A stretch of 64,000 nt of DNA from Spirulina major PCC 6313 (GTDB lineage Bacteria; Cyanobacteriota; Cyanobacteriia; Cyanobacteriales; Spirulinaceae), in contig NZ_KV878783.1 in NCBI RefSeq assembly GCF_001890765.1, positions 2,316,695 to 2,380,694 on the forward strand, in the 5' to 3' direction. Position 1 is the first letter of the stretch. Each line of letters begins with the position of its first letter. Below, one piece after another: positions 1 to 64,000 of this stretch. The notes beneath the pieces are model-generated. The model searched no databases. It was given only the letters and a program-made list of their open reading frames with translations, and was not told where the DNA came from. A program made the position numbers and the translations under genes.

Positions 1-402
1 GCTGCGGGCGGTGAAGGTTTGGTCGAGTTCGAGTTTGCCCATTTCGGAGCGAATTTGCGTTAAGACTAGGTTTGCCATCGCTTTATGGAGATTTTCAACG
101 CGATAGTAGGCCTTTTCCATATTGACGATTTTCCAGTAGACGACGGCATCGGCGCTGATCGAAACGTTGTCTTTAGTGATGCAGGATTGGGGCGGAATAT
201 CGAGCACTTTTTCGCGGGTGGTTTCTTGGTAGACCACTTTGTCGATGAAGGGCATCATGAAGTTGAGGCCGGGGGTGAGTTTGCGTTTGTAACTCCCTAG
301 GCTCTCGACGAGGGCTTCATGTTTTTCGTTGACAATGCGCACAGACCCCGCGACGGTGGAGCCGCCAAGGGCAAGGGCTAGGAGTAAAAGGAAGGTGGGC
401 AT
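1..402 (-). CDS. SPFH/band-7 (stomatin-like) membrane protein, partial (N-terminal part)
   Basis: The reading frame starts at an ATG at 402 on the reverse strand and runs off the left edge of the window after 134 codons, so the C-terminal part is missing. Residues 1-18 form a hydrophobic N-terminal anchor. Then comes a band-7 core with the typical pattern of an early EALVE..G.Y.R.L.PGLNF segment, an IDKV..Q..TRE..LDIPPQ strand, and [13 protein letters not shown]. This is the paraslipin/stomatin type of SPFH protein, which forms oligomeric membrane scaffolds. Its upstream neighbour, 52 bp away on the same strand, is an NfeD-family protein, the classic partner of bacterial stomatins, which supports the call. 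The missing 3' part prevents finer classification. Confidence 0.85.
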
Positions 403-454
403 TCAGGTCAAGCCTCTCAAAAATTAGGGGTATTTGCGGATAAACTACACCGCA

Positions 455-889
455 TCAGGGCTGGATCACGGACGTGGGCAGGATGATCAGGGTGTTGCCT
501 TCCCGTCGGAGGATGAAGACTTTGGTGTTGGGAGGAATGGCGATCGCCTCATCTTCACACCGCGCTTGCCAAGAGTTCCCGTCACACAGCACCCGTCCGG
601 CTTCACCGGGGGGAATTTCCGTGAGGGTGCGGCCATCGCGAGACTCTTCGAGCACCAGGCGCGATCGCTGTTTCGGGGTGAACATCCGCCGGGAGAGCAG
701 AATTCCCGCCGTGGTCAATGCCAGCCATGTCAAGATTTGGAGGCCAAACACCGGCACCACCAGGGACATCACCCCCACTAACAGGGCCGCCACCCCCATC
801 ATGAATTCGATAAATGCCGTCGGAAAAAACAGTTCCATCAGACATAAAATTGCCCCAGCTAGTAACCAAAGCAGAGTCAGACTAAACAT
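455..889 (-). CDS. NfeD-family membrane protein
   Basis: This 144-residue protein has two or three hydrophobic segments in its first 70 residues (about 4-24, 30-47, 50-66). A soluble C-terminal domain follows with the OB-fold signature of NfeD proteins: PGEAGRVLCDGNSWQARC, then IPPNTKVFILRREGNTLIILP. It is the short NfeD1b-like form without the ClpP-type protease domain. NfeD OB domains are thought to bind stomatin/SPFH partners, and here an SPFH gene follows directly downstream on the same strand, so the two probably form an operon and a membrane-microdomain complex. The overlapping forward-strand frames at 434-896 are shadows of this gene. Confidence 0.88.
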   Translation of the reverse strand: MFSLTLLWLLAGAILCLMELFFPTAFIEFMMGVAALLVGVMSLVVPVFGLQILTWLALTTAGILLSRRMFTPKQRSRLVLEESRDGRTLTEIPPGEAGRVLCDGNSWQARCEDEAIAIPPNTKVFILRREGNTLIILPTSVIQP

Positions 890-1023
890 CAGTTGAAAAT
901 GTCACGTTGCGATCGCCTCATCATTCCAATCCACCGTGGCTAGACAAGACCCAATGATTAGGGCAAGCTAATTTGAGTACAGCGATCGTGGAGTTTGTGC
1001 TTTCCATCTTAGCCACTGTTTCC

Positions 1024-1038
1024 GACACCTTCGGTGTC
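1024..1038. promoter_or_regulatory. Short perfect hairpin in the leader of the PP2C gene
   Basis: The sequence GACACC-TTC-GGTGTC is a perfect 6-bp stem with a 3-nt loop, lying 40 bp before the chosen ATG at 1079. It overlaps a GTG at 1034 that could otherwise serve as a start. It might influence translation or transcription of the phosphatase gene; there is no T-tract, so it is not a standard terminator. Confidence 0.3.
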
Positions 1039-1078
1039 ATTTAACCTTTCATTATCTTTCGTGATCTCAGCGTCCCCT

Positions 1079-3166
1079 ATGACCCGTTCATCGCTTTCTC
1101 CCCATCCTTATCTCTGGGCAGTGGGGCCAGTGGCTGGCAAGCTCACCGCACCCAATGTAGTCGAAGGACGGTATAAGGTCATCCTGCCCCATATTTGGCA
1201 AGATATTTACCCCGAACAACGCCCCACCTTGCCCGACCCGATCCCCGCTTCGGTGCTGCCCTACCTGAAGCTGCATCCCCTGCGTCTCTACTTACCGGAG
1301 GTCTACGGAACCTGTCAAGTGGGCGGCCAAACGGTGCTCTTGCTTCACCATGGCGCGATCGATCGCCACGGTCAACCCTTGCCGAGTTTGCGCAGTGCTT
1401 GGCCCACGGCTCACCCCTTGCGCCAAGGCGAATGGGTGTGGCAGGCGCTGTCGTTGTGGTCGGCCTTGGCGGTGCAGGGGGTGGCGGCGAGTGTCGTGGA
1501 TTTGGATAATCTTTGTGTGGAGGGGGGACGGCTGCGGCTTCAGGGGTTAATTCCCAAAACGGCCACCCTAGGGGATTGGGCCGAGGCCTGGTCAACGCTC
1601 CTGACGACGGCCCAGGCGGCGATCGCGCCGCCCCTCGAAAATATTTTCACCATCCTTGCCCAGCCTAACCCTTCCCTCCCCGTCGCCCAAACCGCCCTCA
1701 ATCAACTCCTGATCGAACAGGCGGCCGAGCTTCCCCTCTCGATCCAGGTGGCCAGTGCCACCGATCCCGGTACTCCCGATCGCATCAATGAAGACCGCTA
1801 CTATCCCACCGCTGGGGAAATTAAAGGGCAGAATCATGATCATCTCCTGCTGGTCTGTGATGGCATTGGCGGCCATGATGGGGGTGCGATCGCCAGTCAA
1901 ATGGCCGTCCAATCCCTCCGCCTCCAGGTACAAGCCCTGCTCCAGGAAATTGTGGAAGACCCCGAAATCATGGCCCCCGATGTGGTGGCGGATCAACTCA
2001 CCACCCTGATTCGCATTGCCAATAATGTGATCTGTAGCCGCAATGATCAGCAAGGCCGAGCAGCCCGCCAACGCATGGCCACCACCCTCACCCTCGCCCT
2101 ACAACTGCCCCAACAGATCGACACCCCCGACCGGCGCGGCACCAGCCATGAACTCTATCTCGCCCATGTGGGGGATAGTCGCGCCTACTGGATCACCGAG
2201 CAAGCCTGTCATTGTCTGACGGTGGATGATGATATTGCCGGGCGCGAGATTCGCCTGGGGCGGAGTTTTCCCGTTGAGGCCTGGCATCGACCCGATGCGG
2301 GGGCCCTCACCCAAGCCTTGGGAACCCGTCCGGCGGACAAGATTCACCCGACGATTCAACGATTTTTGATTGATGAAGATGGGATTTTGTTGCTCTGTTC
2401 CGATGGGTTGAGCGATCGCCGTTTGGTGGAACGTTGTTGGCGCGATGTGGTGCCAGCGGTGTTAGAGGGGGAAATGAGTCTCAAGGCCGCCGTAGACTTT
2501 TGGCTGCAATTGGGGCGGCAGCGCAACGGTCACGATAATGTCACCGTAGTAGCGGCGCTCTATCGGGTCACGGAGTCAGAAGCGATCGCCCCCGACCCCA
2601 GCCCCGCAACCCCAGCCCCCGATTTTCCCGCTGAACTCAACCCAGCCGCCTGGGAGATTCCCCCCCACAGTGCCACTGAGGGTGAAACCGAGCATCCGGC
2701 CGAACCTGTGCCACCTGATGCGTTCGTTCCTGATCTCCAGGCTGCGGGCGATTCATTCAATTCGATGGAAGAACTGAGGGTGGCCCTTGATGAACCTGCC
2801 CTGCCTGCGGCCATGCCTGACGAGCACTCCCCTGAACCGCCCCCCGCGGCCGCTTCGCCGTCACCCTCCCCTCATTATCCCTTTGCCTCCCCGCCCCCAG
2901 AATCTCGCCAAGATGACGAGATTGATCCCAACTTGGAAGTTTCCGATGCCTTTTTTGAGGATGTGGACGGCTATGACGGGGAGGAAGCCACCGCACCCAC
3001 CGCGTCGGCGCGGCAAATTCCGCGACCCTCGCGCCAATTGCTGCTGTGGACAAGTGGGGTGGCGATCGTGGTGGTGGTGATTACGGCGATCGTGATGGTG
3101 ATGCAGGGACAATTTAATCGCACCGGGGAGCCAACGCCGCCGGCTCCGGTGGAATCGGAAGACTAA
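1079..3166 (+). CDS. PP2C-type serine/threonine phosphatase with N-terminal accessory domain and C-terminal membrane anchor
   Basis: The central part carries the PP2C motifs in order: DRINEDRYY, LLVCDGIGGHDGG, LAHVGDSRAYW, LLLCSDGLSD and GHDNVTVVAAL, including the Asp residues that bind the two metal ions. The roughly 200-residue N-terminal region is not a PP2C domain. Its VVDLDNLCVEGGRLRLQG segment looks like a degenerate protein-kinase catalytic loop/DFG region (inference). The C-terminal third is acidic and Pro/Ala-rich and ends in a hydrophobic helix near residues 660-685, so the enzyme is probably tail-anchored with its catalytic domain in the cytoplasm. ATG 1079 is preferred; an in-frame GTG at 1034 would add 15 residues. 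Targets are unknown. Confidence 0.85.
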   Translation: MTRSSLSPHPYLWAVGPVAGKLTAPNVVEGRYKVILPHIWQDIYPEQRPTLPDPIPASVLPYLKLHPLRLYLPEVYGTCQVGGQTVLLLHHGAIDRHGQPLPSLRSAWPTAHPLRQGEWVWQALSLWSALAVQGVAASVVDLDNLCVEGGRLRLQGLIPKTATLGDWAEAWSTLLTTAQAAIAPPLENIFTILAQPNPSLPVAQTALNQLLIEQAAELPLSIQVASATDPGTPDRINEDRYYPTAGEIKGQNHDHLLLVCDGIGGHDGGAIASQMAVQSLRLQVQALLQEIVEDPEIMAPDVVADQLTTLIRIANNVICSRNDQQGRAARQRMATTLTLALQLPQQIDTPDRRGTSHELYLAHVGDSRAYWITEQACHCLTVDDDIAGREIRLGRSFPVEAWHRPDAGALTQALGTRPADKIHPTIQRFLIDEDGILLLCSDGLSDRRLVERCWRDVVPAVLEGEMSLKAAVDFWLQLGRQRNGHDNVTVVAALYRVTESEAIAPDPSPATPAPDFPAELNPAAWEIPPHSATEGETEHPAEPVPPDAFVPDLQAAGDSFNSMEELRVALDEPALPAAMPDEHSPEPPPAAASPSPSPHYPFASPPPESRQDDEIDPNLEVSDAFFEDVDGYDGEEATAPTASARQIPRPSRQLLLWTSGVAIVVVVITAIVMVMQGQFNRTGEPTPPAPVESED

Positions 3167-3181
3167 GATCCGAAGGGGTCG

Positions 3182-3305
3182 CTAGTGGTATGGCACAGTT
3201 AAAATAGTGCTTTGCTGTGGGGTGGGTTAGGCGGCTAAAATTCCGCCATCACTAAAATCCAGCAATCCGCCGTAACCCACCAATCAAGCTGTGCTGTGAC
3301 ACTAG
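3182..3305. repeat. MITE-like palindromic element overlapping a stop codon
   Basis: The ends are imperfect inverted repeats. The left end reads CTAGTGGTATGGCACAG and the right end, read inward, CTAGTGTCACAGCACAG. A second inner inverted pair, GGTGGGTTAGGCGG at 3221-3234 and CCGCCGTAACCCACC at 3267-3281, makes the whole 124-bp unit foldable into one long hairpin. There is no coding capacity. The right-hand CTAG supplies the stop codon of the reverse-strand DUF3318 gene, which suggests insertion at or near the gene end. This organisation is typical of non-autonomous miniature elements in cyanobacteria. Confidence 0.6.
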
Positions 3306-3919
3306 ATTGGTGGGCGGTGGGCGATCGCTCGTAGGGTTTGGATGCGGAGGAGTTCGATGCCGGTGGGATGGGGAGCGGCGATCGCTTCAAGCCCTAAGTA
3401 TAAATGTTCCGCCGCCTCTGGAAGGGTATAGCCGCGCCGTTCCGCCACTTGCAGCGCCGCCGCATCGGCATCCAGGTCACGCTCCGGGCCGTGGTAGTCT
3501 CGCCAGGCTCGCCGCAGGGCGATCGCCGTTAATCCCCCCGCCACCACCACCCCGACAGCATTGTGCTGCACCCATTCAAACCCAGCGCCCACGACCCCCA
3601 AGGCTACGAGGCCATGAATCCCTTTGACCTGAACCCCGCGTCCCTGGAGTTGCCACGTCACCGCCCGCAACAGCAGCAAATCCCGCTGGCCTTGGGGGAG
3701 GGGCAACCACTGGGCAAAATTGAGGGTGATCCTGAAGCGATCGCGCCGCCAAGGATAGGGAAAGGGAGATGCGATCGCTTCAGGCTGGTGCGGTGCGGCT
3801 GCGATCGTGATCAACATCCGACCCGATGCGGGCATTAACTCCCGCAAGCGGCGAATCTCGTCTTGAATGTGGGGCACAGTGCTCACTTGCTGTGGCCCCC
3901 CACCACGTCGTTTCCTCAC
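3302..3919 (-). CDS. DUF3318-family protein (cyanobacterial, function unknown)
   Basis: This 205-residue protein has the start characteristic of the cyanobacterial DUF3318 family: EIRRLRELMPASGRM, followed by a conserved PFPYPW.R and FAQWLPLPQGQRDLLLLR. A hydrophobic stretch near residues 103-130 and a C-terminal LDADAAALQVAERRGYTLPEAA segment complete the match. No enzymatic motif is visible. The gene starts 4 bp after the stop of the Pro/Ala-rich gene on the same strand, so translation is probably coupled and both belong to the transcript starting at the nucleoside transporter. Its stop codon lies in the end of a MITE-like repeat. Confidence 0.7.
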   Translation of the reverse strand: MRKRRGGGPQQVSTVPHIQDEIRRLRELMPASGRMLITIAAAPHQPEAIASPFPYPWRRDRFRITLNFAQWLPLPQGQRDLLLLRAVTWQLQGRGVQVKGIHGLVALGVVGAGFEWVQHNAVGVVVAGGLTAIALRRAWRDYHGPERDLDADAAALQVAERRGYTLPEAAEHLYLGLEAIAAPHPTGIELLRIQTLRAIAHRPPI

Positions 3920-3923
3920 GCCA

Positions 3924-4742
3924 TCACCCCGCCGCGTCCACCATGGTCAACGTCGGCGTTAAGGTGGTCACCACCGCCTCCACCTGATCCGCCGCCGCAT
4001 CCGTGGCCGCCACCATCAAAATCACCACCCGTCCCGGTAATTGACGGGCCACCATCACCCCCTGCATCGGCGTACCACTGCCCCCACTGCCCAATGATCC
4101 CGTCCAGGGGAGTCGGGCCGTTTGGTCATCCACCGGCACAAATGCCCCAGCGGCAAACCCTTCCCCAGCTCGAAAGGTATCAATGGCCACCTGCGCCAAA
4201 CTGCCAGCGTTTAATGCCGCTTCCGTAGCCCGCGGCCGCACCGCCACCGTGTAGGCCAACAGGCCCGCAGGCATAACAACCTCACCATTCTCATCCGTCA
4301 CCGCCGGCGATTCAAACACCGTCACGCCCGCGACGCTGCTTTGGCTGTAGCCCTGAAGCACGCCCACTTGAAACCCTTGCTCTGGTTCTTGATAGGGGGT
4401 CGGAGCGATAGGCAGCGCCGTTGGGGCCGCCGGTGCTACGGATTCCGGTGCTTCAGGCGTTGCGGCAGGATTGGGAACTGGACTGGCGGCGGGATTGGGC
4501 ACAGGGCTAGCCGCTGGAGTCGGGGCAGGACTGGCGGCTGGGGTGGGTAGCGTCGCCGGCGTGGGACTGGCGGCGGGATTGGGCACAGGGCTAGCCGCTG
4601 GAGTTGGGGCAGGACTGGCGGCTGGGGTGGGGGCTTGGGCATAGGCGGCCGGTTGCCAGAGGGAGGGCTGCCACTGCCAACTGATTAAGAGGGCGGCGGT
4701 CAAGCCAACTAAGCCGATAAACCATTGGGTGCTGCGTTTCAT
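3924..4742 (-). CDS. Secreted or membrane-anchored protein with Pro/Ala-rich repeats, function unknown
   Basis: The 272-residue product starts with a charged MKR and a hydrophobic segment (about residues 9-23) ending in AAYAQA, a plausible signal peptide or anchor. Residues about 36-115 consist of short repeats of the type PTPAASPVPNPAASP, encoded by partly duplicated DNA. The C-terminal 140 residues form a compact domain with no recognised family signature. It begins FQVGVLQGYSQSSVAGV and contains a QGVMVARQLPGRVVILMVAAT strand pattern. The layout suggests an extracytoplasmic domain held away from the membrane by a flexible linker. It lies between a nucleoside transporter and a DUF3318 gene in one apparent operon. 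Confidence 0.6.
   Translation of the reverse strand: MKRSTQWFIGLVGLTAALLISWQWQPSLWQPAAYAQAPTPAASPAPTPAASPVPNPAASPTPATLPTPAASPAPTPAASPVPNPAASPVPNPAATPEAPESVAPAAPTALPIAPTPYQEPEQGFQVGVLQGYSQSSVAGVTVFESPAVTDENGEVVMPAGLLAYTVAVRPRATEAALNAGSLAQVAIDTFRAGEGFAAGAFVPVDDQTARLPWTGSLGSGGSGTPMQGVMVARQLPGRVVILMVAATDAAADQVEAVVTTLTPTLTMVDAAG
4481..4631. repeat. Two 67-bp direct repeats at 84-bp spacing inside the Pro/Ala-rich gene
   Basis: The segment at 4481-4547 recurs at 4565-4631 with a single C/T difference. The 84-bp spacing is a multiple of three, so repeat gain or loss would change linker length without breaking the frame. Confidence 0.8.
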
Positions 4743-4786
4743 GGGTGCTGTTTGTAAGGGGCGAAAACAGGAGGGAGGATGGAGCG

Positions 4787-6223
4787 TTAGCCACCGATGA
4801 TGTTGGTGGGATCGCCGAGCAGTCCGAAGAAGAGACCAGCCACGGCTCCCGTCATCAACGTGGCGAGGGTGGCTCCCCAGAGGGCTTTAAACCCCAGTTC
4901 GGAAATTTCCGATCGCCGCTCCGGGACGAGGGAGGACAGGCCACCGACAAAGATGCCGTAGGAGGCGAGGTGGGCAAACCCGCAGAGGACGTAGCTCACA
5001 ATCAAGAGGGTGCGATCGCTGATTACACCCGACACGGAGAGACCATTCAACGCTAAATAGGGCGGAATACTGGTTTCAAAGAGGCGTTGACCAATTAACA
5101 GCGAAGCCGTCCAGAGGTTTTGCCAATCCAACGCCACCCCCGTCAAAAAAGTCAAAGGCAAGAACAGCATCCCCATTAAATTGCGTAGCGGTTGGGCAAA
5201 AAATTGACCGATGAGGGAGTCGTCTCCCGATGCCCCTAACCAGATCGCCAATTGATTGAAGGGCGCATTGAAGAGGGCAATCACCCCCAAAATGGCGATC
5301 AACACCGCCGCAATCCCCATGGCCATCTTCACCCCATCGAGAGCACCGACGATCAAGCTATCCATATAGCTGGGTCTCTTCTCGTTTTCGTCCACTTCAT
5401 CGTCGGGAATATGTCCCATGGTTTCCGGCTCGCCGGTTTCGGGGACGAGCAATTTAGAAATCACAAAACAGGCGGGGATCGTCAGAATCGAGGCGGAGAC
5501 CAGATGCCCGGCAATGTCGGGAAAGCTGCCCCGTAGAAACCCAGCGTAAAGTCCGAGTACGGAGGAGGCGATCGACCCAAAACAACTGGTGAGGATGGCG
5601 CAGAGTTCACTGCGGGTCATTTTGGGTAAAAAGGGTTTGACGGCGATCGCAGATTCAATCCCCACAAAAATATTCGCCGCCCCAGATAAGGATTCCGCGC
5701 CGCTAATCTTCATTGTGCGCTGGAAGACGATCGCAAACACTTTCACAATCGGTTGAATCACATTCATTCGGTAGAGCAGCCCCACCAACGCCGCGAAGAA
5801 AATAATCTGCGGCAAAGCACGGAACGCCAACACATAGGTAAACCCAGGATTAAGCTGATCCGGGCCGAGGCGATCGCCCGGTACAGGCACATAGCCATTC
5901 CCCACCGCCCGCGCAATCCACCGCGCTGCGGCCCCTGGCCCTGCGGTGGGATTCGGATCGGTCGCAAGTAAAGAACTAGGGCCGCCAAAAAGGAACTTCG
6001 CCCCCGCTTCCGACGCATCTAAAATCGGGTTAATGATGTTATTGATGCCTGCGATCAGGGTGCTGCCCCCGCCGAAGACTAAAATTCCCACCAAAAGCTG
6101 AAGACCAATCCCAAAAATAATCACATTCCACTGCACAACGCGGCGGTTTTCCGACCCCAACCACGCGATCACACAAAAGATCGCAATCCCAAGGGCCGAG
6201 AGAAGGTTCAGTGCAAGGTTCAC
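4787..6223 (-). CDS. CNT-family concentrative nucleoside transporter
   Basis: This 478-residue polytopic membrane protein has about ten hydrophobic helices and recognisable CNT (NupC-type) segments. These are the N-terminal VQWNVIIFGIGLQLLVGILV; the central FVGIESAIAVKPFLPKMTRSE, in which the G.E.A and PF..KMT.SEL pattern forms the substrate and sodium site; and the C-terminal VLCGFAHLASYGIFVGGL, a NF.S..I-like segment. An insert at about residues 75-115 before the conserved fold is longer than in E. coli NupC. It probably imports nucleosides by cation symport. It is the first gene of a reverse-strand trio; the 300-bp gap upstream separates it from divergent genes. Confidence 0.85.
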   Translation of the reverse strand: MNLALNLLSALGIAIFCVIAWLGSENRRVVQWNVIIFGIGLQLLVGILVFGGGSTLIAGINNIINPILDASEAGAKFLFGGPSSLLATDPNPTAGPGAAARWIARAVGNGYVPVPGDRLGPDQLNPGFTYVLAFRALPQIIFFAALVGLLYRMNVIQPIVKVFAIVFQRTMKISGAESLSGAANIFVGIESAIAVKPFLPKMTRSELCAILTSCFGSIASSVLGLYAGFLRGSFPDIAGHLVSASILTIPACFVISKLLVPETGEPETMGHIPDDEVDENEKRPSYMDSLIVGALDGVKMAMGIAAVLIAILGVIALFNAPFNQLAIWLGASGDDSLIGQFFAQPLRNLMGMLFLPLTFLTGVALDWQNLWTASLLIGQRLFETSIPPYLALNGLSVSGVISDRTLLIVSYVLCGFAHLASYGIFVGGLSSLVPERRSEISELGFKALWGATLATLMTGAVAGLFFGLLGDPTNIIGG

Positions 6224-6524
6224 AGTTGTCTATCCTGCTAGGAAATGGGCAATTGTCATGGGGAGGTGGACGATCAACCGGATTCTCTCCGCCGCATGAC
6301 TCAAGGGGATCATAGTACGATTTGCGAAATCTGAGTATGCGACGTAGGAATCTGTTGCATTCCCAGCCCCTCTTCCTTCGCCAACTGGCCACAACCGGAA
6401 AATTCTTCCCGTTGATCCCGCTAGAGAATTGGCTCTGAACCCTGCACCGGGCTGACATGATGCGATCGCACCGCTCCCCAGGAAACCTGATAAGCTGAAG
6501 GGGCGTTTAATTTATAAAGTCTGC
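6224..6524. other. Divergent intergenic region (about 300 bp)
   Basis: This gap lies between the start of the reverse-strand transporter and the forward-strand zinc-ribbon gene. It must contain promoters for both directions. An AT-rich segment just before 6525 (TTTAATTTATAAAG) could contain a -10 element for the forward gene. I see no RNA gene, repeat or convincing small ORF here. Confidence 0.4.
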
Positions 6525-6785
6525 ATGGAAGCGTTCGAGCCTCTCCCTCCCGCCTGGACAGAACCGGCCCTCCACGCCTTAAATTTTCATTGTCCCCGCT
6601 GTGGTGCATCCCCTCACCAAGCCCAACGGGTCTGGCTCAATCGTCGCGCTCCGGTGGTGAATGAAGACTATCGGCGCAAGTGGCAAGAGTTTTATCACTG
6701 TGAATGTGAGCAAGCCTGGTGGGCCTGGAGTAGCGATCGCCCCCCTTCGGATCTGGCCCAGCGGCACCGCGACCCCGAAGACTAG
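6525..6785 (+). CDS. Small zinc-ribbon-like protein, function unknown
   Basis: This 86-residue protein has a CPRCG knuckle near residue 24 and a second Cys pair (CEC) near residue 60, which together could bind one zinc ion. Aromatic residues (WQEFYHCECEQAWWAW) surround the second pair. Small proteins of this type occur in cyanobacteria without assigned function. The ATG follows the AT-rich candidate promoter segment. accC starts 63 bp downstream on the same strand, so co-transcription is possible. Confidence 0.6.
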   Translation: MEAFEPLPPAWTEPALHALNFHCPRCGASPHQAQRVWLNRRAPVVNEDYRRKWQEFYHCECEQAWWAWSSDRPPSDLAQRHRDPED

Positions 6786-6848
6786 GGCAGACGAGCCTAA
6801 AAACTGTATAGTGGATTGCACGACCGAGAGCCATTGCTGTGTAACCGA

Positions 6849-8192
6849 ATGCAGTTTTCTAAAGTCCTTATTGCCAATCGGGGTGAAATTGCCCTTCGTA
6901 TTCTCCGCAGTTGTCAAGAACTGGGGATCGCCACCGTGGCTGTCCATTCCACCATTGATGAACACGCCCTCCATGTCCAACTCGCGGACGAAAGCGTCTG
7001 TATTGGCCAACCCCCCAGCAGCAAAAGCTATCTCAACATTCCCAACATCATCGCCGCCGCCCTGACCCGCAACGCCACCGCCATTCATCCGGGCTATGGG
7101 TTCCTGGCTGAAAATGCCCGTTTCGCTGAAATTTGCGCCGATCATCATATTGCCTTCATTGGCCCCACCCCGGCGGCCATGATGTCCATGGGGGACAAGT
7201 CCACGGCTAAATACACAATGCAGCGGGCTGGTGTTCCCACCCTACCGGGTAGCGATGGCCTGCTCAGCGATGAACAACAGGCGATCGCGATCGCTGGCAA
7301 GATCGGCTATCCCGTCATTCTCAAAGCCACGGCGGGCGGCGGTGGGCGGGGCATGCGCCTCGTCAACGATGAAAGTGAATTGATCAAAATGTTTCGGGCC
7401 GCCCAGGGAGAAGCTGAAGCCGCCTTTGGTAACGCTGGGGTATATTTGGAAAAATTCCTCGAAGCCCCCCGCCATATTGAATTTCAAATCCTTGCCGACA
7501 GTTACGGCAACGTTGTCCACCTCGGCGAACGGGATTGCTCCATTCAACGCCGTCACCAAAAACTCCTCGAAGAAGCCCCCAGCCCCGTTTTGACCCAGAA
7601 ATTACGCAAAAAAATGGGCACAGCAGCAGTACGGGCGGCCCAGTCGATTCAATATGTGGGGGCGGGAACGGTGGAATTTCTCCTCGATAAAACGGGGGAA
7701 TTTTATTTTATGGAAATGAACACCCGGATTCAGGTGGAACATCCCGTTACGGAAATGGTGACCGGGTTGGACTTGATTACCGAACAGATTCGGATTGCTC
7801 AGGGCGATCGCCTCACCTTTTCCCAAGCCGATGTGCAACTCAAGGGCCACGCGATCGAATGTCGGATCAACGCCGAAGATCCCGCCCATAATTTCCGCCC
7901 CCATCCCGGCCGAATCACCGCCTACCTGCCTCCTGGCGGCCCCGGTGTGCGCATGGATTCCCATGTCTATACCGATTACGAAATTCCCCCCTACTACGAT
8001 TCCCTGATTGGTAAATTAATCGTCTGGGGCCCCGATCGCGCCACGGCGATTACGCGGATGCGCCGAGCCTTACGGGAATGTGCCATTACCGGCATTCCCA
8101 CCACGATTAGTTTTCACGAGCGGATCTTAACCACGCCCGCCTTCTTGAGTGGCGAGGTCTACACCAATTTCATCGCCCAGCACATGCAATAG
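6849..8192 (+). CDS. accC: Biotin carboxylase subunit of acetyl-CoA carboxylase
   Basis: This 447-residue enzyme carboxylates the biotin of AccB using ATP and bicarbonate, the first half-reaction of malonyl-CoA synthesis. It shows the N-terminal [14 protein letters not shown], the ATP-grasp glycine loop [10 protein letters not shown], the bicarbonate/biotin-site [12 protein letters not shown] and the metal-binding [14 protein letters not shown], all intact. Length matches bacterial AccC. The ATG at 6849 is preferred because [14 protein letters not shown] is the family N-terminus; an upstream in-frame TTG at 6816 would add 11 unconserved residues. accB, accA and accD are not in this window, which is usual for cyanobacteria, where acc genes are dispersed. 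Confidence 0.95.
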
Positions 8193-8249
8193 ATCACGAT
8201 CAATCACTAGGATGAAACAAGGTTACGAATTCCGGATTAGGAGGTCAGT

Positions 8250-8618
8250 GTGAATCAAATTGCCCAATGGAATTTATCCGGCATTGGCTGTAGTTTGCTG
8301 ATTTTGCTTGGGGTGATGGGTCTCAGCGCGGTGGGGTTGGGGTGGATTGTGAATGGGATTTTCCTGGCGGTGTTTTTGTTGGCCCTGCTGCCGGTGGTGG
8401 CGGTGTATGGGCTGCGCTGGTGGGTGAAGCGGAATGTGGTGGAAGATCAATGCCCGATGTGTGGCCACGCCTTTGCCGCGTTGAATCAGGTGGCGTTTAA
8501 TTGCCCGAACTGTAGTGAAGCCCTCCAGATTAAGGATGGGCGGTTTGTGCGGATCACGCCACCGGGCACGATTGATGTGGATGCGGTGGAAGTGGATGTG
8601 CAGGTGTTAGAAGACTAG
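8250..8618 (+). CDS. Small membrane protein with a zinc-ribbon
   Basis: This 122-residue protein starts with GTG at 8250, decided by a strong AGGAGG site at 8239-8244. Two hydrophobic helices (about residues 12-32 and 36-53) are followed by a ribbon with CPMCG and CPNC pairs around residues 70-92, probably a zinc site in the cytoplasm. The C-terminus is acidic. I do not recognise a named family. It follows accC by 57 bp but may have its own promoter. Confidence 0.6.
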   Translation: MNQIAQWNLSGIGCSLLILLGVMGLSAVGLGWIVNGIFLAVFLLALLPVVAVYGLRWWVKRNVVEDQCPMCGHAFAALNQVAFNCPNCSEALQIKDGRFVRITPPGTIDVDAVEVDVQVLED

Positions 8619-8752
8619 GAAGCGCGATCGCTGTGCGCCATCCGCAGCGGTGGTCGTCCTGAATGTTCCCAGAGTGACGCGAAAACCTGAATAATGGGAG
8701 TAGGGGGTGCAGTCAACAAGTCCACGAAACCAAAGGTCACTCACAGGGCATT

Positions 8753-10267
8753 ATGGGTTTTTCTGGAGACGTTCGTACACCATGCAATGCGGCAACTTCG
8801 CTACAGTCGTTTTTTGAGTTGTCGGTAGATTTAATGTGTGTGCGCCACGAGGATGGCTATTTTGGGGAATTGAATCACCTGTGGCAAGATCTACTGGGAT
8901 GGACACCGGTGGAACTCCGCCAACAGCCTTGGCTGGACTGGATTCACCCGGATGACCTCGAAAGCACCCTCGCCGCTGAGCAACGCTGTCACCAGTCCCA
9001 ACGCACAACCCCTGTGGACTATAAAAACCGCTTTCGCCATCGTAACGGTAGTTATCGGTGGTTATCGTGGCGGGTGTCGCCCTATCGGGACGGGGTGAGT
9101 GTGGCGATCGCTCAAGATGTGACCGAAATCCAATGGCATCAGCGGGGGATCTATCAAAGTGGTGTCCAGGCGGCGTTATATTTGCGGGATCAAGCGATCG
9201 CCGCGAGTCGAGTCGGGATTGTGATCGCCGATGCTCGGCTCCCTGATATGCCGCTGATCTACGTTAATCCTGCCTTTGAAACGATGACGGGCTATTCTGC
9301 CACCGAAGTGCTCGGCCTCAACTGTCGCTTTCTCCAAGGTTCCGAAAAAAATCAAACCGCCCGCCACGAACTCCGCACCGCCATTCAAGAACGCCGCCAC
9401 TGCACCGTCATCCTGCGCAACTTTCGCAAGGATGGCACGCTGTTTTGGAATGAACTCACCATCTCCCCGGTGTTTGACGAAGAGGACAAACTGACCCACT
9501 TTGTCGGCATTCAAGCCAATGTCACCCAACGCATTCAAGCCGAAAAAGCCCTCCTCGTCGAAAAAAATAAATCCGAACGTCTCTTGCTCAATGTGTTGCC
9601 CCGCCCCATTGCTGACCAATTGAAACGCTTTGAGGGGAGTCTCGCCCAACAATTTCCGAGCGTCACGATCCTGTTTGCAGATTTGGTTAGTTTCTCGTCC
9701 TATGTCAGTCAATTTGAAGCCTTGGAGTTAATTAGCACCCTGAATCAGATTTTTTCCGTGTTCGATCAATTAGCGGAAACCCACGGTGTGGAGAAGATCA
9801 AAACGATTGGGGATGCGTATATGGCGGCGGCGGGATTGCCATTACCCCGTGCAGATCATGCGATCGCGATCGCCGCCATGGCCCTCGATATGCAACAGGC
9901 GGTCCAGCAGTTTCACTGGCCCGATGGTTCTCCGATGGAACTCCGCATTGGTATTCATACCGGCTCGGTGGTGGCGGGGGTGATTGGGATCAAAAAATTC
10001 ATCTATGACCTTTGGGGGGATGCGGTCAATGTGGCGGCGCGGATGGAGTCCCAGGGCAAGCCAAGACGCATCCAAATTACCGCAGCGACCCAGGCGGCGA
10101 TCGCACCTCACTTCATCTGTCAGCGGCGCGGCATCCTCCCGATCAAAGGCAAAGGCCCGATGGAAACCTATTGGCTGCGCGATCGCCGCCCATCACCGCC
10201 TAGAGAGGATGGCGTTTTCTGGCCAAAATCGGATTCTGGGTGTGGGGATTCCGATTTTCCCGTATAG
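8753..10267 (+). CDS. PAS-LOV class III adenylate cyclase (candidate photoactivated cyclase)
   Basis: Residues about 15-130 form a PAS domain and 140-260 a second PAS domain with the LOV hallmark GLNCRFLQ (Cys191 would form the flavin adduct). The other flavin-pocket positions are also present: FRKDGTLFWNEL and VGIQANVTQ. A signalling helix with LLLNVLPRPIADQLK leads to a class III cyclase domain. That domain has metal-binding Asp310 (ILFADLVSFS) and Asp354 (TIGDAYMA), adenine-selecting Lys350 and Asp419 (IYDLWGDAVN), and Asn426 and Arg430. The Lys/Asp pair indicates ATP, not GTP, as substrate. Cyanobacterial LOV-cyclases such as mPAC are light-activated; the same for this protein is inferred. 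Confidence 0.9.
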   Translation: MGFSGDVRTPCNAATSLQSFFELSVDLMCVRHEDGYFGELNHLWQDLLGWTPVELRQQPWLDWIHPDDLESTLAAEQRCHQSQRTTPVDYKNRFRHRNGSYRWLSWRVSPYRDGVSVAIAQDVTEIQWHQRGIYQSGVQAALYLRDQAIAASRVGIVIADARLPDMPLIYVNPAFETMTGYSATEVLGLNCRFLQGSEKNQTARHELRTAIQERRHCTVILRNFRKDGTLFWNELTISPVFDEEDKLTHFVGIQANVTQRIQAEKALLVEKNKSERLLLNVLPRPIADQLKRFEGSLAQQFPSVTILFADLVSFSSYVSQFEALELISTLNQIFSVFDQLAETHGVEKIKTIGDAYMAAAGLPLPRADHAIAIAAMALDMQQAVQQFHWPDGSPMELRIGIHTGSVVAGVIGIKKFIYDLWGDAVNVAARMESQGKPRRIQITAATQAAIAPHFICQRRGILPIKGKGPMETYWLRDRRPSPPREDGVFWPKSDSGCGDSDFPV

Positions 10268-10306
10268 TTTTCTCAGACGATGAGACTGTTACCCGAAAAT
10301 TTTTGT

Positions 10307-10768
10307 ATGAAACCGATTCGATCCTTACTCGCTCTACTCCTCGTGGGTTTAACCACCTTTCTCACGGGTTGTGGCGGTGCGATGGTGCAAGCTCCCCCCA
10401 CCTATACCCCTGAAAAAATTGCGGCCATTGACCGGGCCCTCGCTCCCATCGAAGCCGTGCGCGATCGCCTCCCCGAACTCGAAGGCTATGTGGCTAAGAA
10501 CGATTGGAATAATGTTAATTCCTTCCTCCACGGCCCCTTGGGCGGGTTGCGGGCCACCTTGGGCTACCTCGATCGCAGCCTCCTGCTCGAAAAAGACCAA
10601 GCCGTTGCCACCGACCTCGCCGAGTCCCTATTTAACGACATTGAGCGCCTAGACGCGGCCGCCTCGGAGGGTGTGCCCAACTTTGCCACCGAAGCCTTAG
10701 CCGCCCTGGAAAAGGATTTTGAGGTGTACCTAGACTATATTCCCCGCGAACCCGACAGCGAGGCATGA
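10307..10768 (+). CDS. psbQ: Photosystem II extrinsic lipoprotein PsbQ (CyanoQ)
   Basis: The protein (153 residues from this ATG) carries a lipoprotein signal peptide ending in the lipobox LTGC, so it should be anchored on the lumenal side of the thylakoid membrane. The mature part is a four-helix bundle with the CyanoQ signature YVAKNDWNNVNSFLHGPLGG and later LAESLFNDIERLDAAA. CyanoQ stabilises the oxygen-evolving complex. ATG 10307 (MKPIRSLLALLLVG) is chosen because it puts the signal peptide at the N-terminus; an upstream ATG at 10280 would add nine residues. Its stop overlaps the start of the next gene (ATGA). Confidence 0.9.
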   Translation: MKPIRSLLALLLVGLTTFLTGCGGAMVQAPPTYTPEKIAAIDRALAPIEAVRDRLPELEGYVAKNDWNNVNSFLHGPLGGLRATLGYLDRSLLLEKDQAVATDLAESLFNDIERLDAAASEGVPNFATEALAALEKDFEVYLDYIPREPDSEA

Positions 10769-11853
10769 ACCCGATTGTGATTGTGGGTGGTGGAGTCGTC
10801 GGGGCAATGATTGCCTACGAACTCAACCGCCAAAAGCAAGCCGTCGTCCTTGTTGAACAAGCCAACGCCGCTGCCGGTTCTACCGGTGCGGCGTTGGGGG
10901 TGTTGATGGGGGTGATCAGCCAAAAAACCACCGGGCGCGGCTGGCGGTTGCGCGAGCAGAGTCTACGCCGCTACGCCACGCTAATTCCGGAACTCGAACA
11001 GGTGACAGGCTGCCCGATTCCCACCAATCCCCATGGTTTAGTGATGCTGCGATTCCGTGACGATGAACGGGATGAACGGTGGCAACGGTTGCAGCAGGTG
11101 CGATCGCAGCAGGGCTGGCCGCTTGACCTGTGGGATCGGGCCCAATTAGCGGCCCATTGTCCGTTTGTGGATTGCGATCGCCTCATCGGAGCGGTGCATT
11201 CCCCCCAGGATGGCCAAATTCAACCCCGCCCGTTAACCGCAGCCCTAATCCAAGCCGCCAGCCAAGCCGGCGCAGACTGTCGCTTTGGCCAGGCCGTCAC
11301 CGCCCTGCGTACCGAGGCCGAGGGGGACGCGCACCGCTGCACCCATGTTCAGATCGGCACGGATTGGCTGGCCTGCGATCGCCTCATTCTCGCCGCCGGT
11401 CTTGGTTCCACCCCCCTCACCGCTCAACTTCAGCAAACCCTTGATCTCCGTCCCGTCCTCGGCCAAGCCTTTCGCGTCCGCTGCCCTCACCCCCTCCATC
11501 CCGTGGAGCCGGTGATCTCCGGCCATGATGTGCATCTCGTTCCCCTTGGCGGCGGTGACTATTGGGTGGGCGCGACGGTGGAGTTTCCCGATGAACAGGG
11601 CATCGTGGCCGCCCAAGCTCACCTGAAAGAAGCCGTCTGGCAGCAAGCGATCGCCGTCTGTCCCGCCCTCGCCCAGGGTGACATCATTGAATCTTGGTCG
11701 GGTCAACGCCCCCGCCCCCACGGCCAACCCGCCCCTGTCATCGGCTCCCTGGCGGGCTACACCAACGTCACCCTCGCCACCGGCCACTATCGCAACGGCG
11801 TTCTGCTCGCCCCCGCCACAGCCCAGCAGGTCTGGGGCGAAATCGTGCGATAA
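10765..11853 (+). CDS. FAD-dependent oxidoreductase of the DAO (glycine oxidase-like) family
   Basis: The 362-residue protein opens with a dinucleotide-binding fold, IVIVGGGVVGAMIAYEL, followed by an acidic strand end (VLVEQ) and AAGSTGAALG. The C-terminal FAD motif is RPHGQPAPVIGSL followed by ATGHYRNGVLLAPATA. This arrangement is that of D-amino-acid/glycine oxidases (ThiO, SoxB). The substrate cannot be read from the sequence; ThiO-like glycine oxidation for thiamine synthesis is one possibility. The gene starts inside the last codon of psbQ with a 4-bp overlap, so translation is probably coupled to a photosystem II subunit, which is unexpected for this family. Confidence 0.82.
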   Translation: MNPIVIVGGGVVGAMIAYELNRQKQAVVLVEQANAAAGSTGAALGVLMGVISQKTTGRGWRLREQSLRRYATLIPELEQVTGCPIPTNPHGLVMLRFRDDERDERWQRLQQVRSQQGWPLDLWDRAQLAAHCPFVDCDRLIGAVHSPQDGQIQPRPLTAALIQAASQAGADCRFGQAVTALRTEAEGDAHRCTHVQIGTDWLACDRLILAAGLGSTPLTAQLQQTLDLRPVLGQAFRVRCPHPLHPVEPVISGHDVHLVPLGGGDYWVGATVEFPDEQGIVAAQAHLKEAVWQQAIAVCPALAQGDIIESWSGQRPRPHGQPAPVIGSLAGYTNVTLATGHYRNGVLLAPATAQQVWGEIVR

Positions 11854-12067
11854 TGGGAATTCCTACCGCGCCAAAAACCGATCGAGAGCGATCGCTCCAT
11901 TCCCTGCTCTTGATGCAATAATTGGCAATTTTCTCGGCATGGTATCCAACTTTTTTTTGCAAGCTACAGAGCCTAGCATCGCCACTAACCCTTTTATGTT
12001 AGAATTTGATAGGTTTTTTACCATTTGAGAGCCTTAAGCCCGCTTCTCCGCGATTCGAGGAATTTTT

Positions 12068-13993
12068 ATGGCCAGTAACTATCGTGCCGATCAGATTCAG
12101 GTTTTAGAAGGGTTAGATCCGGTTCGTAAACGTCCGGGGATGTACATTGGCACCACCGGGCCCCGTGGACTGCATCACCTCGTTTATGAGGTGGTCGATA
12201 ACTCCATTGATGAGGCCCTCGCTGGCTATTGCACCCATATCGAAGTGGAAATTAACCCCGATGGTTCCGTCTGCGTCACTGACGACGGCCGGGGGATTCC
12301 CGTCGATGTTCACCCCACCACGGGTAAATCAGCCCTGGAAACCGTGATGACTGTGCTTCACGCGGGGGGAAAATTTGGCGGCGGCGGCTATAAGGTCTCC
12401 GGTGGCTTGCACGGTGTGGGCGTGTCGGTGGTCAATGCCCTCTCAACTTGGGTCGTGGTGGAAGTGCGTCGCGACCAAACCCTTTACACCCAACGCTACG
12501 AACGGGGCGTTCCCATGGGAGAACTCACCGAAACCGCCGACCCCACCCAAACCAGCAGCGGCACCTCCCTCACCTTTTTGCCGGATACCACCATTTTTTC
12601 GGAGACGGTGGATTTTGACTACAACACGCTGGCGGGGCGGCTGCGGGAACTGGGCTATCTTAACGCGGGGGTGAAGATTACCTTTAGCGATCGCCGTCCT
12701 GAAGTGCCCCGCATTGAAACCTATTGCTACGAAGGCGGCATTCGCGAATATGTCACCTACATGACCCGCGAAAAAGAACCCCTCCACGTCGATATTATCT
12801 ATGTGGAAGGCGAGCGGGATGGCGTGGTGGTGGAAGTGGCGTTGCAATGGTGCATCGACTCCTACAGCGATAATATTCTTGGGTTTGCCAACAACATCCG
12901 CACCATCGACGGCGGGACGCACCTCGAAGGCTTAAAAGCGGTGCTGACCCGGACGATGAACAATGTCGCCCGCAAACGCAACAAGATTAAAGAAAACGAA
13001 GCCAACCTCGGCGGCGAAAATATCCGCGAAGGCTTAACGGCGGTGATTTCCGTGAAAGTGCCTGACCCGGAATTTGAAGGGCAAACCAAGACAAAGCTGG
13101 GCAACAGTGAAGTGCGCGGCATTGTGGATTCCCTCGTTGGGGAAGTGTTGAACGAATATTTAGAATTCAACCCCGCCGTTGCCGATACGATTATTGAAAA
13201 GGCCGTGCAGTCGTTTAAGGCGGCGGAAGCGGCGCGGCGGGCGCGGGAATTGGTGCGGCGGAAGTCGGTGCTAGAGTCGTCACCGTTGCCGGGGAAATTG
13301 GCTGATTGTAGTTCTCGTGACCCTTCCGAGTCGGAAATCTTCATTGTGGAAGGGGATTCGGCAGGCGGTTCGGCGAAACAGGGGCGCGATCGCCGCATCC
13401 AAGCGATCCTCCCCCTGCGCGGTAAAATCCTCAACATTGAGCGCACCGACGACGCGAAAATTTATAAAAACAACGAAATCCAATCCCTGATCACCGCCCT
13501 TGGTTTGGGGATTAAAGGGGAAGATTTCAACCCGGATCAACTGCGCTACCACAACATCATTATCATGACTGATGCGGACGTGGACGGGGCGCATATTCGG
13601 ACGCTGTTATTAACCTTCTTTTTCCGCTATCAACGGGATCTGATCGATCAGGGCTATGTCTATATTGCTTGCCCGCCGCTGTATAAGTTGGAACGGGGTC
13701 GCAATCATCAATATCTTTACAGCGATCGCGAATTGGCTCAAGCGATCGCCCAATTCCCCGACAATGCCAACTACACGATCCAACGCTTTAAAGGTTTAGG
13801 GGAAATGATGCCCAACCAACTTTGGGACACCACCATGAACCCCGAAAGCCGGATGCTCAAACAAGTGGAAATCCAAGATGCCGCCGCAGCGGATAATATT
13901 TTCACCGTCTTGATGGGCGACAAAGTAGCCCCCCGGCGCGAATTCATCGAAACCGAAGGCTCTAAACTCGACCTCGACGATCTCGATATTTAA
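12068..13993 (+). CDS. gyrB: DNA gyrase subunit B
   Basis: The 641-residue protein has the GHKL ATPase domain ([32 protein letters not shown]), the transducer domain, and the TOPRIM domain with [16 protein letters not shown] and [16 protein letters not shown]. It ends with the [11 protein letters not shown] segment. Length matches non-proteobacterial GyrB without the 165-residue insert of E. coli. With GyrA, which is not in this window, it introduces negative supercoils. A purine-rich GAGGAA lies just before the ATG. The 214-bp upstream gap is AT-rich near 11990-12020 and probably contains the promoter. Confidence 0.97.
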
Positions 13994-14013
13994 CGCTAGG
14001 TTGAAACACGAAC

Positions 14014-14031
14014 GCCCCGCTCCAACGGGGC
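14014..14031 (+). terminator. Hairpin after gyrB
   Basis: GCCCCG-CTCCAA-CGGGGC forms a perfect 6-bp GC stem 21 bp after the gyrB stop. No T-run follows, so it may act as a pause or a Rho-dependent/3'-stabilising element instead of a full intrinsic terminator. Confidence 0.5.
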
Positions 14032-14052
14032 ACAGCAGCACAGAAGGCAGCG

Positions 14053-15153
14053 GTGAGGGTTTCAAAACAGGTGCGAAATCTGGTGGGTATTTTGCTCATG
14101 CTTGGGGCGTGGCTATGCTTCACTGCGTCCGCTGGGGCGAATTCGCTCCTGGATGAGTGGAACCAACCGGAACCGAAGACCGCCACGGAAGCCGTACAGC
14201 AATATATCCAGAGCTTGCAGCGCAATCGGCAGGTGATGGATCTGCAATTGGACTATTACGAAGACCAACTCAACACCGCTAATCAACGCTTGGCGGCATT
14301 GGAAACGGCCCTAGCCAAGGAACGGCAACAGTACGCGCCCCAGATGAATGCAACCATTGCCCGGCTGCGCTTTTTACAGCAGCAATCCCTTGCGAGTCAG
14401 GGGTGGTCTGTGTTGCTCAAGAGTGAAAACCTGAACGAATTTTTTGATCGGCGCGATCGCCTCCGCCAACTCTACCAAGCCGACCGCGATCGCCTCGCTC
14501 AACTGCAAGTAGTCGCCCAGCGTCTTTTTGACCAAAAAACCGCCCTCGAACAACAACAGGCCGAAATCACCACGATCACCCACCAAATCCAAGCCCAAAC
14601 CCAAGACCTCGAAGCCCAACTCCAACTCCAGCAGCAACTCCTCGCCAACGACAGCGATCGCGCCACCCTCCAAGCCGCCCAAGCCCAACTCAGCCAAGAC
14701 TCCGCCCAACTCGAAGCCCTAATCCAACAGTGGAACGCCCCCGCCAACAATCCCAACAGCGGCACAGGAACCTACATCCTGCCCCACGACGGCGAAATCA
14801 GCGATACCTACGGCTGGCGCAAGCATCCCGTCCTCGGTGGGCAACGTCTCCATGCCGGCATTGACTTCAAAGGCCCCTACGGCAGCCCGATCCAAGCCGC
14901 TGATGCTGGTGTTGTCGCCTTTGCGGGCTGGTATGGCGGCTATGGGCGCACCGTGGTGATCGAACATGGCGACGGGTTCGCCACCCTTTACGGCCATACT
15001 AATAAAATGTTCGTCACTGTCGGACAACCCGTGGAACAGGGAGACGCGATCGCCGAAGTCGGTTCCACAGGCATCTCCACCGGGCCCCACCTCCATTTTG
15101 AACTCCGCCAAAACGGCAAACCCATCGACCCCGCCCCCTACCTCCGTCCCTAG
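14053..15153 (+). CDS. EnvC-like murein hydrolase activator / M23 (LytM) peptidase
   Basis: A hydrophobic N-terminal segment (about residues 10-28) serves as signal peptide or anchor. Residues 50-225 are predicted coiled coil rich in Gln, Leu and Ala. The C-terminal domain is a LytM/M23 fold with HAGIDFKGPYGSPI and GPHLHFELRQNG, which keep the zinc-ligand pattern H...D and H.H. Such proteins either cut peptidoglycan cross-links or activate amidases during septum splitting. With the HxxxD and HLH motifs present it could be catalytically active. GTG 14053 is the start given; another in-frame GTG at 14071 is possible. Confidence 0.85.
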   Translation: MRVSKQVRNLVGILLMLGAWLCFTASAGANSLLDEWNQPEPKTATEAVQQYIQSLQRNRQVMDLQLDYYEDQLNTANQRLAALETALAKERQQYAPQMNATIARLRFLQQQSLASQGWSVLLKSENLNEFFDRRDRLRQLYQADRDRLAQLQVVAQRLFDQKTALEQQQAEITTITHQIQAQTQDLEAQLQLQQQLLANDSDRATLQAAQAQLSQDSAQLEALIQQWNAPANNPNSGTGTYILPHDGEISDTYGWRKHPVLGGQRLHAGIDFKGPYGSPIQAADAGVVAFAGWYGGYGRTVVIEHGDGFATLYGHTNKMFVTVGQPVEQGDAIAEVGSTGISTGPHLHFELRQNGKPIDPAPYLRP

Positions 15154-15630
15154 CGACCGATCCACACCAGCGATTAAACCCCCAAGAGGATCAATGAACA
15201 CGCTAAACTCTAGCTATACTCAGGGTTTTTCCAATACTGGCTTGTCGTATTTTAAGCTAGCTCAGGTCTGAATATTTTAGCCAATCGAGATACACTAGAT
15301 TTCCCCTCATCTAGTGATCCTAAATTAAGGGAAAATCAAACCCCAACTTCCAGTGAAAGAGAGAGGAACCCCAAACTTCACACAGTATTGAGAACTGCTA
15401 AGTAGGTCGGTGTAGAAAAGTCTACCTGTATTGAAAAATGTAAAAGTCGCTGCATTCTTTGTCGGATGAGGCTATTGGGCTTGTTTACAATCAGAAACAT
15501 AGTTAATGATTTCAAGGCTGACCTCCTGATAGCGATTTATGATGACCTCAGAAATTCAGATCATCTTTCGTGAAGTGCCGGTGCAAAAAAGGCAATCAAT
15601 GAACTGGTTTACTCTAATCTATCTTGACCT
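15154..15630. other. Intergenic region of about 480 bp before the chemoreceptor gene
   Basis: This AT-richer gap has no HIP1 site and no convincing ORF. It contains two small palindromes: CACTAGAT/ATCTAGTG at 15293-15316, and GTAGA-AAAG-TCTAC at 15412-15425. It probably holds the promoter and leader of the chemoreceptor gene. No RNA gene was recognised. Confidence 0.4.
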
Positions 15631-16345
15631 ATGACTGTTCAATCCAAATTTCAAAATAAAATCTTATTCGTTTTGTTAGCTAGTCTGATTACGCCTGTGG
15701 GAATCATTAGCAGTTATAGTATTGTTTCATCTAGGTCAACAATTCGCACGGTTGTTTACGATGAGATGAAAAGTGATAGCTCTGTGGTGATCGATTTTTA
15801 TATCAAAGAGCTAGAGTCTGATTTAGAATTCCTCAGTCAAGTCCCTCCTATTCAAGGTATTATTCGTGCTAGGGAAAATGAAGGCATTGATCCATTAGAT
15901 CAATCTTCTGAAAGAGTGTGGAAAAATCGATTAGAAGTTATTTTTAGAACATTCTTGAGTTCTAATCCCACCTATTATCAGCTTCGTTATCTTGATGAAA
16001 CCGGTAAAGAGCTAGTGCGAGTGGACTACCGTGATGCTAATCCAGTCGTTATTCCAGAAGCTGAATTACAAGATAAAAGTCAGTCAGATTATTTTCAAGA
16101 CACGATGAGACTGCAACCCGGCGAGATGTATGTGTCTAAGATCAACCTCAACCGGGAACAAAACCAAATTGAAATTCCCTACCGTCCTGTGATTCGCTAT
16201 GCTGTGCCGATTTTTAATGCGGCAGGGCAGCGACGAGGCATTGTGGTGACAAATATTTTGATTCAACAGGGATTTGAACTCAGCCAGACCAATATTCAAA
16301 CGAATCGCGATTTAATTGTTGTTAATCGTGATGGTGACTATTTAC
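15631..16345 (+). pseudogene. Methyl-accepting chemotaxis protein, 5' fragment (interrupted gene)
   Basis: The first 238 codons encode an N-terminal transmembrane helix (about residues 10-32) and most of a periplasmic dCache-type sensor domain. The end reads VVNRDGDYL, where related receptors continue with a HPD..KEWGFE segment. Instead the frame enters a mobile element at 16346 and stops at 16353. The rest of the gene resumes at 16576, after the element. Joining 16345 to 16576 restores one open frame of 619 codons with the sequence [16 protein letters not shown] across the junction, so the insertion is recent and seamless. The truncated product would have no signalling domain. Confidence 0.85.
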
Positions 16346-16575
16346 GAGCGTGATGCGTAAAGCCCCCTGAATTTTATTCGGGGGATATAAGCGAATAACC
16401 GAATTGATTCGGTGGTGATACAATAAAAGCGTTCGCTAGCGCGAAGTAAAATTCCGGGGTGAGCACCTTATGGGCAGGGCGTTGTCCATTGGGCGAGGCA
16501 AGATAAGACGGGCTACGCCTGCAATTGCTGTCTGAACCCAGAATCCCCCGTCATTTATGCGGGGGAGTACGTCAA
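16346..16575 (+). mobile_element. Minimal IS200/IS605 (IS608-type) element without transposase
   Basis: The 230-bp element lies directly after the target tetranucleotide TTAC (16342-16345) and ends with TCAA (16572-16575). Each end has the expected subterminal hairpin. The left stem is at 16363-16384 (CCCCC T GAAT / ATTC GGGGG, bulged T) and the right stem at 16545-16565 (CCCCCG T CAT / ATG CGGGGG, bulged T). AAAG lies directly 5' of the left hairpin and GAAT directly 5' of the right one. These four tetranucleotides are the cleavage and guide sequences known for IS608. No tnpA or tnpB ORF fits, so the copy must be moved in trans by a Y1 transposase. Confidence 0.85.
16420..16575 (+). ncRNA. 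Candidate omegaRNA/reRNA scaffold in the right end of the IS608-type element
   Basis: In IS605-group elements that carry tnpB, the right end is transcribed as the scaffold of a TnpB guide RNA. The scaffold ends at the TCAA boundary, and the guide is read from the flanking DNA. Here the sequence between the two end hairpins is structured (GTTCGC/GCGCGAA-like stem near 16430) and ends in GAATCCCCCG...CGGGGGAGT..GTCAA, the form seen in cyanobacterial tnpB elements. If transcribed, its guide would start at 16576 in the chemoreceptor gene. The 5' boundary is uncertain and transcription is not shown; no TnpB is encoded in the window. Confidence 0.4.
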
Positions 16576-17720
16576 TCCATCCTGATGTTGAAAAAGAATG
16601 GGGGTTTGAGTTGGGTCATTCTGACAATCTCAAGAATGATTATCCCCCTGAGGTTGCTGAGGCGATTCTTACCAATGAGTCGGGATTTATTCAAGCCGGA
16701 ACTCCATATCTGATTTACTACGATCGCGTCACCCCGGATGCGCAACACCCGAATAGTACGTTTATTTTGATATATCAGAGCTTAAGTGCTTCGGTCTTTG
16801 CTCCGGTACGCCGCTTGACCCTTTTAACCCTGGTGAGTGTGCTGGTGACGCTCGGACTGGCTACGCCGATTGTGATGATGGTGTTGCGGCGTTTGCTCCG
16901 CTCGGTGTTGGGGTTAACGGGCACTGTGGCGGGGTTTTCGGGTCAGTTGTTATCGACGCTCGATCAGCAGAGTTCAATCATGAATCAACAGTCGCTGATG
17001 GTGCAACAAACGACCGCCACGATGGAGCAATTGAATCAATCGTCGCAAGAGTCAGTTCAACAGGCAGAGCGGGCGTTAGCTACGGCTCAACAGGCGATCG
17101 CTCGCTTGAACGACGGCACAGCGGCGATGACGCGATCGCTCCATGCCCTAGAGACGCTGAATGAGACGGTCGATGCGATCGCCACGCAAATCCAAGGCCT
17201 GCAAGCCAAGGCGTTACAAATTTCCCAGGTGTCTACGCTGGTGGGCGATCTCGCCGGTCAGACGAATATGTTGGCGTTAAATGCGGCGGTGGAAGCGGTG
17301 CGAGCGGGGGAACAGGGGAAAGGGTTCGCCGTGGTGGCGGCGGAGATTCGGAAACTAGCCGATGCGAGTAAACAATCGGGGGCCACGATTCAAACCCTGG
17401 TTCAGGACATTCAACGGGCTGTGCAGGGCACAGTGAGCGCAACCGCCGACGGCACGCAAACCCTAGCAACAAGCACCACCATTTCCCACGATACGGCGGC
17501 TATTTTTGCAGAGGTCACCCATGCGATTCAGTCGGTGGTGGAGAGTAGTCAACAGATTGCTCAGAATTGCAGTGAGCAGGCTCAGGCTGTGCAGCAGGTG
17601 AGCCAGACCATGACGGTGCTCAATCAAGGGGCGCAAGAGAATGTGCAAGGTATTCGCCAAACCCGTCAAGGGGCGCAGCAACTTAATGATGCTGGAGCGG
17701 ATCTCGAAAAGGTGATTTAG
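16576..17720 (+). pseudogene. Methyl-accepting chemotaxis protein, 3' fragment (interrupted gene)
   Basis: This fragment contains the end of the dCache domain ([15 protein letters not shown]), a second transmembrane helix near [20 protein letters not shown], and a cytoplasmic MCP signalling domain. The conserved hairpin tip is [20 protein letters not shown], then [21 protein letters not shown] domain is not obvious. A start-like ATG at 16557 inside the right hairpin of the inserted element would let a gene caller report it as a separate 387-residue protein. It is better read as the displaced C-terminal part of the gene beginning at 15631. It lacks its own promoter evidence. Confidence 0.85.
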
Positions 17721-17725
17721 GCTCG

Positions 17726-18362
17726 CTAGGGGGGCGGCGGCAGGAGAATCTTGGGGCTGGGGGTGGGGCTGGGCACAGGGAGGGAACGCCCGGTCAGGGT
17801 TTGGGTGACGCGATCGCTCAATTGTTGACTGAGTTGGGCGGCTCCCGTTTGATTCAAATGGGTCGGATCGGCAAAATAGGCGGGATTGTTTAACCATTGG
17901 CGGCTGAGGTCGAGAAACTGCCACCCTTCTTGATTGGCTTTGGTGGCCATAAAGGTTTGAAATTCGGCTTCTACGTGTTGGCGGGTTACGTCTAAATAGG
18001 AGGCGGTCACGGGCAGATTAATCACGGGCAGATTAATCAAGAGTGGAGTCGGGGCGGCTGCTGTTGAGCGATCGCACCCCCTCCACCCAGAGAATCAACC
18101 GGGGTAACTGGGCTGGGGTCAGCACGTCCCGCAGCAACCGCCACGCCACCTGATGCCATGCCGCCAAAGTCGCCGCCTCCTGAGCCAAAGTCGCCGCCTC
18201 AAACGCCGCCGCCAAACCCGCCTTCAATGGGGGCAAGGTTGCACAGCCCACCACCGCAGATGGGGAGTCTGGCATCGACTGCGACCCCACCATACAACTC
18301 CCCAATAGCAGCAAACATACAGCCGGTAGGCTTTGGGACTTCCAATCCACCACTCCCTCCAC
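17726..18362 (-). pseudogene. DUF1574 / SGNH-like gene remnant with internal deletion
   Basis: Two overlapping reverse-strand frames make up this remnant. The upstream one (18033-18362) ends in LLRDVLTPAQLPRLILWVEG and VRSLNSSRPDST, which resembles the middle of cyanobacterial DUF1574 proteins. The downstream one (17726-18040) resumes in another frame with INLPVTASYLDV, then FADPTHLNQTGA, the Asp/His block of SGNH-type hydrolases. About 100 or more residues expected between the two are missing, and the junction carries a 15-bp tandem duplication (18007-18036). The best reading is a gene that lost an internal part and its frame. Assignment rests on family recall and is moderately certain. Confidence 0.55.
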
Positions 18363-18486
18363 TCCTTGCCCTTGTGCCAGTTCAGAACGACACAGGACAA
18401 ACCTGATCTCTCATTCCACGTAAACCCTAGGGCGATCGCAGCATGCCCCCACCGCAGCCCCAGGACAGACGCAGCGATCGTCTTCG

Positions 18487-18615
18487 TATCACTTGGATTA
18501 TCAATCTGAGGAGCAGCTCAGCCTCATTAAAAATGCCCCAATTCCCCCTGAAATTTTCAATACAAAAGAACTAAAAAGCTATCTGAGTCGCCAGCAACTT
18601 CAACAATTTGATTAA
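18487..18615 (+). pseudogene. Possible C-terminal remnant of an unidentified gene
   Basis: The forward frame from 18487 reads 42 codons to a TAA at 18613-18615. Its composition is protein-like and charged (YHLDYQSEEQLSLIKN, then IPPEIFNTKELKSYL) and differs from the surrounding non-coding DNA. The frame stays open upstream, but there is no convincing start or conserved N-terminus. It may be the tail of a decayed gene. No family was recognised. Confidence 0.25.
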
Positions 18616-18659
18616 GACATGTCTTGAATTTTGCGATTTTTGCAAAATCCACGATCAAT

Positions 18660-18703
18660 GGGCTGTCATTTCGATTTGAATTCATTACAATGTCTGACAG
18701 CCC
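18660..18703. promoter_or_regulatory. Perfect 9-bp inverted repeat in the sigA upstream region
   Basis: GGGCTGTCA at 18660-18668 pairs perfectly with TGACAGCCC at 18695-18703 around a 26-nt AT-rich loop. There is no T-run on either strand, so it is unlikely to be a simple terminator. Confidence 0.45.
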
Positions 18704-18779
18704 AACCAAAACTGAGTTCTTAAATTAACGCTCAGGGAATCATTAAAGCAGGATCTGTCCTTGATAGAAGGTTAAAAAC

Positions 18780-18867
18780 GTTACACTCTGCCAACGAATC
18801 AATCCAACTCATGCCATCAGTCTTGGCCAACCATGAGTTTCAAAGGGATTCACGTCAGGAGTGTAAC
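18780..18867. promoter_or_regulatory. Nested three-helix inverted repeat in the sigA leader (candidate structured RNA)
   Basis: Three helices nest in register. GTTACACTC (18780-18788) pairs with GAGTGTAAC (18859-18867), GAATC (18796-18800) with GATTC (18847-18851), and AACTCATG (18806-18813) with CATGAGTT (18832-18839), around an 18-nt terminal loop. The two outer helices are separated by a symmetrical 7/7-nt internal loop. All pairs are Watson-Crick. An 88-nt rod of this kind, 221 nt before the sigA ATG, could be a leader regulator, a small RNA or a processing site. No known riboswitch class matches. Confidence 0.5.
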
Positions 18868-19088
18868 ATCCTGTCCAGTCAAGAATTTGTGCGGTCGCGT
18901 CTTCAACTTTGCGCAGAGTGCCGTGCGACTCCATGGGAAAAACCCAAGGATTTATCCGAATGATATTTGCGTTAAGGTGATGGGCGATGTAGTACTTCGG
19001 TAATGCAGAATGATTATCGAAACCATCGTGAAATCACAACAATGAACGATGTTCTGGTCTTGAACTGAAGGAGCAAGAGGAAAACAGC

Positions 19089-20210
19089 ATGACTCAGGCG
19101 AATTACGATCTCGCAAAGATTACCCAACCTCAGAACGAAGCCCTAGAGTATCTGATTGAACAAGAATCAGATGAAACTCTGATCAAAGCAGATATCACCG
19201 AAGATGAGGATTCAAAACAGAAAAAGGGCGCATCCCGTCGTCGTGAGCAAACGCGCAAGAAACCCTACACAGAGGATTCCATTCGGATCTATCTCCAAGA
19301 AATTGGTCGGATTCGCCTCCTTCGTGCCGAAGAAGAGATCGAACTCGCTCGAAAAATTGCTGAACTTCTCGAATTTGAACGGATTCGCGATGACCTCTTT
19401 GACTCCCTCGAACGTGAACCCAATCTTCACGAATGGGCTGCCGCCACTGAGTTAGCCTACCCGGATTTTCGTCGTCGCCTGTTCATTGGCCGTCGTGCCA
19501 AGGACAAAATGGTGCAGTCTAACCTCAGACTGGTGGTGTCCATCGCGAAGAAATATATGAATCGGGGCTTGTCTTTTCAGGACTTGATTCAAGAAGGCTC
19601 CCTAGGGTTGATTCGGGCGGCGGAAAAATTTGACCATGCGAAAGGGTATAAGTTTTCCACCTATGCCACCTGGTGGATTCGCCAAGCGATTACGCGAGCG
19701 ATCGCAGATCAATCCCGCACCATTCGCCTCCCCGTCCACCTCTACGAAACCATCTCCCGGATCAAGAAAACCACCAAAATCCTCTCCCAAGAAATGGGGC
19801 GCAAACCCACCGAGGAAGAAATCGCCACCCGGATGGAAATGACGATCGAAAAGCTGCGGTTTATCGCCAAATCCGCCCAACTTCCCATTTCCCTCGAAAC
19901 TCCCATCGGCAAAGAGGAAGATTCTCGCCTGGGCGACTTCATCGAAGCCGACGGCGAAACCCCTGAAGACCAAGTCTCGAAAAATCTTCTCCGCGAAGAT
20001 CTCGAAAGTGTCCTCGACACCCTCAGCCCTCGCGAGCGCGATGTGTTACGCCTCCGCTATGGGTTGGATGATGGTCGGATGAAAACCCTTGAAGAAATCG
20101 GGCAAATCTTCAATGTGACCCGTGAGCGCATTCGCCAAATCGAAGCGAAAGCCCTGCGGAAGTTACGCCATCCGAACCGGAATAGCATTCTGAAGGAATA
20201 TATCCGCTAA
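19089..20210 (+). CDS. sigA: Principal RNA polymerase sigma factor SigA (group 1 sigma-70)
   Basis: The 373-residue protein has an acidic/basic N-terminus, then region 1.2 ([19 protein letters not shown]) and region 2 with [30 protein letters not shown] and [15 protein letters not shown] for -10 recognition and melting. Region 3 follows, then region 4.2 with the helix-turn-helix [18 protein letters not shown] for the -35 element. The N-terminal DETLIKADI and [12 protein letters not shown] pattern is that of cyanobacterial SigA rather than group 2 factors. A GAAGGAG site precedes the ATG. A clear intrinsic terminator follows, so it is probably monocistronic with a long leader. Confidence 0.93.
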
Positions 20211-20251
20211 GGCTTTTGGGTCTTTAGTTTGCAATATTTTGGGTGAAATCT

Positions 20252-20283
20252 AAAAGCCTAGAGCCGATGCTCTGGGCTTTTTC
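20252..20283 (+). terminator. Intrinsic terminator after sigA
   Basis: AAAGCC-T-AGAGC-CGAT-GCTCT-G-GGCTTTTT forms an 11-bp stem with one mismatch and a 4-nt loop, followed by a T-run. It begins 42 bp after the sigA stop. The A-rich 5' arm means it can also act on the opposite strand for the convergent HTH-Clp_N gene. Confidence 0.85.
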
Positions 20284-20301
20284 CCGTTGGGCGGGGGGCA
20301 A

Positions 20302-21153
20302 TCATGCCTGATCTTGGAGGGTGGTGAGCATGGTTTCAGGATCGAGGTTGAGTTGGACGAGGAATTGAGAGGCGATGGAGAGGGGATGATTGCGGGTTTG
20401 GGATTCTTGGAGGGCGCGAATCAGGCCGACCAAAATATGTTCTGTGTTGATCAAGATATCGCCACTTTCGTTGGCTTCGACCAGGGCCAGGGTGAGGACG
20501 TGGGAGGCTTCGGGGCTGAAGGGGATATGTTGGGGGGGTTCGGTTACGTCTAGGTGGGGGGTGATCACCTGTCGCATGGCAAATGCGGTGAGGCCCCACT
20601 GTTGCAAGACGGTGGTGGCGAGGCCGCTGCCTTCTAAGATCAGCCCAAGGAGGAGGTGTTCTGCGCCGATTTGTTGATGGCCGGAGCGGATCGCTTCGGT
20701 ACGGGCGAGGAGGAGGGCTTGGAGGACTTTACCACCGAGGCGATCGTAGATGGCGGTGTCGATCACGTTTTCGAGGCTTTCTTGATCGACGGTGGCGACT
20801 TCGGCTTCGGTTAAGAGCCGCTCTTTTTTGTCGTTGACTCGTCCCCAGTCAATTACACGCTGCCGCACACAACATTCGGCATAAAAGAAGGCGAGGAGGT
20901 CTTCTAGGACATTGACATCAACGGTGTAGTGGGTGGCTGCGTTGGGGTCGGGGATGATTAAGATTCCCTGTTGGCGGAGTTTGTTGAGGTGTTGATTGAG
21001 GATGGAGGCTGGAATTTTGAGGCGTTCTTGGAGTTGTTCGATGCTGAGGGGGTGGGGCGATTTTTTAACTAAGAGGCGCACGATGGTTAACCGGGCGGGT
21101 GTGCCGAGGGCTGCGAGGAGATCTGCGTAGTGGGTGACGTTATCGTGTTGCAT
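20302..21153 (-). CDS. ArsR-type HTH domain fused to a Clp N-terminal (Clp_N) domain
   Basis: Residues about 1-75 form a winged helix-turn-helix of the ArsR type: LLAALGTPARLTIVRLLV, then LSIEQLQERLKIPASILNQH and the wing GILIIPDPNAATHY. Residues about 120-283 resemble the double Clp_N repeat of ClpA/B/C. The first repeat contains GAEHLLLGLILEGSGLA and the second contains FSPEASHVLTLALVEAN and NTEHILVGLI. No AAA+ domain is present, so it is not a chaperone. Clp_N domains bind adaptors and substrates, so this may be a transcription factor sensing or delivering something to the Clp system (inference). It is convergent with sigA and upstream of def on the same strand orientation. Confidence 0.75.
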   Translation of the reverse strand: MQHDNVTHYADLLAALGTPARLTIVRLLVKKSPHPLSIEQLQERLKIPASILNQHLNKLRQQGILIIPDPNAATHYTVDVNVLEDLLAFFYAECCVRQRVIDWGRVNDKKERLLTEAEVATVDQESLENVIDTAIYDRLGGKVLQALLLARTEAIRSGHQQIGAEHLLLGLILEGSGLATTVLQQWGLTAFAMRQVITPHLDVTEPPQHIPFSPEASHVLTLALVEANESGDILINTEHILVGLIRALQESQTRNHPLSIASQFLVQLNLDPETMLTTLQDQA

Positions 21154-21262
21154 TGAATTGAAGGGACCAAGAATCGGGTGGGAAAACTAGCGTGGGGTCA
21201 ATGGATAATGCTGATGCGATCGCCAAACAAACGATGAAGCCCTAATGAATCCACGCCGTAGC

Positions 21263-21835
21263 CTAGCATAGGGAGGGCTTAATCCTGGCGAGATAGTCGG
21301 TTTCGGTGTGGCGATCGCCCGCTGCGAGATGCTCGGTAAAGAGAATGCCCTGGAGGTGGTCGAGTTCATGTTGGATAATCCGGGCGACGAAGCCGTTGTA
21401 GGTGTCACAGTGGGGCTGACCGTGGCGATCGCCATAGGCCACCTGCACCCACTGCCAGCGGGGCACAATCCCCCGCACATCGGGCACACTTAAGCACCCT
21501 TCCCAGTCTTCCACCCTGTCTTCGCTATGGGCGAGGATCTGCGGGTTAATCAGGGCAAAGGGGGCTAGGTCTGGCGCGTTGGGATAGCGGGGGTTAGGAT
21601 GGGAGGCGACAATGACCAGTTGCAGGGAATGCCCCACTTGGGGGGCGGCCAAGCCGACTCCATTCGAGGCCTGAACCGTCGCGAGCATGGCTGTAATTAA
21701 GGCCTGGATCTGCGGGGCGGTGGGGTCAGCGATCGCGATCGCCCGTTGATGTAAAATTGCCTGCTCATGGGACAAAATTGATAAATGCTCGTCGCTCACA
21801 GTCCCGTTCTCTCCAACACATCCAGTTAGCCCCAT
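21263..21835 (-). CDS. def: Peptide deformylase
   Basis: This 190-residue metalloenzyme removes the formyl group from nascent N-terminal methionine. All three motifs are intact: GVGLAAPQVG (motif 1), EGCLSVPD (motif 2, with the metal-binding Cys) and QHELDHLQG (motif 3, HExxH-type with two His ligands and catalytic Glu). Length and order are those of bacterial type 1 enzymes. The ATG at 21835 gives about 20 variable residues before the fold; GTG codons downstream are alternatives. It is divergent from dnaA, with 119 bp between the two starts. Confidence 0.93.
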   Translation of the reverse strand: MGLTGCVGENGTVSDEHLSILSHEQAILHQRAIAIADPTAPQIQALITAMLATVQASNGVGLAAPQVGHSLQLVIVASHPNPRYPNAPDLAPFALINPQILAHSEDRVEDWEGCLSVPDVRGIVPRWQWVQVAYGDRHGQPHCDTYNGFVARIIQHELDHLQGILFTEHLAAGDRHTETDYLARIKPSLC

Positions 21836-21954
21836 TGTATCGATTCCCCCTCACCCCGCTGCCGTTCATCCCAGAATGCTAGCCATCCCTAATTAAACGG
21901 GCTAAGATACAAAACTCATCGTCCTCGTTTGTCCTTTTCTCCTCTGCATCCCCT

Positions 21955-23310
21955 ATGTCTCCTGAGCAACTGTGGCAAGAGGTCTTGGCTCGCCTAGAAC
22001 ATCGTTTAACCCAACCCACCTTTGAAACGTGGGTGAAGCCAACTCAGGTGAAGCACCTCACGGAACAGAGCTTAGTGATCGAAGCGCCGAACCTGTTTGC
22101 CTGTAACTGGCTCCAAAAACACTATCTCCATCCTATCGGTGAGGTGGTGACGGAAATTCTCGGCCATTCCCTCGAACTGCAAATCACCACGGCTCAGGTA
22201 GATCATGATCAAAGCTGGCGGATTGAACCGACGGCGGGGAGCGATCGCGACCTCGACATCAGCCGCCCCAGTGAAACCCCCTTTAACCAAAAATACGTCT
22301 TCTCGCGGTTTGTGGTGGGAGCCAATAACCGCATGGCCCATGCCGCGTCCCTGGCTGTGGCGGAAGCGCCGGGCCGAGAATTTAACCCCCTCTTTCTCTG
22401 TGGCGGGGTGGGATTAGGAAAAACCCATTTAATGCAAGCGATCGGTAACTATCGCCTCGAAATCAACCCCCAAACCCAAGTCTTTTACGTCTCCACGGAA
22501 AAATTCACCAACGACCTGATCACCGCCATCCGCCAAGACAATATGGAAGGGTTTCGGGAGCATTACCGCGCTGCGGATGTGTTGATGGTGGATGACATTC
22601 AATTCATCGAAGGCAAAGAATATACCCAAGAAGAGTTTTTCTACACCTTCAACACCCTGCACGAAGCCGGAAAACAGGTCGTCCTCGCCGCCGATCGCCC
22701 CCCCAGTCAGATCCCCCGCCTCCAAGAACGCCTCTGTTCGCGCTTTTCCATGGGGTTGATCGCCGACATCCAATCTCCCGACTTTGAAACCCGGATGGCG
22801 ATCCTTGAAAAGAAAGCCGACGACGAAAATGTGCGCTTACCCCGCACGGTGATTGAATATCTCGCCACTCATTACACCTCTAATATTCGGGAACTCGAAG
22901 GGGCTTTGATTCGGACGATCGCCTACACCTCCATTTCCGGGCTACCGATGATGGTGGAAAACATTGCCCCCGTCCTCAATCCCCCCGTGGAAACGGTGGA
23001 TGCGACCCCTGAGGCGATTTTAAACGCGATTACCGCCGTGTTTGAGGTGTCAGCAGATCTTCTGAAAGGTAATTCTCGCCGCCGGGAAATCAGCCTCGCC
23101 CGCCAAGTGGGGATGTATTTAATGCGCCAACATACCAATTTAAGTTTGCCCCGCATTGGCGAAGAATTTGGCGGCAAAGACCACACCACCGTTTTGTACA
23201 GTTGTGACAAGATTGCGCAATTACGGAAAAAAGATACTAAACTCAATCAAACGTTAATGCAATTGAGCGATCGCATCACTCGATCTCAGCCATTCCCCCC
23301 ACTGTTTTAA
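21955..23310 (+). CDS. dnaA: Chromosomal replication initiator DnaA
   Basis: The 451-residue protein shows the four DnaA domains. The N-terminal helicase-loading domain starts [20 protein letters not shown]. Domain III is the AAA+ core with Walker [16 protein letters not shown], Walker [11 protein letters not shown] and sensor motifs. Domain IV has the DNA-binding signature [16 protein letters not shown]. No cluster of DnaA boxes (TTTTCCACA-like) was seen in the flanking gaps, and dnaN is not adjacent. So there is no evidence here for an origin at this locus, which fits the loose coupling of dnaA and oriC in cyanobacteria. Confidence 0.97.
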
Positions 23311-23396
23311 CGAAACTGCGTCACTTCAGCCATATCTAGCTATCTTTACAAACTAATTTAATAAATTCTTAAGATTTGCGACATAATGCCATTCTC

Positions 23397-23426
23397 CTCA
23401 CGGATTGCCTTTATCGTGAGAGGCAA
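23397..23426. promoter_or_regulatory. Overlapping alternative hairpins upstream of the 97-residue membrane protein gene
   Basis: CTCACG (23397-23402) can pair with CGTGAG (23415-23420), while TTGCCT (23405-23410) can pair with AGGCAA (23421-23426). The two stems interlock, so they are mutually exclusive unless a tight pseudoknot forms. A possible -10 box (CATAAT) lies about 15 bp upstream, so the structure would be near the 5' end of the transcript. Confidence 0.3.
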
Positions 23427-23522
23427 GTTCACCAAAGTCTGTCATCAGGTCTTGCGTTTCGCACTTCTGTCTTGAACGAAACTAACGGTGAATAACGTCC
23501 GCACTAAGGAGCCGTCTCGGAT

Positions 23523-23816
23523 ATGCGTTTATCCAACCATCACATCCAATCCTGTTTTCTCACAGCCCTGTTGAGCTTTGTGATGCCCTTGATGTTGATT
23601 GGCATTGTGTTGGCCAGTTCCTTCATGGTGCCCTGTCTCTTGGGCCTGGTTCAGATGGGTCACCAAGCCTTTGATTTTGTCATTACCATTCTTTCCACCT
23701 TTGGGGATGGCCATCCCCTCAATGGCAGTTTAGTGATTGCCACCGCCTTTAGCTTTGTCGGGACACTCTTCTATATCTGCACCCCGTACCATCAAAACTA
23801 TTCACCATCGACGTAA
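23523..23816 (+). CDS. Small membrane protein, function unknown
   Basis: This 97-residue protein has a hydrophobic N-terminal half (about residues 12-45, one or two helices) and a second hydrophobic region near residues 70-87. A GGAG motif (AAGGAGCCG) precedes the ATG at suitable distance, which supports real expression. No family was recognised. It stands alone between dnaA and a terminator-like hairpin, so it is probably monocistronic. A signal-peptide-like start (hydrophobic after MRLSNHH) would also allow export. Confidence 0.55.
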   Translation: MRLSNHHIQSCFLTALLSFVMPLMLIGIVLASSFMVPCLLGLVQMGHQAFDFVITILSTFGDGHPLNGSLVIATAFSFVGTLFYICTPYHQNYSPST

Positions 23817-23858
23817 CTTTGAATCGATCCCACAAATCAACGCTGCAACCTCCACGGA

Positions 23859-23917
23859 AAAACCGGATTATGGACTGGACTAACCCCATCGGGTCACCTG
23901 CTCCATCGTCCGGTTTT
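23859..23917 (+). terminator. Terminator-like hairpin after the 97-residue protein gene
   Basis: AAAACCGGA (23859-23867) pairs with TCCGGTTTT (23909-23917) around a 41-nt loop. The T-rich 3' arm resembles an intrinsic terminator, although the loop is unusually long. Confidence 0.45.
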
Positions 23918-23983
23918 CATCAAGGCATTGCATCACGGCGGATCAACTCGAATCGGATCAACCGGGCGATCGCACCCTGAATC

Positions 23984-24166
23984 CTAAGCCGGAAAAACCC
24001 GCTCATACTCTTCTAAGAGTTCGTCTAATTCTTCGAGGGCTTGGTTGACATCCAGGCGTAATGTCCCTAGATCCGGCTGTTCGAGGAGATCCAGTAAAAA
24101 GCCGCGCCGCTGACGCACGGTTTCAATGCGATCGCGCAACGTCTGTTCATCCATCAGTTCAGTCAT
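23984..24166 (-). CDS. Small acidic helical protein, function unknown
   Basis: Starting from the ATG at 24166, this 60-residue protein is almost entirely helical and charged (DEQTLRDRIETVRQRRGF, then a Leu-rich ALEELDELLEEYERVFPA end). The longer frame up to 24217 adds 17 hydrophobic residues that look like untranslated leader. Small proteins of this shape are found in cyanobacteria without assigned role. It lies 102 bp downstream of ssb on the same strand and may be its operon partner. Confidence 0.5.
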   Translation of the reverse strand: MTELMDEQTLRDRIETVRQRRGFLLDLLEQPDLGTLRLDVNQALEELDELLEEYERVFPA

Positions 24167-24268
24167 AACAATAAAGAGTAGGCGTGGGCAGAAAAGCAAT
24201 CCAACGTATCTTAACAAGCCCCATGGACGAATAGGCCAGCGAGGCGGGGAGTTGCGATCGCCCCCAAG

Positions 24269-24643
24269 CTAAAACTCACCCCCCGAACCATAATCGGTAT
24301 AACCTGCCGCCCCCGCCGCATCATCCCGCTTCGACCCCAACAAATCAAGGCGAATCACCCGGATCACCGGCTTCGACCGTTCCGTCCCCGTGCGGCTATC
24401 TTGCCAGGTCTCAATCACCAACTCGCCCTGAATCCCCAACAACTTCCCCTTGCGCACATAATTCGCTGCAACTTCCGCCGTCTTCCCCCAAATTTCCAGG
24501 TTGAACCAATCGGGTTGATCCGTCTTACTCGTCGGTCGGTTCACTGCCAACGTCAACTTGCACAACACCGACCCCGACTCAAAATAGCGCACATCCGGAT
24601 CAGCCCCCGCACGCCCCACCAAATTCACAACGTTTAAACTCAT
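24269..24643 (-). CDS. ssb: Single-stranded DNA-binding protein
   Basis: This 124-residue SSB has the OB-fold pattern NVVNLVGRAGADPDVRYF, then CKLTLAVNR and DWFNLEIWGKTAEVAANYV, and KGKLLGIQGELVIETW. The C-terminus ends in GSGGEF and does not have the DDxPF tip that recruits repair proteins in E. coli. Cyanobacterial SSBs of this length typically have shortened tails. An AGGAG site lies 13 bp before the ATG. It is divergent from mreB, and palindromes in the shared gap may be operators. Confidence 0.88.
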   Translation of the reverse strand: MSLNVVNLVGRAGADPDVRYFESGSVLCKLTLAVNRPTSKTDQPDWFNLEIWGKTAEVAANYVRKGKLLGIQGELVIETWQDSRTGTERSKPVIRVIRLDLLGSKRDDAAGAAGYTDYGSGGEF

Positions 24644-24968
24644 CGCCCCAACAACTCCTAAAAATTACGTAATGATTACAGTTCAACTGATGGTTTCAGC
24701 TTAATTCAGCCGATCTCATTATCTGAGATTTTTTGTACTATTTTAGCGAGTCCCTGACCCGCCCCCAAGTGATTTTGCCCTCAACCCCTGACTCATCCGT
24801 TCTTTTACCGCCCCATCACCTCACCCCCCATGCACCCGGCCAGGAAAATCCCCGATTTGACTAGACGGGGGACGGAAAACATAATAGAATCCACATCGGT
24901 TACATTGTGACCATCATGTCAGTTCTAAACTAGCCAGTAGAGTATCGCACTTGGGGGCGTAAAAAAGC
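24644..24968. promoter_or_regulatory. Divergent ssb/mreB regulatory region with two palindromes
   Basis: This 325-bp gap holds ATTACGTAAT (24664-24673), a 10-bp palindrome close to the ssb start. It also holds ATCTCA-TTATC-TGAGAT (24713-24729), a 6-5-6 dyad of operator type upstream of it. The mreB promoter is at 24857-24885. No ORF is visible. Confidence 0.45.
24857..24885 (+). promoter_or_regulatory. Sigma-70 type promoter of mreB
   Basis: TTGACT at 24857-24862 and CATAAT at 24880-24885 are separated by exactly 17 bp, close to the -35/-10 consensus. The predicted start near 24892 gives a leader of about 77 nt before the GTG at 24969. Confidence 0.75.
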
Positions 24969-26012
24969 GTGGGAATATTTAGTCGCTTTACATTATCCAG
25001 AGATATGGGAATCGACCTAGGGACAGCAAACACCCTGGTCTATGTCTCTGGAAAAGGGATTGTCTTGCAAGAGCCTTCCGTTGTTGCCATTGACCAAGAC
25101 CTAAAATTACCCCTAGCCGTTGGTGAAGATGCCAAAAAAATGCTAGGTCGTACCCCCGGTAATGTGGTAGCCCTGCGTCCCCTCCGGGATGGGGTTATTG
25201 CAGACTTTGATACGGCTGAACTGATGCTGAAACACTTTATTCGGCAAGTCCATGAAGGCCGCACCCTAGTATCCCCCCGGATCGTGATTGGGATTCCCAG
25301 CGGTGTCACTGGTGTTGAACGGCGTGCCGTCATGGAAGCCGCTTCCCAAGCTGGGGCACGGGATGTGTACCTCATTGATGAACCCGTTGCCGCTGCCATT
25401 GGTGCAGGCTTGCCGGTGGCGGAACCCACCGGCAACATGATTATTGATATTGGTGGGGGAACCACAGAAGTAGCCGTCTTGAGCTTGCAGGGCACTGTCC
25501 TCAGTGAATCCGTGCGGGTTGCCGGGGATGAACTCAGCGAGTCGATTACCCAATACATGAAAAAGGTGCATAACCTGGTGGTTGGAGAACGCACCGCCGA
25601 AGAAATCAAAATCCAAATTGGTTCGGCCTATCCCTTACAAGGGGATGAGGACTTGACGATGGAAGTCCGGGGCTTGCATTTGCTGTCTGGGTTGCCCCGC
25701 ACTGTGACGATTAAGTCCACAGAGGTGCGTGACAGTATGTCGGAACCCTTGGCGGTTATCGTTGATGCGGTGAAGCGTACCTTAGAACGGACTCCGCCTG
25801 AGTTGGCGGCGGATATTATCGATCGCGGCATTATGCTCGCGGGCGGTGGGGCACTTCTCAACGGCATTGATACCCTGATTAGCCATGAAACTGGCATTGT
25901 CACCCATATCGCGGCTGACCCCTTGAGTTGTGTGGTGCTCGGAACGGGCCGAGTGCTGGAGAACTTTAAGCAGTTAGAACGAGTCTTTAGCAGTCGCTCG
26001 CGCGTGATGTAG
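24969..26012 (+). CDS. mreB: Rod-shape determining actin homologue MreB
   Basis: The 347-residue actin-fold ATPase polymerises under the inner membrane and guides lateral wall synthesis. Visible motifs are phosphate-1 [14 protein letters not shown], the connect-1 region [16 protein letters not shown], phosphate-2 [16 protein letters not shown] and the adenosine motif [14 protein letters not shown]. Length is normal. It starts with GTG at 24969 ([18 protein letters not shown]). It is the first gene of mreB-mreC-mreD; mreC follows after 72 bp. Confidence 0.96.
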
Positions 26013-26084
26013 ACATTTTGCACTGATGGCAGGAAAACGTGCCTGTATCGCTAAAATGACATCAAGACTGTTGAGGCAGAGTTA

Positions 26085-26831
26085 ATGTTTACAGTGCGCC
26101 GCTGGTGGGATCGCTACGGACCAAAGTTCTTTGTAACGGGTTTGGTGCTAGCGATCGCCCTATTCCTTCGTCAGACCCAAGGGGCGTTTATCTCCGAGTT
26201 GTACTACCAAGCTGTTCAATCCTTTCAGCCCGGCCCGATTCCCCAAGAACGCTGGGCTGATGCGCGAGTCTCTGAGTTAGAAACAAAGCTCGTGGAGCTT
26301 GAACAGCAAAACCAAAAACTCAAGGAACTCCTCGACTACAGTGAATCTTTCCAGGGAGAACTGATCACCGCTCCGGTCATTGGCCGCAGTGTTGATCATT
26401 GGTGGAAACAGGTTACCCTCGGTCGAGGTTCTGAGAGTGGGATTCAGACGGGATATGTGGTCAGCAGTCCGGGGGGCTTGGTGGGTCGGGTGATTAAAGT
26501 CACCCCCAATACGAGCCGTGTCCTGTTGGCGAGTGACCCGACGAGCAAAGTGGGGGCGAAGATTGCCCGCACAAGTTATATGGGCTATATCCGGGGCCGA
26601 GGCTCAGAAACAGCGGTGATGGAATTTTTTGACAAGGTTCCGGATGTGAAGCCCGGCGATAAGATTGTCACATCACCAGCGAGTTATCTATTTCCGCCGG
26701 GTATTCCCCTGGGTTCGGTGGAAACGGTGGATCTGGAAAAAAGCCCGGCCCCAGAGGTCATCGTTAAGCTAACCGCGCCCTTTGATTATCTGGAGTGGGT
26801 GGTGATTCATCCCTTTCAAAGTCGTCTCTAG
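26085..26831 (+). CDS. mreC: Cell-shape determining protein MreC
   Basis: This 248-residue bitopic protein has one N-terminal transmembrane helix (about residues 15-33), a coiled coil (ARVSELETKLVELEQQNQKL) and the periplasmic beta-domain with APVIGRSVDHWWKQVTLGRG, GLVGRVIKVTPNTSRVLLAS and DKIVTSPASYLFPPGIPLG. It links MreB to the periplasmic wall-synthesis complex. Position directly between mreB and mreD confirms the assignment. Confidence 0.93.
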   Translation: MFTVRRWWDRYGPKFFVTGLVLAIALFLRQTQGAFISELYYQAVQSFQPGPIPQERWADARVSELETKLVELEQQNQKLKELLDYSESFQGELITAPVIGRSVDHWWKQVTLGRGSESGIQTGYVVSSPGGLVGRVIKVTPNTSRVLLASDPTSKVGAKIARTSYMGYIRGRGSETAVMEFFDKVPDVKPGDKIVTSPASYLFPPGIPLGSVETVDLEKSPAPEVIVKLTAPFDYLEWVVIHPFQSRL

Positions 26832-26854
26832 ATTCTGAGGATTGCCAACAAACT

Positions 26855-27481
26855 GTGCTGAGATTTATTGAATTTTCTCCGTGGTTCCGAAACCTGTGTA
26901 ATTGGTTAATTGTGGCGGGTTCGGTGTTGATCTGCTTGATGATTTTGCCGACCCGATTACCGGGGACTGAGTTGCTGGGGATTCGGCCGAATTGGCTGCT
27001 GATTTGGGTGGTGGTGTGGAGTGTAAAGCGCAATGTCTTCCAAGGGGCGATCGCTGGCATTGCCCTCGGTTTGATTCAAGATGGACTGACGGCCTTTGAT
27101 GGTGTCCCCGTCATGGATGGCATTATGCCGATTGATCCCTCCATGCCTGGCGTTGAAAGCGATATTCTCCTGTCTTACCCCTCCCATATCATTAGCCTCA
27201 TGCTCGTGGGCATTCTCACCGCTAAGATTCAAAAGCAACGCTACATCCAAGAAGACTTCATTTCCATTGCGCTGATTGTTTTTGGGATGGCGGTGGTGGC
27301 CGAAACAATTACCGCCATGCAGTACAGTATCCAAGGATTACGCAATGTGGCCCTCGTTTGGACGGAACATCAGCGCATTGCCCTATCTTCGGCGATTCTG
27401 AGTAGTCTCTGGGCCCCGGTGCTCTATTATCCCCTCAATCGCTGGTGGGAATACCTGAACGATTGCAATCAATCGACCTAA
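26855..27481 (+). CDS. mreD: Rod shape-determining membrane protein MreD
   Basis: The protein has five to six hydrophobic helices starting FRNLCNWLIVAGSVLICLMI, and the MreD pattern LLGIRPNWLLIWVVVWSVKR followed by GAIAGIALGLIQDGL. From the chosen GTG at 26855 it has 208 residues. This start lies 23 bp after the mreC stop with a GAGG purine motif upstream. The longest frame begins at 26795 inside mreC and would add 20 hydrophilic residues. It is the last gene of the mreBCD operon. Confidence 0.88.
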   Translation: MLRFIEFSPWFRNLCNWLIVAGSVLICLMILPTRLPGTELLGIRPNWLLIWVVVWSVKRNVFQGAIAGIALGLIQDGLTAFDGVPVMDGIMPIDPSMPGVESDILLSYPSHIISLMLVGILTAKIQKQRYIQEDFISIALIVFGMAVVAETITAMQYSIQGLRNVALVWTEHQRIALSSAILSSLWAPVLYYPLNRWWEYLNDCNQST

Positions 27482-27505
27482 GTTAACTTCATTTTCAATT
27501 AGCTC

Positions 27506-28378
27506 ATGAATCCGATCAAAATTGGCATCATTGGCGGCAGTGGTCTCTACAAGATGGATGCCCTGAGCGCGATCGCAGAAGTCAGCCTCGACACCCCCTA
27601 CGGCCCCCCCTCCGATGCCTTGATCACCGGCGAACTCAACGGCACACCCGTCGCCTTCCTCGCCCGCCATGGCCGCAACCACCACCTCACCCCCTCGGAA
27701 CTCCCCTTCCGCGCCAACATCCACGCCATGAAGCAATTGGGTGTGGAATATCTGATCTCAGCATCGGCGGTGGGATCACTCAAAGGCGAGATTAAACCCC
27801 TCGACATGGTGGTGCCGGATCAATTCATCGATCGCACCCAACACCGCCAAGCCACTTTTTTTGAAGCGGGCATCGTCGCTCATATCGCCTTTGGTGATCC
27901 GGTTTGTCCCCAGTTGGCAAAAATTGTAGGCGATGCCGTCGAAGCCGCGAATTTCACCGACGTAGATCTCCATCGCGGCGGCACTTACGTCTGCATGGAA
28001 GGCCCTGCCTTTTCCACCAAAGCCGAATCGAACCTCTACCGTAGTTGGGGCGCAAGTGTGATTGGCATGACCAACCTCACCGAAGCCAAACTCGCCCGCG
28101 AGGCGGAAATCGCCTACGCCACCCTCGCCCTCGTCACCGATTACGACTGTTGGCATCCCGATCATGACAGCGTCACCGTCGAAATGATTATCGAGCACCT
28201 CCACCGCAATGCCAGTAATGCCCAACAGGTGATTCAAGCCACCGTAGCCCAGTTGGCAGCGAATCCCCCTCAATCCGATGCCCACAGCGCCCTCAAATAC
28301 GCTATTCTCACGCCATTAAACAACGCGCCCCCAGCCACCAAAGAGAAGTTAGCGGTGATTTTGCAGAAGTATTTGTAA
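27506..28378 (+). CDS. mtnP: S-methyl-5'-thioadenosine phosphorylase
   Basis: This 290-residue enzyme of the PNP/MTAP family splits methylthioadenosine from polyamine and related pathways into adenine and methylthioribose-1-phosphate. Motifs are [12 protein letters not shown], the phosphate-site [34 protein letters not shown] and the substrate-site [13 protein letters not shown] with [17 protein letters not shown]. Asp in TDYDCW supports adenine-type base recognition. It follows mreD by 24 bp and may be read through from the mre operon. Confidence 0.92.
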
Positions 28379-28493
28379 GGCTCTTGAATTAACCGGACAG
28401 TCAAAACAGCTATCCCACGGGGACGGGGCGCGATCGCCCCCCCCCATTAGCGTCATTTGCCAGAATAGAGACGGTCTATGCGCTGAATTTGCT

Positions 28494-29246
28494 ATGAAGT
28501 CTATTTTCACTCTGCTCCACCCCGCTCTAACGCTGTTGGCGATTTTGGTGACGTTTGCGGTCAATGCTTGGTCGAATCTTGACCCGATTGGCGGTGAATC
28601 CATTGGGGCGATCGCGAACAATACCTTTGGAGAAGTGGTGATCACTCCCGCCAATTACGCCTTCATTATTTGGGGGGTGATTTATCTGGGACTGATCACC
28701 TTTGGGGTCTATCAACTCCTGCCGAGACAGCGCGATCGCGCCGACCTCAACCCGGTACGCCATGCCCTCATTCTCAGTTCCGTGGCGCAGATTGTCTGGG
28801 TGTTTCTCTTTCTCTCGCGCCTCTTTTGGGGATCGATGGTGGCGATGGGGGTGATTTTGGCGGCGTTGATTTGGGGCTATGGACAATGGCGTGACGGGGG
28901 GCAGCGCAAGGGACGCGAGCGCTGGTTTGTGGATTACCCTTTGAGTCTTTATTTCGGCTGGATTAGTGTGGCGACGGTGGTGAACGGGGCGACGGCGCTC
29001 TATAGTTCTGGCTGGGTGGAGTTGGGCTTGGGGGCGCAGGTGTGGGCCTGTGTGATGGTGGGGGTGGCGACGCTGTTGGGAGGCGCGATCGCCCTCCATT
29101 ACCGAGATGGGGTCTATCCAGGGGTGATGATTTGGGCCTTTGTGGCGATCGCCCAGCGTCAGGCGGAACTGATGCCCGTGGGTGCAAGTGCGATCGCCGG
29201 GGTGGTGTTGCTCGTGGGTGCGATCGCCTATTCCATTTTTCGATAA
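28494..29246 (+). CDS. TspO/MBR-like (tryptophan-rich sensory) membrane protein
   Basis: The 250-residue protein has about seven hydrophobic helices and the TspO-related start LAILVTFAVNAWSNLDPIGG, then ITPANYAFIIWGVIYLGLI, which corresponds to the conserved P..FS.IW..IY segment. Trp and Tyr residues are frequent. It belongs to the longer cyanobacterial branch annotated as tryptophan-rich sensory protein, not to the 160-residue tetrapyrrole-binding TspO. Ligand and role are not evident. It is preceded by a 115-bp gap containing a 9-C tract. Confidence 0.75.
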   Translation: MKSIFTLLHPALTLLAILVTFAVNAWSNLDPIGGESIGAIANNTFGEVVITPANYAFIIWGVIYLGLITFGVYQLLPRQRDRADLNPVRHALILSSVAQIVWVFLFLSRLFWGSMVAMGVILAALIWGYGQWRDGGQRKGRERWFVDYPLSLYFGWISVATVVNGATALYSSGWVELGLGAQVWACVMVGVATLLGGAIALHYRDGVYPGVMIWAFVAIAQRQAELMPVGASAIAGVVLLVGAIAYSIFR

Positions 29247-29276
29247 GATCAATAGTATCTTTTTCGGCTACGGCTC

Positions 29277-29897
29277 ATGGTACAAGCTTCAACACTGGCT
29301 CTATCCTTTGAAGACTTCATTGCCACCTATCCGGAGCGGGGCGATCGCTACGAACTCATTGAAGGCGAGGTGATTTCCGTGCGTCCACGAGGTCAACACG
29401 AACTCATTGCCGGTTTTCTCGCGTTGCAATTCGGTTTACAGATTCAGCAACAGCAGCAAGATTGGGTCATTCCGACGACCTGTGTGGTGAAGCCGGATCG
29501 ACCCGCAGCAGGTTATGTCCCGGACATCACGGTATTAGATTGGGCAGCCTTAGCAACAGAACCCTTATGGGAACGGGCTTCGACGGTGATAGCAGGGTCA
29601 AGTATTCGCCTGGTGGTGGAGGTGGTCAGCACAAATTGGCGTGATGATTACACGCTCAAATTAGGGGACTATGAAGCGATGGGAATCCCAGAATATTGGC
29701 TAGTGGACTACAAGGCATTGGGAGCGCAGCGATACATTGGCTCCCCCAAAGTACCAACATTAACGGTGTGTTCTTTGGTGCAAGGAGAATATCAGGTGGC
29801 GTTATTTCAGGGGTGCGATCGGGTTAAGTCGGCGGTGTTTCCTAGTTTAGAACTGACAGCGGAGCAGGTTTTTCGGGCGGGGCGATTGGTGTTGTAG
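29277..29897 (+). CDS. Uma2-family (DUF820) putative restriction endonuclease
   Basis: This 206-residue protein has the Uma2 core of the PD-(D/E)XK fold. The N-terminal TFEDFIATYPERG-like start (LSFEDFIATYPERGDRYELI) leads to EGEVI, PDITVLDW (acidic residue), and RLVVEVVSTNWRDDY..KLGDYEAMGIPEYWLVDY, which includes the catalytic E-V-V-S and the downstream Lys. Cyanobacterial genomes carry many Uma2 copies of uncertain function, often near mobile DNA. It borders the AT-rich helicase-nuclease island. Confidence 0.85.
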   Translation: MVQASTLALSFEDFIATYPERGDRYELIEGEVISVRPRGQHELIAGFLALQFGLQIQQQQQDWVIPTTCVVKPDRPAAGYVPDITVLDWAALATEPLWERASTVIAGSSIRLVVEVVSTNWRDDYTLKLGDYEAMGIPEYWLVDYKALGAQRYIGSPKVPTLTVCSLVQGEYQVALFQGCDRVKSAVFPSLELTAEQVFRAGRLVL

Positions 29898-29948
29898 CGA
29901 TTCACTCACTTTATATAAATCAAGTTCACTGTAGGAAAATAGAAGATA

Positions 29949-30203
29949 ATGGTTGATTTCAAAAAGAAACTCAAAAATAGAACTATTTCAAAAAAAATTG
30001 ATCCGCTAGAAGTTTATGATTCATTAGATCGTCGGAGCGAAACTGGGCCATTGAGACCTGCTCAAGAAAAGATATTGAAAGATTGGTTTTCAAAACGGCA
30101 AGACAAAAGAGATAATATCGTCAAACTTCATACGGGTGATGGCAAGACTCTTATTGGACTATTAATCCTGCAATCCAAGCTAAACTCTGGTGAAAGACCA
30201 TGT
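29949..30203 (+). pseudogene. SF2 helicase-nuclease gene, fragment 1 (N-terminal, helicase motif I)
   Basis: The first 85 codons contain a Q-motif-like segment [15 protein letters not shown] and the Walker A motif [15 protein letters not shown]. After GERPC the frame runs into a 201-bp MITE and would stop at 30266. An 8-bp target duplication (GACCATGT, 30196-30203 and 30405-30412) flanks the MITE. Deleting the MITE plus one duplicate joins GERPC to LYVCPNKYLA in one frame. The AT-rich composition and absence of HIP1 differ sharply from neighbouring genes, indicating horizontal acquisition. Confidence 0.85.
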
Positions 30204-30404
30204 GTAAGGATTCAGGTACTTGAAACGCAGTCACAGCAAGGCTTTCAAAATCGAGGTGAGTTCTAAACTAACAGTTCATTCTCAATAAGTACGCAAGACT
30301 AGGGGTTACAGCCTTGTTTATTGAGAATAACAAAATAGCCCGAAATAGCTGAAACCCATACTGAGCAATGCTTACATCCAAATTCTCATGACCTGAATAC
30401 TTAC
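30204..30404. mobile_element. 201-bp MITE with IS66-type ends and 8-bp target duplication
   Basis: The left end reads GTAAGGATTCAGGTACTTGA and the right end, read inward, GTAAGTATTCAGGTCATGAG, so the terminal inverted repeats match at 13 of the first 14 positions. They also match the ends of the IS66-family element at 32517-34033. The 8-bp duplication GACCATGT is the size typical of IS66-family insertion. Inside is a perfect 11-bp inverted repeat, ATTCTCAATAA (30278-30288) with TTATTGAGAAT (30318-30328). No ORF is present, so it is probably moved in trans by an IS66 transposase. Confidence 0.88.
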
Positions 30405-30412
30405 GACCATGT

Positions 30413-32516
30413 TTGTACGTGTGCCCAAATAAGTACCTCGCCACGCAAGTTTGCCAGGAAGCACGCAAATTTGGAATCCCATTTACTGAGATATCTCAAT
30501 CAAACGAGTTACCTGATGATTTTCTTTCTGGAAGCAAGATTCTAATAACTCATATTCAAAAAATATTTAACGGGAAAAGCAAATTTGGATTGGCGAATAA
30601 GTCTGTTGATGTAGGGGCAATAGTTATTGATGATTCACATGCTTGTATTGATGCTATAAGGAATTCCTTAACTATTAAGATTTCCAAAGATCATGATCTA
30701 TATAGCTCTATTCTTATGCTTTGTGGTGACGAGATCAGGGAGCAAGGAGAAGGTAGTTTCCAGGATATACAGCAAGGAGACTACGATACCATGCTTCCAA
30801 TACCTTACTGGACTTGGTTTGATAAGTACAGAGATATTACGAGCAAAATATTGGAAAGCAAAAATACCAATGAAGTGAAGTTCACATGGCCAGTAATCAA
30901 AGACATGATTAAAAACTGTCAAGCTTTTATTTCAGGGAAATCATTGGAAATAATTCCTTCTTTGATACCCATTGATAGCTTTGGTTCTTTTAGTAGAGCA
31001 AAGCATCGTGTTTTAATGTCTGCGACCACTCAGGATGATTCATTTTTTATCAAAGGATTAGGTTTCGATATCGATTCGGTAGCTCGTCCTCTTACAAATC
31101 AGGAACAAAAGTGGTCGGGAGAGAAATTGATACTCATTCCATCACTTATTCATGAAGATTTAGATCGCGAAATGATTGTGAATTACTGGGGCAAAGTTAA
31201 TTCAAGGCGTAATTTTGGTGTCGTTTCACTGATTCCAAGTTTTATTAAAAAAGGTCAGTATGAAAGAATTGGTTCTTTTGTTGTGGACACAGACAACATA
31301 TACAAAAAAGTCCAAGAGCTTAAAAATGGTTGTTATGAAAAAACTTTAGTCTTTGCCAACAGATATGATGGAATTGATCTTCCAGATGACTCATGTAGAA
31401 TTTTGATTCTTGATTCAAAGCCTTTTTTTGATTCCCTTCTTGATCGCTACGAAGAACAGTGTCGAATCAGTAGTGACATTATAAATATACGAATAGCACA
31501 AAAAATTGAGCAAGGATTAGGTCGAAGTGTAAGAGGAGATAAAGACTATAGTGTCATCCTACTCGTAGGAGGTGACCTAATTAAATTTGTGAAAAGTTCT
31601 GGAACTAGCAAATATTTTTCAGCGCAGACTCAAAAACAGATCGAGATAGGAATACAAGTTGCAGAGTTTTCAAGAGAAGATGCTGACGATAGTCTACAAC
31701 CTTCTGATATGTTACTTGAGTTGCTCGATCAGTTACTCAAGCGAGATGAAGCATGGAAAGAATATTATTCTGAAGAAATGAAAGGAATTGGTGAAGAGGA
31801 AAAACGAAAGAGCTTATATGAATTATTAAAAAAAGAATATGATGCTGAAAAATACTTCTCTTCAGGTGAGCTTGAGAAGGCCTGTGACAAAATGCAATCT
31901 CTGTGTGATGAGTTTTCAGGAGATAAATCTGAAAAAGGGTGGTACTTACAACAGTTAGCACGTTATAAATATCAAATTAGCAAAGTTGCGAGTAATGAAA
32001 TACAGAAATCCGCTTTTACTTGTAATTCACAACTGTTAAAGCCAAAAGAAGGAATTAGTTATTCGAGACTTGAATATATCAATGAAAATCGAGTTAGCCG
32101 TATTCGTACATGGATATCACAATATACGAACTATCAGGACATGATGATTTCTATCGACGGCATTCTTCAAGATTTATCCTTTGGAATACCCTCAGAAAAA
32201 TTTGAGGCAGCAATTCATGAAATTGGACAAGCTCTTGGTTTTTTGTGTCAAAGACCTGACAAAGAAATAAAGAAAGGGCCTGACAATCTTTGGTGCGTTG
32301 CAAAAGATCAATATTTTTTGATTGAATGTAAGAGCGAAGTAAAAGCAGATCGATCAGAGATAACAAAACATGAATCCGGACAAATGAATACACATTCTGC
32401 ATGGTTTGAAGATGTGTATCGAGATGCTAATTGTAAAAGAATTCTCATAATTCCCACAAAAACACTTTCATACAATGCAGCCTTTACACATGAAGTTGAA
32501 ATAATGAGAAAAAAAC
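30413..32516 (+). pseudogene. SF2 helicase-nuclease gene, fragment 2 (helicase core and PD-(D/E)XK nuclease)
   Basis: This 701-codon stretch continues the helicase: motif Ia YVCPNKYLATQ, motif II AIVIDDSHACID, motif III HRVLMSATTQDD and motif VI KIEQGLGRSVRGDKDY. The linker is long and charged. Near the end GPDNLWCVAKDQYFLIECKSE has the P-D...E-x-K spacing of a PD-(D/E)XK nuclease. The combination suggests a nucleic-acid-processing defence or restriction-like protein (inference). It has no start of its own; TTG 30413 is an internal Leu codon. At 32516 an IS66-family element interrupts it. Confidence 0.8.
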
Positions 32517-34033
32517 GTAAGGATTCAGGTAGCAGGGATGAGGGAAGGCATGGAGACTTGCTCAGGAGAAGCCGTCGCCATCAAAGCTTGTTTCAAGAAA
32601 CTCAACACCGAACGCCCTTGAGTCCGACAAGTCTGAATCACACTCAGTAACCTTGCCGTCTGGGCAAAACCTGCCATCGAACGCGAGCCACCACAAACCT
32701 TACGCTTGGTTACAGCCAACCGCAACGAGCGTTCCGCACGATTATTATCCGGGGGAATTTCTGGATGGGACAGGAAATACCACCACTGATTTGCCTTATC
32801 GCGTAGAGAGCGCAATAACAAGCCCGCCTCATGCCCAGCCAGGGGGAGCCAATGCTCCACAGCCGCCTTCACCTCATAGATAAAGCCCGCCGCCCATTGA
32901 TGATAGGCAGCCCCATCCTCGGTTTCACGCCACTGACGATGCTGCTCAAAGGCTGTGTCAATCAAATCCAGGAATGCCTTCGCCAACTCTGGATTTTTTC
33001 CATGCCTGAGCTTGCAGACTTTCTTGAAGTGCCGCCTTAGATGAGCCAAGCACTTCTGCTGGGCTTTCACCTCATAACCGTTGTACACACTGAAGTCATC
33101 AGAGACGAGTACACCATCAAAGCTTCGACCTAATAGGGTCTCTAATTCCGCCCTTGAACGAGTATCAGCGGCGTGGAAGAGGCAAAAACCCACCCCACAC
33201 ACTACCCACATCCACTCTTTCACTCCCTTGACTAGCCATGGTGTTTCATCCACTTGGGCGTAGTCTTGGTGTTTCACCCAGTTTCCCAGTTCCTCTACTG
33301 TCGGCTTAACGCTTTGGGATGCCCTTTCGTTGGTCGCTTGTAATGTCCCTACTCCCACGGTGATATTCCCCAGTTCCTCTAGGAATTCCTGCTGCTTTTC
33401 ATAGCTCATGTGAGCGTAGTTCCCCAACCACACCAACAGGGATTGCAGCCCGACTCCTAAGCTTTGACCTCCCAGCACTTGCGGCGGTAACTCTCCCCAT
33501 GTTTCCTGTCCGCATCGGCTACAACAGCAGCACTGCTGCTCATACTCCACTACTTCTATGGCGGGTTGGATTAACTCGGCTACTTCATGGCGGCGCGTTT
33601 TTCGGGGGACTAGGCTCAACTCTTGGCTCCCACAGTACCCACACACTTGTGCTCGCACCATTTCGTAGCGGTCTATTCTGCCAAACCCTTTGCGAGTTTT
33701 TCCCTGATGACCGGGTTGCCCACCGGGTTTACGTTTTCCTTGGCTTGGTGGCTCTTTTTCTGGGGGTTGGTGTTCTGAGCGTTTGTGGATGTCGCTTGAT
33801 GGGGGTTTCGATGAACTCTCGCTATCGCTGTTGGCGTTGTTCTTGAGCCGCTCTATTTCCCAGACTAGTTGCTGAATAATCTCTTGTTGCCGCAACACCA
33901 GTTCCACCAGCACCTCTGATGATGCTTGTCTCAGTTGCTCTCGTTCGACGGCTGGGGGAATCTCGATGGGCTTCATTGTGCTAACTTAGCTGTTTTTTCT
34001 GATTTGTCAACCCCCCCCCACCTGAATCCTTAC
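32517..34033. mobile_element. IS66-family insertion sequence with a single transposase gene
   Basis: The 1517-bp element has inverted repeats GTAAGGATTCAGGTAG (left) and GTAAGGATTCAGGTGG (right, read inward). It contains one reverse-strand IS66 transposase and no tnpA/tnpB accessory genes, as in the ISBst12 subgroup. The transposase stop codon lies inside the left repeat. The flanking 8-mers (AAAAAAAC and TAAAAGAG) do not form a target duplication, yet direct joining of 32516 to 34034 restores the helicase frame. A 10-C tract lies just inside the right end. Confidence 0.88.
32525..33976 (-). CDS. IS66-family transposase (TnpC type)
   Basis: The 483-residue protein has an N-terminal leucine-rich coiled coil (LVLRQQEIIQQLVWEIERLK), a Ser/Pro-rich linker with the typical KRKPGGQPGHQGKTR, and zinc-finger cysteines (CGYCGSQEL and CCCCSRCGQ). 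The catalytic DDE domain includes VDETPW, LVSDDFSVYNG, CLAHLRRHF and the C-terminal DNNRAERSLR block with its Glu. All regions are present, so it is probably active and could mobilise both this element and the nearby MITE. Confidence 0.92.
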   Translation of the reverse strand: MKPIEIPPAVEREQLRQASSEVLVELVLRQQEIIQQLVWEIERLKNNANSDSESSSKPPSSDIHKRSEHQPPEKEPPSQGKRKPGGQPGHQGKTRKGFGRIDRYEMVRAQVCGYCGSQELSLVPRKTRRHEVAELIQPAIEVVEYEQQCCCCSRCGQETWGELPPQVLGGQSLGVGLQSLLVWLGNYAHMSYEKQQEFLEELGNITVGVGTLQATNERASQSVKPTVEELGNWVKHQDYAQVDETPWLVKGVKEWMWVVCGVGFCLFHAADTRSRAELETLLGRSFDGVLVSDDFSVYNGYEVKAQQKCLAHLRRHFKKVCKLRHGKNPELAKAFLDLIDTAFEQHRQWRETEDGAAYHQWAAGFIYEVKAAVEHWLPLAGHEAGLLLRSLRDKANQWWYFLSHPEIPPDNNRAERSLRLAVTKRKVCGGSRSMAGFAQTARLLSVIQTCRTQGRSVLSFLKQALMATASPEQVSMPSLIPAT

Positions 34034-34221
34034 TAAAAGAGAAAACAAAAAAATTCTTTAAAGAATTTGCGCAATATGAAATTCATGATATTAGTGACTT
34101 CAAGATACAGCAATTTATCAATACACATGAATTGGCTGTGGATAATCTGAAGAAGAATTATAGTGAACGGTATTTCAAAAAGGAAACCCTTAAAAATCCA
34201 TCTAAACCTAAACCAGAATGA
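34034..34221 (+). pseudogene. SF2 helicase-nuclease gene, fragment 3 (C-terminal tail)
   Basis: After the IS66 element the interrupted frame resumes: joining C32516 to 34034 gives MRKK-L-KEKTKKFFKEF and continues for 61 further codons to a TGA at 34219-34221. The segment is Lys-rich and AT-rich like fragment 2. It has no start codon context of its own. The restored protein would have about 848 residues. Confidence 0.75.
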
Positions 34222-34320
34222 GAGATAGAAATCTAAAAGTAGACAATGTTCACCGGAAGACAAGTTGAGCGATCACACTATTACCAAATGATTTTTTGTT
34301 TGTAACTGTCAAGACCATTT

Positions 34321-34887
34321 ATGATGCTAACTTCTGAAAAGAACCTCACTTTGGCGGAGTTTTTGCAATTGCCAGAAACGCAGCCCGCCCAAGAATATAT
34401 CAATGGCACAATTTTTCAAAAACCCATGCCCCAGGGAGAACACAGCGCCATTCAAACCGAACTGGCAACAGCGATCAATCTGGCATTAAAACCAGAAAAA
34501 ATTGCTAGAGCGTTTACAGAATTGCGGTGTGTCTTTGACAATCGCGCCCTCGTTCCGGATATTTCGGTGTATCGCTGGACAAACATTCCCCGCACGAATC
34601 AGGGGCGGATTGCAAATCAATTCGACGTGCCCCCCGATTGGGTGATTGAAATCCTCTCACCCCAACAAAGCCAGACCCAAGTCACCAAAAAAATTCTCTA
34701 TTGTCTGCAAAATGTGACGGTGATGGGCTGGCTGATTAACCCAGAAGTAGAAGAAGTGTGGGTGTTCACGCCGGATCAAATGCCTCGAATTTGCGATCGC
34801 GCAGAAGATCAATTACCCATCCCAGAGTTTGCTCAGGTGTTGCAGTTGACAGTGGGTGAGCTATGGCTGTGGTTAGACGAGCTTTAA
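34321..34887 (+). CDS. Uma2-family putative endonuclease
   Basis: This 188-residue Uma2 protein starts LTLAEFLQLPETQPAQEYI and has the core EYINGTIFQKP, LVPDISVYRW, and DWVIEILSPQQSQTQVTKKI with its catalytic E-I-L-S. It is closely related to the next gene 78 bp downstream (same EYI.G..QKPMP.GEHSAIQ block), so the pair arose by tandem duplication. It borders the helicase-nuclease remnant. Confidence 0.85.
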   Translation: MMLTSEKNLTLAEFLQLPETQPAQEYINGTIFQKPMPQGEHSAIQTELATAINLALKPEKIARAFTELRCVFDNRALVPDISVYRWTNIPRTNQGRIANQFDVPPDWVIEILSPQQSQTQVTKKILYCLQNVTVMGWLINPEVEEVWVFTPDQMPRICDRAEDQLPIPEFAQVLQLTVGELWLWLDEL

Positions 34888-34965
34888 GCTGCTGAAGTCT
34901 TGCCTGACACCTGAGCTACAATGACGATGAATAGGACATTTAGTGAAACAACCCGGTTATTTTAA

Positions 34966-35529
34966 ATGGTAAGTGCTCTAACTAAATCTCTCACCCTCGA
35001 AGAGTTTTTACAACAACCTGACACCAAACCAGCTAGCGAATATATTGATGGAGTCATCATCCAAAAACCAATGCCGAGTGGAGAACACAGTGCAATTCAA
35101 GGCGATCTCGTAACATTTATCAATGCAGCACTTCGGTCTAAAAAAATTGCTCGTGCCTTCCCTGAATTACGCTGTAACTTTGAAGGCAGAGTGATTGTTC
35201 CTGACGTTTCTGTTTATACTTGGCAGCGAATTTCTCGTGACAAAAATGGGAAAGTTTGTGGTACTTTTGCGATCGCACCTGATTGGATGATTGAAGTTCT
35301 TTCTCCGGAACAAAGCCCAACGAAAGTAATCAAAAAGATTGTTCATGCTTTAAAGTATGACACTCAAATGGGATGGCTAATTAATCCGTATGAAGAATCT
35401 GTTTTAGTATATGCTCCGAACAAAACAACGGAGATTTTTGATGAGCCAGACTTGATTTTGCCGGCTCCAGAATTTGCTGGAGAATTAGAGTTAACGGTCG
35501 GTGATTTATTTGCTTGGTTGTTGGAATAG
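34966..35529 (+). CDS. Uma2-family putative endonuclease (tandem paralogue)
   Basis: This 187-residue Uma2 protein shares the pattern EYIDGVIIQKPMPSGEHSA, VPDVSVYTW, and DWMIEVLSPEQSPTKVIKK with its upstream neighbour. It has a complete PD-(D/E)XK core. The coding sequence is more AT-rich than the upstream copy, so divergence is not recent. A possible -10 element for clpB (TACAAT, 35590-35595) lies after its stop. Confidence 0.85.
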   Translation: MVSALTKSLTLEEFLQQPDTKPASEYIDGVIIQKPMPSGEHSAIQGDLVTFINAALRSKKIARAFPELRCNFEGRVIVPDVSVYTWQRISRDKNGKVCGTFAIAPDWMIEVLSPEQSPTKVIKKIVHALKYDTQMGWLINPYEESVLVYAPNKTTEIFDEPDLILPAPEFAGELELTVGDLFAWLLE

Positions 35530-35624
35530 TGTGGGTGAGTTTAGATAGCACGATCGCACCCCTCCCAACCTTGGAACCGAGCACACTGATACAATAGGGT
35601 GCTAAATTGCCCACGAAGAGGAGT

Positions 35625-38579
35625 ATGCAGCCAACGGACGCGAGTAAATTTACAGAACAGGCGTGGGATGCGATCGTGCGATCGCAGGAAGTTGCCCGCC
35701 GCTGTGGCAATCAGCAGCTTGAAGTCGAACACGTCATTTTGGCCCTCCTCGAAGAAGATGGGTTAACCAAGCGCATTCTCGACAAGGCGGCGATTGAAAT
35801 CGGGGCGTTTAAACAACAGGTTGAAACCTTCGTCAATGGTCAACAGCGGTTTCCCTATGTGGATCAATTGTATTTAGGGCGAGCCTTGGATGTGATGCTC
35901 GATCGCGCCGAGGCCTCTCGCAGTAGTTGGGACGATAGCTTTATTGCGGTGGAGCATTTGCTCGTGGGATTCGCCGAAGATGCTCGCTTGGGGCGGCGTT
36001 TGTTTCGCAAGTTCAACCTTGACCCCCAGGATATTGAAACCACGATTAAAGCCGTGCGGGGCAGCCAAAAAGTCACGGAACAGAACCCCGAAGAACAGTA
36101 TGAAGCCCTGGCGAAATATGGGATTGACCTGACGGAACGGGCGCGGGCGGGGAAACTGGACCCGGTGATCGGGCGGGATGAGGAGATTCGCAGTGTGATT
36201 CAGGTGTTGTCGCGGCGATCGAAGAATAACCCGGTGTTGATTGGGGAGCCGGGGGTGGGGAAAACGGCGATCGCTGAAGGTCTCGCCCAGCGGATGGTGA
36301 ATGGGGATGTGCCGGAATCCTTGAAAAATCGGCAACTCGTTTCCTTAGATATGGGCAGCCTGATCGCGGGGGCGAAATATCGCGGTGAGTTTGAAAATCG
36401 GCTGCGATCGGTGTTGCATGAGGTGACCCATTCCGATGGCGGCGCGATCTTGTTTATTGATGAACTGCATACGGTGGTGGGGGCGGGCGATCGCGCCGGA
36501 GCCATGGATGCGGGGAATCTGCTCAAACCGATGTTGGCACGGGGGGAACTACGCTGCATCGGTGCAACAACCCTCGATGAATATCGCAACCATATCGAAA
36601 AAGACCCCGCCCTGGAGCGTCGTTTTCAACAGGTTTATGTGCGTCAGCCTAGCGTTGAGGATACGATCTCAATTTTGCGGGGCTTGAAAGAGCGTTACGA
36701 AGTGCATCATGGTGTCAAGATTACCGATTCGTCCCTCGTGGCAGCGGCGACGTTGTCCCATCGGTATATTAGCGATCGCTTCCTCCCCGACAAAGCGATC
36801 GATCTCGTTGATGAAGCCGCCGCCCGGTTAAAGATGGAAATCACCTCCAAACCCATGGAGTTGGAGAGTCTCGATCGGCGGATCATGCAATTGCAGATGG
36901 AAAAACTGTCCCTCGAAGGCGACCCCACCTCCAAAGATCGCCAAGGCCGCATCCAGCAGGAAATCGCCGACCTCGAAACAAAGCAAACCGGCCTCTCTGC
37001 CCAATGGGAAGCCGAAAAACAAATGCTTGAGGAGATCAACAGCCTCAAGGAAAAAGAAGATAAGCTGCGTCTCCAAGTAGAACGCGCCCTGCGGGACTAT
37101 GACCAAAATCGCGCCTATCAACTCAAATTTGAGCGCGAACAACTCCAGCAAGAACGGGAAGCCAAAGAAGCCGAATTTCTCGATCGCCAAAACCAAGGCA
37201 GCGCCCTGCTGCGGGAACAAGTCACCGAGGGGGATATTGCCGATGTGGTGGCTCGCTGGACGGGCATTCCGGTGACGCGCTTGATGGAGTCGGAAAAACA
37301 AAAGTTACTGCAACTCGAAGGCCAATTACACGAGCGGGTAATCGGTCAAAATGAGGCGGTGTCGGCGGTGTCGGCGGCGATTCGGCGGGCGCGGGCGGGG
37401 ATGAAGGATCTCAATCGTCCCATTGGATCATTCCTGTTCATGGGGCCGACGGGGGTGGGGAAAACGGAATTGGCGCGGGCGATCGCTGCCCTCCTCTTCG
37501 ATAGCGACGACGCGATGGTGCGTCTCGATATGTCGGAATACATGGAAAAACACACGGTTTCGCGCCTTGTGGGTGCGCCCCCCGGCTACATTGGCTACGA
37601 AGAAGGCGGCCAACTCACCGAAGCCGTCCGCCGTCGTCCCTATTCCGTTGTCCTCCTTGACGAAGTGGAAAAAGCCCACCGCGATGTATTCAATATCCTG
37701 CTGCAAATCCTCGATGATGGGCGCGTCACGGATTCCCAAGGGCGGGCGGTGGATTTTCGCAACACGATTATTGTGATGACTAGCAACATCGGCAGCGATG
37801 TGATTCTGGAGAATGCGATCGCACCCCCCCGACCCGTCAAGCAAGAACTCGACTATAAACTCCGCCAACGGATCGGCCAACTCCTCCAAGCCCAACATCA
37901 AAGCCTGCTCCAGGTGGGTACGCAATTAGATGAAGCCGTTACCCCTCAAGAGGTGGAAGCTCTGCTGCGTGAGATTGTGGCGGGAATGGTGCCAGAGAGC
38001 GATCGCACCCCCTCAACCGCCAAAAGCACCGTTGGCGGCAGTAAAGACATGGACGAACTGCTGCGCGGCTATTTTCGCCCGGAATTCCTCAACCGTATCG
38101 ATGAGCGCATCGTCTTTAAACCCCTGTTACGGGAAGAGTTACGGCAAATTGTCACGATCCAACTCCAGCGCATCCGCAACCTCCTCGATGAGCAAAGTAT
38201 CACCCTCGAACTCACCGAAGCGGCGAAAGATCACCTCGTGGAAGCGGGCTACGATCCCGTCTATGGAGCGCGTCCCCTGAAGCGGGCAATTCAGCGCGAA
38301 CTCGAAAATCCGATGGCGACGAAAATCCTCGAAAATACCTTTGGAGAAGGGGATACGGTACAGGTAGATTGTGTGGATCAAATGTTGGTGTTGACGAAAA
38401 TCAGTAGCAGCCCAGCCCCTGAACCGACGGAACTCGAACCCGTTGCCATCTCCGAGGCTGATCCTATCGTCACCGAAGCTGCGATCGCTTCTCCTGCCGA
38501 CGATGACCCCGACTTTGAACCAGAGGCCACCCCCGTCCAAGCGGAAATTGTCAGCGATGATGAAGGGATTTTATTCTAA
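35625..38579 (+). CDS. clpB: ClpB-type disaggregase with an unusual insertion in the second AAA+ domain
   Basis: The 984-residue AAA+ chaperone resolubilises protein aggregates with DnaK. Order: Clp_N (about 1-145), AAA1 with Walker [15 protein letters not shown] (207-220), the coiled-coil M domain (about 405-530) and AAA2 with [14 protein letters not shown] near 606. The C-terminal [15 protein letters not shown] follows. Between [12 protein letters not shown] and [14 protein letters not shown] there are about 85 residues where ordinary ClpB has about 25, and the C-terminus carries a 60-residue acidic tail. ATG 35625 is chosen from the GAAGAGGAG site before it; a TTG at 35607 would add six residues. 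Confidence 0.92.
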
Positions 38580-38593
38580 CGGAGCGTATTTCG

Positions 38594-39484
38594 ATGTACT
38601 ACTTCACTGAAAAATACATTAACCCCTTCACCGATTATGGGTTTAAAAAACTCTTTGGTGAAGAACCCAATAAAGATCTGCTCCTTGATTTTCTCAATGA
38701 ACTCCTGCGAGAGGAACAGGGAGAGATCGTCAGTCTGAACTACATCAAAAATGAGCAATTGGGGGATACAAGTCTTGACCGCAAAGCCATTTTTGATCTC
38801 TACTGTGAAAACGAGCGCGGTGAAAAGTTCATCGTTGAACTGCAAAAAACGAAGCAAAACTTTTTCAAAGATCGCACCGTTTACTATTCCACCTTCCCCA
38901 TCCGAGAGCAAACCCAGCAAGGAATCTGGAACTATCAACTCAACGCCATCTACACGATCGCAATCTTAGATTTTGTTTTTGACGAGGATAAACAGGAGCC
39001 GCAAAAGTATCGCTATGATGTGAAGCTCACGGACATCGAGACCTGTAAAGTGTTTTATGATAAACTCACGTTCATTTACTTGGAAATGCCCAAGTTCACG
39101 AAAACTTTAGAGGAGCTAGAAACGCGCTTTGATAAGTGGCTCTACATCCTCCGCAATCTGACGAAAATTGATGAAATTCCAGACGCATTACAAGAGTCCA
39201 TCTTTCAAAAACTCTTTGCCGTCGCGGAAATTGCCCAGTTCAACCCTGAACAAGTTCGCTCCTATGAAGACAGTCTGAAATATTATCGGGATTTGCAAAA
39301 TTCGATTGATACGGCTCGTGACGAAGGACGCGAAGAGGGGCGCGAAGAGGGGATTGCGTTGGCGAAAGAACAGGTGGCGATCGCAGGCCTTCAAAACGGC
39401 CTCTCCAACGAACTCCTGATCGAACTCACCGGCCTGACCCCCGCCCAAATTGATCAACTCAGAGCCACGCTCAAGCCCTCATGA
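38594..39484 (+). CDS. Rpn-family (PD-(D/E)XK) nuclease / putative transposase
   Basis: The 296-residue protein begins with the family signature INPFTDYGFKKLFGEE and has FDLYCENERGEKFIVELQ with the D...E-x-Q catalytic pattern. YYSTFPIREQ follows, and a C-terminal helical GREEGREEGIALAKEQ repeat typical of Rpn/PDDEXK-transposase proteins. Such proteins promote RecA-independent recombination or act as nucleases. It follows clpB by only 14 bp, but function gives no reason for a shared operon. Confidence 0.85.
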   Translation: MYYFTEKYINPFTDYGFKKLFGEEPNKDLLLDFLNELLREEQGEIVSLNYIKNEQLGDTSLDRKAIFDLYCENERGEKFIVELQKTKQNFFKDRTVYYSTFPIREQTQQGIWNYQLNAIYTIAILDFVFDEDKQEPQKYRYDVKLTDIETCKVFYDKLTFIYLEMPKFTKTLEELETRFDKWLYILRNLTKIDEIPDALQESIFQKLFAVAEIAQFNPEQVRSYEDSLKYYRDLQNSIDTARDEGREEGREEGIALAKEQVAIAGLQNGLSNELLIELTGLTPAQIDQLRATLKPS

Positions 39485-39590
39485 CCCAGCGTGCAAACTG
39501 TAGCGTTTCTTAAAAAAGGCCGAGAAATTCCCCGCTCTGCTGTACAACAGGGAAAGACAACGCAATCACACAATCAGGAGTAATACAGCG

Positions 39591-40268
39591 GTGAAATACG
39601 AGATCCGCTATAAGCCCGCCTTTGCTGCCATCTTCGTCACCCTTGATCCGGGTGAGCGTATCATTGCTGAAGCCGGAGCCATGGCCAGTATGGATGCGGG
39701 GTTGACGATGACCACACAATTTAGCGGCGGTTTGATTCCCGCCCTGCTCCGTGCCGGCTTTGGGGGTGAAACCCTCTTTACCAATACCTTTATCAATCGC
39801 ACCGATAGCCCGCTGAGTCTGGTCCTTACCCAATCGATTATTGGTGATATGGAAGTGATTCAACTGGATGGCCAACAACAGGCCGCCCTCTGTCTGCAAC
39901 CGGGGGCCTATATCGCCAGCACCGCCCGGATTAAGCTGGGGGTGAAGTGGGCGGGGTTTAACAGTTGGTTGGCAGGGGAAGGGTTGTTTAAGTTGCAAGT
40001 GGAAAGCAACGGCAAAGGCTTAGTCTTTTTCGGAGCCTACGGCGGCTTGACGAAACGCCAAATCACGCAGGATTTTATTGTGGATTCGGGGCATCTCGTC
40101 GCCTACGAGCCGCAAATTAAGCTCAATGTCCGGTTTGCCAAGGGCATTATTGGTTCGTTGACCTCTGGGGAAGGGTTAGTCAATCACCTCAAAGGGACGG
40201 GGGTGATTTATATGCAGTCCCGCAGTGTGGATGGGTTGGTGCGTTTCCTCCGTCCGAAGTTGAGATAA
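39591..40268 (+). CDS. AIM24/TIGR00266-family protein, copy 1
   Basis: The 225-residue beta-rich protein starts at GTG 39591 after an AGGAG motif. It has the family pattern GERIIAEAGAMASMDAGL, a Gly-rich FGGETLFTNTF, and the late FIVDSGHLVAYEP. AIM24-type folds are trimeric beta prisms of unknown molecular function. Two further copies follow at 20 and 26 bp, so the three probably form one operon. Identity among copies is moderate by eye, which suggests old duplication. Confidence 0.85.
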   Translation: MKYEIRYKPAFAAIFVTLDPGERIIAEAGAMASMDAGLTMTTQFSGGLIPALLRAGFGGETLFTNTFINRTDSPLSLVLTQSIIGDMEVIQLDGQQQAALCLQPGAYIASTARIKLGVKWAGFNSWLAGEGLFKLQVESNGKGLVFFGAYGGLTKRQITQDFIVDSGHLVAYEPQIKLNVRFAKGIIGSLTSGEGLVNHLKGTGVIYMQSRSVDGLVRFLRPKLR

Positions 40269-40287
40269 ACCTAAGGAGTCAAACGGG

Positions 40288-40962
40288 ATGGAGATTGAAT
40301 TACTACATCAGCCCGATAGTGCGATCGCAAAAATCACCCTAATCGGCGGCGAAGAACTCGTCGCCCAAGCCGGAGCGATGATCGCCATGAGCGGCCACAT
40401 CAACGCCAGCACCACCCTCCGACGCGGCAAAGGCGGCGGCGTTTTCGGCGGTCTCAAGCGCGTCCTCGCGGGAGAATCCCTCTTTCTCAGCGTCTTTCGT
40501 ACCCCCATTACCGGCGAAATCTTCCTTTCCCCCAAACTAATGGGAGATCTCCTGATCTATGACCTGAGCCAGAGTGAACTTGTGGTTCAATCCGGTTCCT
40601 ACCTCGCCAGCGAAAGCGGCGTAGACATTGACCTCGGCTTCCAAGGCTTTAAATCGATCTTTTCCGGGGAAAGTCTCTTTTGGCTTGACATCAGCGGTCG
40701 CGGTCAAGTCCTTCTCACCTCCTTCGGCGGCATTTACGAAATTGACGTAGACGGCGAATACATCGTCGATACGGGCCACATCGTCGCCTTTGAAAAAAGC
40801 CTCACCTTTGCCATCAGCAAACCGGGCGGTAGTTGGTTGGGGGCTTTCCTCGGTGGAGAAGGCTTTGTCTGTCGGTTTAAAGGCAACGGCAAAGTCTACT
40901 GTCAAACCCACAACAACTACAATTTCGGTCGCGCTGTCGGTAGTAAGCTGCCCCCTCGTTAA
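40288..40962 (+). CDS. AIM24/TIGR00266-family protein, copy 2
   Basis: The 224-residue protein repeats the family layout: GGEELVAQAGAMIAMSGHI, LAGESLFLSVFR, and YIVDTGHIVAFEKSL. It lies in the middle of the tandem set. The Gly-rich loop GKGGGVFGGLKRVL is longer and more basic than in copy 1. No signal peptide or transmembrane helix is visible, so the product should be cytoplasmic. Confidence 0.85.
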   Translation: MEIELLHQPDSAIAKITLIGGEELVAQAGAMIAMSGHINASTTLRRGKGGGVFGGLKRVLAGESLFLSVFRTPITGEIFLSPKLMGDLLIYDLSQSELVVQSGSYLASESGVDIDLGFQGFKSIFSGESLFWLDISGRGQVLLTSFGGIYEIDVDGEYIVDTGHIVAFEKSLTFAISKPGGSWLGAFLGGEGFVCRFKGNGKVYCQTHNNYNFGRAVGSKLPPR

Positions 40963-40988
40963 CCCCAAATCGTTCACCGCCTAGGACT

Positions 40989-41693
40989 ATGGAACTCAAT
41001 AAATCCGAATTTGTCTACGACATCGAGCATTCTCCCGCCTACGCTGCCCTCGTCCTCACTCTCCAAGCGAATCAAAGCATTGTGGTTGAGGCCTCCGCAA
41101 TGGCAGCCATGGATAGTTGCATTACCATGGCGACCAAGGTGCGGGGTGGCATGATGCAGGGGATCAAACGCATGGTGGGGGGTGAATCAATTTTTATGAA
41201 CGAGTTTACTGCCCAGGGCAAGGCGGGACAACTCTATGTGTCGCCGGGTGTGCCGGGGGATGTGCAACATTATGCTTTAACCGATAATCAAGCTCTGATG
41301 GTGCAGTCGTCGGGATTTGTCGCCTGTAGCCCCACGGTGGATGTGGATAGCCAATTTCAAGGGTTTAAGGGCTTTTTTAGTGGTGAATCGCTGTTTTTAC
41401 TGCGTCTCACGGGGCAGGGGTCGGTGTGGTTTAGCTCCTATGGCGGCATTGTGGAAGTGCCGGTGGCGGGGGATTATGTGGTGGATACGGGCTATGTGGT
41501 GGCGTTTGAATCGTCGTTGCAGTATGAGGTGGAAATGTTGGGGGGCTTATCGTTTAAAGGCCTGCGGACGGGAATTTTAGGGGGTGAGGGTTTGGTCTGT
41601 CGGTTCCGGGGTGAGGGGCGGCTTTGGATTCAGTCGCGCAATATTTACCCGTTGGTGAACTTTTTAAGTCCCTTCCGGCCAGTGCGAAGTTAA
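40989..41693 (+). CDS. AIM24/TIGR00266-family protein, copy 3
   Basis: The 234-residue protein has QSIVVEASAMAAMDSCI, VGGESIFMNEFTAQG, and YVVDTGYVVAFESSL, matching copies 1 and 2. It is the longest of the three, with a short N-terminal extension (MELNKSEFVYDIEH). A trio rather than a single gene may mean a hetero-oligomer (inference from the trimeric fold of the family). Confidence 0.85.
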   Translation: MELNKSEFVYDIEHSPAYAALVLTLQANQSIVVEASAMAAMDSCITMATKVRGGMMQGIKRMVGGESIFMNEFTAQGKAGQLYVSPGVPGDVQHYALTDNQALMVQSSGFVACSPTVDVDSQFQGFKGFFSGESLFLLRLTGQGSVWFSSYGGIVEVPVAGDYVVDTGYVVAFESSLQYEVEMLGGLSFKGLRTGILGGEGLVCRFRGEGRLWIQSRNIYPLVNFLSPFRPVRS

Positions 41694-41764
41694 GGCAGGG
41701 CTAATGGGAGATGATTGAAGGTTAAATGGAGGTTGAGGTGGTCTGGCGCTAAGTCAAAAAGACA

Positions 41765-41833
41765 ATGACGGGTAAGTTATTTATAAAAAAGCATCCAGGC
41801 AAGAATCGTGGACTTTGGCTACCCGTCAATAAA
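41765..41833. repeat. Inverted repeat in the gap after the AIM24 genes
   Basis: TGACGGGTA near 41766 is matched by TACCCGTCA near 41822-41831. The enclosed sequence is AT-rich. It might be the terminator region of the AIM24 operon or a decayed mobile end; there is no T-tract next to it. Confidence 0.3.
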
Positions 41834-41896
41834 CATTTGATTGTCCACTAGGTAGCCTTGAAGAAAAATAATGCTGTGTTGTTTCCAAAATGATTG

Positions 41897-42691
41897 ATGA
41901 CTGAAGATCGTAATGCTCCCCCCCGTAAACGCGAGTTATTGAGCCTATTGGCCCTGTTTGTGGGGGCGTTTTTAGTGGTGGTGTGGCTGCTGAATCTATT
42001 GGTGGGGGGGGTAATTGGGATGATTCCCCCAGAGGCGGAACGGCAGTTAGGGCGGTGGATTATTCCGGCCTTGGAGGCCGAGGCGGAGGATTCAACGACG
42101 CAGGATCGCTTGAATGATTTGCTCGATCGCCTTGAGGCAGAGTTACCCCCGGAACAGGCGGCGGTGCATGACTATCAACTCCTTTATATTCCTGACGAAA
42201 CGGTGAATGCGGCGGCAGTGCCGGGGGATGTGATTTTGGTGTATCAGGGATTGTTGGCAGAGATGGAGTCGGAAAATGAGTTGATGATGGTGCTGGGGCA
42301 TGAGTTGGGGCATTTTGCGAATCGGGATCACCTGCGGGGCTTGGGGCGGGAGATTACGTTACGGTTAGCGATCGCCATTTTCCTCGGAGATGCCAGCGCC
42401 CTCCAATCCCTCTCGGGCCGGATTCTCAATCAAGTGGGATCGGCTCGCTTTTCCCAAACCCAGGAAACCCAAGCCGATGAATTTGGCCTCACGTTACTCG
42501 ATCGCACCTATGGCCATGTGGCCGGCGCGACGGACTTTTTTGCCCGTCTGGCCCAAACACCGGGGGCCAATGTTCAATTCCTGGCCAGTCATCCCGCGCC
42601 CGGTAAACGGGTGAAAGATATCAACGCATTGATTCAACAGAATGGCTATACCCTGGGCCAAAAAGTCCCCCTCGATCTTGATCTCGAATGA
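41897..42691 (+). CDS. M48-family metallopeptidase, membrane-anchored
   Basis: After an N-terminal transmembrane helix (about residues 15-38) the protein has the zinc motif GHELGHFANRDH and the third ligand in QTQETQADEFGL, the hallmarks of M48 (HtpX/Oma1-like) peptidases. The C-terminal FLASHPAPGKRVKDI is also typical. The ATG at 41897 is chosen; a TTG at 41894 is the alternative. The catalytic domain probably lies outside the cytoplasm as in BepA/Oma1-type members (inference). Confidence 0.88.
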   Translation: MTEDRNAPPRKRELLSLLALFVGAFLVVVWLLNLLVGGVIGMIPPEAERQLGRWIIPALEAEAEDSTTQDRLNDLLDRLEAELPPEQAAVHDYQLLYIPDETVNAAAVPGDVILVYQGLLAEMESENELMMVLGHELGHFANRDHLRGLGREITLRLAIAIFLGDASALQSLSGRILNQVGSARFSQTQETQADEFGLTLLDRTYGHVAGATDFFARLAQTPGANVQFLASHPAPGKRVKDINALIQQNGYTLGQKVPLDLDLE

Positions 42692-42828
42692 CGGCGATCG
42701 CCCCCTGACCCTGACGGTTTCCGGCTCAATAGGCCCGCTCCTTCCCTGGCCTAGATTTCGTGCTTGAGGCTCAATCCGTTAGGCTGGAAAGAACCTCCCT
42801 AATTGTCCCTTCGATCCCATAATTCCGC

Positions 42829-43980
42829 ATGAGTCAGACCCCTACCCAGTGGATACCCGAACCTGACGAGGATGATCCCGAAGATGATTATTTTGACTAT
42901 TACTTTGATCCACCCGGCAGCGAACCGGGGACGCTCACGATTGATCCCGATGGTATTCCGTCGGAACTGGTGCTAATTGACTACAGCCCGGAGCACGCCA
43001 CCCGCCACCCCGATGTTTCCCCGGAAACCTGCCAAGCCTATTTAAAAACGCCGTCGGTGTCGTGGATTGATGTGCGGGGGTTGGGCAGCGAGGATGTGCT
43101 GAAGCGGGTGGGGTATATTTGCCATCTTCATCCGCTGCTGCTCGAAGATGTGGTGAATGTGCCCCAGCGGCCGAAGGTGGAGGACTATAACGATCACCTC
43201 TTGATTGTGGTGCAGATGGTGTTGCCGACACCGGATGAGGAGGGGTTTTTTATTGAGCAGGTGGGGTTTGTCTTGGGGGAGCATTATTTGCTGACATTCC
43301 AGGAGGAACCGACGCGGGACTGTTTTCAACCGGCGCGCGATCGCATCCAAAACGGTCGCGGCAAAATTCGCCAAGCAGGCCCGGACTATCTCGCCTATAT
43401 CCTGCTCGATGCAATTATTGATGGGTTTTTCCCGGTCTTGGAAGACTACGGCGAACGGATCGACAGCCTCGAAGATGAGGTGGTCGCCAATCCGACCCGT
43501 AAAACCCTCGAAAAAATCTATGATATTCGGCGGGAACTGTTGGCCCTGCGGCGCTCGATTTGGCCACAACGGACGGTGATTAATAGCCTGATTCGCGAAC
43601 ATTACGGCCTGATTAGTCAGGATGTGGAGGTGTATCTCCGCGATTGCTATGACCATGTGATCCAGTTGTTGGATATTGTCGAAACCTATCGAGAATTATC
43701 CGCGAGTTTAACGGAAATTTATATGTCGGCGATGAGTAACCGGATGTCGGAGGTGGTGAATCTCCTGACGATTATCTCGACGATCTTTATTCCCCTGACG
43801 TTTATTGTGGGGGTCTATGGGATGAATTTTGAAAATATGCCGGAGTTGGGCTGGCGGTGGGGCTATGCCGCCTGCTGGGGGGTGATGGGGGCGATCGCGC
43901 TCTGTTTAACGATCTTTTTTTGGCGGCGGGGCTGGTTTGAGGGTTTTTTTTGGAGTCCCCTCGCCTCGAAGCGTCGTTAA
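42829..43980 (+). CDS. corA: CorA-family magnesium/cobalt transporter
   Basis: The 383-residue protein has a soluble N-terminal funnel domain, long stalk helices (YGERIDSLEDEVVANPT) and two C-terminal transmembrane helices. The GMN selectivity motif is intact: FIVGVYGMNFENMPEL. The first 40 residues are very acidic (DEDDPEDDYFDYYFD), longer than in many homologues, which may add metal-sensing capacity (inference). It is convergent with the Tic20-like gene. Confidence 0.92.
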   Translation: MSQTPTQWIPEPDEDDPEDDYFDYYFDPPGSEPGTLTIDPDGIPSELVLIDYSPEHATRHPDVSPETCQAYLKTPSVSWIDVRGLGSEDVLKRVGYICHLHPLLLEDVVNVPQRPKVEDYNDHLLIVVQMVLPTPDEEGFFIEQVGFVLGEHYLLTFQEEPTRDCFQPARDRIQNGRGKIRQAGPDYLAYILLDAIIDGFFPVLEDYGERIDSLEDEVVANPTRKTLEKIYDIRRELLALRRSIWPQRTVINSLIREHYGLISQDVEVYLRDCYDHVIQLLDIVETYRELSASLTEIYMSAMSNRMSEVVNLLTIISTIFIPLTFIVGVYGMNFENMPELGWRWGYAACWGVMGAIALCLTIFFWRRGWFEGFFWSPLASKRR

Positions 43981-44008
43981 GGTGGCGTTAATTCAGAGTG
44001 AGGGAGAT

Positions 44009-44539
44009 TTAGTAACGCACTTGGTTATAGGCCGCTTCGGAAACGATCGGTAAATCTGCATATTGCCCCCGGAGGGATTGCGCGATCGCAAAAATCGCCG
44101 CCGTCAGCACCGCCAAAAACAGTACACTTTCTAACCCGCCCCCTAACCATGCCGTTGGATTCGCCCCCGTCGGACGCAGCAACGGCGCACTCAAGCCGCT
44201 GGATAGCTCCAATACATCCAGCACCAACCGACAGAGAAAGGTGAAAATCGACAGGAGAATGGCTTGCACCGTATTGAAGCGCAGAAAATGGGACACCTGA
44301 GAATTGCGCACAACCAAGATGAACAGCCCAAAAAAGAGGCCCAACTCCACAAGGGGCAACCCCCCCACATTGAAAAAATAAACCTGCATCAAGGGGGTCA
44401 GCCCGATCAACAACAGTCCCAAGGGCGGAAACAAACTCGCCAGGAAAAAGCCCAACATCGCCACTTCTAGGATGGGAATCAAATACACCAAAGCCGCAAA
44501 AATCCGGTCTTGTCGTGTTGTTGCGCCACGCCAATTCAT
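44009..44539 (-). CDS. Tic20-family membrane protein
   Basis: The 176-residue protein has four hydrophobic helices. The N-terminal TTRQDRIFAALVYLIPIL and the C-terminal SLRGQYADLPIVSEAAYNQV are characteristic of cyanobacterial relatives of the chloroplast import channel Tic20. RFNTVQAILLSI lies in the middle. Its role in cyanobacteria is not established; it does not import proteins as in plastids. Confidence 0.82.
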   Translation of the reverse strand: MNWRGATTRQDRIFAALVYLIPILEVAMLGFFLASLFPPLGLLLIGLTPLMQVYFFNVGGLPLVELGLFFGLFILVVRNSQVSHFLRFNTVQAILLSIFTFLCRLVLDVLELSSGLSAPLLRPTGANPTAWLGGGLESVLFLAVLTAAIFAIAQSLRGQYADLPIVSEAAYNQVRY

Positions 44540-44590
44540 CCCGTTCGTCTCCCAATCAAAACCTTCCTAACCATAACGCACTGGGTTATC

Positions 44591-44806
44591 CTAGGCATCT
44601 ACCGGATCAATGTTGGTGAGCCGAAACCCCATTTGGCATTCGTAATATCCGGCGGGGGTGCGATCGCTGCATTCCGCTCCATTCTTGGCGCAACTCACCA
44701 ACGCACAGCCCAGCTTGCCATGGTGCCAACGGGGTCGTCCCTGTTGATCCGCTAACAAACAACCTTGGCACACCTGTTGGGGTGAAAGAATTTGGGTCTC
44801 TGTCAT
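44591..44806 (-). CDS. Small cysteine-rich protein, function unknown
   Basis: From the ATG at 44806 the 71-residue protein contains six Cys residues (QQVCQGCLL, GKLGCALVSC, NGAECSD, YYECQMGF), enough for a metal site or disulfide pairs. Four additional residues are possible from a start at 44818. Similar small proteins occur in cyanobacteria but carry no assigned function. It lies just upstream of the Tic20-like gene on the same strand, 51 bp away, so the two may be co-transcribed. Confidence 0.55.
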   Translation of the reverse strand: MTETQILSPQQVCQGCLLADQQGRPRWHHGKLGCALVSCAKNGAECSDRTPAGYYECQMGFRLTNIDPVDA

Positions 44807-44902
44807 AATCACAAGCATAGTCCCCTCCGCAATGATGAAGTGCTGACAACAGCCATGCCTTGGGCATCGCTAACTCTTCTCATCCTTAATTTTAAGCGAA
44901 TC

Positions 44903-44957
44903 TCTGAGGTGATCCGCTGTCATTGCTACCAAGCTTCACGGATGGGATCTGAGGTGA
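44903..44957. promoter_or_regulatory. Direct repeat TCTGAGGTGA in the glyA upstream region
   Basis: The decamer TCTGAGGTGA occurs at 44903-44912 and again at 44948-44957, a 45-bp spacing (about four helix turns). This could be a pair of operator half-sites for glyA or the divergent Cys-rich gene. Confidence 0.3.
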
Positions 44958-45031
44958 GATGGGCTATCCCCCAATCCGAAACAGCGTTATCATGAAAAAT
45001 CTCTCCACTATACCTAAATTTTTTATCTCTT

Positions 45032-46315
45032 ATGGCTAATACTGACCTGGAATTTTTGGTAGAAACTGACCCTGCGATCGCTGCCATCATTAACCAAGAA
45101 CTCCAACGCCAACGGGATCACCTCGAACTGATCGCCAGCGAAAACTTCACCTCCGCCGCCGTCATGGCCGCCCAAGGCTCCGCCCTCACCAACAAATACG
45201 CCGAAGGTCTGCCGAAAAAACGCTACTACGGCGGCTGCGAATTCGTTGACCAAGCCGAACAACTGGCCATCGATCGCGCCAAAGAACTCTTCGGGGCCGC
45301 CATGGCCAACGTTCAACCCCACTCCGGCGCTCAGGCCAATTTCGCCGTTTTCTTAACCCTCCTCGAACCCGGCGACAAAATCATGGGCATGGACTTGTCC
45401 CACGGCGGCCACCTCACCCACGGCTCCCCGGTGAATGTGTCGGGGAAATGGTTTGAAGTGGTGCAATACGGCGTGAGCCAAGCCACGGAAACCCTCGATT
45501 ATGACGAAATTTTAGCGATCGCCCAACGGGAAAAACCCAAACTAATCATCTGCGGTTACTCCGCCTACCCCCGCACCATCGACTTCGCCAAATTCCGGGA
45601 AATCGCCGATGCTGTCGGAGCTTACCTCATGGCCGACATCGCCCACATCGCGGGCCTCGTCGCCGCCGGACTCCACCCCAACCCCGTCCCCTACTGCGAT
45701 GTCGTCACCACCACCACCCACAAAACCCTCCGCGGCCCCAGGGGCGGCCTGATCCTCTGCCGCGATGCAGAACTGGGTAAAAAGCTCAACAAATCGGTCT
45801 TCCCCGGAACCCAAGGCGGCCCCCTCGAACATGTGATCGCCGGAAAAGCCGTCGCCTTTGGAGAAGCCCTGAAGCCAGAATTTAAAGCCTATTCCGCCCA
45901 AGTGATCGCCAATGCCCAAACCCTCGGCCAAGGCTTAGTCGATCGCGGCTTTAAGATCGTCTCCAACGGCACGGATAATCACCTGATTCTGGTTGATCTG
46001 CGCTCCATTGGCATGACCGGAAAAGTGGCCGATCAACTGGTCAGCGGTGTGCGGATTACGGCCAATAAAAACACCGTGCCCTTCGACCCCGAATCCCCCT
46101 TTGTCACCAGCGGCCTGCGCTTAGGCTCCCCCGCCATGACGACGCGGGGCATGGGGGCGACGGAATTCACGGAAATCGCCAACATCCTCGCCGATCGCCT
46201 CCTCAACCCCGATGATGCAACGGTGGCCGCTGATTGTCGCCAACGGGTGGGGGCATTGTGCGATCGCTTCCCCCTCTATCCCCACCTGCGCATGCCTACG
46301 CCCGCCCTCGCCTAG
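45032..46315 (+). CDS. glyA: Serine hydroxymethyltransferase
   Basis: The 427-residue PLP enzyme interconverts serine and glycine with tetrahydrofolate and is part of one-carbon metabolism and the photorespiratory cycle. Landmarks are [36 protein letters not shown], the PLP lysine in [15 protein letters not shown], and [15 protein letters not shown]. Length is normal. A hairpin terminator follows at 46345, so it is probably monocistronic. Confidence 0.97.
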
Positions 46316-46344
46316 GCCCCTCAACCCAGAATAGAATCCACAGG

Positions 46345-46373
46345 CTCAGGGGAACCCCCGCTCATCCCCTGAG
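46345..46373 (+). terminator. Hairpin after glyA
   Basis: CTCAGGGG (46345-46352) pairs with CCCCTGAG (46366-46373), a perfect 8-bp stem 29 bp after the glyA stop. It is followed by ATTTGG, a weak T-tract. Confidence 0.6.
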
Positions 46374-46461
46374 ATTTGGGCGGTTTAGGGGGATCACGCT
46401 AGGCGTAGGCGGCAATTTAGTGTAGATTTTAGCTGATCTCTCCGGTTAGGCCCCTGACTTG

Positions 46462-47520
46462 ATGTCTTTCCATCTTTACCATCTCATTGCCTTTCTCGTC
46501 TCCGCCATCGTTGTCCTCTGGAGCACCCCTGTGGTCAAAACCCTGGGACTCAAAAGTGGCCACGTTGATCACCCCAACGAACGCAAAGTCCATCGCCAAC
46601 CCATTGTCCGCTTGGGGGGGGTGTCGATTTTTGCGAGCACCCTGATCGCGGTGCTGATTGTCTGGGGACTGGGGGGGTTTGAAGGACTCTCGGCCCCAGA
46701 ACAGGCCGGGATTTGGGGGGTGGCCTTTGGGAGTGTGGGCTTTTTTCTGATTGGCTTGGCGGATGATTTGTTTAATCTCAGCCCCATGTCACGGTTGGCG
46801 ATGCAGGTGGCGATCGCGATCATCTCCTGGCAGATCGGAGTCAAAATTGAATTTCTCTCCATGCCCTTTGACAATCTCGTCATGCACATTGGCTGGCTCA
46901 GTCTCCCGATTACGGTGATTTGGCTCGTGGGCATGGCCAACGCGATCAACTGGATTGACGGGTTAGATGGATTAGCCGCCGGCGTTTCCGGAATTGCCGC
47001 TGTGGTGATGTTGATCGTCACCCTGTTTATGGATCAGCCCGGTGCTGCTCTTTTGGCCGCAGCCCTCGCCGGTGGAGCCTTAGGCTTTTTACGCTACAAC
47101 TTCAACCCCGCTCAAATCTTCATGGGGGATGGGGGATCGTATTTTATGGGGTTTACCCTGGCGGGGGTGGGGGTGATTGGCTTGGTGAAAACCACGGCAG
47201 TCACGGCAGTGCTGCTGCCTTACTTAATCCTCGCCGTGCCAATTTTAGATATGTCAGCGGTGATTATTTCCCGCGTCTGGCAAGGTAAATCCCCCTTTCT
47301 TGCCGATAAACGCCACCTTCACCATCGGCTGCTGGATGCGGGCATTTCCCAACGGCTGACGGTGTTGTTTATCTATGCGTTGACCCTCTGGGTGGGGAGT
47401 TTGGCCCTAGCGTTTTCGGGGATTCCGAGCGGGGCTGCCTATGCGATCGGGGCGACGATGCTGTTGGCCTATGCGGGCTGGCAAGTGTGGCGGCGCAGTG
47501 GTAGTAATGTCAGCAATTAG
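46462..47520 (+). CDS. MraY/WecA-family undecaprenyl-phosphate sugar-1-phosphate transferase
   Basis: This 352-residue protein has about ten or eleven transmembrane helices and the family motifs GLADDLFNLSP (Asp pair), NAINWIDGLDGLAAG, NFNPAQIFMGDGGSYFMGF, and HLHHRLLDAGI, all intact. It transfers a sugar phosphate, usually GlcNAc-1-P, to the lipid carrier, the first step in wall polymer or O-antigen-like polysaccharide assembly. MraY is usually longer and encoded in the mur cluster, so WecA/TagO is more likely. ATG 46462 is preferred to the overlapping TTG at 46459. cinA starts 21 bp downstream. Confidence 0.87.
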   Translation: MSFHLYHLIAFLVSAIVVLWSTPVVKTLGLKSGHVDHPNERKVHRQPIVRLGGVSIFASTLIAVLIVWGLGGFEGLSAPEQAGIWGVAFGSVGFFLIGLADDLFNLSPMSRLAMQVAIAIISWQIGVKIEFLSMPFDNLVMHIGWLSLPITVIWLVGMANAINWIDGLDGLAAGVSGIAAVVMLIVTLFMDQPGAALLAAALAGGALGFLRYNFNPAQIFMGDGGSYFMGFTLAGVGVIGLVKTTAVTAVLLPYLILAVPILDMSAVIISRVWQGKSPFLADKRHLHHRLLDAGISQRLTVLFIYALTLWVGSLALAFSGIPSGAAYAIGATMLLAYAGWQVWRRSGSNVSN

Positions 47521-47541
47521 GGGTAGATCCTAGATTTAATT

Positions 47542-48783
47542 ATGAGTGCAGAAATTATATGTGTGGGGACGGAGTTGCTGTTGGGGGAAATCCTCAATGG
47601 CAATGCGCGGTTTTTAGCGGCGGAGTTTGCCCGGTTGGGTGTGCCCCATTATTTTCAGAATGTGGTGGGGGACAATGTTGAACGGATTCATCAGGTGATG
47701 GAGGTGGCGATCGCTCGCTCCTCTCTGCTCATTTTTACCGGTGGCCTGGGCCCGACTCCCGATGATCTCACCACGGCAGCGATCGCCCAATTTTTCCAAA
47801 CCCCCCTCACCGAACGGCCCGAAATTCTCCAAGACATCACCGAAAAGTTTGCCCAGCGGCGGCGGCAGATGACCCCCAACAACAGCAAACAAGCCCTCCT
47901 CCCCGCAGGCGCGGCGGTGCTGCCCAACCCCACGGGCACAGCACCGGGCATGATTTGGCAACCCAAACCGGGGTTAACCATTCTCACCTTTCCCGGTGTG
48001 CCCTCAGAACTCTATCGGATGTGGCAGGATACCGCTGTGCCGTTTTTGCAGTCCCAAGGCTGGGGCCAGCAGATTATTCATTCTCAGGTGCTGCGCTTTT
48101 GGGGCGTGGGCGAATCCACCCTCGCCACCAAGGTTACGGAATTATTTGACCTCCAAAACCCCACGGTGGCCCCCTACGCCGCCAACGGGGAAGTGCGGCT
48201 GCGGGTCTCGGCACGGGCAGAGTCGGAAGCGGAGGCGATCGCCTTGATTGAACCCGTGGCGGCTCAGATTCGCACCCTCGCAGGGGAAGACTATTTCGGC
48301 ACCGACGAGGCGACCCTTGCTTCGACGGTGGGGGCGTTATTGAGCGATCGCCGCCAAACCGTGGCCGTTGCCGAATCCTGCACGGGCGGCGGTTTAGGGG
48401 CAATATTCACCGACAATCCCGGCAGTTCGAGCTATTTCCTCGGCGGCATCATCGCCTACGCCAATCGTGTCAAAGAAACCCAACTGGGTATCAGTCCGGA
48501 AGTGTTGATCCACCAAGGCGCAGTGAGTGAACCCGTTGCCAAACAAATGGCCCTAGGGGTAAAAGCCGTGTTCAGCAGTGATTGGGGGATTAGTATTACC
48601 GGCGTGGCGGGGCCCGGTGGCGGCACAGCCCAGAAACCCGTAGGGCTGGTGTATATCGGCCTCGCCCATCCCGATGGCACGGTGGAGATTTTTGACTATC
48701 GATTCGGCCAAGAGCGCGATCGCGCCACCATCCGCCACATGAGCGCCTGCCACGCCCTCGATCGCCTCCGCCGTCGTCTCTAG
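47542..48783 (+). CDS. cinA: CinA-family protein (competence/damage-inducible; nicotinamide nucleotide amidase)
   Basis: The 413-residue protein combines an N-terminal MoCF-like domain (AEIICVGTELLLGEILNGNA, then IFTGGLGPTPDD) with a C-terminal CinA domain (VAVAESCTGGGLGAIFTDNP, then GVAGPGGGTAQKPVGL). The C-terminal domain deamidates NMN in characterised members; the N-terminal domain acts as ADP-ribose pyrophosphatase. In cyanobacteria CinA has been linked to natural competence. It follows the WecA-like gene by 21 bp. Confidence 0.92.
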   Translation: MSAEIICVGTELLLGEILNGNARFLAAEFARLGVPHYFQNVVGDNVERIHQVMEVAIARSSLLIFTGGLGPTPDDLTTAAIAQFFQTPLTERPEILQDITEKFAQRRRQMTPNNSKQALLPAGAAVLPNPTGTAPGMIWQPKPGLTILTFPGVPSELYRMWQDTAVPFLQSQGWGQQIIHSQVLRFWGVGESTLATKVTELFDLQNPTVAPYAANGEVRLRVSARAESEAEAIALIEPVAAQIRTLAGEDYFGTDEATLASTVGALLSDRRQTVAVAESCTGGGLGAIFTDNPGSSSYFLGGIIAYANRVKETQLGISPEVLIHQGAVSEPVAKQMALGVKAVFSSDWGISITGVAGPGGGTAQKPVGLVYIGLAHPDGTVEIFDYRFGQERDRATIRHMSACHALDRLRRRL

Positions 48784-48840
48784 GGCGCTGCTGCCGTCCT
48801 GCCCATCCGTTAAAGTAGGAAAAAACGGAAGCACACCCAG

Positions 48841-49434
48841 ATGATCGCCGCTCAATCCCCCCACTATCTCACCCCAGAAGACTACCTCGCCCAGGAACGC
48901 CACAGCCCCATCAAACACGAATACATCAATGGCGAAGTCTACGCCATGGCGGGTACAGGCGGATTTCACAACATTATTAGCGGTAATGTTTATCTACTCT
49001 TGCGAAATCGTTTACACGGTTCCAGTTGTCGAACCTATTTCGCAGATATGAAAGTGAAATTAGCCGAGGGTAAACAATTTTTTTATCCTGATTTAACCGT
49101 CACCTGCGATTCAGATGATGATCCATCCCTCGCCTATATTACTCAGCCAAAGCTCATTATTGAAGTGTTATCCGAATCTACAGAATTATTTGATCGCGGC
49201 AAAAAGTTTCAATATTACCGCACAATTGCGAGCTTGCAGGAATATGTTTTAATCAGTGTTCGAGATTATCTAGTTGAGGTGTTTCAACGGATGGATCAGG
49301 GGTGGTTCATGCAAACATATCAGGGCGAAGATGCGATCGCACAATTTCAAAGCATTGATCTTGAAGTGCCCTTAACTGATGTTTACGCCACCCTAGACCT
49401 TAGCAATGTACGACCTGGCAACCCGTCACAATAG
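48841..49434 (+). CDS. Uma2-family putative endonuclease
   Basis: The 197-residue protein has HLTPEDYLAQER-type start (YLTPEDYLAQERHSPIKHEY), the NGEVYAMAG motif, FYPDLTVTC and KLIIEVLSESTELFDRGKKF with the catalytic Glu/Lys set. The first ~110 bp of the gene are nearly identical to those of the next gene, 14 bp downstream of its stop, marking a tandem duplication. Confidence 0.87.
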   Translation: MIAAQSPHYLTPEDYLAQERHSPIKHEYINGEVYAMAGTGGFHNIISGNVYLLLRNRLHGSSCRTYFADMKVKLAEGKQFFYPDLTVTCDSDDDPSLAYITQPKLIIEVLSESTELFDRGKKFQYYRTIASLQEYVLISVRDYLVEVFQRMDQGWFMQTYQGEDAIAQFQSIDLEVPLTDVYATLDLSNVRPGNPSQ

Positions 49435-49448
49435 ACAAGGAGAATCCT

Positions 49449-50054
49449 ATGATCGCCGCTCAATCCCCCCACCACCTCACCCCAGAAGACTACCTCGCAC
49501 AGGAACGCCACAGCGAGATTAAGCATGAATACATCAATGGCGAAGTCTATGCCATGGCCGGTACGACTAAAACCCACAACACCATCAGCCTCAATACAGC
49601 AATGCTATTACGCATGGGGTTGCGATCGTCTCAATGCGAAACCTTTATGGCAGATGTCAAAGTGGGGTTTGTCAACAATACCCGGTTTTTCTATCCCGAT
49701 TTGGTGGTGACCTGTGATTCTGAGGATGATTCTGATCCGGATATTATTCGATCGCCGAAGCTCATTATTGAAGTTCTTTCCAAGTCCACAGAAGCCTACG
49801 ATCGCGGCAAAAAGTTTCAAGATTATCGCACCTTGCCGAGCTTGCAGGAGTACGTCTTAATCAGTAGTCAAGAGTATTTGGTGGATGTGTTTCGGCGTGC
49901 TGAGAATAATCTCTGGTTATTGCAAAGTTATCAGGGCGAAGATGCGATCGCCCAATTCCAAAGCATCAACATTGACGCACCGTTAGCCGAAATTTACGCC
50001 ACAGTAGATCCCGGTGAACCGCCCGATCGTCCCGACGATACACCGCCATCGTAG
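49449..50054 (+). CDS. Uma2-family putative endonuclease (tandem paralogue)
   Basis: The 201-residue protein shares start and core (NGEVYAMAG, FYPDLVVTCDS, KLIIEVLSKSTEAYDRGKK) with its upstream neighbour. An AAGGAG motif lies just before the ATG. The middle section (residues 40-75) diverges strongly, while the catalytic part is conserved, which suggests retained nuclease fold with changed specificity (inference). A short acidic/Pro-rich tail follows. Confidence 0.87.
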   Translation: MIAAQSPHHLTPEDYLAQERHSEIKHEYINGEVYAMAGTTKTHNTISLNTAMLLRMGLRSSQCETFMADVKVGFVNNTRFFYPDLVVTCDSEDDSDPDIIRSPKLIIEVLSKSTEAYDRGKKFQDYRTLPSLQEYVLISSQEYLVDVFRRAENNLWLLQSYQGEDAIAQFQSINIDAPLAEIYATVDPGEPPDRPDDTPPS

Positions 50055-50081
50055 CCCTCCCCTAATTTTTAGCGATCGCAA

Positions 50082-50996
50082 TTAATCAAGAGACACGGTA
50101 TAGACCCAATCAGCATAGTCTGGATCGCGGTTTTCAGTGATAGCCGTGAGTTTATCGCGGAGTTGGGAAGTGATCGGTTTCTCTTGGGGGAGATGGTAGT
50201 TTTCGATCTGTTTAACGGGGGTAATTTTCGCCGCCGTTCCACTTAAAAACACCTCATCCGCAATGAACAATTCCGACTTATCCACCGGCCGCTCAATCAC
50301 CGTTAATCCCATTGCTTTGGCAATCGTTGTGACGCTATCACGAGTAATACCTTCGAGAATGTCTTGCTCGTAGCCAGGGGTGATTAGTTGACCGTTGCGA
50401 ATCAGGAATAAATTCATCCCCGACGCTTCACAAACCTTGCCTTGGGAGTTCATTAAAATCGCTTCATCAAAGCCCGATTCGACGGCTTCAGTTTTCGCCA
50501 GGGATGAGGTAATGTATGCGCCGCTGATTTTGCCGCGTAGGGGTAAACTGCGGTCTTCTTGGCGATACCAGGAACTAATCCGGCAGGCAACCCCATCAGG
50601 AGAGAGATAATCCCCTAATTCTAAACCATAGACAAAAAAGTCTTTTTCAATGTTATGGAGTCGTGGGGCAATTCCGAGGTCAGAGGTATAGACAAAGGGG
50701 CGAATATAAAAGGAGACAGTGGGTTGATTCTTTTTAATGAAATCAACAATAACATGCTCAATTTTATCGGCGGGTAAATCGAATTGCAGCAACCGCGCAC
50801 TGTTGCTGAGGCGTTGGCAGTGGCGATCGAGGCGAAAGAGCAGAATTTGCCTGGGATTGTTGGGGTCAGGGATGCCGCGTAAACCGCCAAATGCGCCGGT
50901 TCCGTAATGGAGGGCATGGGTGGCAATGGAGATATTCGCGTCTTTAAACGGGATAAATTGACCTTGTAGGTAAGCGGTGGGGAGAAAGTTATGCAT
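50082..50996 (-). CDS. ilvE: Branched-chain amino acid aminotransferase
   Basis: The 304-residue class IV PLP aminotransferase performs the last step of Val, Leu and Ile synthesis. Landmarks are ATHALHYGTGAFGGLRGI, FYIRPFVYTSDLGI, the PLP lysine near LRGKISGAYITSSLAK, and CEASGMNLFLIRNG. The start MHNFLPTAYLQGQF at 50996 matches the family N-terminus; in-frame upstream starts at 51023 and 51101 would add unconserved residues. It is divergent from the ABM-domain gene. Confidence 0.93.
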   Translation of the reverse strand: MHNFLPTAYLQGQFIPFKDANISIATHALHYGTGAFGGLRGIPDPNNPRQILLFRLDRHCQRLSNSARLLQFDLPADKIEHVIVDFIKKNQPTVSFYIRPFVYTSDLGIAPRLHNIEKDFFVYGLELGDYLSPDGVACRISSWYRQEDRSLPLRGKISGAYITSSLAKTEAVESGFDEAILMNSQGKVCEASGMNLFLIRNGQLITPGYEQDILEGITRDSVTTIAKAMGLTVIERPVDKSELFIADEVFLSGTAAKITPVKQIENYHLPQEKPITSQLRDKLTAITENRDPDYADWVYTVSLD

Positions 50997-51201
50997 CGTT
51001 GCTAAAGAGCGGAGTTGGCTCATTAGTATATCCCATTGGCTTGGGGCCTGTATAGCGGCGCGATCGCTCCTGTGCCTGTGCCTCTTGCCGGGTCGGATCA
51101 TGATAATTTAAGCATGGTCAAGGATACAGTCGTGAGCCAGTCCGGTGGCTGGATTGTGGTGCTGTGCAACGATGACGAGTGAGACGCGGGGACGATAAGG
51201 A

Positions 51202-51780
51202 ATGGATGAGGCAGCACAGGAAACGCCGGTGACGTTGGTGATTTCTGAGGTGGTGGCGAGCGATCGCATTGCCGAATATGAAGAATGGACGAAGGCAATT
51301 AACGGGGCGGCGCGGTCTGCACCGGGTTTTGTCGGGGTGGAGATCATCCGTCCCCGTGACCCGAACTACCTGGAATATGTGGTGATCGTGAAGTTCTCGG
51401 CGTATCGTTATTTGCGGGCTTGGGTGCAGTCGGACACCTATCGGTTATGGATTCGGCGGGCGGATCATCTGGTGCGCGATCGCGCCCTCCAAGACCAACC
51501 CGACGGCATTGAACTCTGGTTTACCCTCCCCTCTAATCACATTCGCGATCGCCCCCAACCCGCCTATTACAAAAAAGTGATCATCGGCATGATGGCGGTC
51601 TATCCCCTGATTTTGCTGGTGAATCAGGTGGTGGGGCCCTTTTTAACCGGGTTGCCGCCAAAGGTGGCGCTGTTGGTGTCGGTGCTCTTCGTCTCGGCGT
51701 TGATGACCTATCCGGTGATGCCACTGTTAACCCGGTGGTGCGATCGCTGGCTTTACCCCCCGGTGCGATCGCGTTTTTAA
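51202..51780 (+). CDS. Antibiotic-biosynthesis-monooxygenase (ABM) domain protein with membrane helices
   Basis: Residues about 10-105 form an ABM ferredoxin-like fold (VTLVISEVVASDRIAEYEEW, then PGFVGVEIIRP and VIVKFSAYRYLRAWVQS). Residues 125-180 hold two transmembrane helices (VIIGMMAVYPLILLVNQVV and a second helix ending MTYPVMPLLTRW). This is the membrane-bound ABM type annotated as antibiotic biosynthesis monooxygenase, for which no substrate is known. The gene is preceded by AAGGA before the ATG. Confidence 0.8.
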   Translation: MDEAAQETPVTLVISEVVASDRIAEYEEWTKAINGAARSAPGFVGVEIIRPRDPNYLEYVVIVKFSAYRYLRAWVQSDTYRLWIRRADHLVRDRALQDQPDGIELWFTLPSNHIRDRPQPAYYKKVIIGMMAVYPLILLVNQVVGPFLTGLPPKVALLVSVLFVSALMTYPVMPLLTRWCDRWLYPPVRSRF

Positions 51781-51853
51781 TGAAGACCGAAAATCACCTA
51801 AAACACTAATACGGAATTACACAGAAATTTTCGCCATAACATCCCTACAGGGT

Positions 51854-51950
51854 ATATAGCGAATTGCGAAAAGATGAAGATGCTACTTCCCCCTTTGTAA
51901 GGGGGATTGAGGGGGATATTCGTACCGCAGTTTTCCTAAAACCGCTATAT
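51854..51950. repeat. MITE-like 97-bp palindromic element
   Basis: The ends are inverted copies of ATATAGCG. Inside is a perfect hairpin TCCCCC (51888-51893) / GGGGGA (51901-51906). The unit carries no ORF and resembles widespread cyanobacterial intergenic repeats that include a run of the form AAGGGGGATTGAGGGGGAT. It lies 42 bp before the left end of the IS4-type element. Confidence 0.55.
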
Positions 51951-51992
51951 TACACAGGTAGAATCTTAATAAAACCCGTATAGAGTTGATTA

Positions 51993-53315
51993 CCTGATTG
52001 ACTGACAAAAGAAGTGGTAGGGATAGCTAAAGAGGTTGCCCTGACTGAAATACAGAGAATTAAGAAATGGGAGTCAGTCCTCTAGAATTGAGTTACCACA
52101 ACAAAACTCTGGAGAACTGTGAAAAAAACTCCCAAATTTACAATGCCCTGAAAACCTGGTTGGGTCAAGACATCCCCTGGGCGCATCTGAGCCACCTGAC
52201 TACCTGCATCTGGATGGTCATCGCCGTCATCCAAACCGGAGCAGTCAACCTCACGAAATGGCTGCCGTATCTGCCCTGTCGAGGATTGTTTGCCCAAAGT
52301 AAACAGCGGCGAGTCCGACGCTGGCTGGGCAATAGCCGCATCAATATTCATCGACTCTACAAACCCATCATCAAAGCCGCCTTAGCCGATTGGCAGGATG
52401 AGGTGATGTACCTGAGCTTAGACACCTCACTATTTTGGGATGAGTATTGTCTGATTCGGGTGGCTGTGGTGCATCGCGGTCGTGCTTTACCCCTAGGCTG
52501 GCGTGTGTTGGCTCATCCCAGTGCCTCGGTTGCCGCCAACACCTACCGAGAACTGCTCCAAGATGTCGCTCGACTCCTACCGCAAGGGGTGTAAGGTGGT
52601 GCTGCTGGCTGACCGGGGCTTTGTGCAGACGGAGACTATGACGCTGGTGCGCACCTTCGGCTGGCATTATCGCATCCGCATCAAAAGCAATACCTGGCTT
52701 TGGCACTCTGCCAAGGGCTGGAGCCAACCAAAAGCGTTTCATCTCAAACCCGGTGAAGCCCTCTGCTGGCACAACGTCAAACTTCACAAAGGTGAATGGT
52801 ATGGTCCGGTTCATGTCATTTTCGGTCGCAACAATGTCAATGGCGAGTTTTGGGCGGTTGTCAGTGATGAACCGACCCACCTCCAGACTTTTGCTGAGTA
52901 TGGTCTCCGGTTTGATATCGAGGAGGCGTTTCTCGATGACCAGTCTGGGGGTTGGCACCTCCAATCTTCCCAACTTCGCTCAGTTTGTGTTCTTTCCCGT
53001 CTCTGCTTCATTCTGGCTCTGGCGACTCTCTATGTCTCAGCTCAGGGTCTTGAGGTTGTCCAATCGGGCAAGCGTCGCTGGGTTGACCCCCATTGGTTTC
53101 GCGGCAATAGCTATTTTCGTATCGGTCTTGAGTGGATTCGTACTGCTCTCCTTGAGGGCTGGCGCTTGATTCGGCTTGTTGCTTTCTTTTCTAATTCTGA
53201 CCCTGAACCGGCTATGGCTTCTCGTCCTCAGCATCGGCAACGCTCTTATCGCCTTGAATTCCAGTTTTGCTCTTTTTCTTACTCCCCTGACTGAATCTTT
53301 TGTCCGTCAATCAGG
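51993..53315. mobile_element. IS4-type insertion sequence with frameshifted transposase
   Basis: The ends are 19-bp inverted repeats with one mismatch: CCTGATTGACTGACAAAAG at 51993-52011 and, read inward, CCTGATTGACGGACAAAAG at 53297-53315. They enclose one transposase frame with a frameshift. No clear target duplication was seen in the flanks, so the insertion may be old or rearranged. The element has no HIP1 sites, unlike surrounding genes. Confidence 0.8.
52067..53294 (+). pseudogene. IS4-family transposase, disrupted by a +1 frameshift
   Basis: Two overlapping frames together encode a 408-residue DDE transposase. The first (52067-52594) includes YLSLDTSLFWDEYCLI with the first catalytic Asp. 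The second resumes in another frame with CKVVLLADRGFVQTE (second Asp) and FDIEEAFLDDQSGGWHL (catalytic Glu). The shift lies in a four-G run at 52586-52589; removing one G fuses PQG directly to CKVVLLADRG. It is either a mutation or a slippery site; mutation is more likely because no stimulatory structure is evident. Confidence 0.8.
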
Positions 53316-53336
53316 GTTGAGTCTCTCGTTTATCAT

Positions 53337-53816
53337 ATGCGAAGAATACTTGACAGCTTAACACAACTTACCTATCTAATAACAGACAAAGAAGAATTCA
53401 ATAAAAACAAGGCTATAAAACATAATGAAATTGGACGGGTAGCTACTTTGAAAACGGCTAGAAACGAATTTGAGGCAGTTCTTATTGGAAATGGTAATGA
53501 GTACGCTGGAGATGCCACGGACTTTCTTGCAACCATTAACAGCCTGTTTAATAGTTTTAAACATTGCCTGATGCATGAAGAAAGCTGCATTTTGATGGGA
53601 GTAGATTTCCCAACAATTGTTTCATACCACGCAAAAAACAACAATCACAACAACGAGATTGTATACCACAATCACAATGCATTTCACATAATGATGGGAT
53701 TCCAAGATAACGTCACGAGAATAATAAAGAACCAAAAACTATATCAACAAATAAAAACTAGATTGGGCGATCAAGAAACTCCCAACGACTCTAATCCTAT
53801 ATCCAGAACAGAATGA
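53337..53816 (+). CDS. AT-rich ORF of unknown function, possibly a truncated gene
   Basis: The 159-residue product is hydrophilic with many Asn and His residues (NNNHNNEIVYHNHNAFH). I recognise no family. The frame is open upstream to the IS4 right end (53315), so the ATG at 53337 may be internal to a gene whose 5' part was lost when the IS arrived. Its low GC and lack of HIP1 mark it as accessory. Its 3' end overlaps the convergent antitoxin-like gene by 46 bp, which is unusual and leaves open which gene is intact. Confidence 0.4.
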   Translation: MRRILDSLTQLTYLITDKEEFNKNKAIKHNEIGRVATLKTARNEFEAVLIGNGNEYAGDATDFLATINSLFNSFKHCLMHEESCILMGVDFPTIVSYHAKNNNHNNEIVYHNHNAFHIMMGFQDNVTRIIKNQKLYQQIKTRLGDQETPNDSNPISRTE

Positions 53817-54196
53817 CCCCGCCAGCGTAACAGGGCGATCACTTGAGCTTTGCACAGCATAAAACGCTCTGATTCTAATCGTAGAGTTTGCAGTTCTTGC
53901 TGCTCTGCCCCGGTCAAGTCTCGATCTTGATTTGCGATCAATAAATCATCATAACGAGTCATAGTTTCTGAAGGTTTTTGGCTGCGGGCAATACGCCACA
54001 ATTCATCATCACTGAGACGATCCAGTGCCGCAACATCTGGCTGATAGTCTGCTGGTACATCCTGCCAATCGGGTGGACTGCCAATCTCTAACGCTCTCAA
54101 AATTACGTCAGTCAGTGTTTTACGGGTTGCCTGGGCAATCTGAATCAGGCGGGCATAGGTATGCTCAGGAATATCAATCGTGACCGTATTACTCAT
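53771..54196 (-). CDS. Antitoxin-like protein without an adjacent toxin gene
   Basis: From the ATG at 54196 the 141-residue protein begins SNTVTIDIPEHTYARLIQIA, which suits a ribbon-helix-helix or DNA-binding N-terminus. It continues with LDRLSDDELWRIARS and LESERFMLCKAQVIALLRWR, a pattern common in cyanobacterial type II antitoxins whose toxin gene normally follows immediately. Here the downstream side is occupied by the unknown AT-rich ORF and the IS4 element, so the toxin seems lost. A longer frame to 54445 has an unlikely Pro/Ser-rich start. Confidence 0.55.
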   Translation of the reverse strand: MSNTVTIDIPEHTYARLIQIAQATRKTLTDVILRALEIGSPPDWQDVPADYQPDVAALDRLSDDELWRIARSQKPSETMTRYDDLLIANQDRDLTGAEQQELQTLRLESERFMLCKAQVIALLRWRGHSVLDIGLESLGVS

Positions 54197-54278
54197 GGTT
54201 GTTCGGCTGTAACTTGCCCAGGTTGCGGGTTTTTCTATTGTATAAATTTCGAGGGTTTTGGCTCCCGATTGATTGGGC

Positions 54279-55010
54279 TTAGGGTTGGATGGGCCAGCCG
54301 AGGCGGGTGGGTGCTTGGTAGACGCGGCGCAGGGTGCGGAGGTCACGGCGGGAGATGGGGGGCGGGTCGCTAACTTGGGACGGATAGAGGGCATCGTTTG
54401 GGTTGGGGCTATGACCCCAGAGGCCGAGGGCGTGGCCGAGTTCATGGCGGGCTGTGCCTTGGATGCGGTGGGGGGGTTGGTCGGGGTTGAGGTAGAGGGT
54501 GAAACGGTGGGCGAGATGGGGGGGCGGGTGACGCTCTAAATAGAAGGTGTAACGGGCTTGGCCGTGCTGGGCATCGGGGATGATTAAGCGGCGTTGCTCC
54601 CGGTCGATGCGGATGGTACGGGGTGGGCGCGATCGCATCACCACAATATCGGCAGTGTCTGGATCAGCCGCTTCTACGAGGGGAAAATACACCGCCCAAT
54701 CTGCGATCGCCCCCCGCACGGACTGCCGCCACTGCGAATCATCGTTATCTTGAATCGCCACCGTGACGGGAAACCGTGACCACACCAACGCCCCCACGGG
54801 GGTGGGTTCAATTGCGTCGAAATAGTCCTCTGGGGAATCTGAGGCAGCTTGGCCCACCGGCATGGGGGCGGTCAACTGTTGGAGGGCAGCGGGTAGGGGG
54901 TGCGATCGCGGTTCGGGGAGTTTCGCCGCCGGACTCGCAGGAGCCGTCAGCCAGAGAATCAACAGCGCGATCGCGCCACTCAAGCCCACCCATCGCCAAA
55001 AACGCCCCAT
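54279..55010 (-). CDS. Matrixin-like (M10-type) zinc metallopeptidase, secreted or anchored
   Basis: From the ATG at 55010 the 243-residue protein has a hydrophobic N-terminal segment (about residues 6-24) and a C-terminal zinc motif, ARHELGHALGLWGHSPNP, which fits HExxHxxGxxH of metzincins. DALYPS after it may be the Met-turn region, though the Met is missing. It probably acts outside the cytoplasm. Length is short for an MMP, and no pro-domain or hemopexin repeat is present. The reading frame to 55088 upstream would put a hydrophilic extension before the signal. Confidence 0.75.
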   Translation of the reverse strand: MGRFWRWVGLSGAIALLILWLTAPASPAAKLPEPRSHPLPAALQQLTAPMPVGQAASDSPEDYFDAIEPTPVGALVWSRFPVTVAIQDNDDSQWRQSVRGAIADWAVYFPLVEAADPDTADIVVMRSRPPRTIRIDREQRRLIIPDAQHGQARYTFYLERHPPPHLAHRFTLYLNPDQPPHRIQGTARHELGHALGLWGHSPNPNDALYPSQVSDPPPISRRDLRTLRRVYQAPTRLGWPIQP

Positions 55011-55100
55011 GGTTACTGCTCCCCCATCAACACACCAAAACCACCCCCCTGCTGACCAAGGGGGACAAGGGGGATCACGCCGATCCATCCCCAGGGCGAT

Positions 55101-55448
55101 CTACTCCTCAGCCGGAAGCGTTTGGGGAATGGTTGGTGCATCAGGAGTTACAGGAACCAACGGTTCAGACCCGTCCGGTTGGATAATCGCATCGGAGGGA
55201 GTCACATTTGCCGACGGAGTCCCCAGCCAACCCGCTGCCAACGCCACGGTTAAGCTCATAAAAATCACACTCAGCAGCCAGGTTACGCGGTTGAGGGTCG
55301 TTTCAGCGGTTTTCGCACTGGTGAACAGTTGCGCTTGACCGCCGATTCCGCCAATGCCATCCCCTTTCGGACTGTGGAGAATCACCAAAATAATTAAAAA
55401 TAAAGCGGAGCCCGCCCAAATAAATTGAGCAATTTGCGTTACATCCAT
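55101..55448 (-). CDS. secG: Preprotein translocase subunit SecG
   Basis: This 115-residue membrane protein has two transmembrane helices (about residues 8-26 and 53-75) separated by the SecG loop SPKGDGIGGIGGQAQLFTS and the KTAETTLNRVTWLL segment. It assists SecYE-mediated protein export. The last 40 residues are an acidic, Pro-rich extension not found in most SecG proteins. It lies upstream of the matrixin-like protease gene on the same strand with 90 bp between. Confidence 0.9.
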   Translation of the reverse strand: MDVTQIAQFIWAGSALFLIILVILHSPKGDGIGGIGGQAQLFTSAKTAETTLNRVTWLLSVIFMSLTVALAAGWLGTPSANVTPSDAIIQPDGSEPLVPVTPDAPTIPQTLPAEE

Positions 55449-55867
55449 AGCAAGTTATTTACGTCAAAAATGGCACGGTCATCCGGGGATCACCGACTGT
55501 CTAGCTTAACATTCTCTATCCCTCCTGCTGTGGTGTCTACTGCTGATACCCAACGTTCTAATCTTGACCTAGCCTGCGTTTGATCTCCCTTTCAGTCAGG
55601 GCAGCGAGCTAGAAGCTCGCACTACAAAGGATTCCAGGCAGGGTAGTTTGATCTCCCTTTCAGTCAGGGCAGCGAGCTAGAAGCTCGCACTACAAAGGAT
55701 TCCAGGCAGGGTAGTTTGATCTCCCTTTCAGTCAGGGCAGCGAGCTAGAAGCTCGCACTACAAAGGATTCCAGGCAGGGTAGTGTGAGCCTCTGGCTCAC
55801 TTATACCAGCTTCAAACTAACACCTTGGGTTATGTCTAAGCAGGAGCTGCTGTGGCGCAGTGGCGGA
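55449..55867. other. Intergenic region with tandem and palindromic repeats (about 420 bp)
   Basis: The first 130 bp probably contain the secG promoter (reverse strand). The rest is filled by the repeat block listed separately. No ORF is supported here. Confidence 0.5.
55579..55800. repeat. Three 68-bp tandem repeats with internal palindrome, plus one further palindrome
   Basis: A 68-bp unit starting TTTGATCTCCC occurs three times in tandem at 55579, 55647 and 55715, apparently without mismatches. Each unit contains the perfect hairpin GCGAGCT-AGA-AGCTCGC. Right after the third copy a different hairpin of the same kind, GTGAGCC-TCT-GGCTCAC, occupies 55784-55800. Repeats of the form GCGAGC...GCTCGCACTA are frequent REP-like elements in cyanobacterial intergenic DNA. 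Confidence 0.85.
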
Positions 55868-56230
55868 TCAGGTTCCGGGCCCCAAAATCGCCCGCCGTTT
55901 TTCCTCATTGGCGCGGAAGCCGACGAGTACCGCTTGCCCCTCTTTGACGAAAAGGGGGCGTTTTAATAGCATCGCATCGGCGGCAAAGGCGGCGACCCAT
56001 TGGGCATCCGTCCAGGTTTTTTTCTCGTCGCCAATCGCTCGGTAGGACTGGCCGGAGGTGTTGCGCATCGGTTTGCTGCCGAGGGTGGCGACCCAGTCTT
56101 GAATCAGGGCGGCGGTGGGGGGGTGGGTTTTGGTGTTGATGAATTCGTAGGCGATCGCAGTCTCATCCAACCAGGCGCAGGCCTTTTTACAGGTGGTGCA
56201 ATTGGGGATGCCGTAAACGAGGAGAGTCAT
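55868..56230 (-). CDS. ArsC/Spx-family thioredoxin-fold protein
   Basis: The 120-residue protein starts at ATG 56230 with LLVYGIPNCTTCKKACAWLD, which gives the CxxC motif of the YffB/Spx/ArsC group. RNTSGQSYRAI and KRPLFVKEGQAVLVGF follow, the conserved R.......Y..L and LIKRP strands. It is most similar in layout to YffB-type putative glutathione-dependent reductases. Function in this organism is unknown. Its reverse-strand upstream neighbour is the L7/L12-like gene, separated by a terminator. Confidence 0.8.
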   Translation of the reverse strand: MTLLVYGIPNCTTCKKACAWLDETAIAYEFINTKTHPPTAALIQDWVATLGSKPMRNTSGQSYRAIGDEKKTWTDAQWVAAFAADAMLLKRPLFVKEGQAVLVGFRANEEKRRAILGPGT

Positions 56231-56278
56231 GGGGATTGTGAACAAGGGAACGATAGGCGATCGTAGCAAAACCAGGCC

Positions 56279-56306
56279 AAAAAAAGGGCCAGCGATGGCT
56301 GGCCCC
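56279..56306 (-). terminator. Intrinsic terminator after the L7/L12-like gene
   Basis: On the reverse strand a GC-rich stem (GGGGCCAGC-CAT-CGCTGGCCC, 9 or more pairs) is followed by a run of seven T residues. It ends the transcript of the L7/L12-like gene at 56334-56705 and separates it from the ArsC/Spx-like gene. Confidence 0.85.
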
Positions 56307-56333
56307 AGGAGCAAAGGAAACGATCAAAGAGGG

Positions 56334-56705
56334 TTAGCGAAAGGACACCGATGCGCCGTAGGATTCGAGGTAGGCGCGGATTTTGGCGGCTTCGCGGCCA
56401 TCGACGGCGGTTTTCAGGATGGCGGGTGGCCGTTTTACGAGGGCTTTGGCTTGTTTTAAATCTACCCCCGTCACCATCCAGACGGCTTTGGCGATCGCCA
56501 CCCGACGATTTGACGGCACGGCATCGAGTACCACATCGCAGGTCTCTAACGCGATCGCGCCATTGTCCATCCCTTGGAACCACTTCACGGGCATCGCCCC
56601 CGCATCCACCCCAAAGTTGAACTCGATTTGGTCGATCAATTCGCTGGCTTCCATCAGGGTTAAGGTTTTCATGATCTCGATGATTTGGTTCACTTTTGCA
56701 GACAT
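56334..56705 (-). CDS. Stand-alone paralogue of ribosomal protein L7/L12
   Basis: The 123-residue protein follows the bL12 layout. An N-terminal dimerisation segment SAKVNQIIEIMKTLTLMEAS begins it, leading to a short linker. The C-terminal domain has CDVVLDAVPSNRRVAIAKAV, TGVDLKQAKALVKRPP and an end LESYGASVSFR. The usual Ala/Gly-rich hinge is replaced by VDAGAMPVKWFQGMDNGAI, and the factor-binding KAVRG/TGLGL helix reads KAVWMVTGVDL. There is a strong GGAGG site before the ATG and a terminator after it. It is not next to rplJ or other ribosomal genes, so it is a divergent second copy, not the main rplL. Confidence 0.8.
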   Translation of the reverse strand: MSAKVNQIIEIMKTLTLMEASELIDQIEFNFGVDAGAMPVKWFQGMDNGAIALETCDVVLDAVPSNRRVAIAKAVWMVTGVDLKQAKALVKRPPAILKTAVDGREAAKIRAYLESYGASVSFR

Positions 56706-56924
56706 GGCGCACCTCCCCATTGCCTTGAGGGTGGATCGGGTTCAGTCGGTTAACGTTTCGCCCAATGGTGGGAATTACTTAGATTGAGTTTGAGATTTCT
56801 TTAATGTTACAAGCGTAATACATGAGCGTCAAGCCCGTTAGGTTTCGTTGCGATCGCGATCGGTGCGTCAGAGATTGGGCTATGGTTGGACAGAACCGAG
56901 GTTTGGAGGCGCGATCGCACCCCG

Positions 56925-57824
56925 ATGACATTACCCAATTTCCTCATTATTGGCGCACCGAAAGCCGGGACAACCTCCCTCTATCGCTATCTGCGTCAAC
57001 ATCCCCAAGTGTTCATGAGTCCAGCGAAGGAGCCGAATTTTTTCGCCTTTGGGGGCGATGCGCCGCCGGATTTTAACGGACCGGGCGATCGCGACGAACC
57101 CACCACCCTCGACCTGGCAACCTACCAAAACTTATTCGCCAAAGTCACTGACGAACTCGCCGCCGGGGAAGCCTCCACGGTCTATCTCTACAGTCCCGAC
57201 GCACCCCAACGCATCCATGCCACGATCCCCGATGCAAAACTAATCGCCATCCTCCGCAACCCCATCGATCGCGCCTTTTCTAACTATCTCCATCTCCGCC
57301 GCAGCCAACGCGAACCCCTCCCCGACTTTGGCCAAGCCCTCCAAGCCGAAGCCGAACGCATCGCCAACCATTGGAAACCCTTTTGGTATTACCAAGCCCA
57401 AGGATTATACGGGCAACAATTGCAGCGTTATTTGCAATATTTTGAGCGCGATCAGTTGGGAATTTGGCTCTTTGATGATCTGAAAAATGATGAACTGGGC
57501 ACGATTCGCGAAATTTTCACGTTCCTCGGTGTTGATCCCACGTTTCAACCCAATACCGGGGAGCGGGTGCGCGTCACGCCCCCCGTGCCGAAAAATCAAT
57601 GGTTACACAATCTGCTCAATCGCCCCAACCCGTTAAAAGCGATCGCGAAATCAATCCTGCCCCAGGGACTGCGATCGCAAGTATCCGCCCAAGTCAATCA
57701 AAAAAACCTCACCCAGCCCAAACCCACGGAGCGCGATCGCGCCCAACTCATCGCCTCCTATCGCGACGACATCGAACAATTACAAACCATTCTCCACCGC
57801 GATTTATCCCACTGGCTCCGCTAG
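56925..57824 (+). CDS. Sulfotransferase family protein
   Basis: From ATG 56925 the 299-residue protein has the PAPS 5'-phosphosulfate loop FLIIGAPKAGTTSLYRYL and the 3'-phosphate motif LIAILRNPIDRAFSNYLH. KEPNFFAFG and NTGERVR sit at family positions. It would transfer sulfate from PAPS to a carbohydrate or other acceptor. A longer reading from 56886 is possible but lacks conservation. The next genes are the hybrid kinase and EAL regulator, followed by two more sulfotransferases. Confidence 0.87.
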   Translation: MTLPNFLIIGAPKAGTTSLYRYLRQHPQVFMSPAKEPNFFAFGGDAPPDFNGPGDRDEPTTLDLATYQNLFAKVTDELAAGEASTVYLYSPDAPQRIHATIPDAKLIAILRNPIDRAFSNYLHLRRSQREPLPDFGQALQAEAERIANHWKPFWYYQAQGLYGQQLQRYLQYFERDQLGIWLFDDLKNDELGTIREIFTFLGVDPTFQPNTGERVRVTPPVPKNQWLHNLLNRPNPLKAIAKSILPQGLRSQVSAQVNQKNLTQPKPTERDRAQLIASYRDDIEQLQTILHRDLSHWLR

Positions 57825-58106
57825 ACTACGCCTGATCCTGCATCGTGGCGATCGCAGCCAGCAGCTTCGGGGTTGTGGGGGAGTTTTCGGGCTTCTGGCG
57901 GTGGGGGTGACGACGGCGATCGCGGTCTGTAGAATGACCGGCAATGAACGGAATGGATGCAGTGTTGCACGGTATCATGGTGCGTAGCCTGGCAAGCGAT
58001 CGCCGCTTTGGTGACTCCATCCATGATTGTGAATCCGTTATGGTGAATCTGTGTGGTTCAGTCACTATTGGAGCAGCCCACGTTTGTCCCCTGTTAAGGA
58101 TTCAGC

Positions 58107-61013
58107 GTGACCATGAGGGAAGAGGATACATCGGCTACGGTATCGCAGGAGCAGCCTGATGGCATAGTCGTAACGTCGTCCCAGGCTCCACTATCGACGC
58201 GGCTAATCGCTCAATATCACTGTTTGACCGAGTTAAGCAATGCGATCGCTCAGCATCGATCCTTACCCGATCTTTGGGCTTGGGTGGTGGCGGCGGTAAC
58301 CCAGGCTTGGGACTGCGATCGCGCCATTGTCCGCACCGCCCTCAACAGTTGGGACATTGTCGCCGCCCAGGGTGAACTCACCCCCGACCCGAAATCCTGG
58401 TGGTCTGCCGCCCCCCTCGAATGTCCCTTAGATGCCCCGATCCTGTCCCGCTGGCTTGCCATTCTCTACACCGGGCAAGCCTGGCAGCCCGATCCCCACA
58501 GTTATTGTGTGCCGATTCAAACCGATCAGGGACTGTGGGGTATGTTCCTGGTGGAGCAGTCCGCCACGGTTCCGGCCTGGACGGCCCAAGAACGCCAGGG
58601 GTTAACCCTGGTGGCGCAACAAATGGCGATCGCCCTCCAAGCCCGCACCCCCTCATCCCTCCAGCCGCCGGATCTAGCTCCGCCCCTGTTTCTCCATCAT
58701 CTGCTGAATAGTGATCCCAATATTGTCTTTGTCAAAGATTGGGATGATCACATCATTTGGGCAAATCAAGCCTTTGCCCAAAAGTATGGCCGTCCCCTAG
58801 AAAGCATTATTGGCAAAACCAGCCTCGAACTCGGCCACCATACCCCCGAAGAAGTTCAGGTTTTTGTGGAGCAAAATCATCACGTCATCCGCACCCAAAC
58901 GGATTTATTGATTCCGGAGGAATGTTGCACCGATGGGCAGGGCAAGCAGCAATGGTGGCAATGGCTGAAACGCCCGTTTTCAATGCTGGGGCAGTCCCAA
59001 CAGTATGTGTTGGGGATTGGGGTGAATGTGACGCAGCATCGTCATGCAATGTTGGCCTTGCAACGCAGTGAGCGGCGTTATGTGTCTTTGGCGGAATTGG
59101 TTCCGGTGGGGATTTTCCATGCTGATCCTCAGGGGCATCTCCATTATGTCAATGAGCAATGGACGGAGATCATGGGAATTCCGGCCATTGAGGCGATTCA
59201 AACCCAGTGGTTGTCGTTGGTGGGGGCGGAGGGGGGCGATCGCGACGGCAACCCTTGGCAACCACCCTGTAGCCCAAGCACCACTCTGAAAGCAGAATAC
59301 CAATATCAACACCCCGACGGTTCCACCCGCTGGCTCTTGGAACAAACGGCCCCGGAACGCAATAGCGAGGGTCAGATCATTGGTTACCTGGGGACGATTA
59401 TTGACATTAGCGATCGCAAAACCCAAGAAACCCACCTCCAACGCCTCAACCTCGGACTAGAACAACGGGTCAGCGATCGCACCGCCGCCCTGCAATCCAC
59501 CACCGGCCACCTCATGGCCCTGATTCAAACCCTCCAGATCGGCGTGTTAGCCACCGATGCCACCGCCCAAATCGTCCTCGTCAACAAAGGCTTTCGGGAA
59601 CTCTTTCCCACCAGTCCCGATCCAGATACCGCCGTCGGTCTGCCCCTGCTCACCTTTCTCACCTCCTGCCAAGACCAATTCCTCACCGCCACCGACTTTA
59701 TCCAGCATTACCATCACTTTCTCAACAGCCGCCACCACAGCATCCATGCCGAACTCGAACTCTCCACCGGTCAAGTGGTGGAATGGGATTGCGTCCCGAT
59801 TTTAAGCGAAGATCAGTACCAGGGCAGCCTCTCCATGTATCGGGATATCACCGAACGCAAACAAGTCGAGCGGAGTTTACGGGACAGCGAAGAACGCTTT
59901 CGCGCCATGTTTGAGCAGGCGGCCATGGGCATTGCTCAATTGGATTTACAAGGGCGCTTTGTCCAGTTCAACCAGCGTCTGTGTGATATTTTGGGCTATG
60001 ACGCAGCCACCCTCCGATATCAGCGGCTCCGGGATATTGAGGTGCAGTCCGACTCTCCCGCCCCTCAGGACAATCGCCTAACCCCGACGCAGTGGAATCA
60101 GTTTCTCTGTGGCATGCGTGAAACCTATGCCCATGAGCAGAAATATCGGCGGGCGGACGGGAGCTTGGTCTGGGGACACATGATCTTATCTTTAGTGCGC
60201 CAAGTGGGAGGGGAGCCGGATTATTTTATTGCGATTTTGGATGATGTGAGCGATCGCAAACAAGCCGAAGCCGAAATCCTCCGCGCCCTCGACACCGAAA
60301 AAGAACTCAACGAACTCAAAACCCGGCTCATTGACATGGCCTCCCATGAATTTCGCACCCCCCTCACCACCATCCTCGGCTCGGTCGAACTCCTGCGCCT
60401 CTACGGCCAGCAATGGGATGAAACCAAACGCTACAAATACCTCCAACGTCTGCAAGATGCCGGCTTACGGATGAAAGCCCTTGTGGATAATGTCTTAACC
60501 GTCAGTCGGGCCAATACCGAACGCCTCACCCTCCGCCCCCATTTTTTTGATGTCATCGAATTCTGCCGCAACCTGATCGACGAGTTAACCATGGGCCAGG
60601 GCTGCCAAACCATCGTCTTGCAAACCGAAGGGAGCTTGCGCGATCGCTCCCATTATGTTGTGTATCTTGAAGAACGATTACTCCATCATATTTTGAGTAA
60701 TTTACTCTATAACGCGATCAAGTATTCTCCCCCGGATAGTCTAATTCAGGTGGGCCTGACGGTTGAGGATCAACGGTTAATTTTCCGGATTGAAGATCAA
60801 GGGATTGGCGTTCCCTTTGCGGATCAAGATCGTCTCTTTGATGCCTTTCATCGGGCCCGCAATGTGGGCAAAGTGCCAGGAACTGGACTTGGGCTAAATA
60901 TCGTCAAAAAATATGTTGAATTGCAGGGGGGGACAATTGTGTTTTGTAGCAAAGAAGGATTTGGCACCACATTTCGTGTTGCTTTGCCACTCATCGAGGA
61001 GGTCGCGAAATAG
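58107..61013 (+). CDS. Multi-PAS sensor histidine kinase with GAF domain
   Basis: The 968-residue cytoplasmic kinase has no obvious transmembrane helix. A GAF domain lies at about 30-175, with four PAS domains at about 195-310, 320-440, 470-590 and 595-715. The HisKA domain follows, with phospho-acceptor His near 747 in ASHEFRTPLTTILGS, then the HATPase with N-box LLYNAIKYSPP (near 869) and FRIEDQGIGVPF and GTGLGLNIVKKYV. A TAAGGA site lies six bases before the GTG at 58107; ATG 58113 is an alternative. It is followed after 2 bp by a response-regulator gene, its likely partner. Confidence 0.9.
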   Translation: MTMREEDTSATVSQEQPDGIVVTSSQAPLSTRLIAQYHCLTELSNAIAQHRSLPDLWAWVVAAVTQAWDCDRAIVRTALNSWDIVAAQGELTPDPKSWWSAAPLECPLDAPILSRWLAILYTGQAWQPDPHSYCVPIQTDQGLWGMFLVEQSATVPAWTAQERQGLTLVAQQMAIALQARTPSSLQPPDLAPPLFLHHLLNSDPNIVFVKDWDDHIIWANQAFAQKYGRPLESIIGKTSLELGHHTPEEVQVFVEQNHHVIRTQTDLLIPEECCTDGQGKQQWWQWLKRPFSMLGQSQQYVLGIGVNVTQHRHAMLALQRSERRYVSLAELVPVGIFHADPQGHLHYVNEQWTEIMGIPAIEAIQTQWLSLVGAEGGDRDGNPWQPPCSPSTTLKAEYQYQHPDGSTRWLLEQTAPERNSEGQIIGYLGTIIDISDRKTQETHLQRLNLGLEQRVSDRTAALQSTTGHLMALIQTLQIGVLATDATAQIVLVNKGFRELFPTSPDPDTAVGLPLLTFLTSCQDQFLTATDFIQHYHHFLNSRHHSIHAELELSTGQVVEWDCVPILSEDQYQGSLSMYRDITERKQVERSLRDSEERFRAMFEQAAMGIAQLDLQGRFVQFNQRLCDILGYDAATLRYQRLRDIEVQSDSPAPQDNRLTPTQWNQFLCGMRETYAHEQKYRRADGSLVWGHMILSLVRQVGGEPDYFIAILDDVSDRKQAEAEILRALDTEKELNELKTRLIDMASHEFRTPLTTILGSVELLRLYGQQWDETKRYKYLQRLQDAGLRMKALVDNVLTVSRANTERLTLRPHFFDVIEFCRNLIDELTMGQGCQTIVLQTEGSLRDRSHYVVYLEERLLHHILSNLLYNAIKYSPPDSLIQVGLTVEDQRLIFRIEDQGIGVPFADQDRLFDAFHRARNVGKVPGTGLGLNIVKKYVELQGGTIVFCSKEGFGTTFRVALPLIEEVAK

Positions 61014-61015
61014 CC

Positions 61016-62800
61016 ATGGATTCATCCCACGTCACAATTTTAATTATTGAAGATGAGGTGTCGATTCGCGAAATTATTGGCGAATGTTTACAGGCGGAAG
61101 GATACCAGATCCTAGAAGCGGAGGATGGCTTGGCGGGAGTGCATCAGGCGTTGTTGTGTCAGCCCGATTTGATTCTCTGTGATGTGATGATGCCGAAGTT
61201 GGATGGGTATGAAGTGTTGCAACGGCTCCAGGCGAACCAACAGACCCAAAGTATTCCGTTTATTTTTTTGACGGCGAAAGGTGAAAAAGAAAATTTTCGC
61301 TATGGGATGGAGTTGGGGGCGGATGACTATTTGACGAAGCCGTTTACGGTGCGGGAGTTGCTGAAGGCAGTGTTAACGCGCCTCCGGAAGCGATCCTCTG
61401 TGCTGGACTCCGGCGATCGCGCCCTGACTGCAACGCTGCCAGCCCCCACGCAACAGCGAGTTGGGCGTGATCTCTTGACCAATTTGCCGATGCGCTGGAG
61501 TTTGGGGGAGCCGTTCCATCAACTCTATCAAGATTATTTAGGGCAGCAACAGAGACAGGCTCATATTGATTGGTGTTTGCCGTTGTTTTGTCTGAGTTTG
61601 GATCGGTTTGAACGGATTACGACCACGTTGGGCTATGACTGTGGGGATCAGTTGTTGCAAGCGGCGGCGTTGCGATTACAGGATTGGGTGGGCGATCGCG
61701 GGTTTCTCGCTCGGCTCAGTAGCAGTGCGGAGTTTGCGATTCTGTTTCATCCCTTGCCCTATGACCAAGTGATCGCGTTGTCAGAGCAGGTGTTACAGCG
61801 GTTTGCGGAGCCGTTTTTGTTAAATGACCTCACGGTGATTGCGCCGCTGAGTGTGGGGGTGGTGATGGCCCCGGTGCATGGCACGATGTTGAATCCCCTC
61901 TTGCAGGCGGCCCGCACGGCGAAACAACAGGCGCAGCAACTCGGCGGCAATCATGCTCAGATGTATCAACCGAGTCCTCAGTATGTGCTGCCCAATGCGA
62001 GCGATATGATTGTGCTGGAGACGGATTTACGGTATGCGATCGCCCGCAATGAACTCCGACTCTACTATCAACCCCAAGTCTGTTTAACCAGTGGCGAAAT
62101 TATCGGGGCCGAAGCCTTAATTCGCTGGCAACATCCCACCCGTGGTTTGATGACACCGGGGCACTTTATTCCCATTGCCGAGGAAACGAATTTAATCGAA
62201 TCGATCAGCCATTGGGTGGTGCAGCAGGCGACCCAACAGGCGATGCAATGGCGGCAGGCGGGGTTGGGTTCCTTGCGCATGGCGGTGAATATTTCGGCCT
62301 GTCATTTTAATCATCCCGACAGTTGCCAACGGTTGATCGATTTGCTGACTCGTGCGATCGCCGACTATGACGCTCTGGAATTAGAAATCACCGAAAGCAG
62401 CTTAATGTATGATTCCACCGTCACCGTAGAACGGTTTCATCAACTCAAACGCCTGGGCATGCAGATTGCGATCGATGATTTCGGCACAGGCTATGCCGCC
62501 CTCCATTACCTCCAACAATTCCCCTTTGATAGCTTAAAAATTGATCAATGTTTCGTCCAAAACATTGATCAAAACGCTAAAAATCAAGTCATTCTTCGCA
62601 CGATTTTTGAACTTGCCCAATGCTTAGAACTGCGAGTGGTGGCCGAAGGGGTTGAAACCGCTGCGGAATTGGAGATGCTGCGACGGTATCGGTGCGATGA
62701 AATCCAAGGCTACTTGTTTAGCCCGCCGGTTCCTGGCCCGGTCTTTACAGAGTTTCTAGAACAGCATAAAACCTTACCCTTGACGCGGCTGCTGTCCTAA
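61016..62800 (+). CDS. Response regulator with degenerate GGDEF and intact EAL domain (c-di-GMP signalling)
   Basis: Residues 1-125 are a receiver with phospho-acceptor Asp56 (LILCDVMMPKLDGY) and the Lys of DDYLTKPF. The next domain is GGDEF-like but the active-site motif reads SSAEF near 234-238, so diguanylate cyclase activity is unlikely. The EAL domain has GAEALIRWQHP, EITESSLMYD, AIDDFGTGYAAL and VVAEGVETAAELEML, all intact, so it probably hydrolyses c-di-GMP. The gene begins 2 bp after the kinase stop, so the two are surely translated from one message; phosphorylation by that kinase is inferred. Confidence 0.9.
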   Translation: MDSSHVTILIIEDEVSIREIIGECLQAEGYQILEAEDGLAGVHQALLCQPDLILCDVMMPKLDGYEVLQRLQANQQTQSIPFIFLTAKGEKENFRYGMELGADDYLTKPFTVRELLKAVLTRLRKRSSVLDSGDRALTATLPAPTQQRVGRDLLTNLPMRWSLGEPFHQLYQDYLGQQQRQAHIDWCLPLFCLSLDRFERITTTLGYDCGDQLLQAAALRLQDWVGDRGFLARLSSSAEFAILFHPLPYDQVIALSEQVLQRFAEPFLLNDLTVIAPLSVGVVMAPVHGTMLNPLLQAARTAKQQAQQLGGNHAQMYQPSPQYVLPNASDMIVLETDLRYAIARNELRLYYQPQVCLTSGEIIGAEALIRWQHPTRGLMTPGHFIPIAEETNLIESISHWVVQQATQQAMQWRQAGLGSLRMAVNISACHFNHPDSCQRLIDLLTRAIADYDALELEITESSLMYDSTVTVERFHQLKRLGMQIAIDDFGTGYAALHYLQQFPFDSLKIDQCFVQNIDQNAKNQVILRTIFELAQCLELRVVAEGVETAAELEMLRRYRCDEIQGYLFSPPVPGPVFTEFLEQHKTLPLTRLLS

Positions 62801-62874
62801 ACAGGGGGGTGTATTGTCGTTTGTGACGTTGCACGCTATACCTAAGCTAGGAAATCGCCTCTAGACCTGACACA

Positions 62875-63780
62875 ATGCCAAATTCGCCTCGTTTTATCAT
62901 CATCGGCGCGATGAAATGCGCCACCAGCAGCCTTTATCAACAGCTAGTGGCTCAACCGGGAATTTTCATGACGACCCCCAAGGAGCCTAACTTTTTCAGT
63001 GATGATGATGTCTATGCCCAAGGGATTGAGTGGTATCAGGGCTTGTTTGCCGCTGCGCCGCCTGCGGCCCTCTGTGGAGAAGCGAGCACCCACTACACGA
63101 AGCTGCCCACCTATCCCGATGCGATCGCCCGCCTCAAAACCCATCTCGGTACAGATGTGAAGTTGATTTACATGATGCGGCATCCGGTGCAGCGGCTGGT
63201 GTCCCACTACATCCACGAATGGACTCAGAAGGTGATCGACACCAAAACCGATATTAATGCCGCGCTGGATCGTCACCCCGAATTGATTGCCTATAGCCAA
63301 TACAGCCAGCAAATTCGCCCCTATCTGGAAACCTTTGGCCCGGAAAATGTGCTGCCGATTTTCTTTGAGCAGTTGTGTAATGCGCCTCAACAGGAACTGG
63401 AGCGGGTCTGCCAATTTATTGGCTATCCGGGGTCGCCACAATGGCAGGAGTTGGAGCGGGATAATGTGTCGAGTCAGCGGCTGCGCAAAAGCCCGTTGCG
63501 GGATGCGATCGTCCAAGCGCCGATCTTGAAAACGATCCGCAAACGGCTGATCCCTCAGGCGGCGCGGGACTGGGTGAAAGGGTTGTGGCAAATGAAGCAA
63601 CGTCCTGAATTAGCTCCGGAGCAGTTGCAACGAGTGACAGAGATTTTTGATCGTGATTTGGCTCAGTTGAATGAGTGGCTGGGGACGGCGTTAACCTGTG
63701 CCACGTTTAAGCAGACGGCGCAGGTGAGTCCGGAAGGTTGGCCGGGTTGGGGGTCGTCTGCTGCGGTTCAGGAGTCTTAA
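62875..63780 (+). CDS. Sulfotransferase family protein
   Basis: The 301-residue protein has the PAPS loop FIIIGAMKCATSSLYQQL and LIYMMRHPVQRLVSHY for the 3'-phosphate. KEPNFFSDD and GEASTHYTKL sit at the positions of the substrate pocket. It belongs to the bacterial sulfotransferase family close to the gene at 56925 but differs in P-loop (CATSS for AGTTS). It follows the EAL regulator by 74 bp. Confidence 0.87.
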   Translation: MPNSPRFIIIGAMKCATSSLYQQLVAQPGIFMTTPKEPNFFSDDDVYAQGIEWYQGLFAAAPPAALCGEASTHYTKLPTYPDAIARLKTHLGTDVKLIYMMRHPVQRLVSHYIHEWTQKVIDTKTDINAALDRHPELIAYSQYSQQIRPYLETFGPENVLPIFFEQLCNAPQQELERVCQFIGYPGSPQWQELERDNVSSQRLRKSPLRDAIVQAPILKTIRKRLIPQAARDWVKGLWQMKQRPELAPEQLQRVTEIFDRDLAQLNEWLGTALTCATFKQTAQVSPEGWPGWGSSAAVQES

Positions 63781-63846
63781 CGGCAAGGGTGCGATCGCAT
63801 CACCATCATCAGCAACGGCATAAACGCAGAGGAGAGGATTGAGGAC

Positions 63847-64000
63847 ATGGTGGAAACACAAGACCCCATTTTTTTAGTGGGGGCAGAATATTCGGGCACG
63901 GTGCTGCTGCGGTTGATGTTGCACAATCACCCCCAAATCACTTGGTGTGATGAGTTTGAATATGCCGTGACCTGGGTGGATCATCAGGGGCGATTTCCGG
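63847..64000 (+). CDS. Sulfotransferase-like protein, partial (5' end only)
   Basis: Only the first 51 codons fit before the right edge. They start after a GAGGATTGAGG purine site and contain IFLVGAEYSGTVLLRLMLH, a variant of the PAPS-binding loop, followed by NHPQITWCDEFEYAV. This is typical of another sulfotransferase branch (GxEYSGTxLL). It makes a third sulfotransferase gene in this cluster; the full length is not visible. Confidence 0.7.
   Translation, partial: MVETQDPIFLVGAEYSGTVLLRLMLHNHPQITWCDEFEYAVTWVDHQGRFP

Follow-up and report, generated by a model that had tools for sequence, protein, structure and literature searches.

An insertion of 230 bp that encodes no protein interrupts a chemoreceptor gene of the cyanobacterium Spirulina major PCC 6313, raising the question of how such a sequence moves and whether its right half, which resembles the scaffold of a TnpB guide RNA, could be put to use. 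Our window is the 64,000-nucleotide stretch at 2316695-2380694 of contig NZ_KV878783.1, from a genome of 5.05 Mb; positions below are those of the window unless the contig is named, and all features lie on its plus strand. The reading that we consider probable is that the insertion is a PATE, an RNA-only element of the IS200/IS605 kind that relies on TnpA in trans to move and whose guide is used by resident TnpB against empty sites.

IS608-type ends and copies of the element

The element (16346-16575) is preceded by TTAC (16342-16345), its target and presumed TnpB TAM, and ends in the right cleavage site TCAA (16572-16575), both of which are found at all 20 copies in the genome. By the logic of IS608, the left guide tetranucleotide AAAG (16359-16362) would pair with TTAC and stands directly before a left-end hairpin with a bulged T (16363-16384; CCCCC-T-GAA..TTC-GGGGG), and the right guide tetranucleotide GAAT (16541-16544) would pair with TCAA, is invariant in our alignment of right ends, and adjoins a right-end hairpin, P3 (16544-16566), also with a bulged T. 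P3, recognized from its sequence and from covariation, would be common to the TnpA substrate and the omegaRNA. A second left-end hairpin, ACCGAATTGATTCGGT (16398-16413), has counterparts in tnpA-bearing and tnpB elements.

Because the 20 copies are 97-100% identical (mean pairwise identity 98%, five of them identical), the element is not a product of chance; their flanks are unrelated to one another and show no target duplication. These ends, in which the insertion tetranucleotide and the cleavage site are fixed and the guide tetranucleotides adjoin subterminal hairpins, are those of the IS200/IS605 family and IS608-like, so that the IS608-type ends and seamless insertion proposed in the initial annotation are strongly supported, with exact coordinates. 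Its further statement that the element has no tnpA or tnpB holds; the genome as a whole has one Y1 TnpA and 43 TnpB matches. Since no Y1 TnpA is encoded in the 230 bp and one lies elsewhere in the genome, we regard the element as a non-autonomous derivative rather than a complete IS, and it has the short, transposase-free form, IS605-related subterminal palindromes and lack of target duplication by which PATEs are defined (PMC3119063). At 3245800-3245840 of the contig, two right ends joined head to head form a near-perfect palindrome (TTGACTTACTCCCCCGTTTAGAAAACGGGGGAGTAAGTCAA).

The interrupted chemoreceptor gene

Removal of the element joins the flanks into a single frame of 619 aa, a chemoreceptor gene (15631-17720) whose halves on either side of the element carry the dCache sensor and the MCP signalling domain (MCPsignal). 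The joined frame aligns end to end with uninterrupted chemoreceptors of other genera (41% over 633 columns in one example), and the alignment runs straight over the junction, where a homologue reads SEGFYLSHPDSEKEW (YLSHPDSEKEW). The insertion is therefore both seamless and gene-breaking, and the restored frame first read from the letters (DGDYL-L-HPD) is borne out by uninterrupted relatives. Two genomes of the same genus searched with the receptor stretch gave no match. As the receptor frame is otherwise intact, the insertion is probably recent.

TnpA and TnpB elsewhere in the genome

The one Y1 TnpA of the genome (141 aa, without stops) sits in an IS605-type element at 3064978-3066450 of the contig (loci L023, L031 and L040) together with a divergent tnpB from which about 128 bp are missing. 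The left end of this element reads TTAC followed by GAAGGTGAAGCGTAAAGCCCCC, AAAG and GAAT are present, and the spacing from end to hairpin is 17 nt, as in the 230-bp element. About 30 of the 43 TnpB matches lie within elements with matching ends, namely a tnpB-only element of 1.26 kb, present in about 30 copies, that begins with TTAC and GAATGTAAAGCGTAAAGCCCCC, closes with GTAAGTCAA and shares the end anatomy of the 230-bp element. Many of these copies encode a full TnpB of 381 aa that matches the ISDra2 TnpB structure PDB 8bf8 (E 2.5e-47) and the Pfam families TNB and OrfB_IS605, and that keeps GFDFGLK, CFETLNL and NDRDENAA, the motifs expected to hold the RuvC D, E and D.

As the tnpB of the sole tnpA-bearing element carries an internal deletion, movement and nuclease functions reside in different elements, and the genome is arranged in three tiers: a single mover, numerous carriers of the nuclease and 20 RNA-only copies. 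The search for further copies and for tnpA or tnpB elements with the same ends has thus returned both. From the copies and the single TnpA element with matching ends, we infer that the 230-bp element is moved by TnpA in trans. At one site (892337-893931 of the contig), about 200 bp separate a 230-bp copy from an intact tnpB-only copy of the same orientation.

A covarying fold shared with tnpB-linked right ends

Over its last 90 bp, the element shares 78% identity with the right ends of the tnpB elements. When 21 right ends were aligned by MAFFT without structural information (alignment A1), a five-helix fold paired 96.6% of cells and had compensated changes at 20 of 28 pairs, with a covariation score of 0.513 compared with 0.219 after shuffling and at most 0.110 when the helices were slid; RNAalifold, unaided, returned the same fold. 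In window coordinates, the predicted omegaRNA consists of P1 (16470-16476 paired with 16483-16489), which shows covariation, then P4 (16490-16493 with 16537-16540) enclosing the two-part P2 (16497-16502 with 16524-16529, and 16509-16512 with 16518-16521), both found in the aligned right ends and by RNAalifold, and lastly P3. The P1 of tnpB elements overlaps the coding frame at its 3' end, and the P1 of RNA-only elements has other bases with its pairing kept. An extra 5' hairpin, P0 (16431-16437 with 16458-16464), is peculiar to the 230-bp type, is paired in all eight aligned elements and has changed on both sides of its helix among them.

The window copy itself is less orderly, as the last pair of outer P2 is broken (G opposite A), a defect that many copies in the genome also have. 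Since its single-copy folding energy is ordinary (z -1.2), the claim for an RNA is carried by covariation and not by the fold of this copy. An Rfam search of the element region returned no family at E<=1. A model built from the aligned right ends (R1) made 50 strong matches in the genome, essentially the 20 copies and the right ends of tnpB elements, and had matches in 158 of 293 relatives. The proposal that the right half resembles a TnpB omegaRNA scaffold is strongly supported, by a covarying fold held in common with true tnpB right ends and by the -10-like boxes of most RNA-only relatives (see below). Because tnpB is absent in cis, both from the element and from the relatives found by pattern (see below), such an RNA may do the work of an omegaRNA in trans without being tnpB-linked.

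RNA-only relatives across cyanobacteria

Among 72 classified loci of the relatives (which include Anabaena sp. 4-3, Dolichospermum sp. ST_sed8 and Picosynechococcus sp. PCC 7003), drawn from the best R1 matches, 16 had no tnpB nearby. Several tnpB-less loci share with the 230-bp element a mark in P1, GGCAGGGCRTTGTCYRTTGG, and a scan for this pattern, blind to tnpB, in 84,980 genomes found 38 stretches, 35 of them in cyanobacteria of about 16 species, with hosts in Anabaena, Nostoc, Dolichospermum, Sphaerospermopsis, Nodularia, Calothrix, Tolypothrix and others. None of the 35 cyanobacterial stretches has tnpB in cis; a separate tnpB element lies about 3 kb from locus L261, and a diverged fragment of tnpB over 2 kb from L232. 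Matches in Pseudomonas (L228 and L251) were set aside as chance, having no match to the RNA model, and viral contigs scanned for the RNA-only signature gave no match. Judged by this signature, the window element is a member of a widespread RNA-only group, not a lone deletion product.

These elements come as the 230-bp type, also found in Nodularia, Cyanocohniella and another genome (L245, L259, L241, L262 and L149), and as a shorter type that starts with TTAC followed by C[AG]AAAA..TGGGT; a few of the copies show truncation or decay. Among 39 distinct RNA-only sequences, 96.7% of cells were paired, 15 pairs were compensated and covariation was 0.388 compared with 0.201 after shuffling, figures to be read with the fact that this alignment was fitted to the model and so leans towards the fold, whereas the 21-sequence MAFFT alignment was not. 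As P1 is partly fixed by the search pattern, P2 and P3 carry the covariation in this set, and the compensated pairs include those of P2, a helix that TnpA should not need.

Several further loci were observed. A stretch in a Candidatus Poribacteria MAG (PYIZ01000034.1; L255, 5338-5480), far outside cyanobacteria, gave an omegaRNA-like R1 match of 51.6 bits, with no TnpB match within the 8 kb examined. Anabaena phage A-1(L) (OR360731.1, 51673-51740; L286) has, directly before an annotated transposase gene, a left end that shares 88% identity with the left end of the window element, making the cyanophage a possible carrier between hosts. An unannotated, standalone omegaRNA-like locus without a visible left end lies on a mobilizable plasmid of Picosynechococcus sp. 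PCC 7003 (NZ_CP016476.1, 191068-191171; L063/L287). In Anabaena catenula FACHB-362 (L232, 3230-3433), an RNA-only element abuts the right end (GTGTCAA) of another IS200/IS605-like element.

Promoter-like boxes upstream of the RNA

An extended -10-like box, TGATACAAT (16416-16424), lies upstream of P0 in the window copy, and a start near 16431 would place the 5' end of the RNA at P0. A two-hexamer promoter scan of this copy returned no promoter, and no -35 box was seen in it, so the case for a -10 element is drawn from the relatives and not from that scan. Counted with a chosen list of hexamers and among related, hence non-independent, loci, a -10-like hexamer stands at -4 to -12 before the RNA in 25 of the 34 RNA-only loci other than the 230-bp type and in one of 47 tnpB-linked right ends. 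For all RNA-only loci the count is 35 of 46, compared with 3.9 expected by shuffling, though 10 of these should be discounted, being the TAAAAT in the P0 loop of the 230-bp type.

Origin of the RNA-only group

In a tree from all 112 columns, one branch sets 32 signature sequences apart from the rest (support 99/90); once the P1 columns are removed, the data neither establish nor reject a single clade of the 32 (AU p 0.147). It is thus likely that one old RNA-only lineage stands behind the window element, on evidence that comes mostly from P1. Other RNA-only loci (L072/L076, L085, L203, L208 and L217) are placed elsewhere, with five label changes on the tree, indicating that tnpB was probably lost several times. 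The RNA-only loci L217 and L218 of genome G254 have an R1 score equal to that of the right end behind a TnpB gene in the same genome, and so appear to reflect a recent, independent loss of tnpB. These two and L219 (genome G125) make up a separate RNA-only family with the end GGCTCAA.

Resident TnpB and the predicted guide

Close TnpB proteins were found in 20 of 25 genomes with RNA-only elements and were missing from the other five. They occur in 8 of 11 pattern-found genomes and in 39 of 149 relatives generally (one-sided Fisher p 0.003), an enrichment that supports but does not prove dependence because the two groups of genomes differ in taxonomy. All 16 genomes tested had at least one Y1 match, some of them weak.

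By analogy with the ISDra2 reRNA, the predicted guide of the window copy is TCCATCCTGATGTTGA, the first 16 nt of the right flank (16576-16591). Throughout the genome, TTAC followed by this guide is matched with at most two mismatches only at the junction of the element itself, and secondary targets with TTAC at fewer than three mismatches are absent. As the only near match is the element's own junction, homing or retention fits these data and silencing does not.

How the element may move and persist

The mechanism that we propose would begin with the single resident Y1 TnpA, which would cut and join the element ends as single strands, at TTAC and without target duplication. The interior of the element would then comprise nothing but a promoter-like box and the scaffold of a TnpB omegaRNA, from which an RNA would extend at its 3' end into the flank and thereby gain a guide against TTAC plus flank, that is, the empty site. 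The RNA of the window copy would direct TnpB to TTAC-TCCATCCTGATGTTGA in the empty receptor site (target TTACTCCATCCTGATGTTGA). TnpB from the tnpB-only elements would load this RNA in trans and cut the excised empty site or an unoccupied allele, and repair from an occupied copy would restore the element; the occupied site would be spared since the element separates TTAC from the guide match by 230 bp.

Some of these features would be expected even if the element were an ordinary PATE, an IS605-type deletion derivative that jumps with TnpA only and in which the omegaRNA scaffold is a passive remnant. Transposase-free PATEs have been described in Haloquadratum (PMC3119063) and Halanaerobium (PMC7290912), TnpA makes use of the end hairpins, the copies in the S. 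major genome are young enough that little decay is expected, and L217 and L218, scoring like a tnpB-linked copy, have the look of fresh deletion derivatives. That TnpA requires P3 and the end sequences in any case also tempers the proposal of a guide in use. A passive remnant, however, should lose P1, P2 and P4, and the pairing of P1 and P2 has been kept through two-sided changes across many genera (pair 35-70 of P2, for example, goes from GC to AU in 18 rows of the RNA-only alignment), and -10-like boxes are a mark of RNA-only loci rather than tnpB-linked ones. We therefore think it unlikely that the scaffold is a remnant.

Conservation of the fold, and the presence of 20 RNA-only alongside about 30 tnpB copies in one genome, would also suit a decoy, an omegaRNA that occupies TnpB and dampens cleavage by tnpB elements and so is a parasite of the nuclease instead of its user. 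The guide is always the copy's own flank behind the TTAC of the tnpB elements, which fits use better than titration, and we hold a decoy to be very unlikely, though sequence alone cannot separate the two. The initial annotation had also raised gene silencing, and a host-adopted regulatory RNA resembling TldR could be imagined from standalone RNA loci without a visible left end (L063, L183 and L085). A TldR-type guide has a nuclease-dead partner and a distant target; the TnpBs listed here keep their catalytic D, E and D, the sole TTAC-plus-guide match within two mismatches is the element's own junction, and the copies are mobile with guides that differ from one to the next. The silencing claim thus finds no support, and we give such a role scarcely any credence. 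Returning to a guide RNA used by resident TnpB, a broader proposal is that protein-free elements of this kind, each made up of two ends plus a promoter and guide RNA and relying on TnpA to move and on TnpB for RNA-guided homing, form a long-lived lineage that diversified by itself among the genera of cyanobacteria without being re-made by deletion each time; on this our judgement is evenly balanced. No report of a deep cyanobacterial lineage of RNA-only elements is known to us.

Should the RNA be active, a mobile element of about 165-230 bp would be borrowing transposition and RNA-guided retention, as separable functions, from two others, and many unannotated intergenic stretches of cyanobacteria may be guide RNA genes. 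Such elements would offer a natural test of whether TnpB acts in trans, whether an RNA is selected for by retention alone and how it comes to be freed, as a guide, from its nuclease gene.

Comparison with known systems

IS608 of H. pylori, a member of IS200/IS605, inserts seamlessly at TTAC, ends in TCAA and carries the guides AAAG and GAAT beside hairpins with a bulged T. The 230-bp element has the same target, end, guide tetranucleotides, hairpins and seamless insertion; unlike IS608, it has no internal tnpA or tnpB, both of which are located in other elements of the genome. In Geobacillus, Meers et al. in 2023 reportedly described short protein-free elements beside TnpA/TnpB elements, as well as TnpB-dependent retention of transposons, and the arrangement seen here, of short protein-free elements alongside TnpA/TnpB elements, appears to be the same.

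The PATEs of Haloquadratum (PMC3119063) and Halanaerobium (PMC7290912) likewise lack a transposase and target duplication and have IS605-like subterminal palindromes, and the single Halanaerobium PATE has retained 58 nt of tnpB and 160 nt of the right end (PMC7290912). The accounts of these PATEs give no guide-RNA function (PMC3119063; PMC7290912), whereas the elements described here have an omegaRNA fold shown by covariation and a recurrent upstream -10-like box, and their RNA-only forms recur over many genera instead of being deletion products in one genome. The ISDra2 reRNA is about 150 nt long, its last 16 nt or so being flank, and its TAM is the insertion motif (PMC8612924); TnpB trims the 5' side of its own RNA (PMC10278001). 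With this reRNA and other omegaRNAs the element would share the right-end scaffold, a guide from the 3' flank and the identity of TAM and insertion motif, and the length of its scaffold is near the 106 nt of AmaTnpB (PMC8612924; PMC10278001). In ISDra2, the RNA overlaps the tnpB mRNA and is processed from it, whereas the RNA predicted here has no tnpB in cis and apparently has a promoter of its own.
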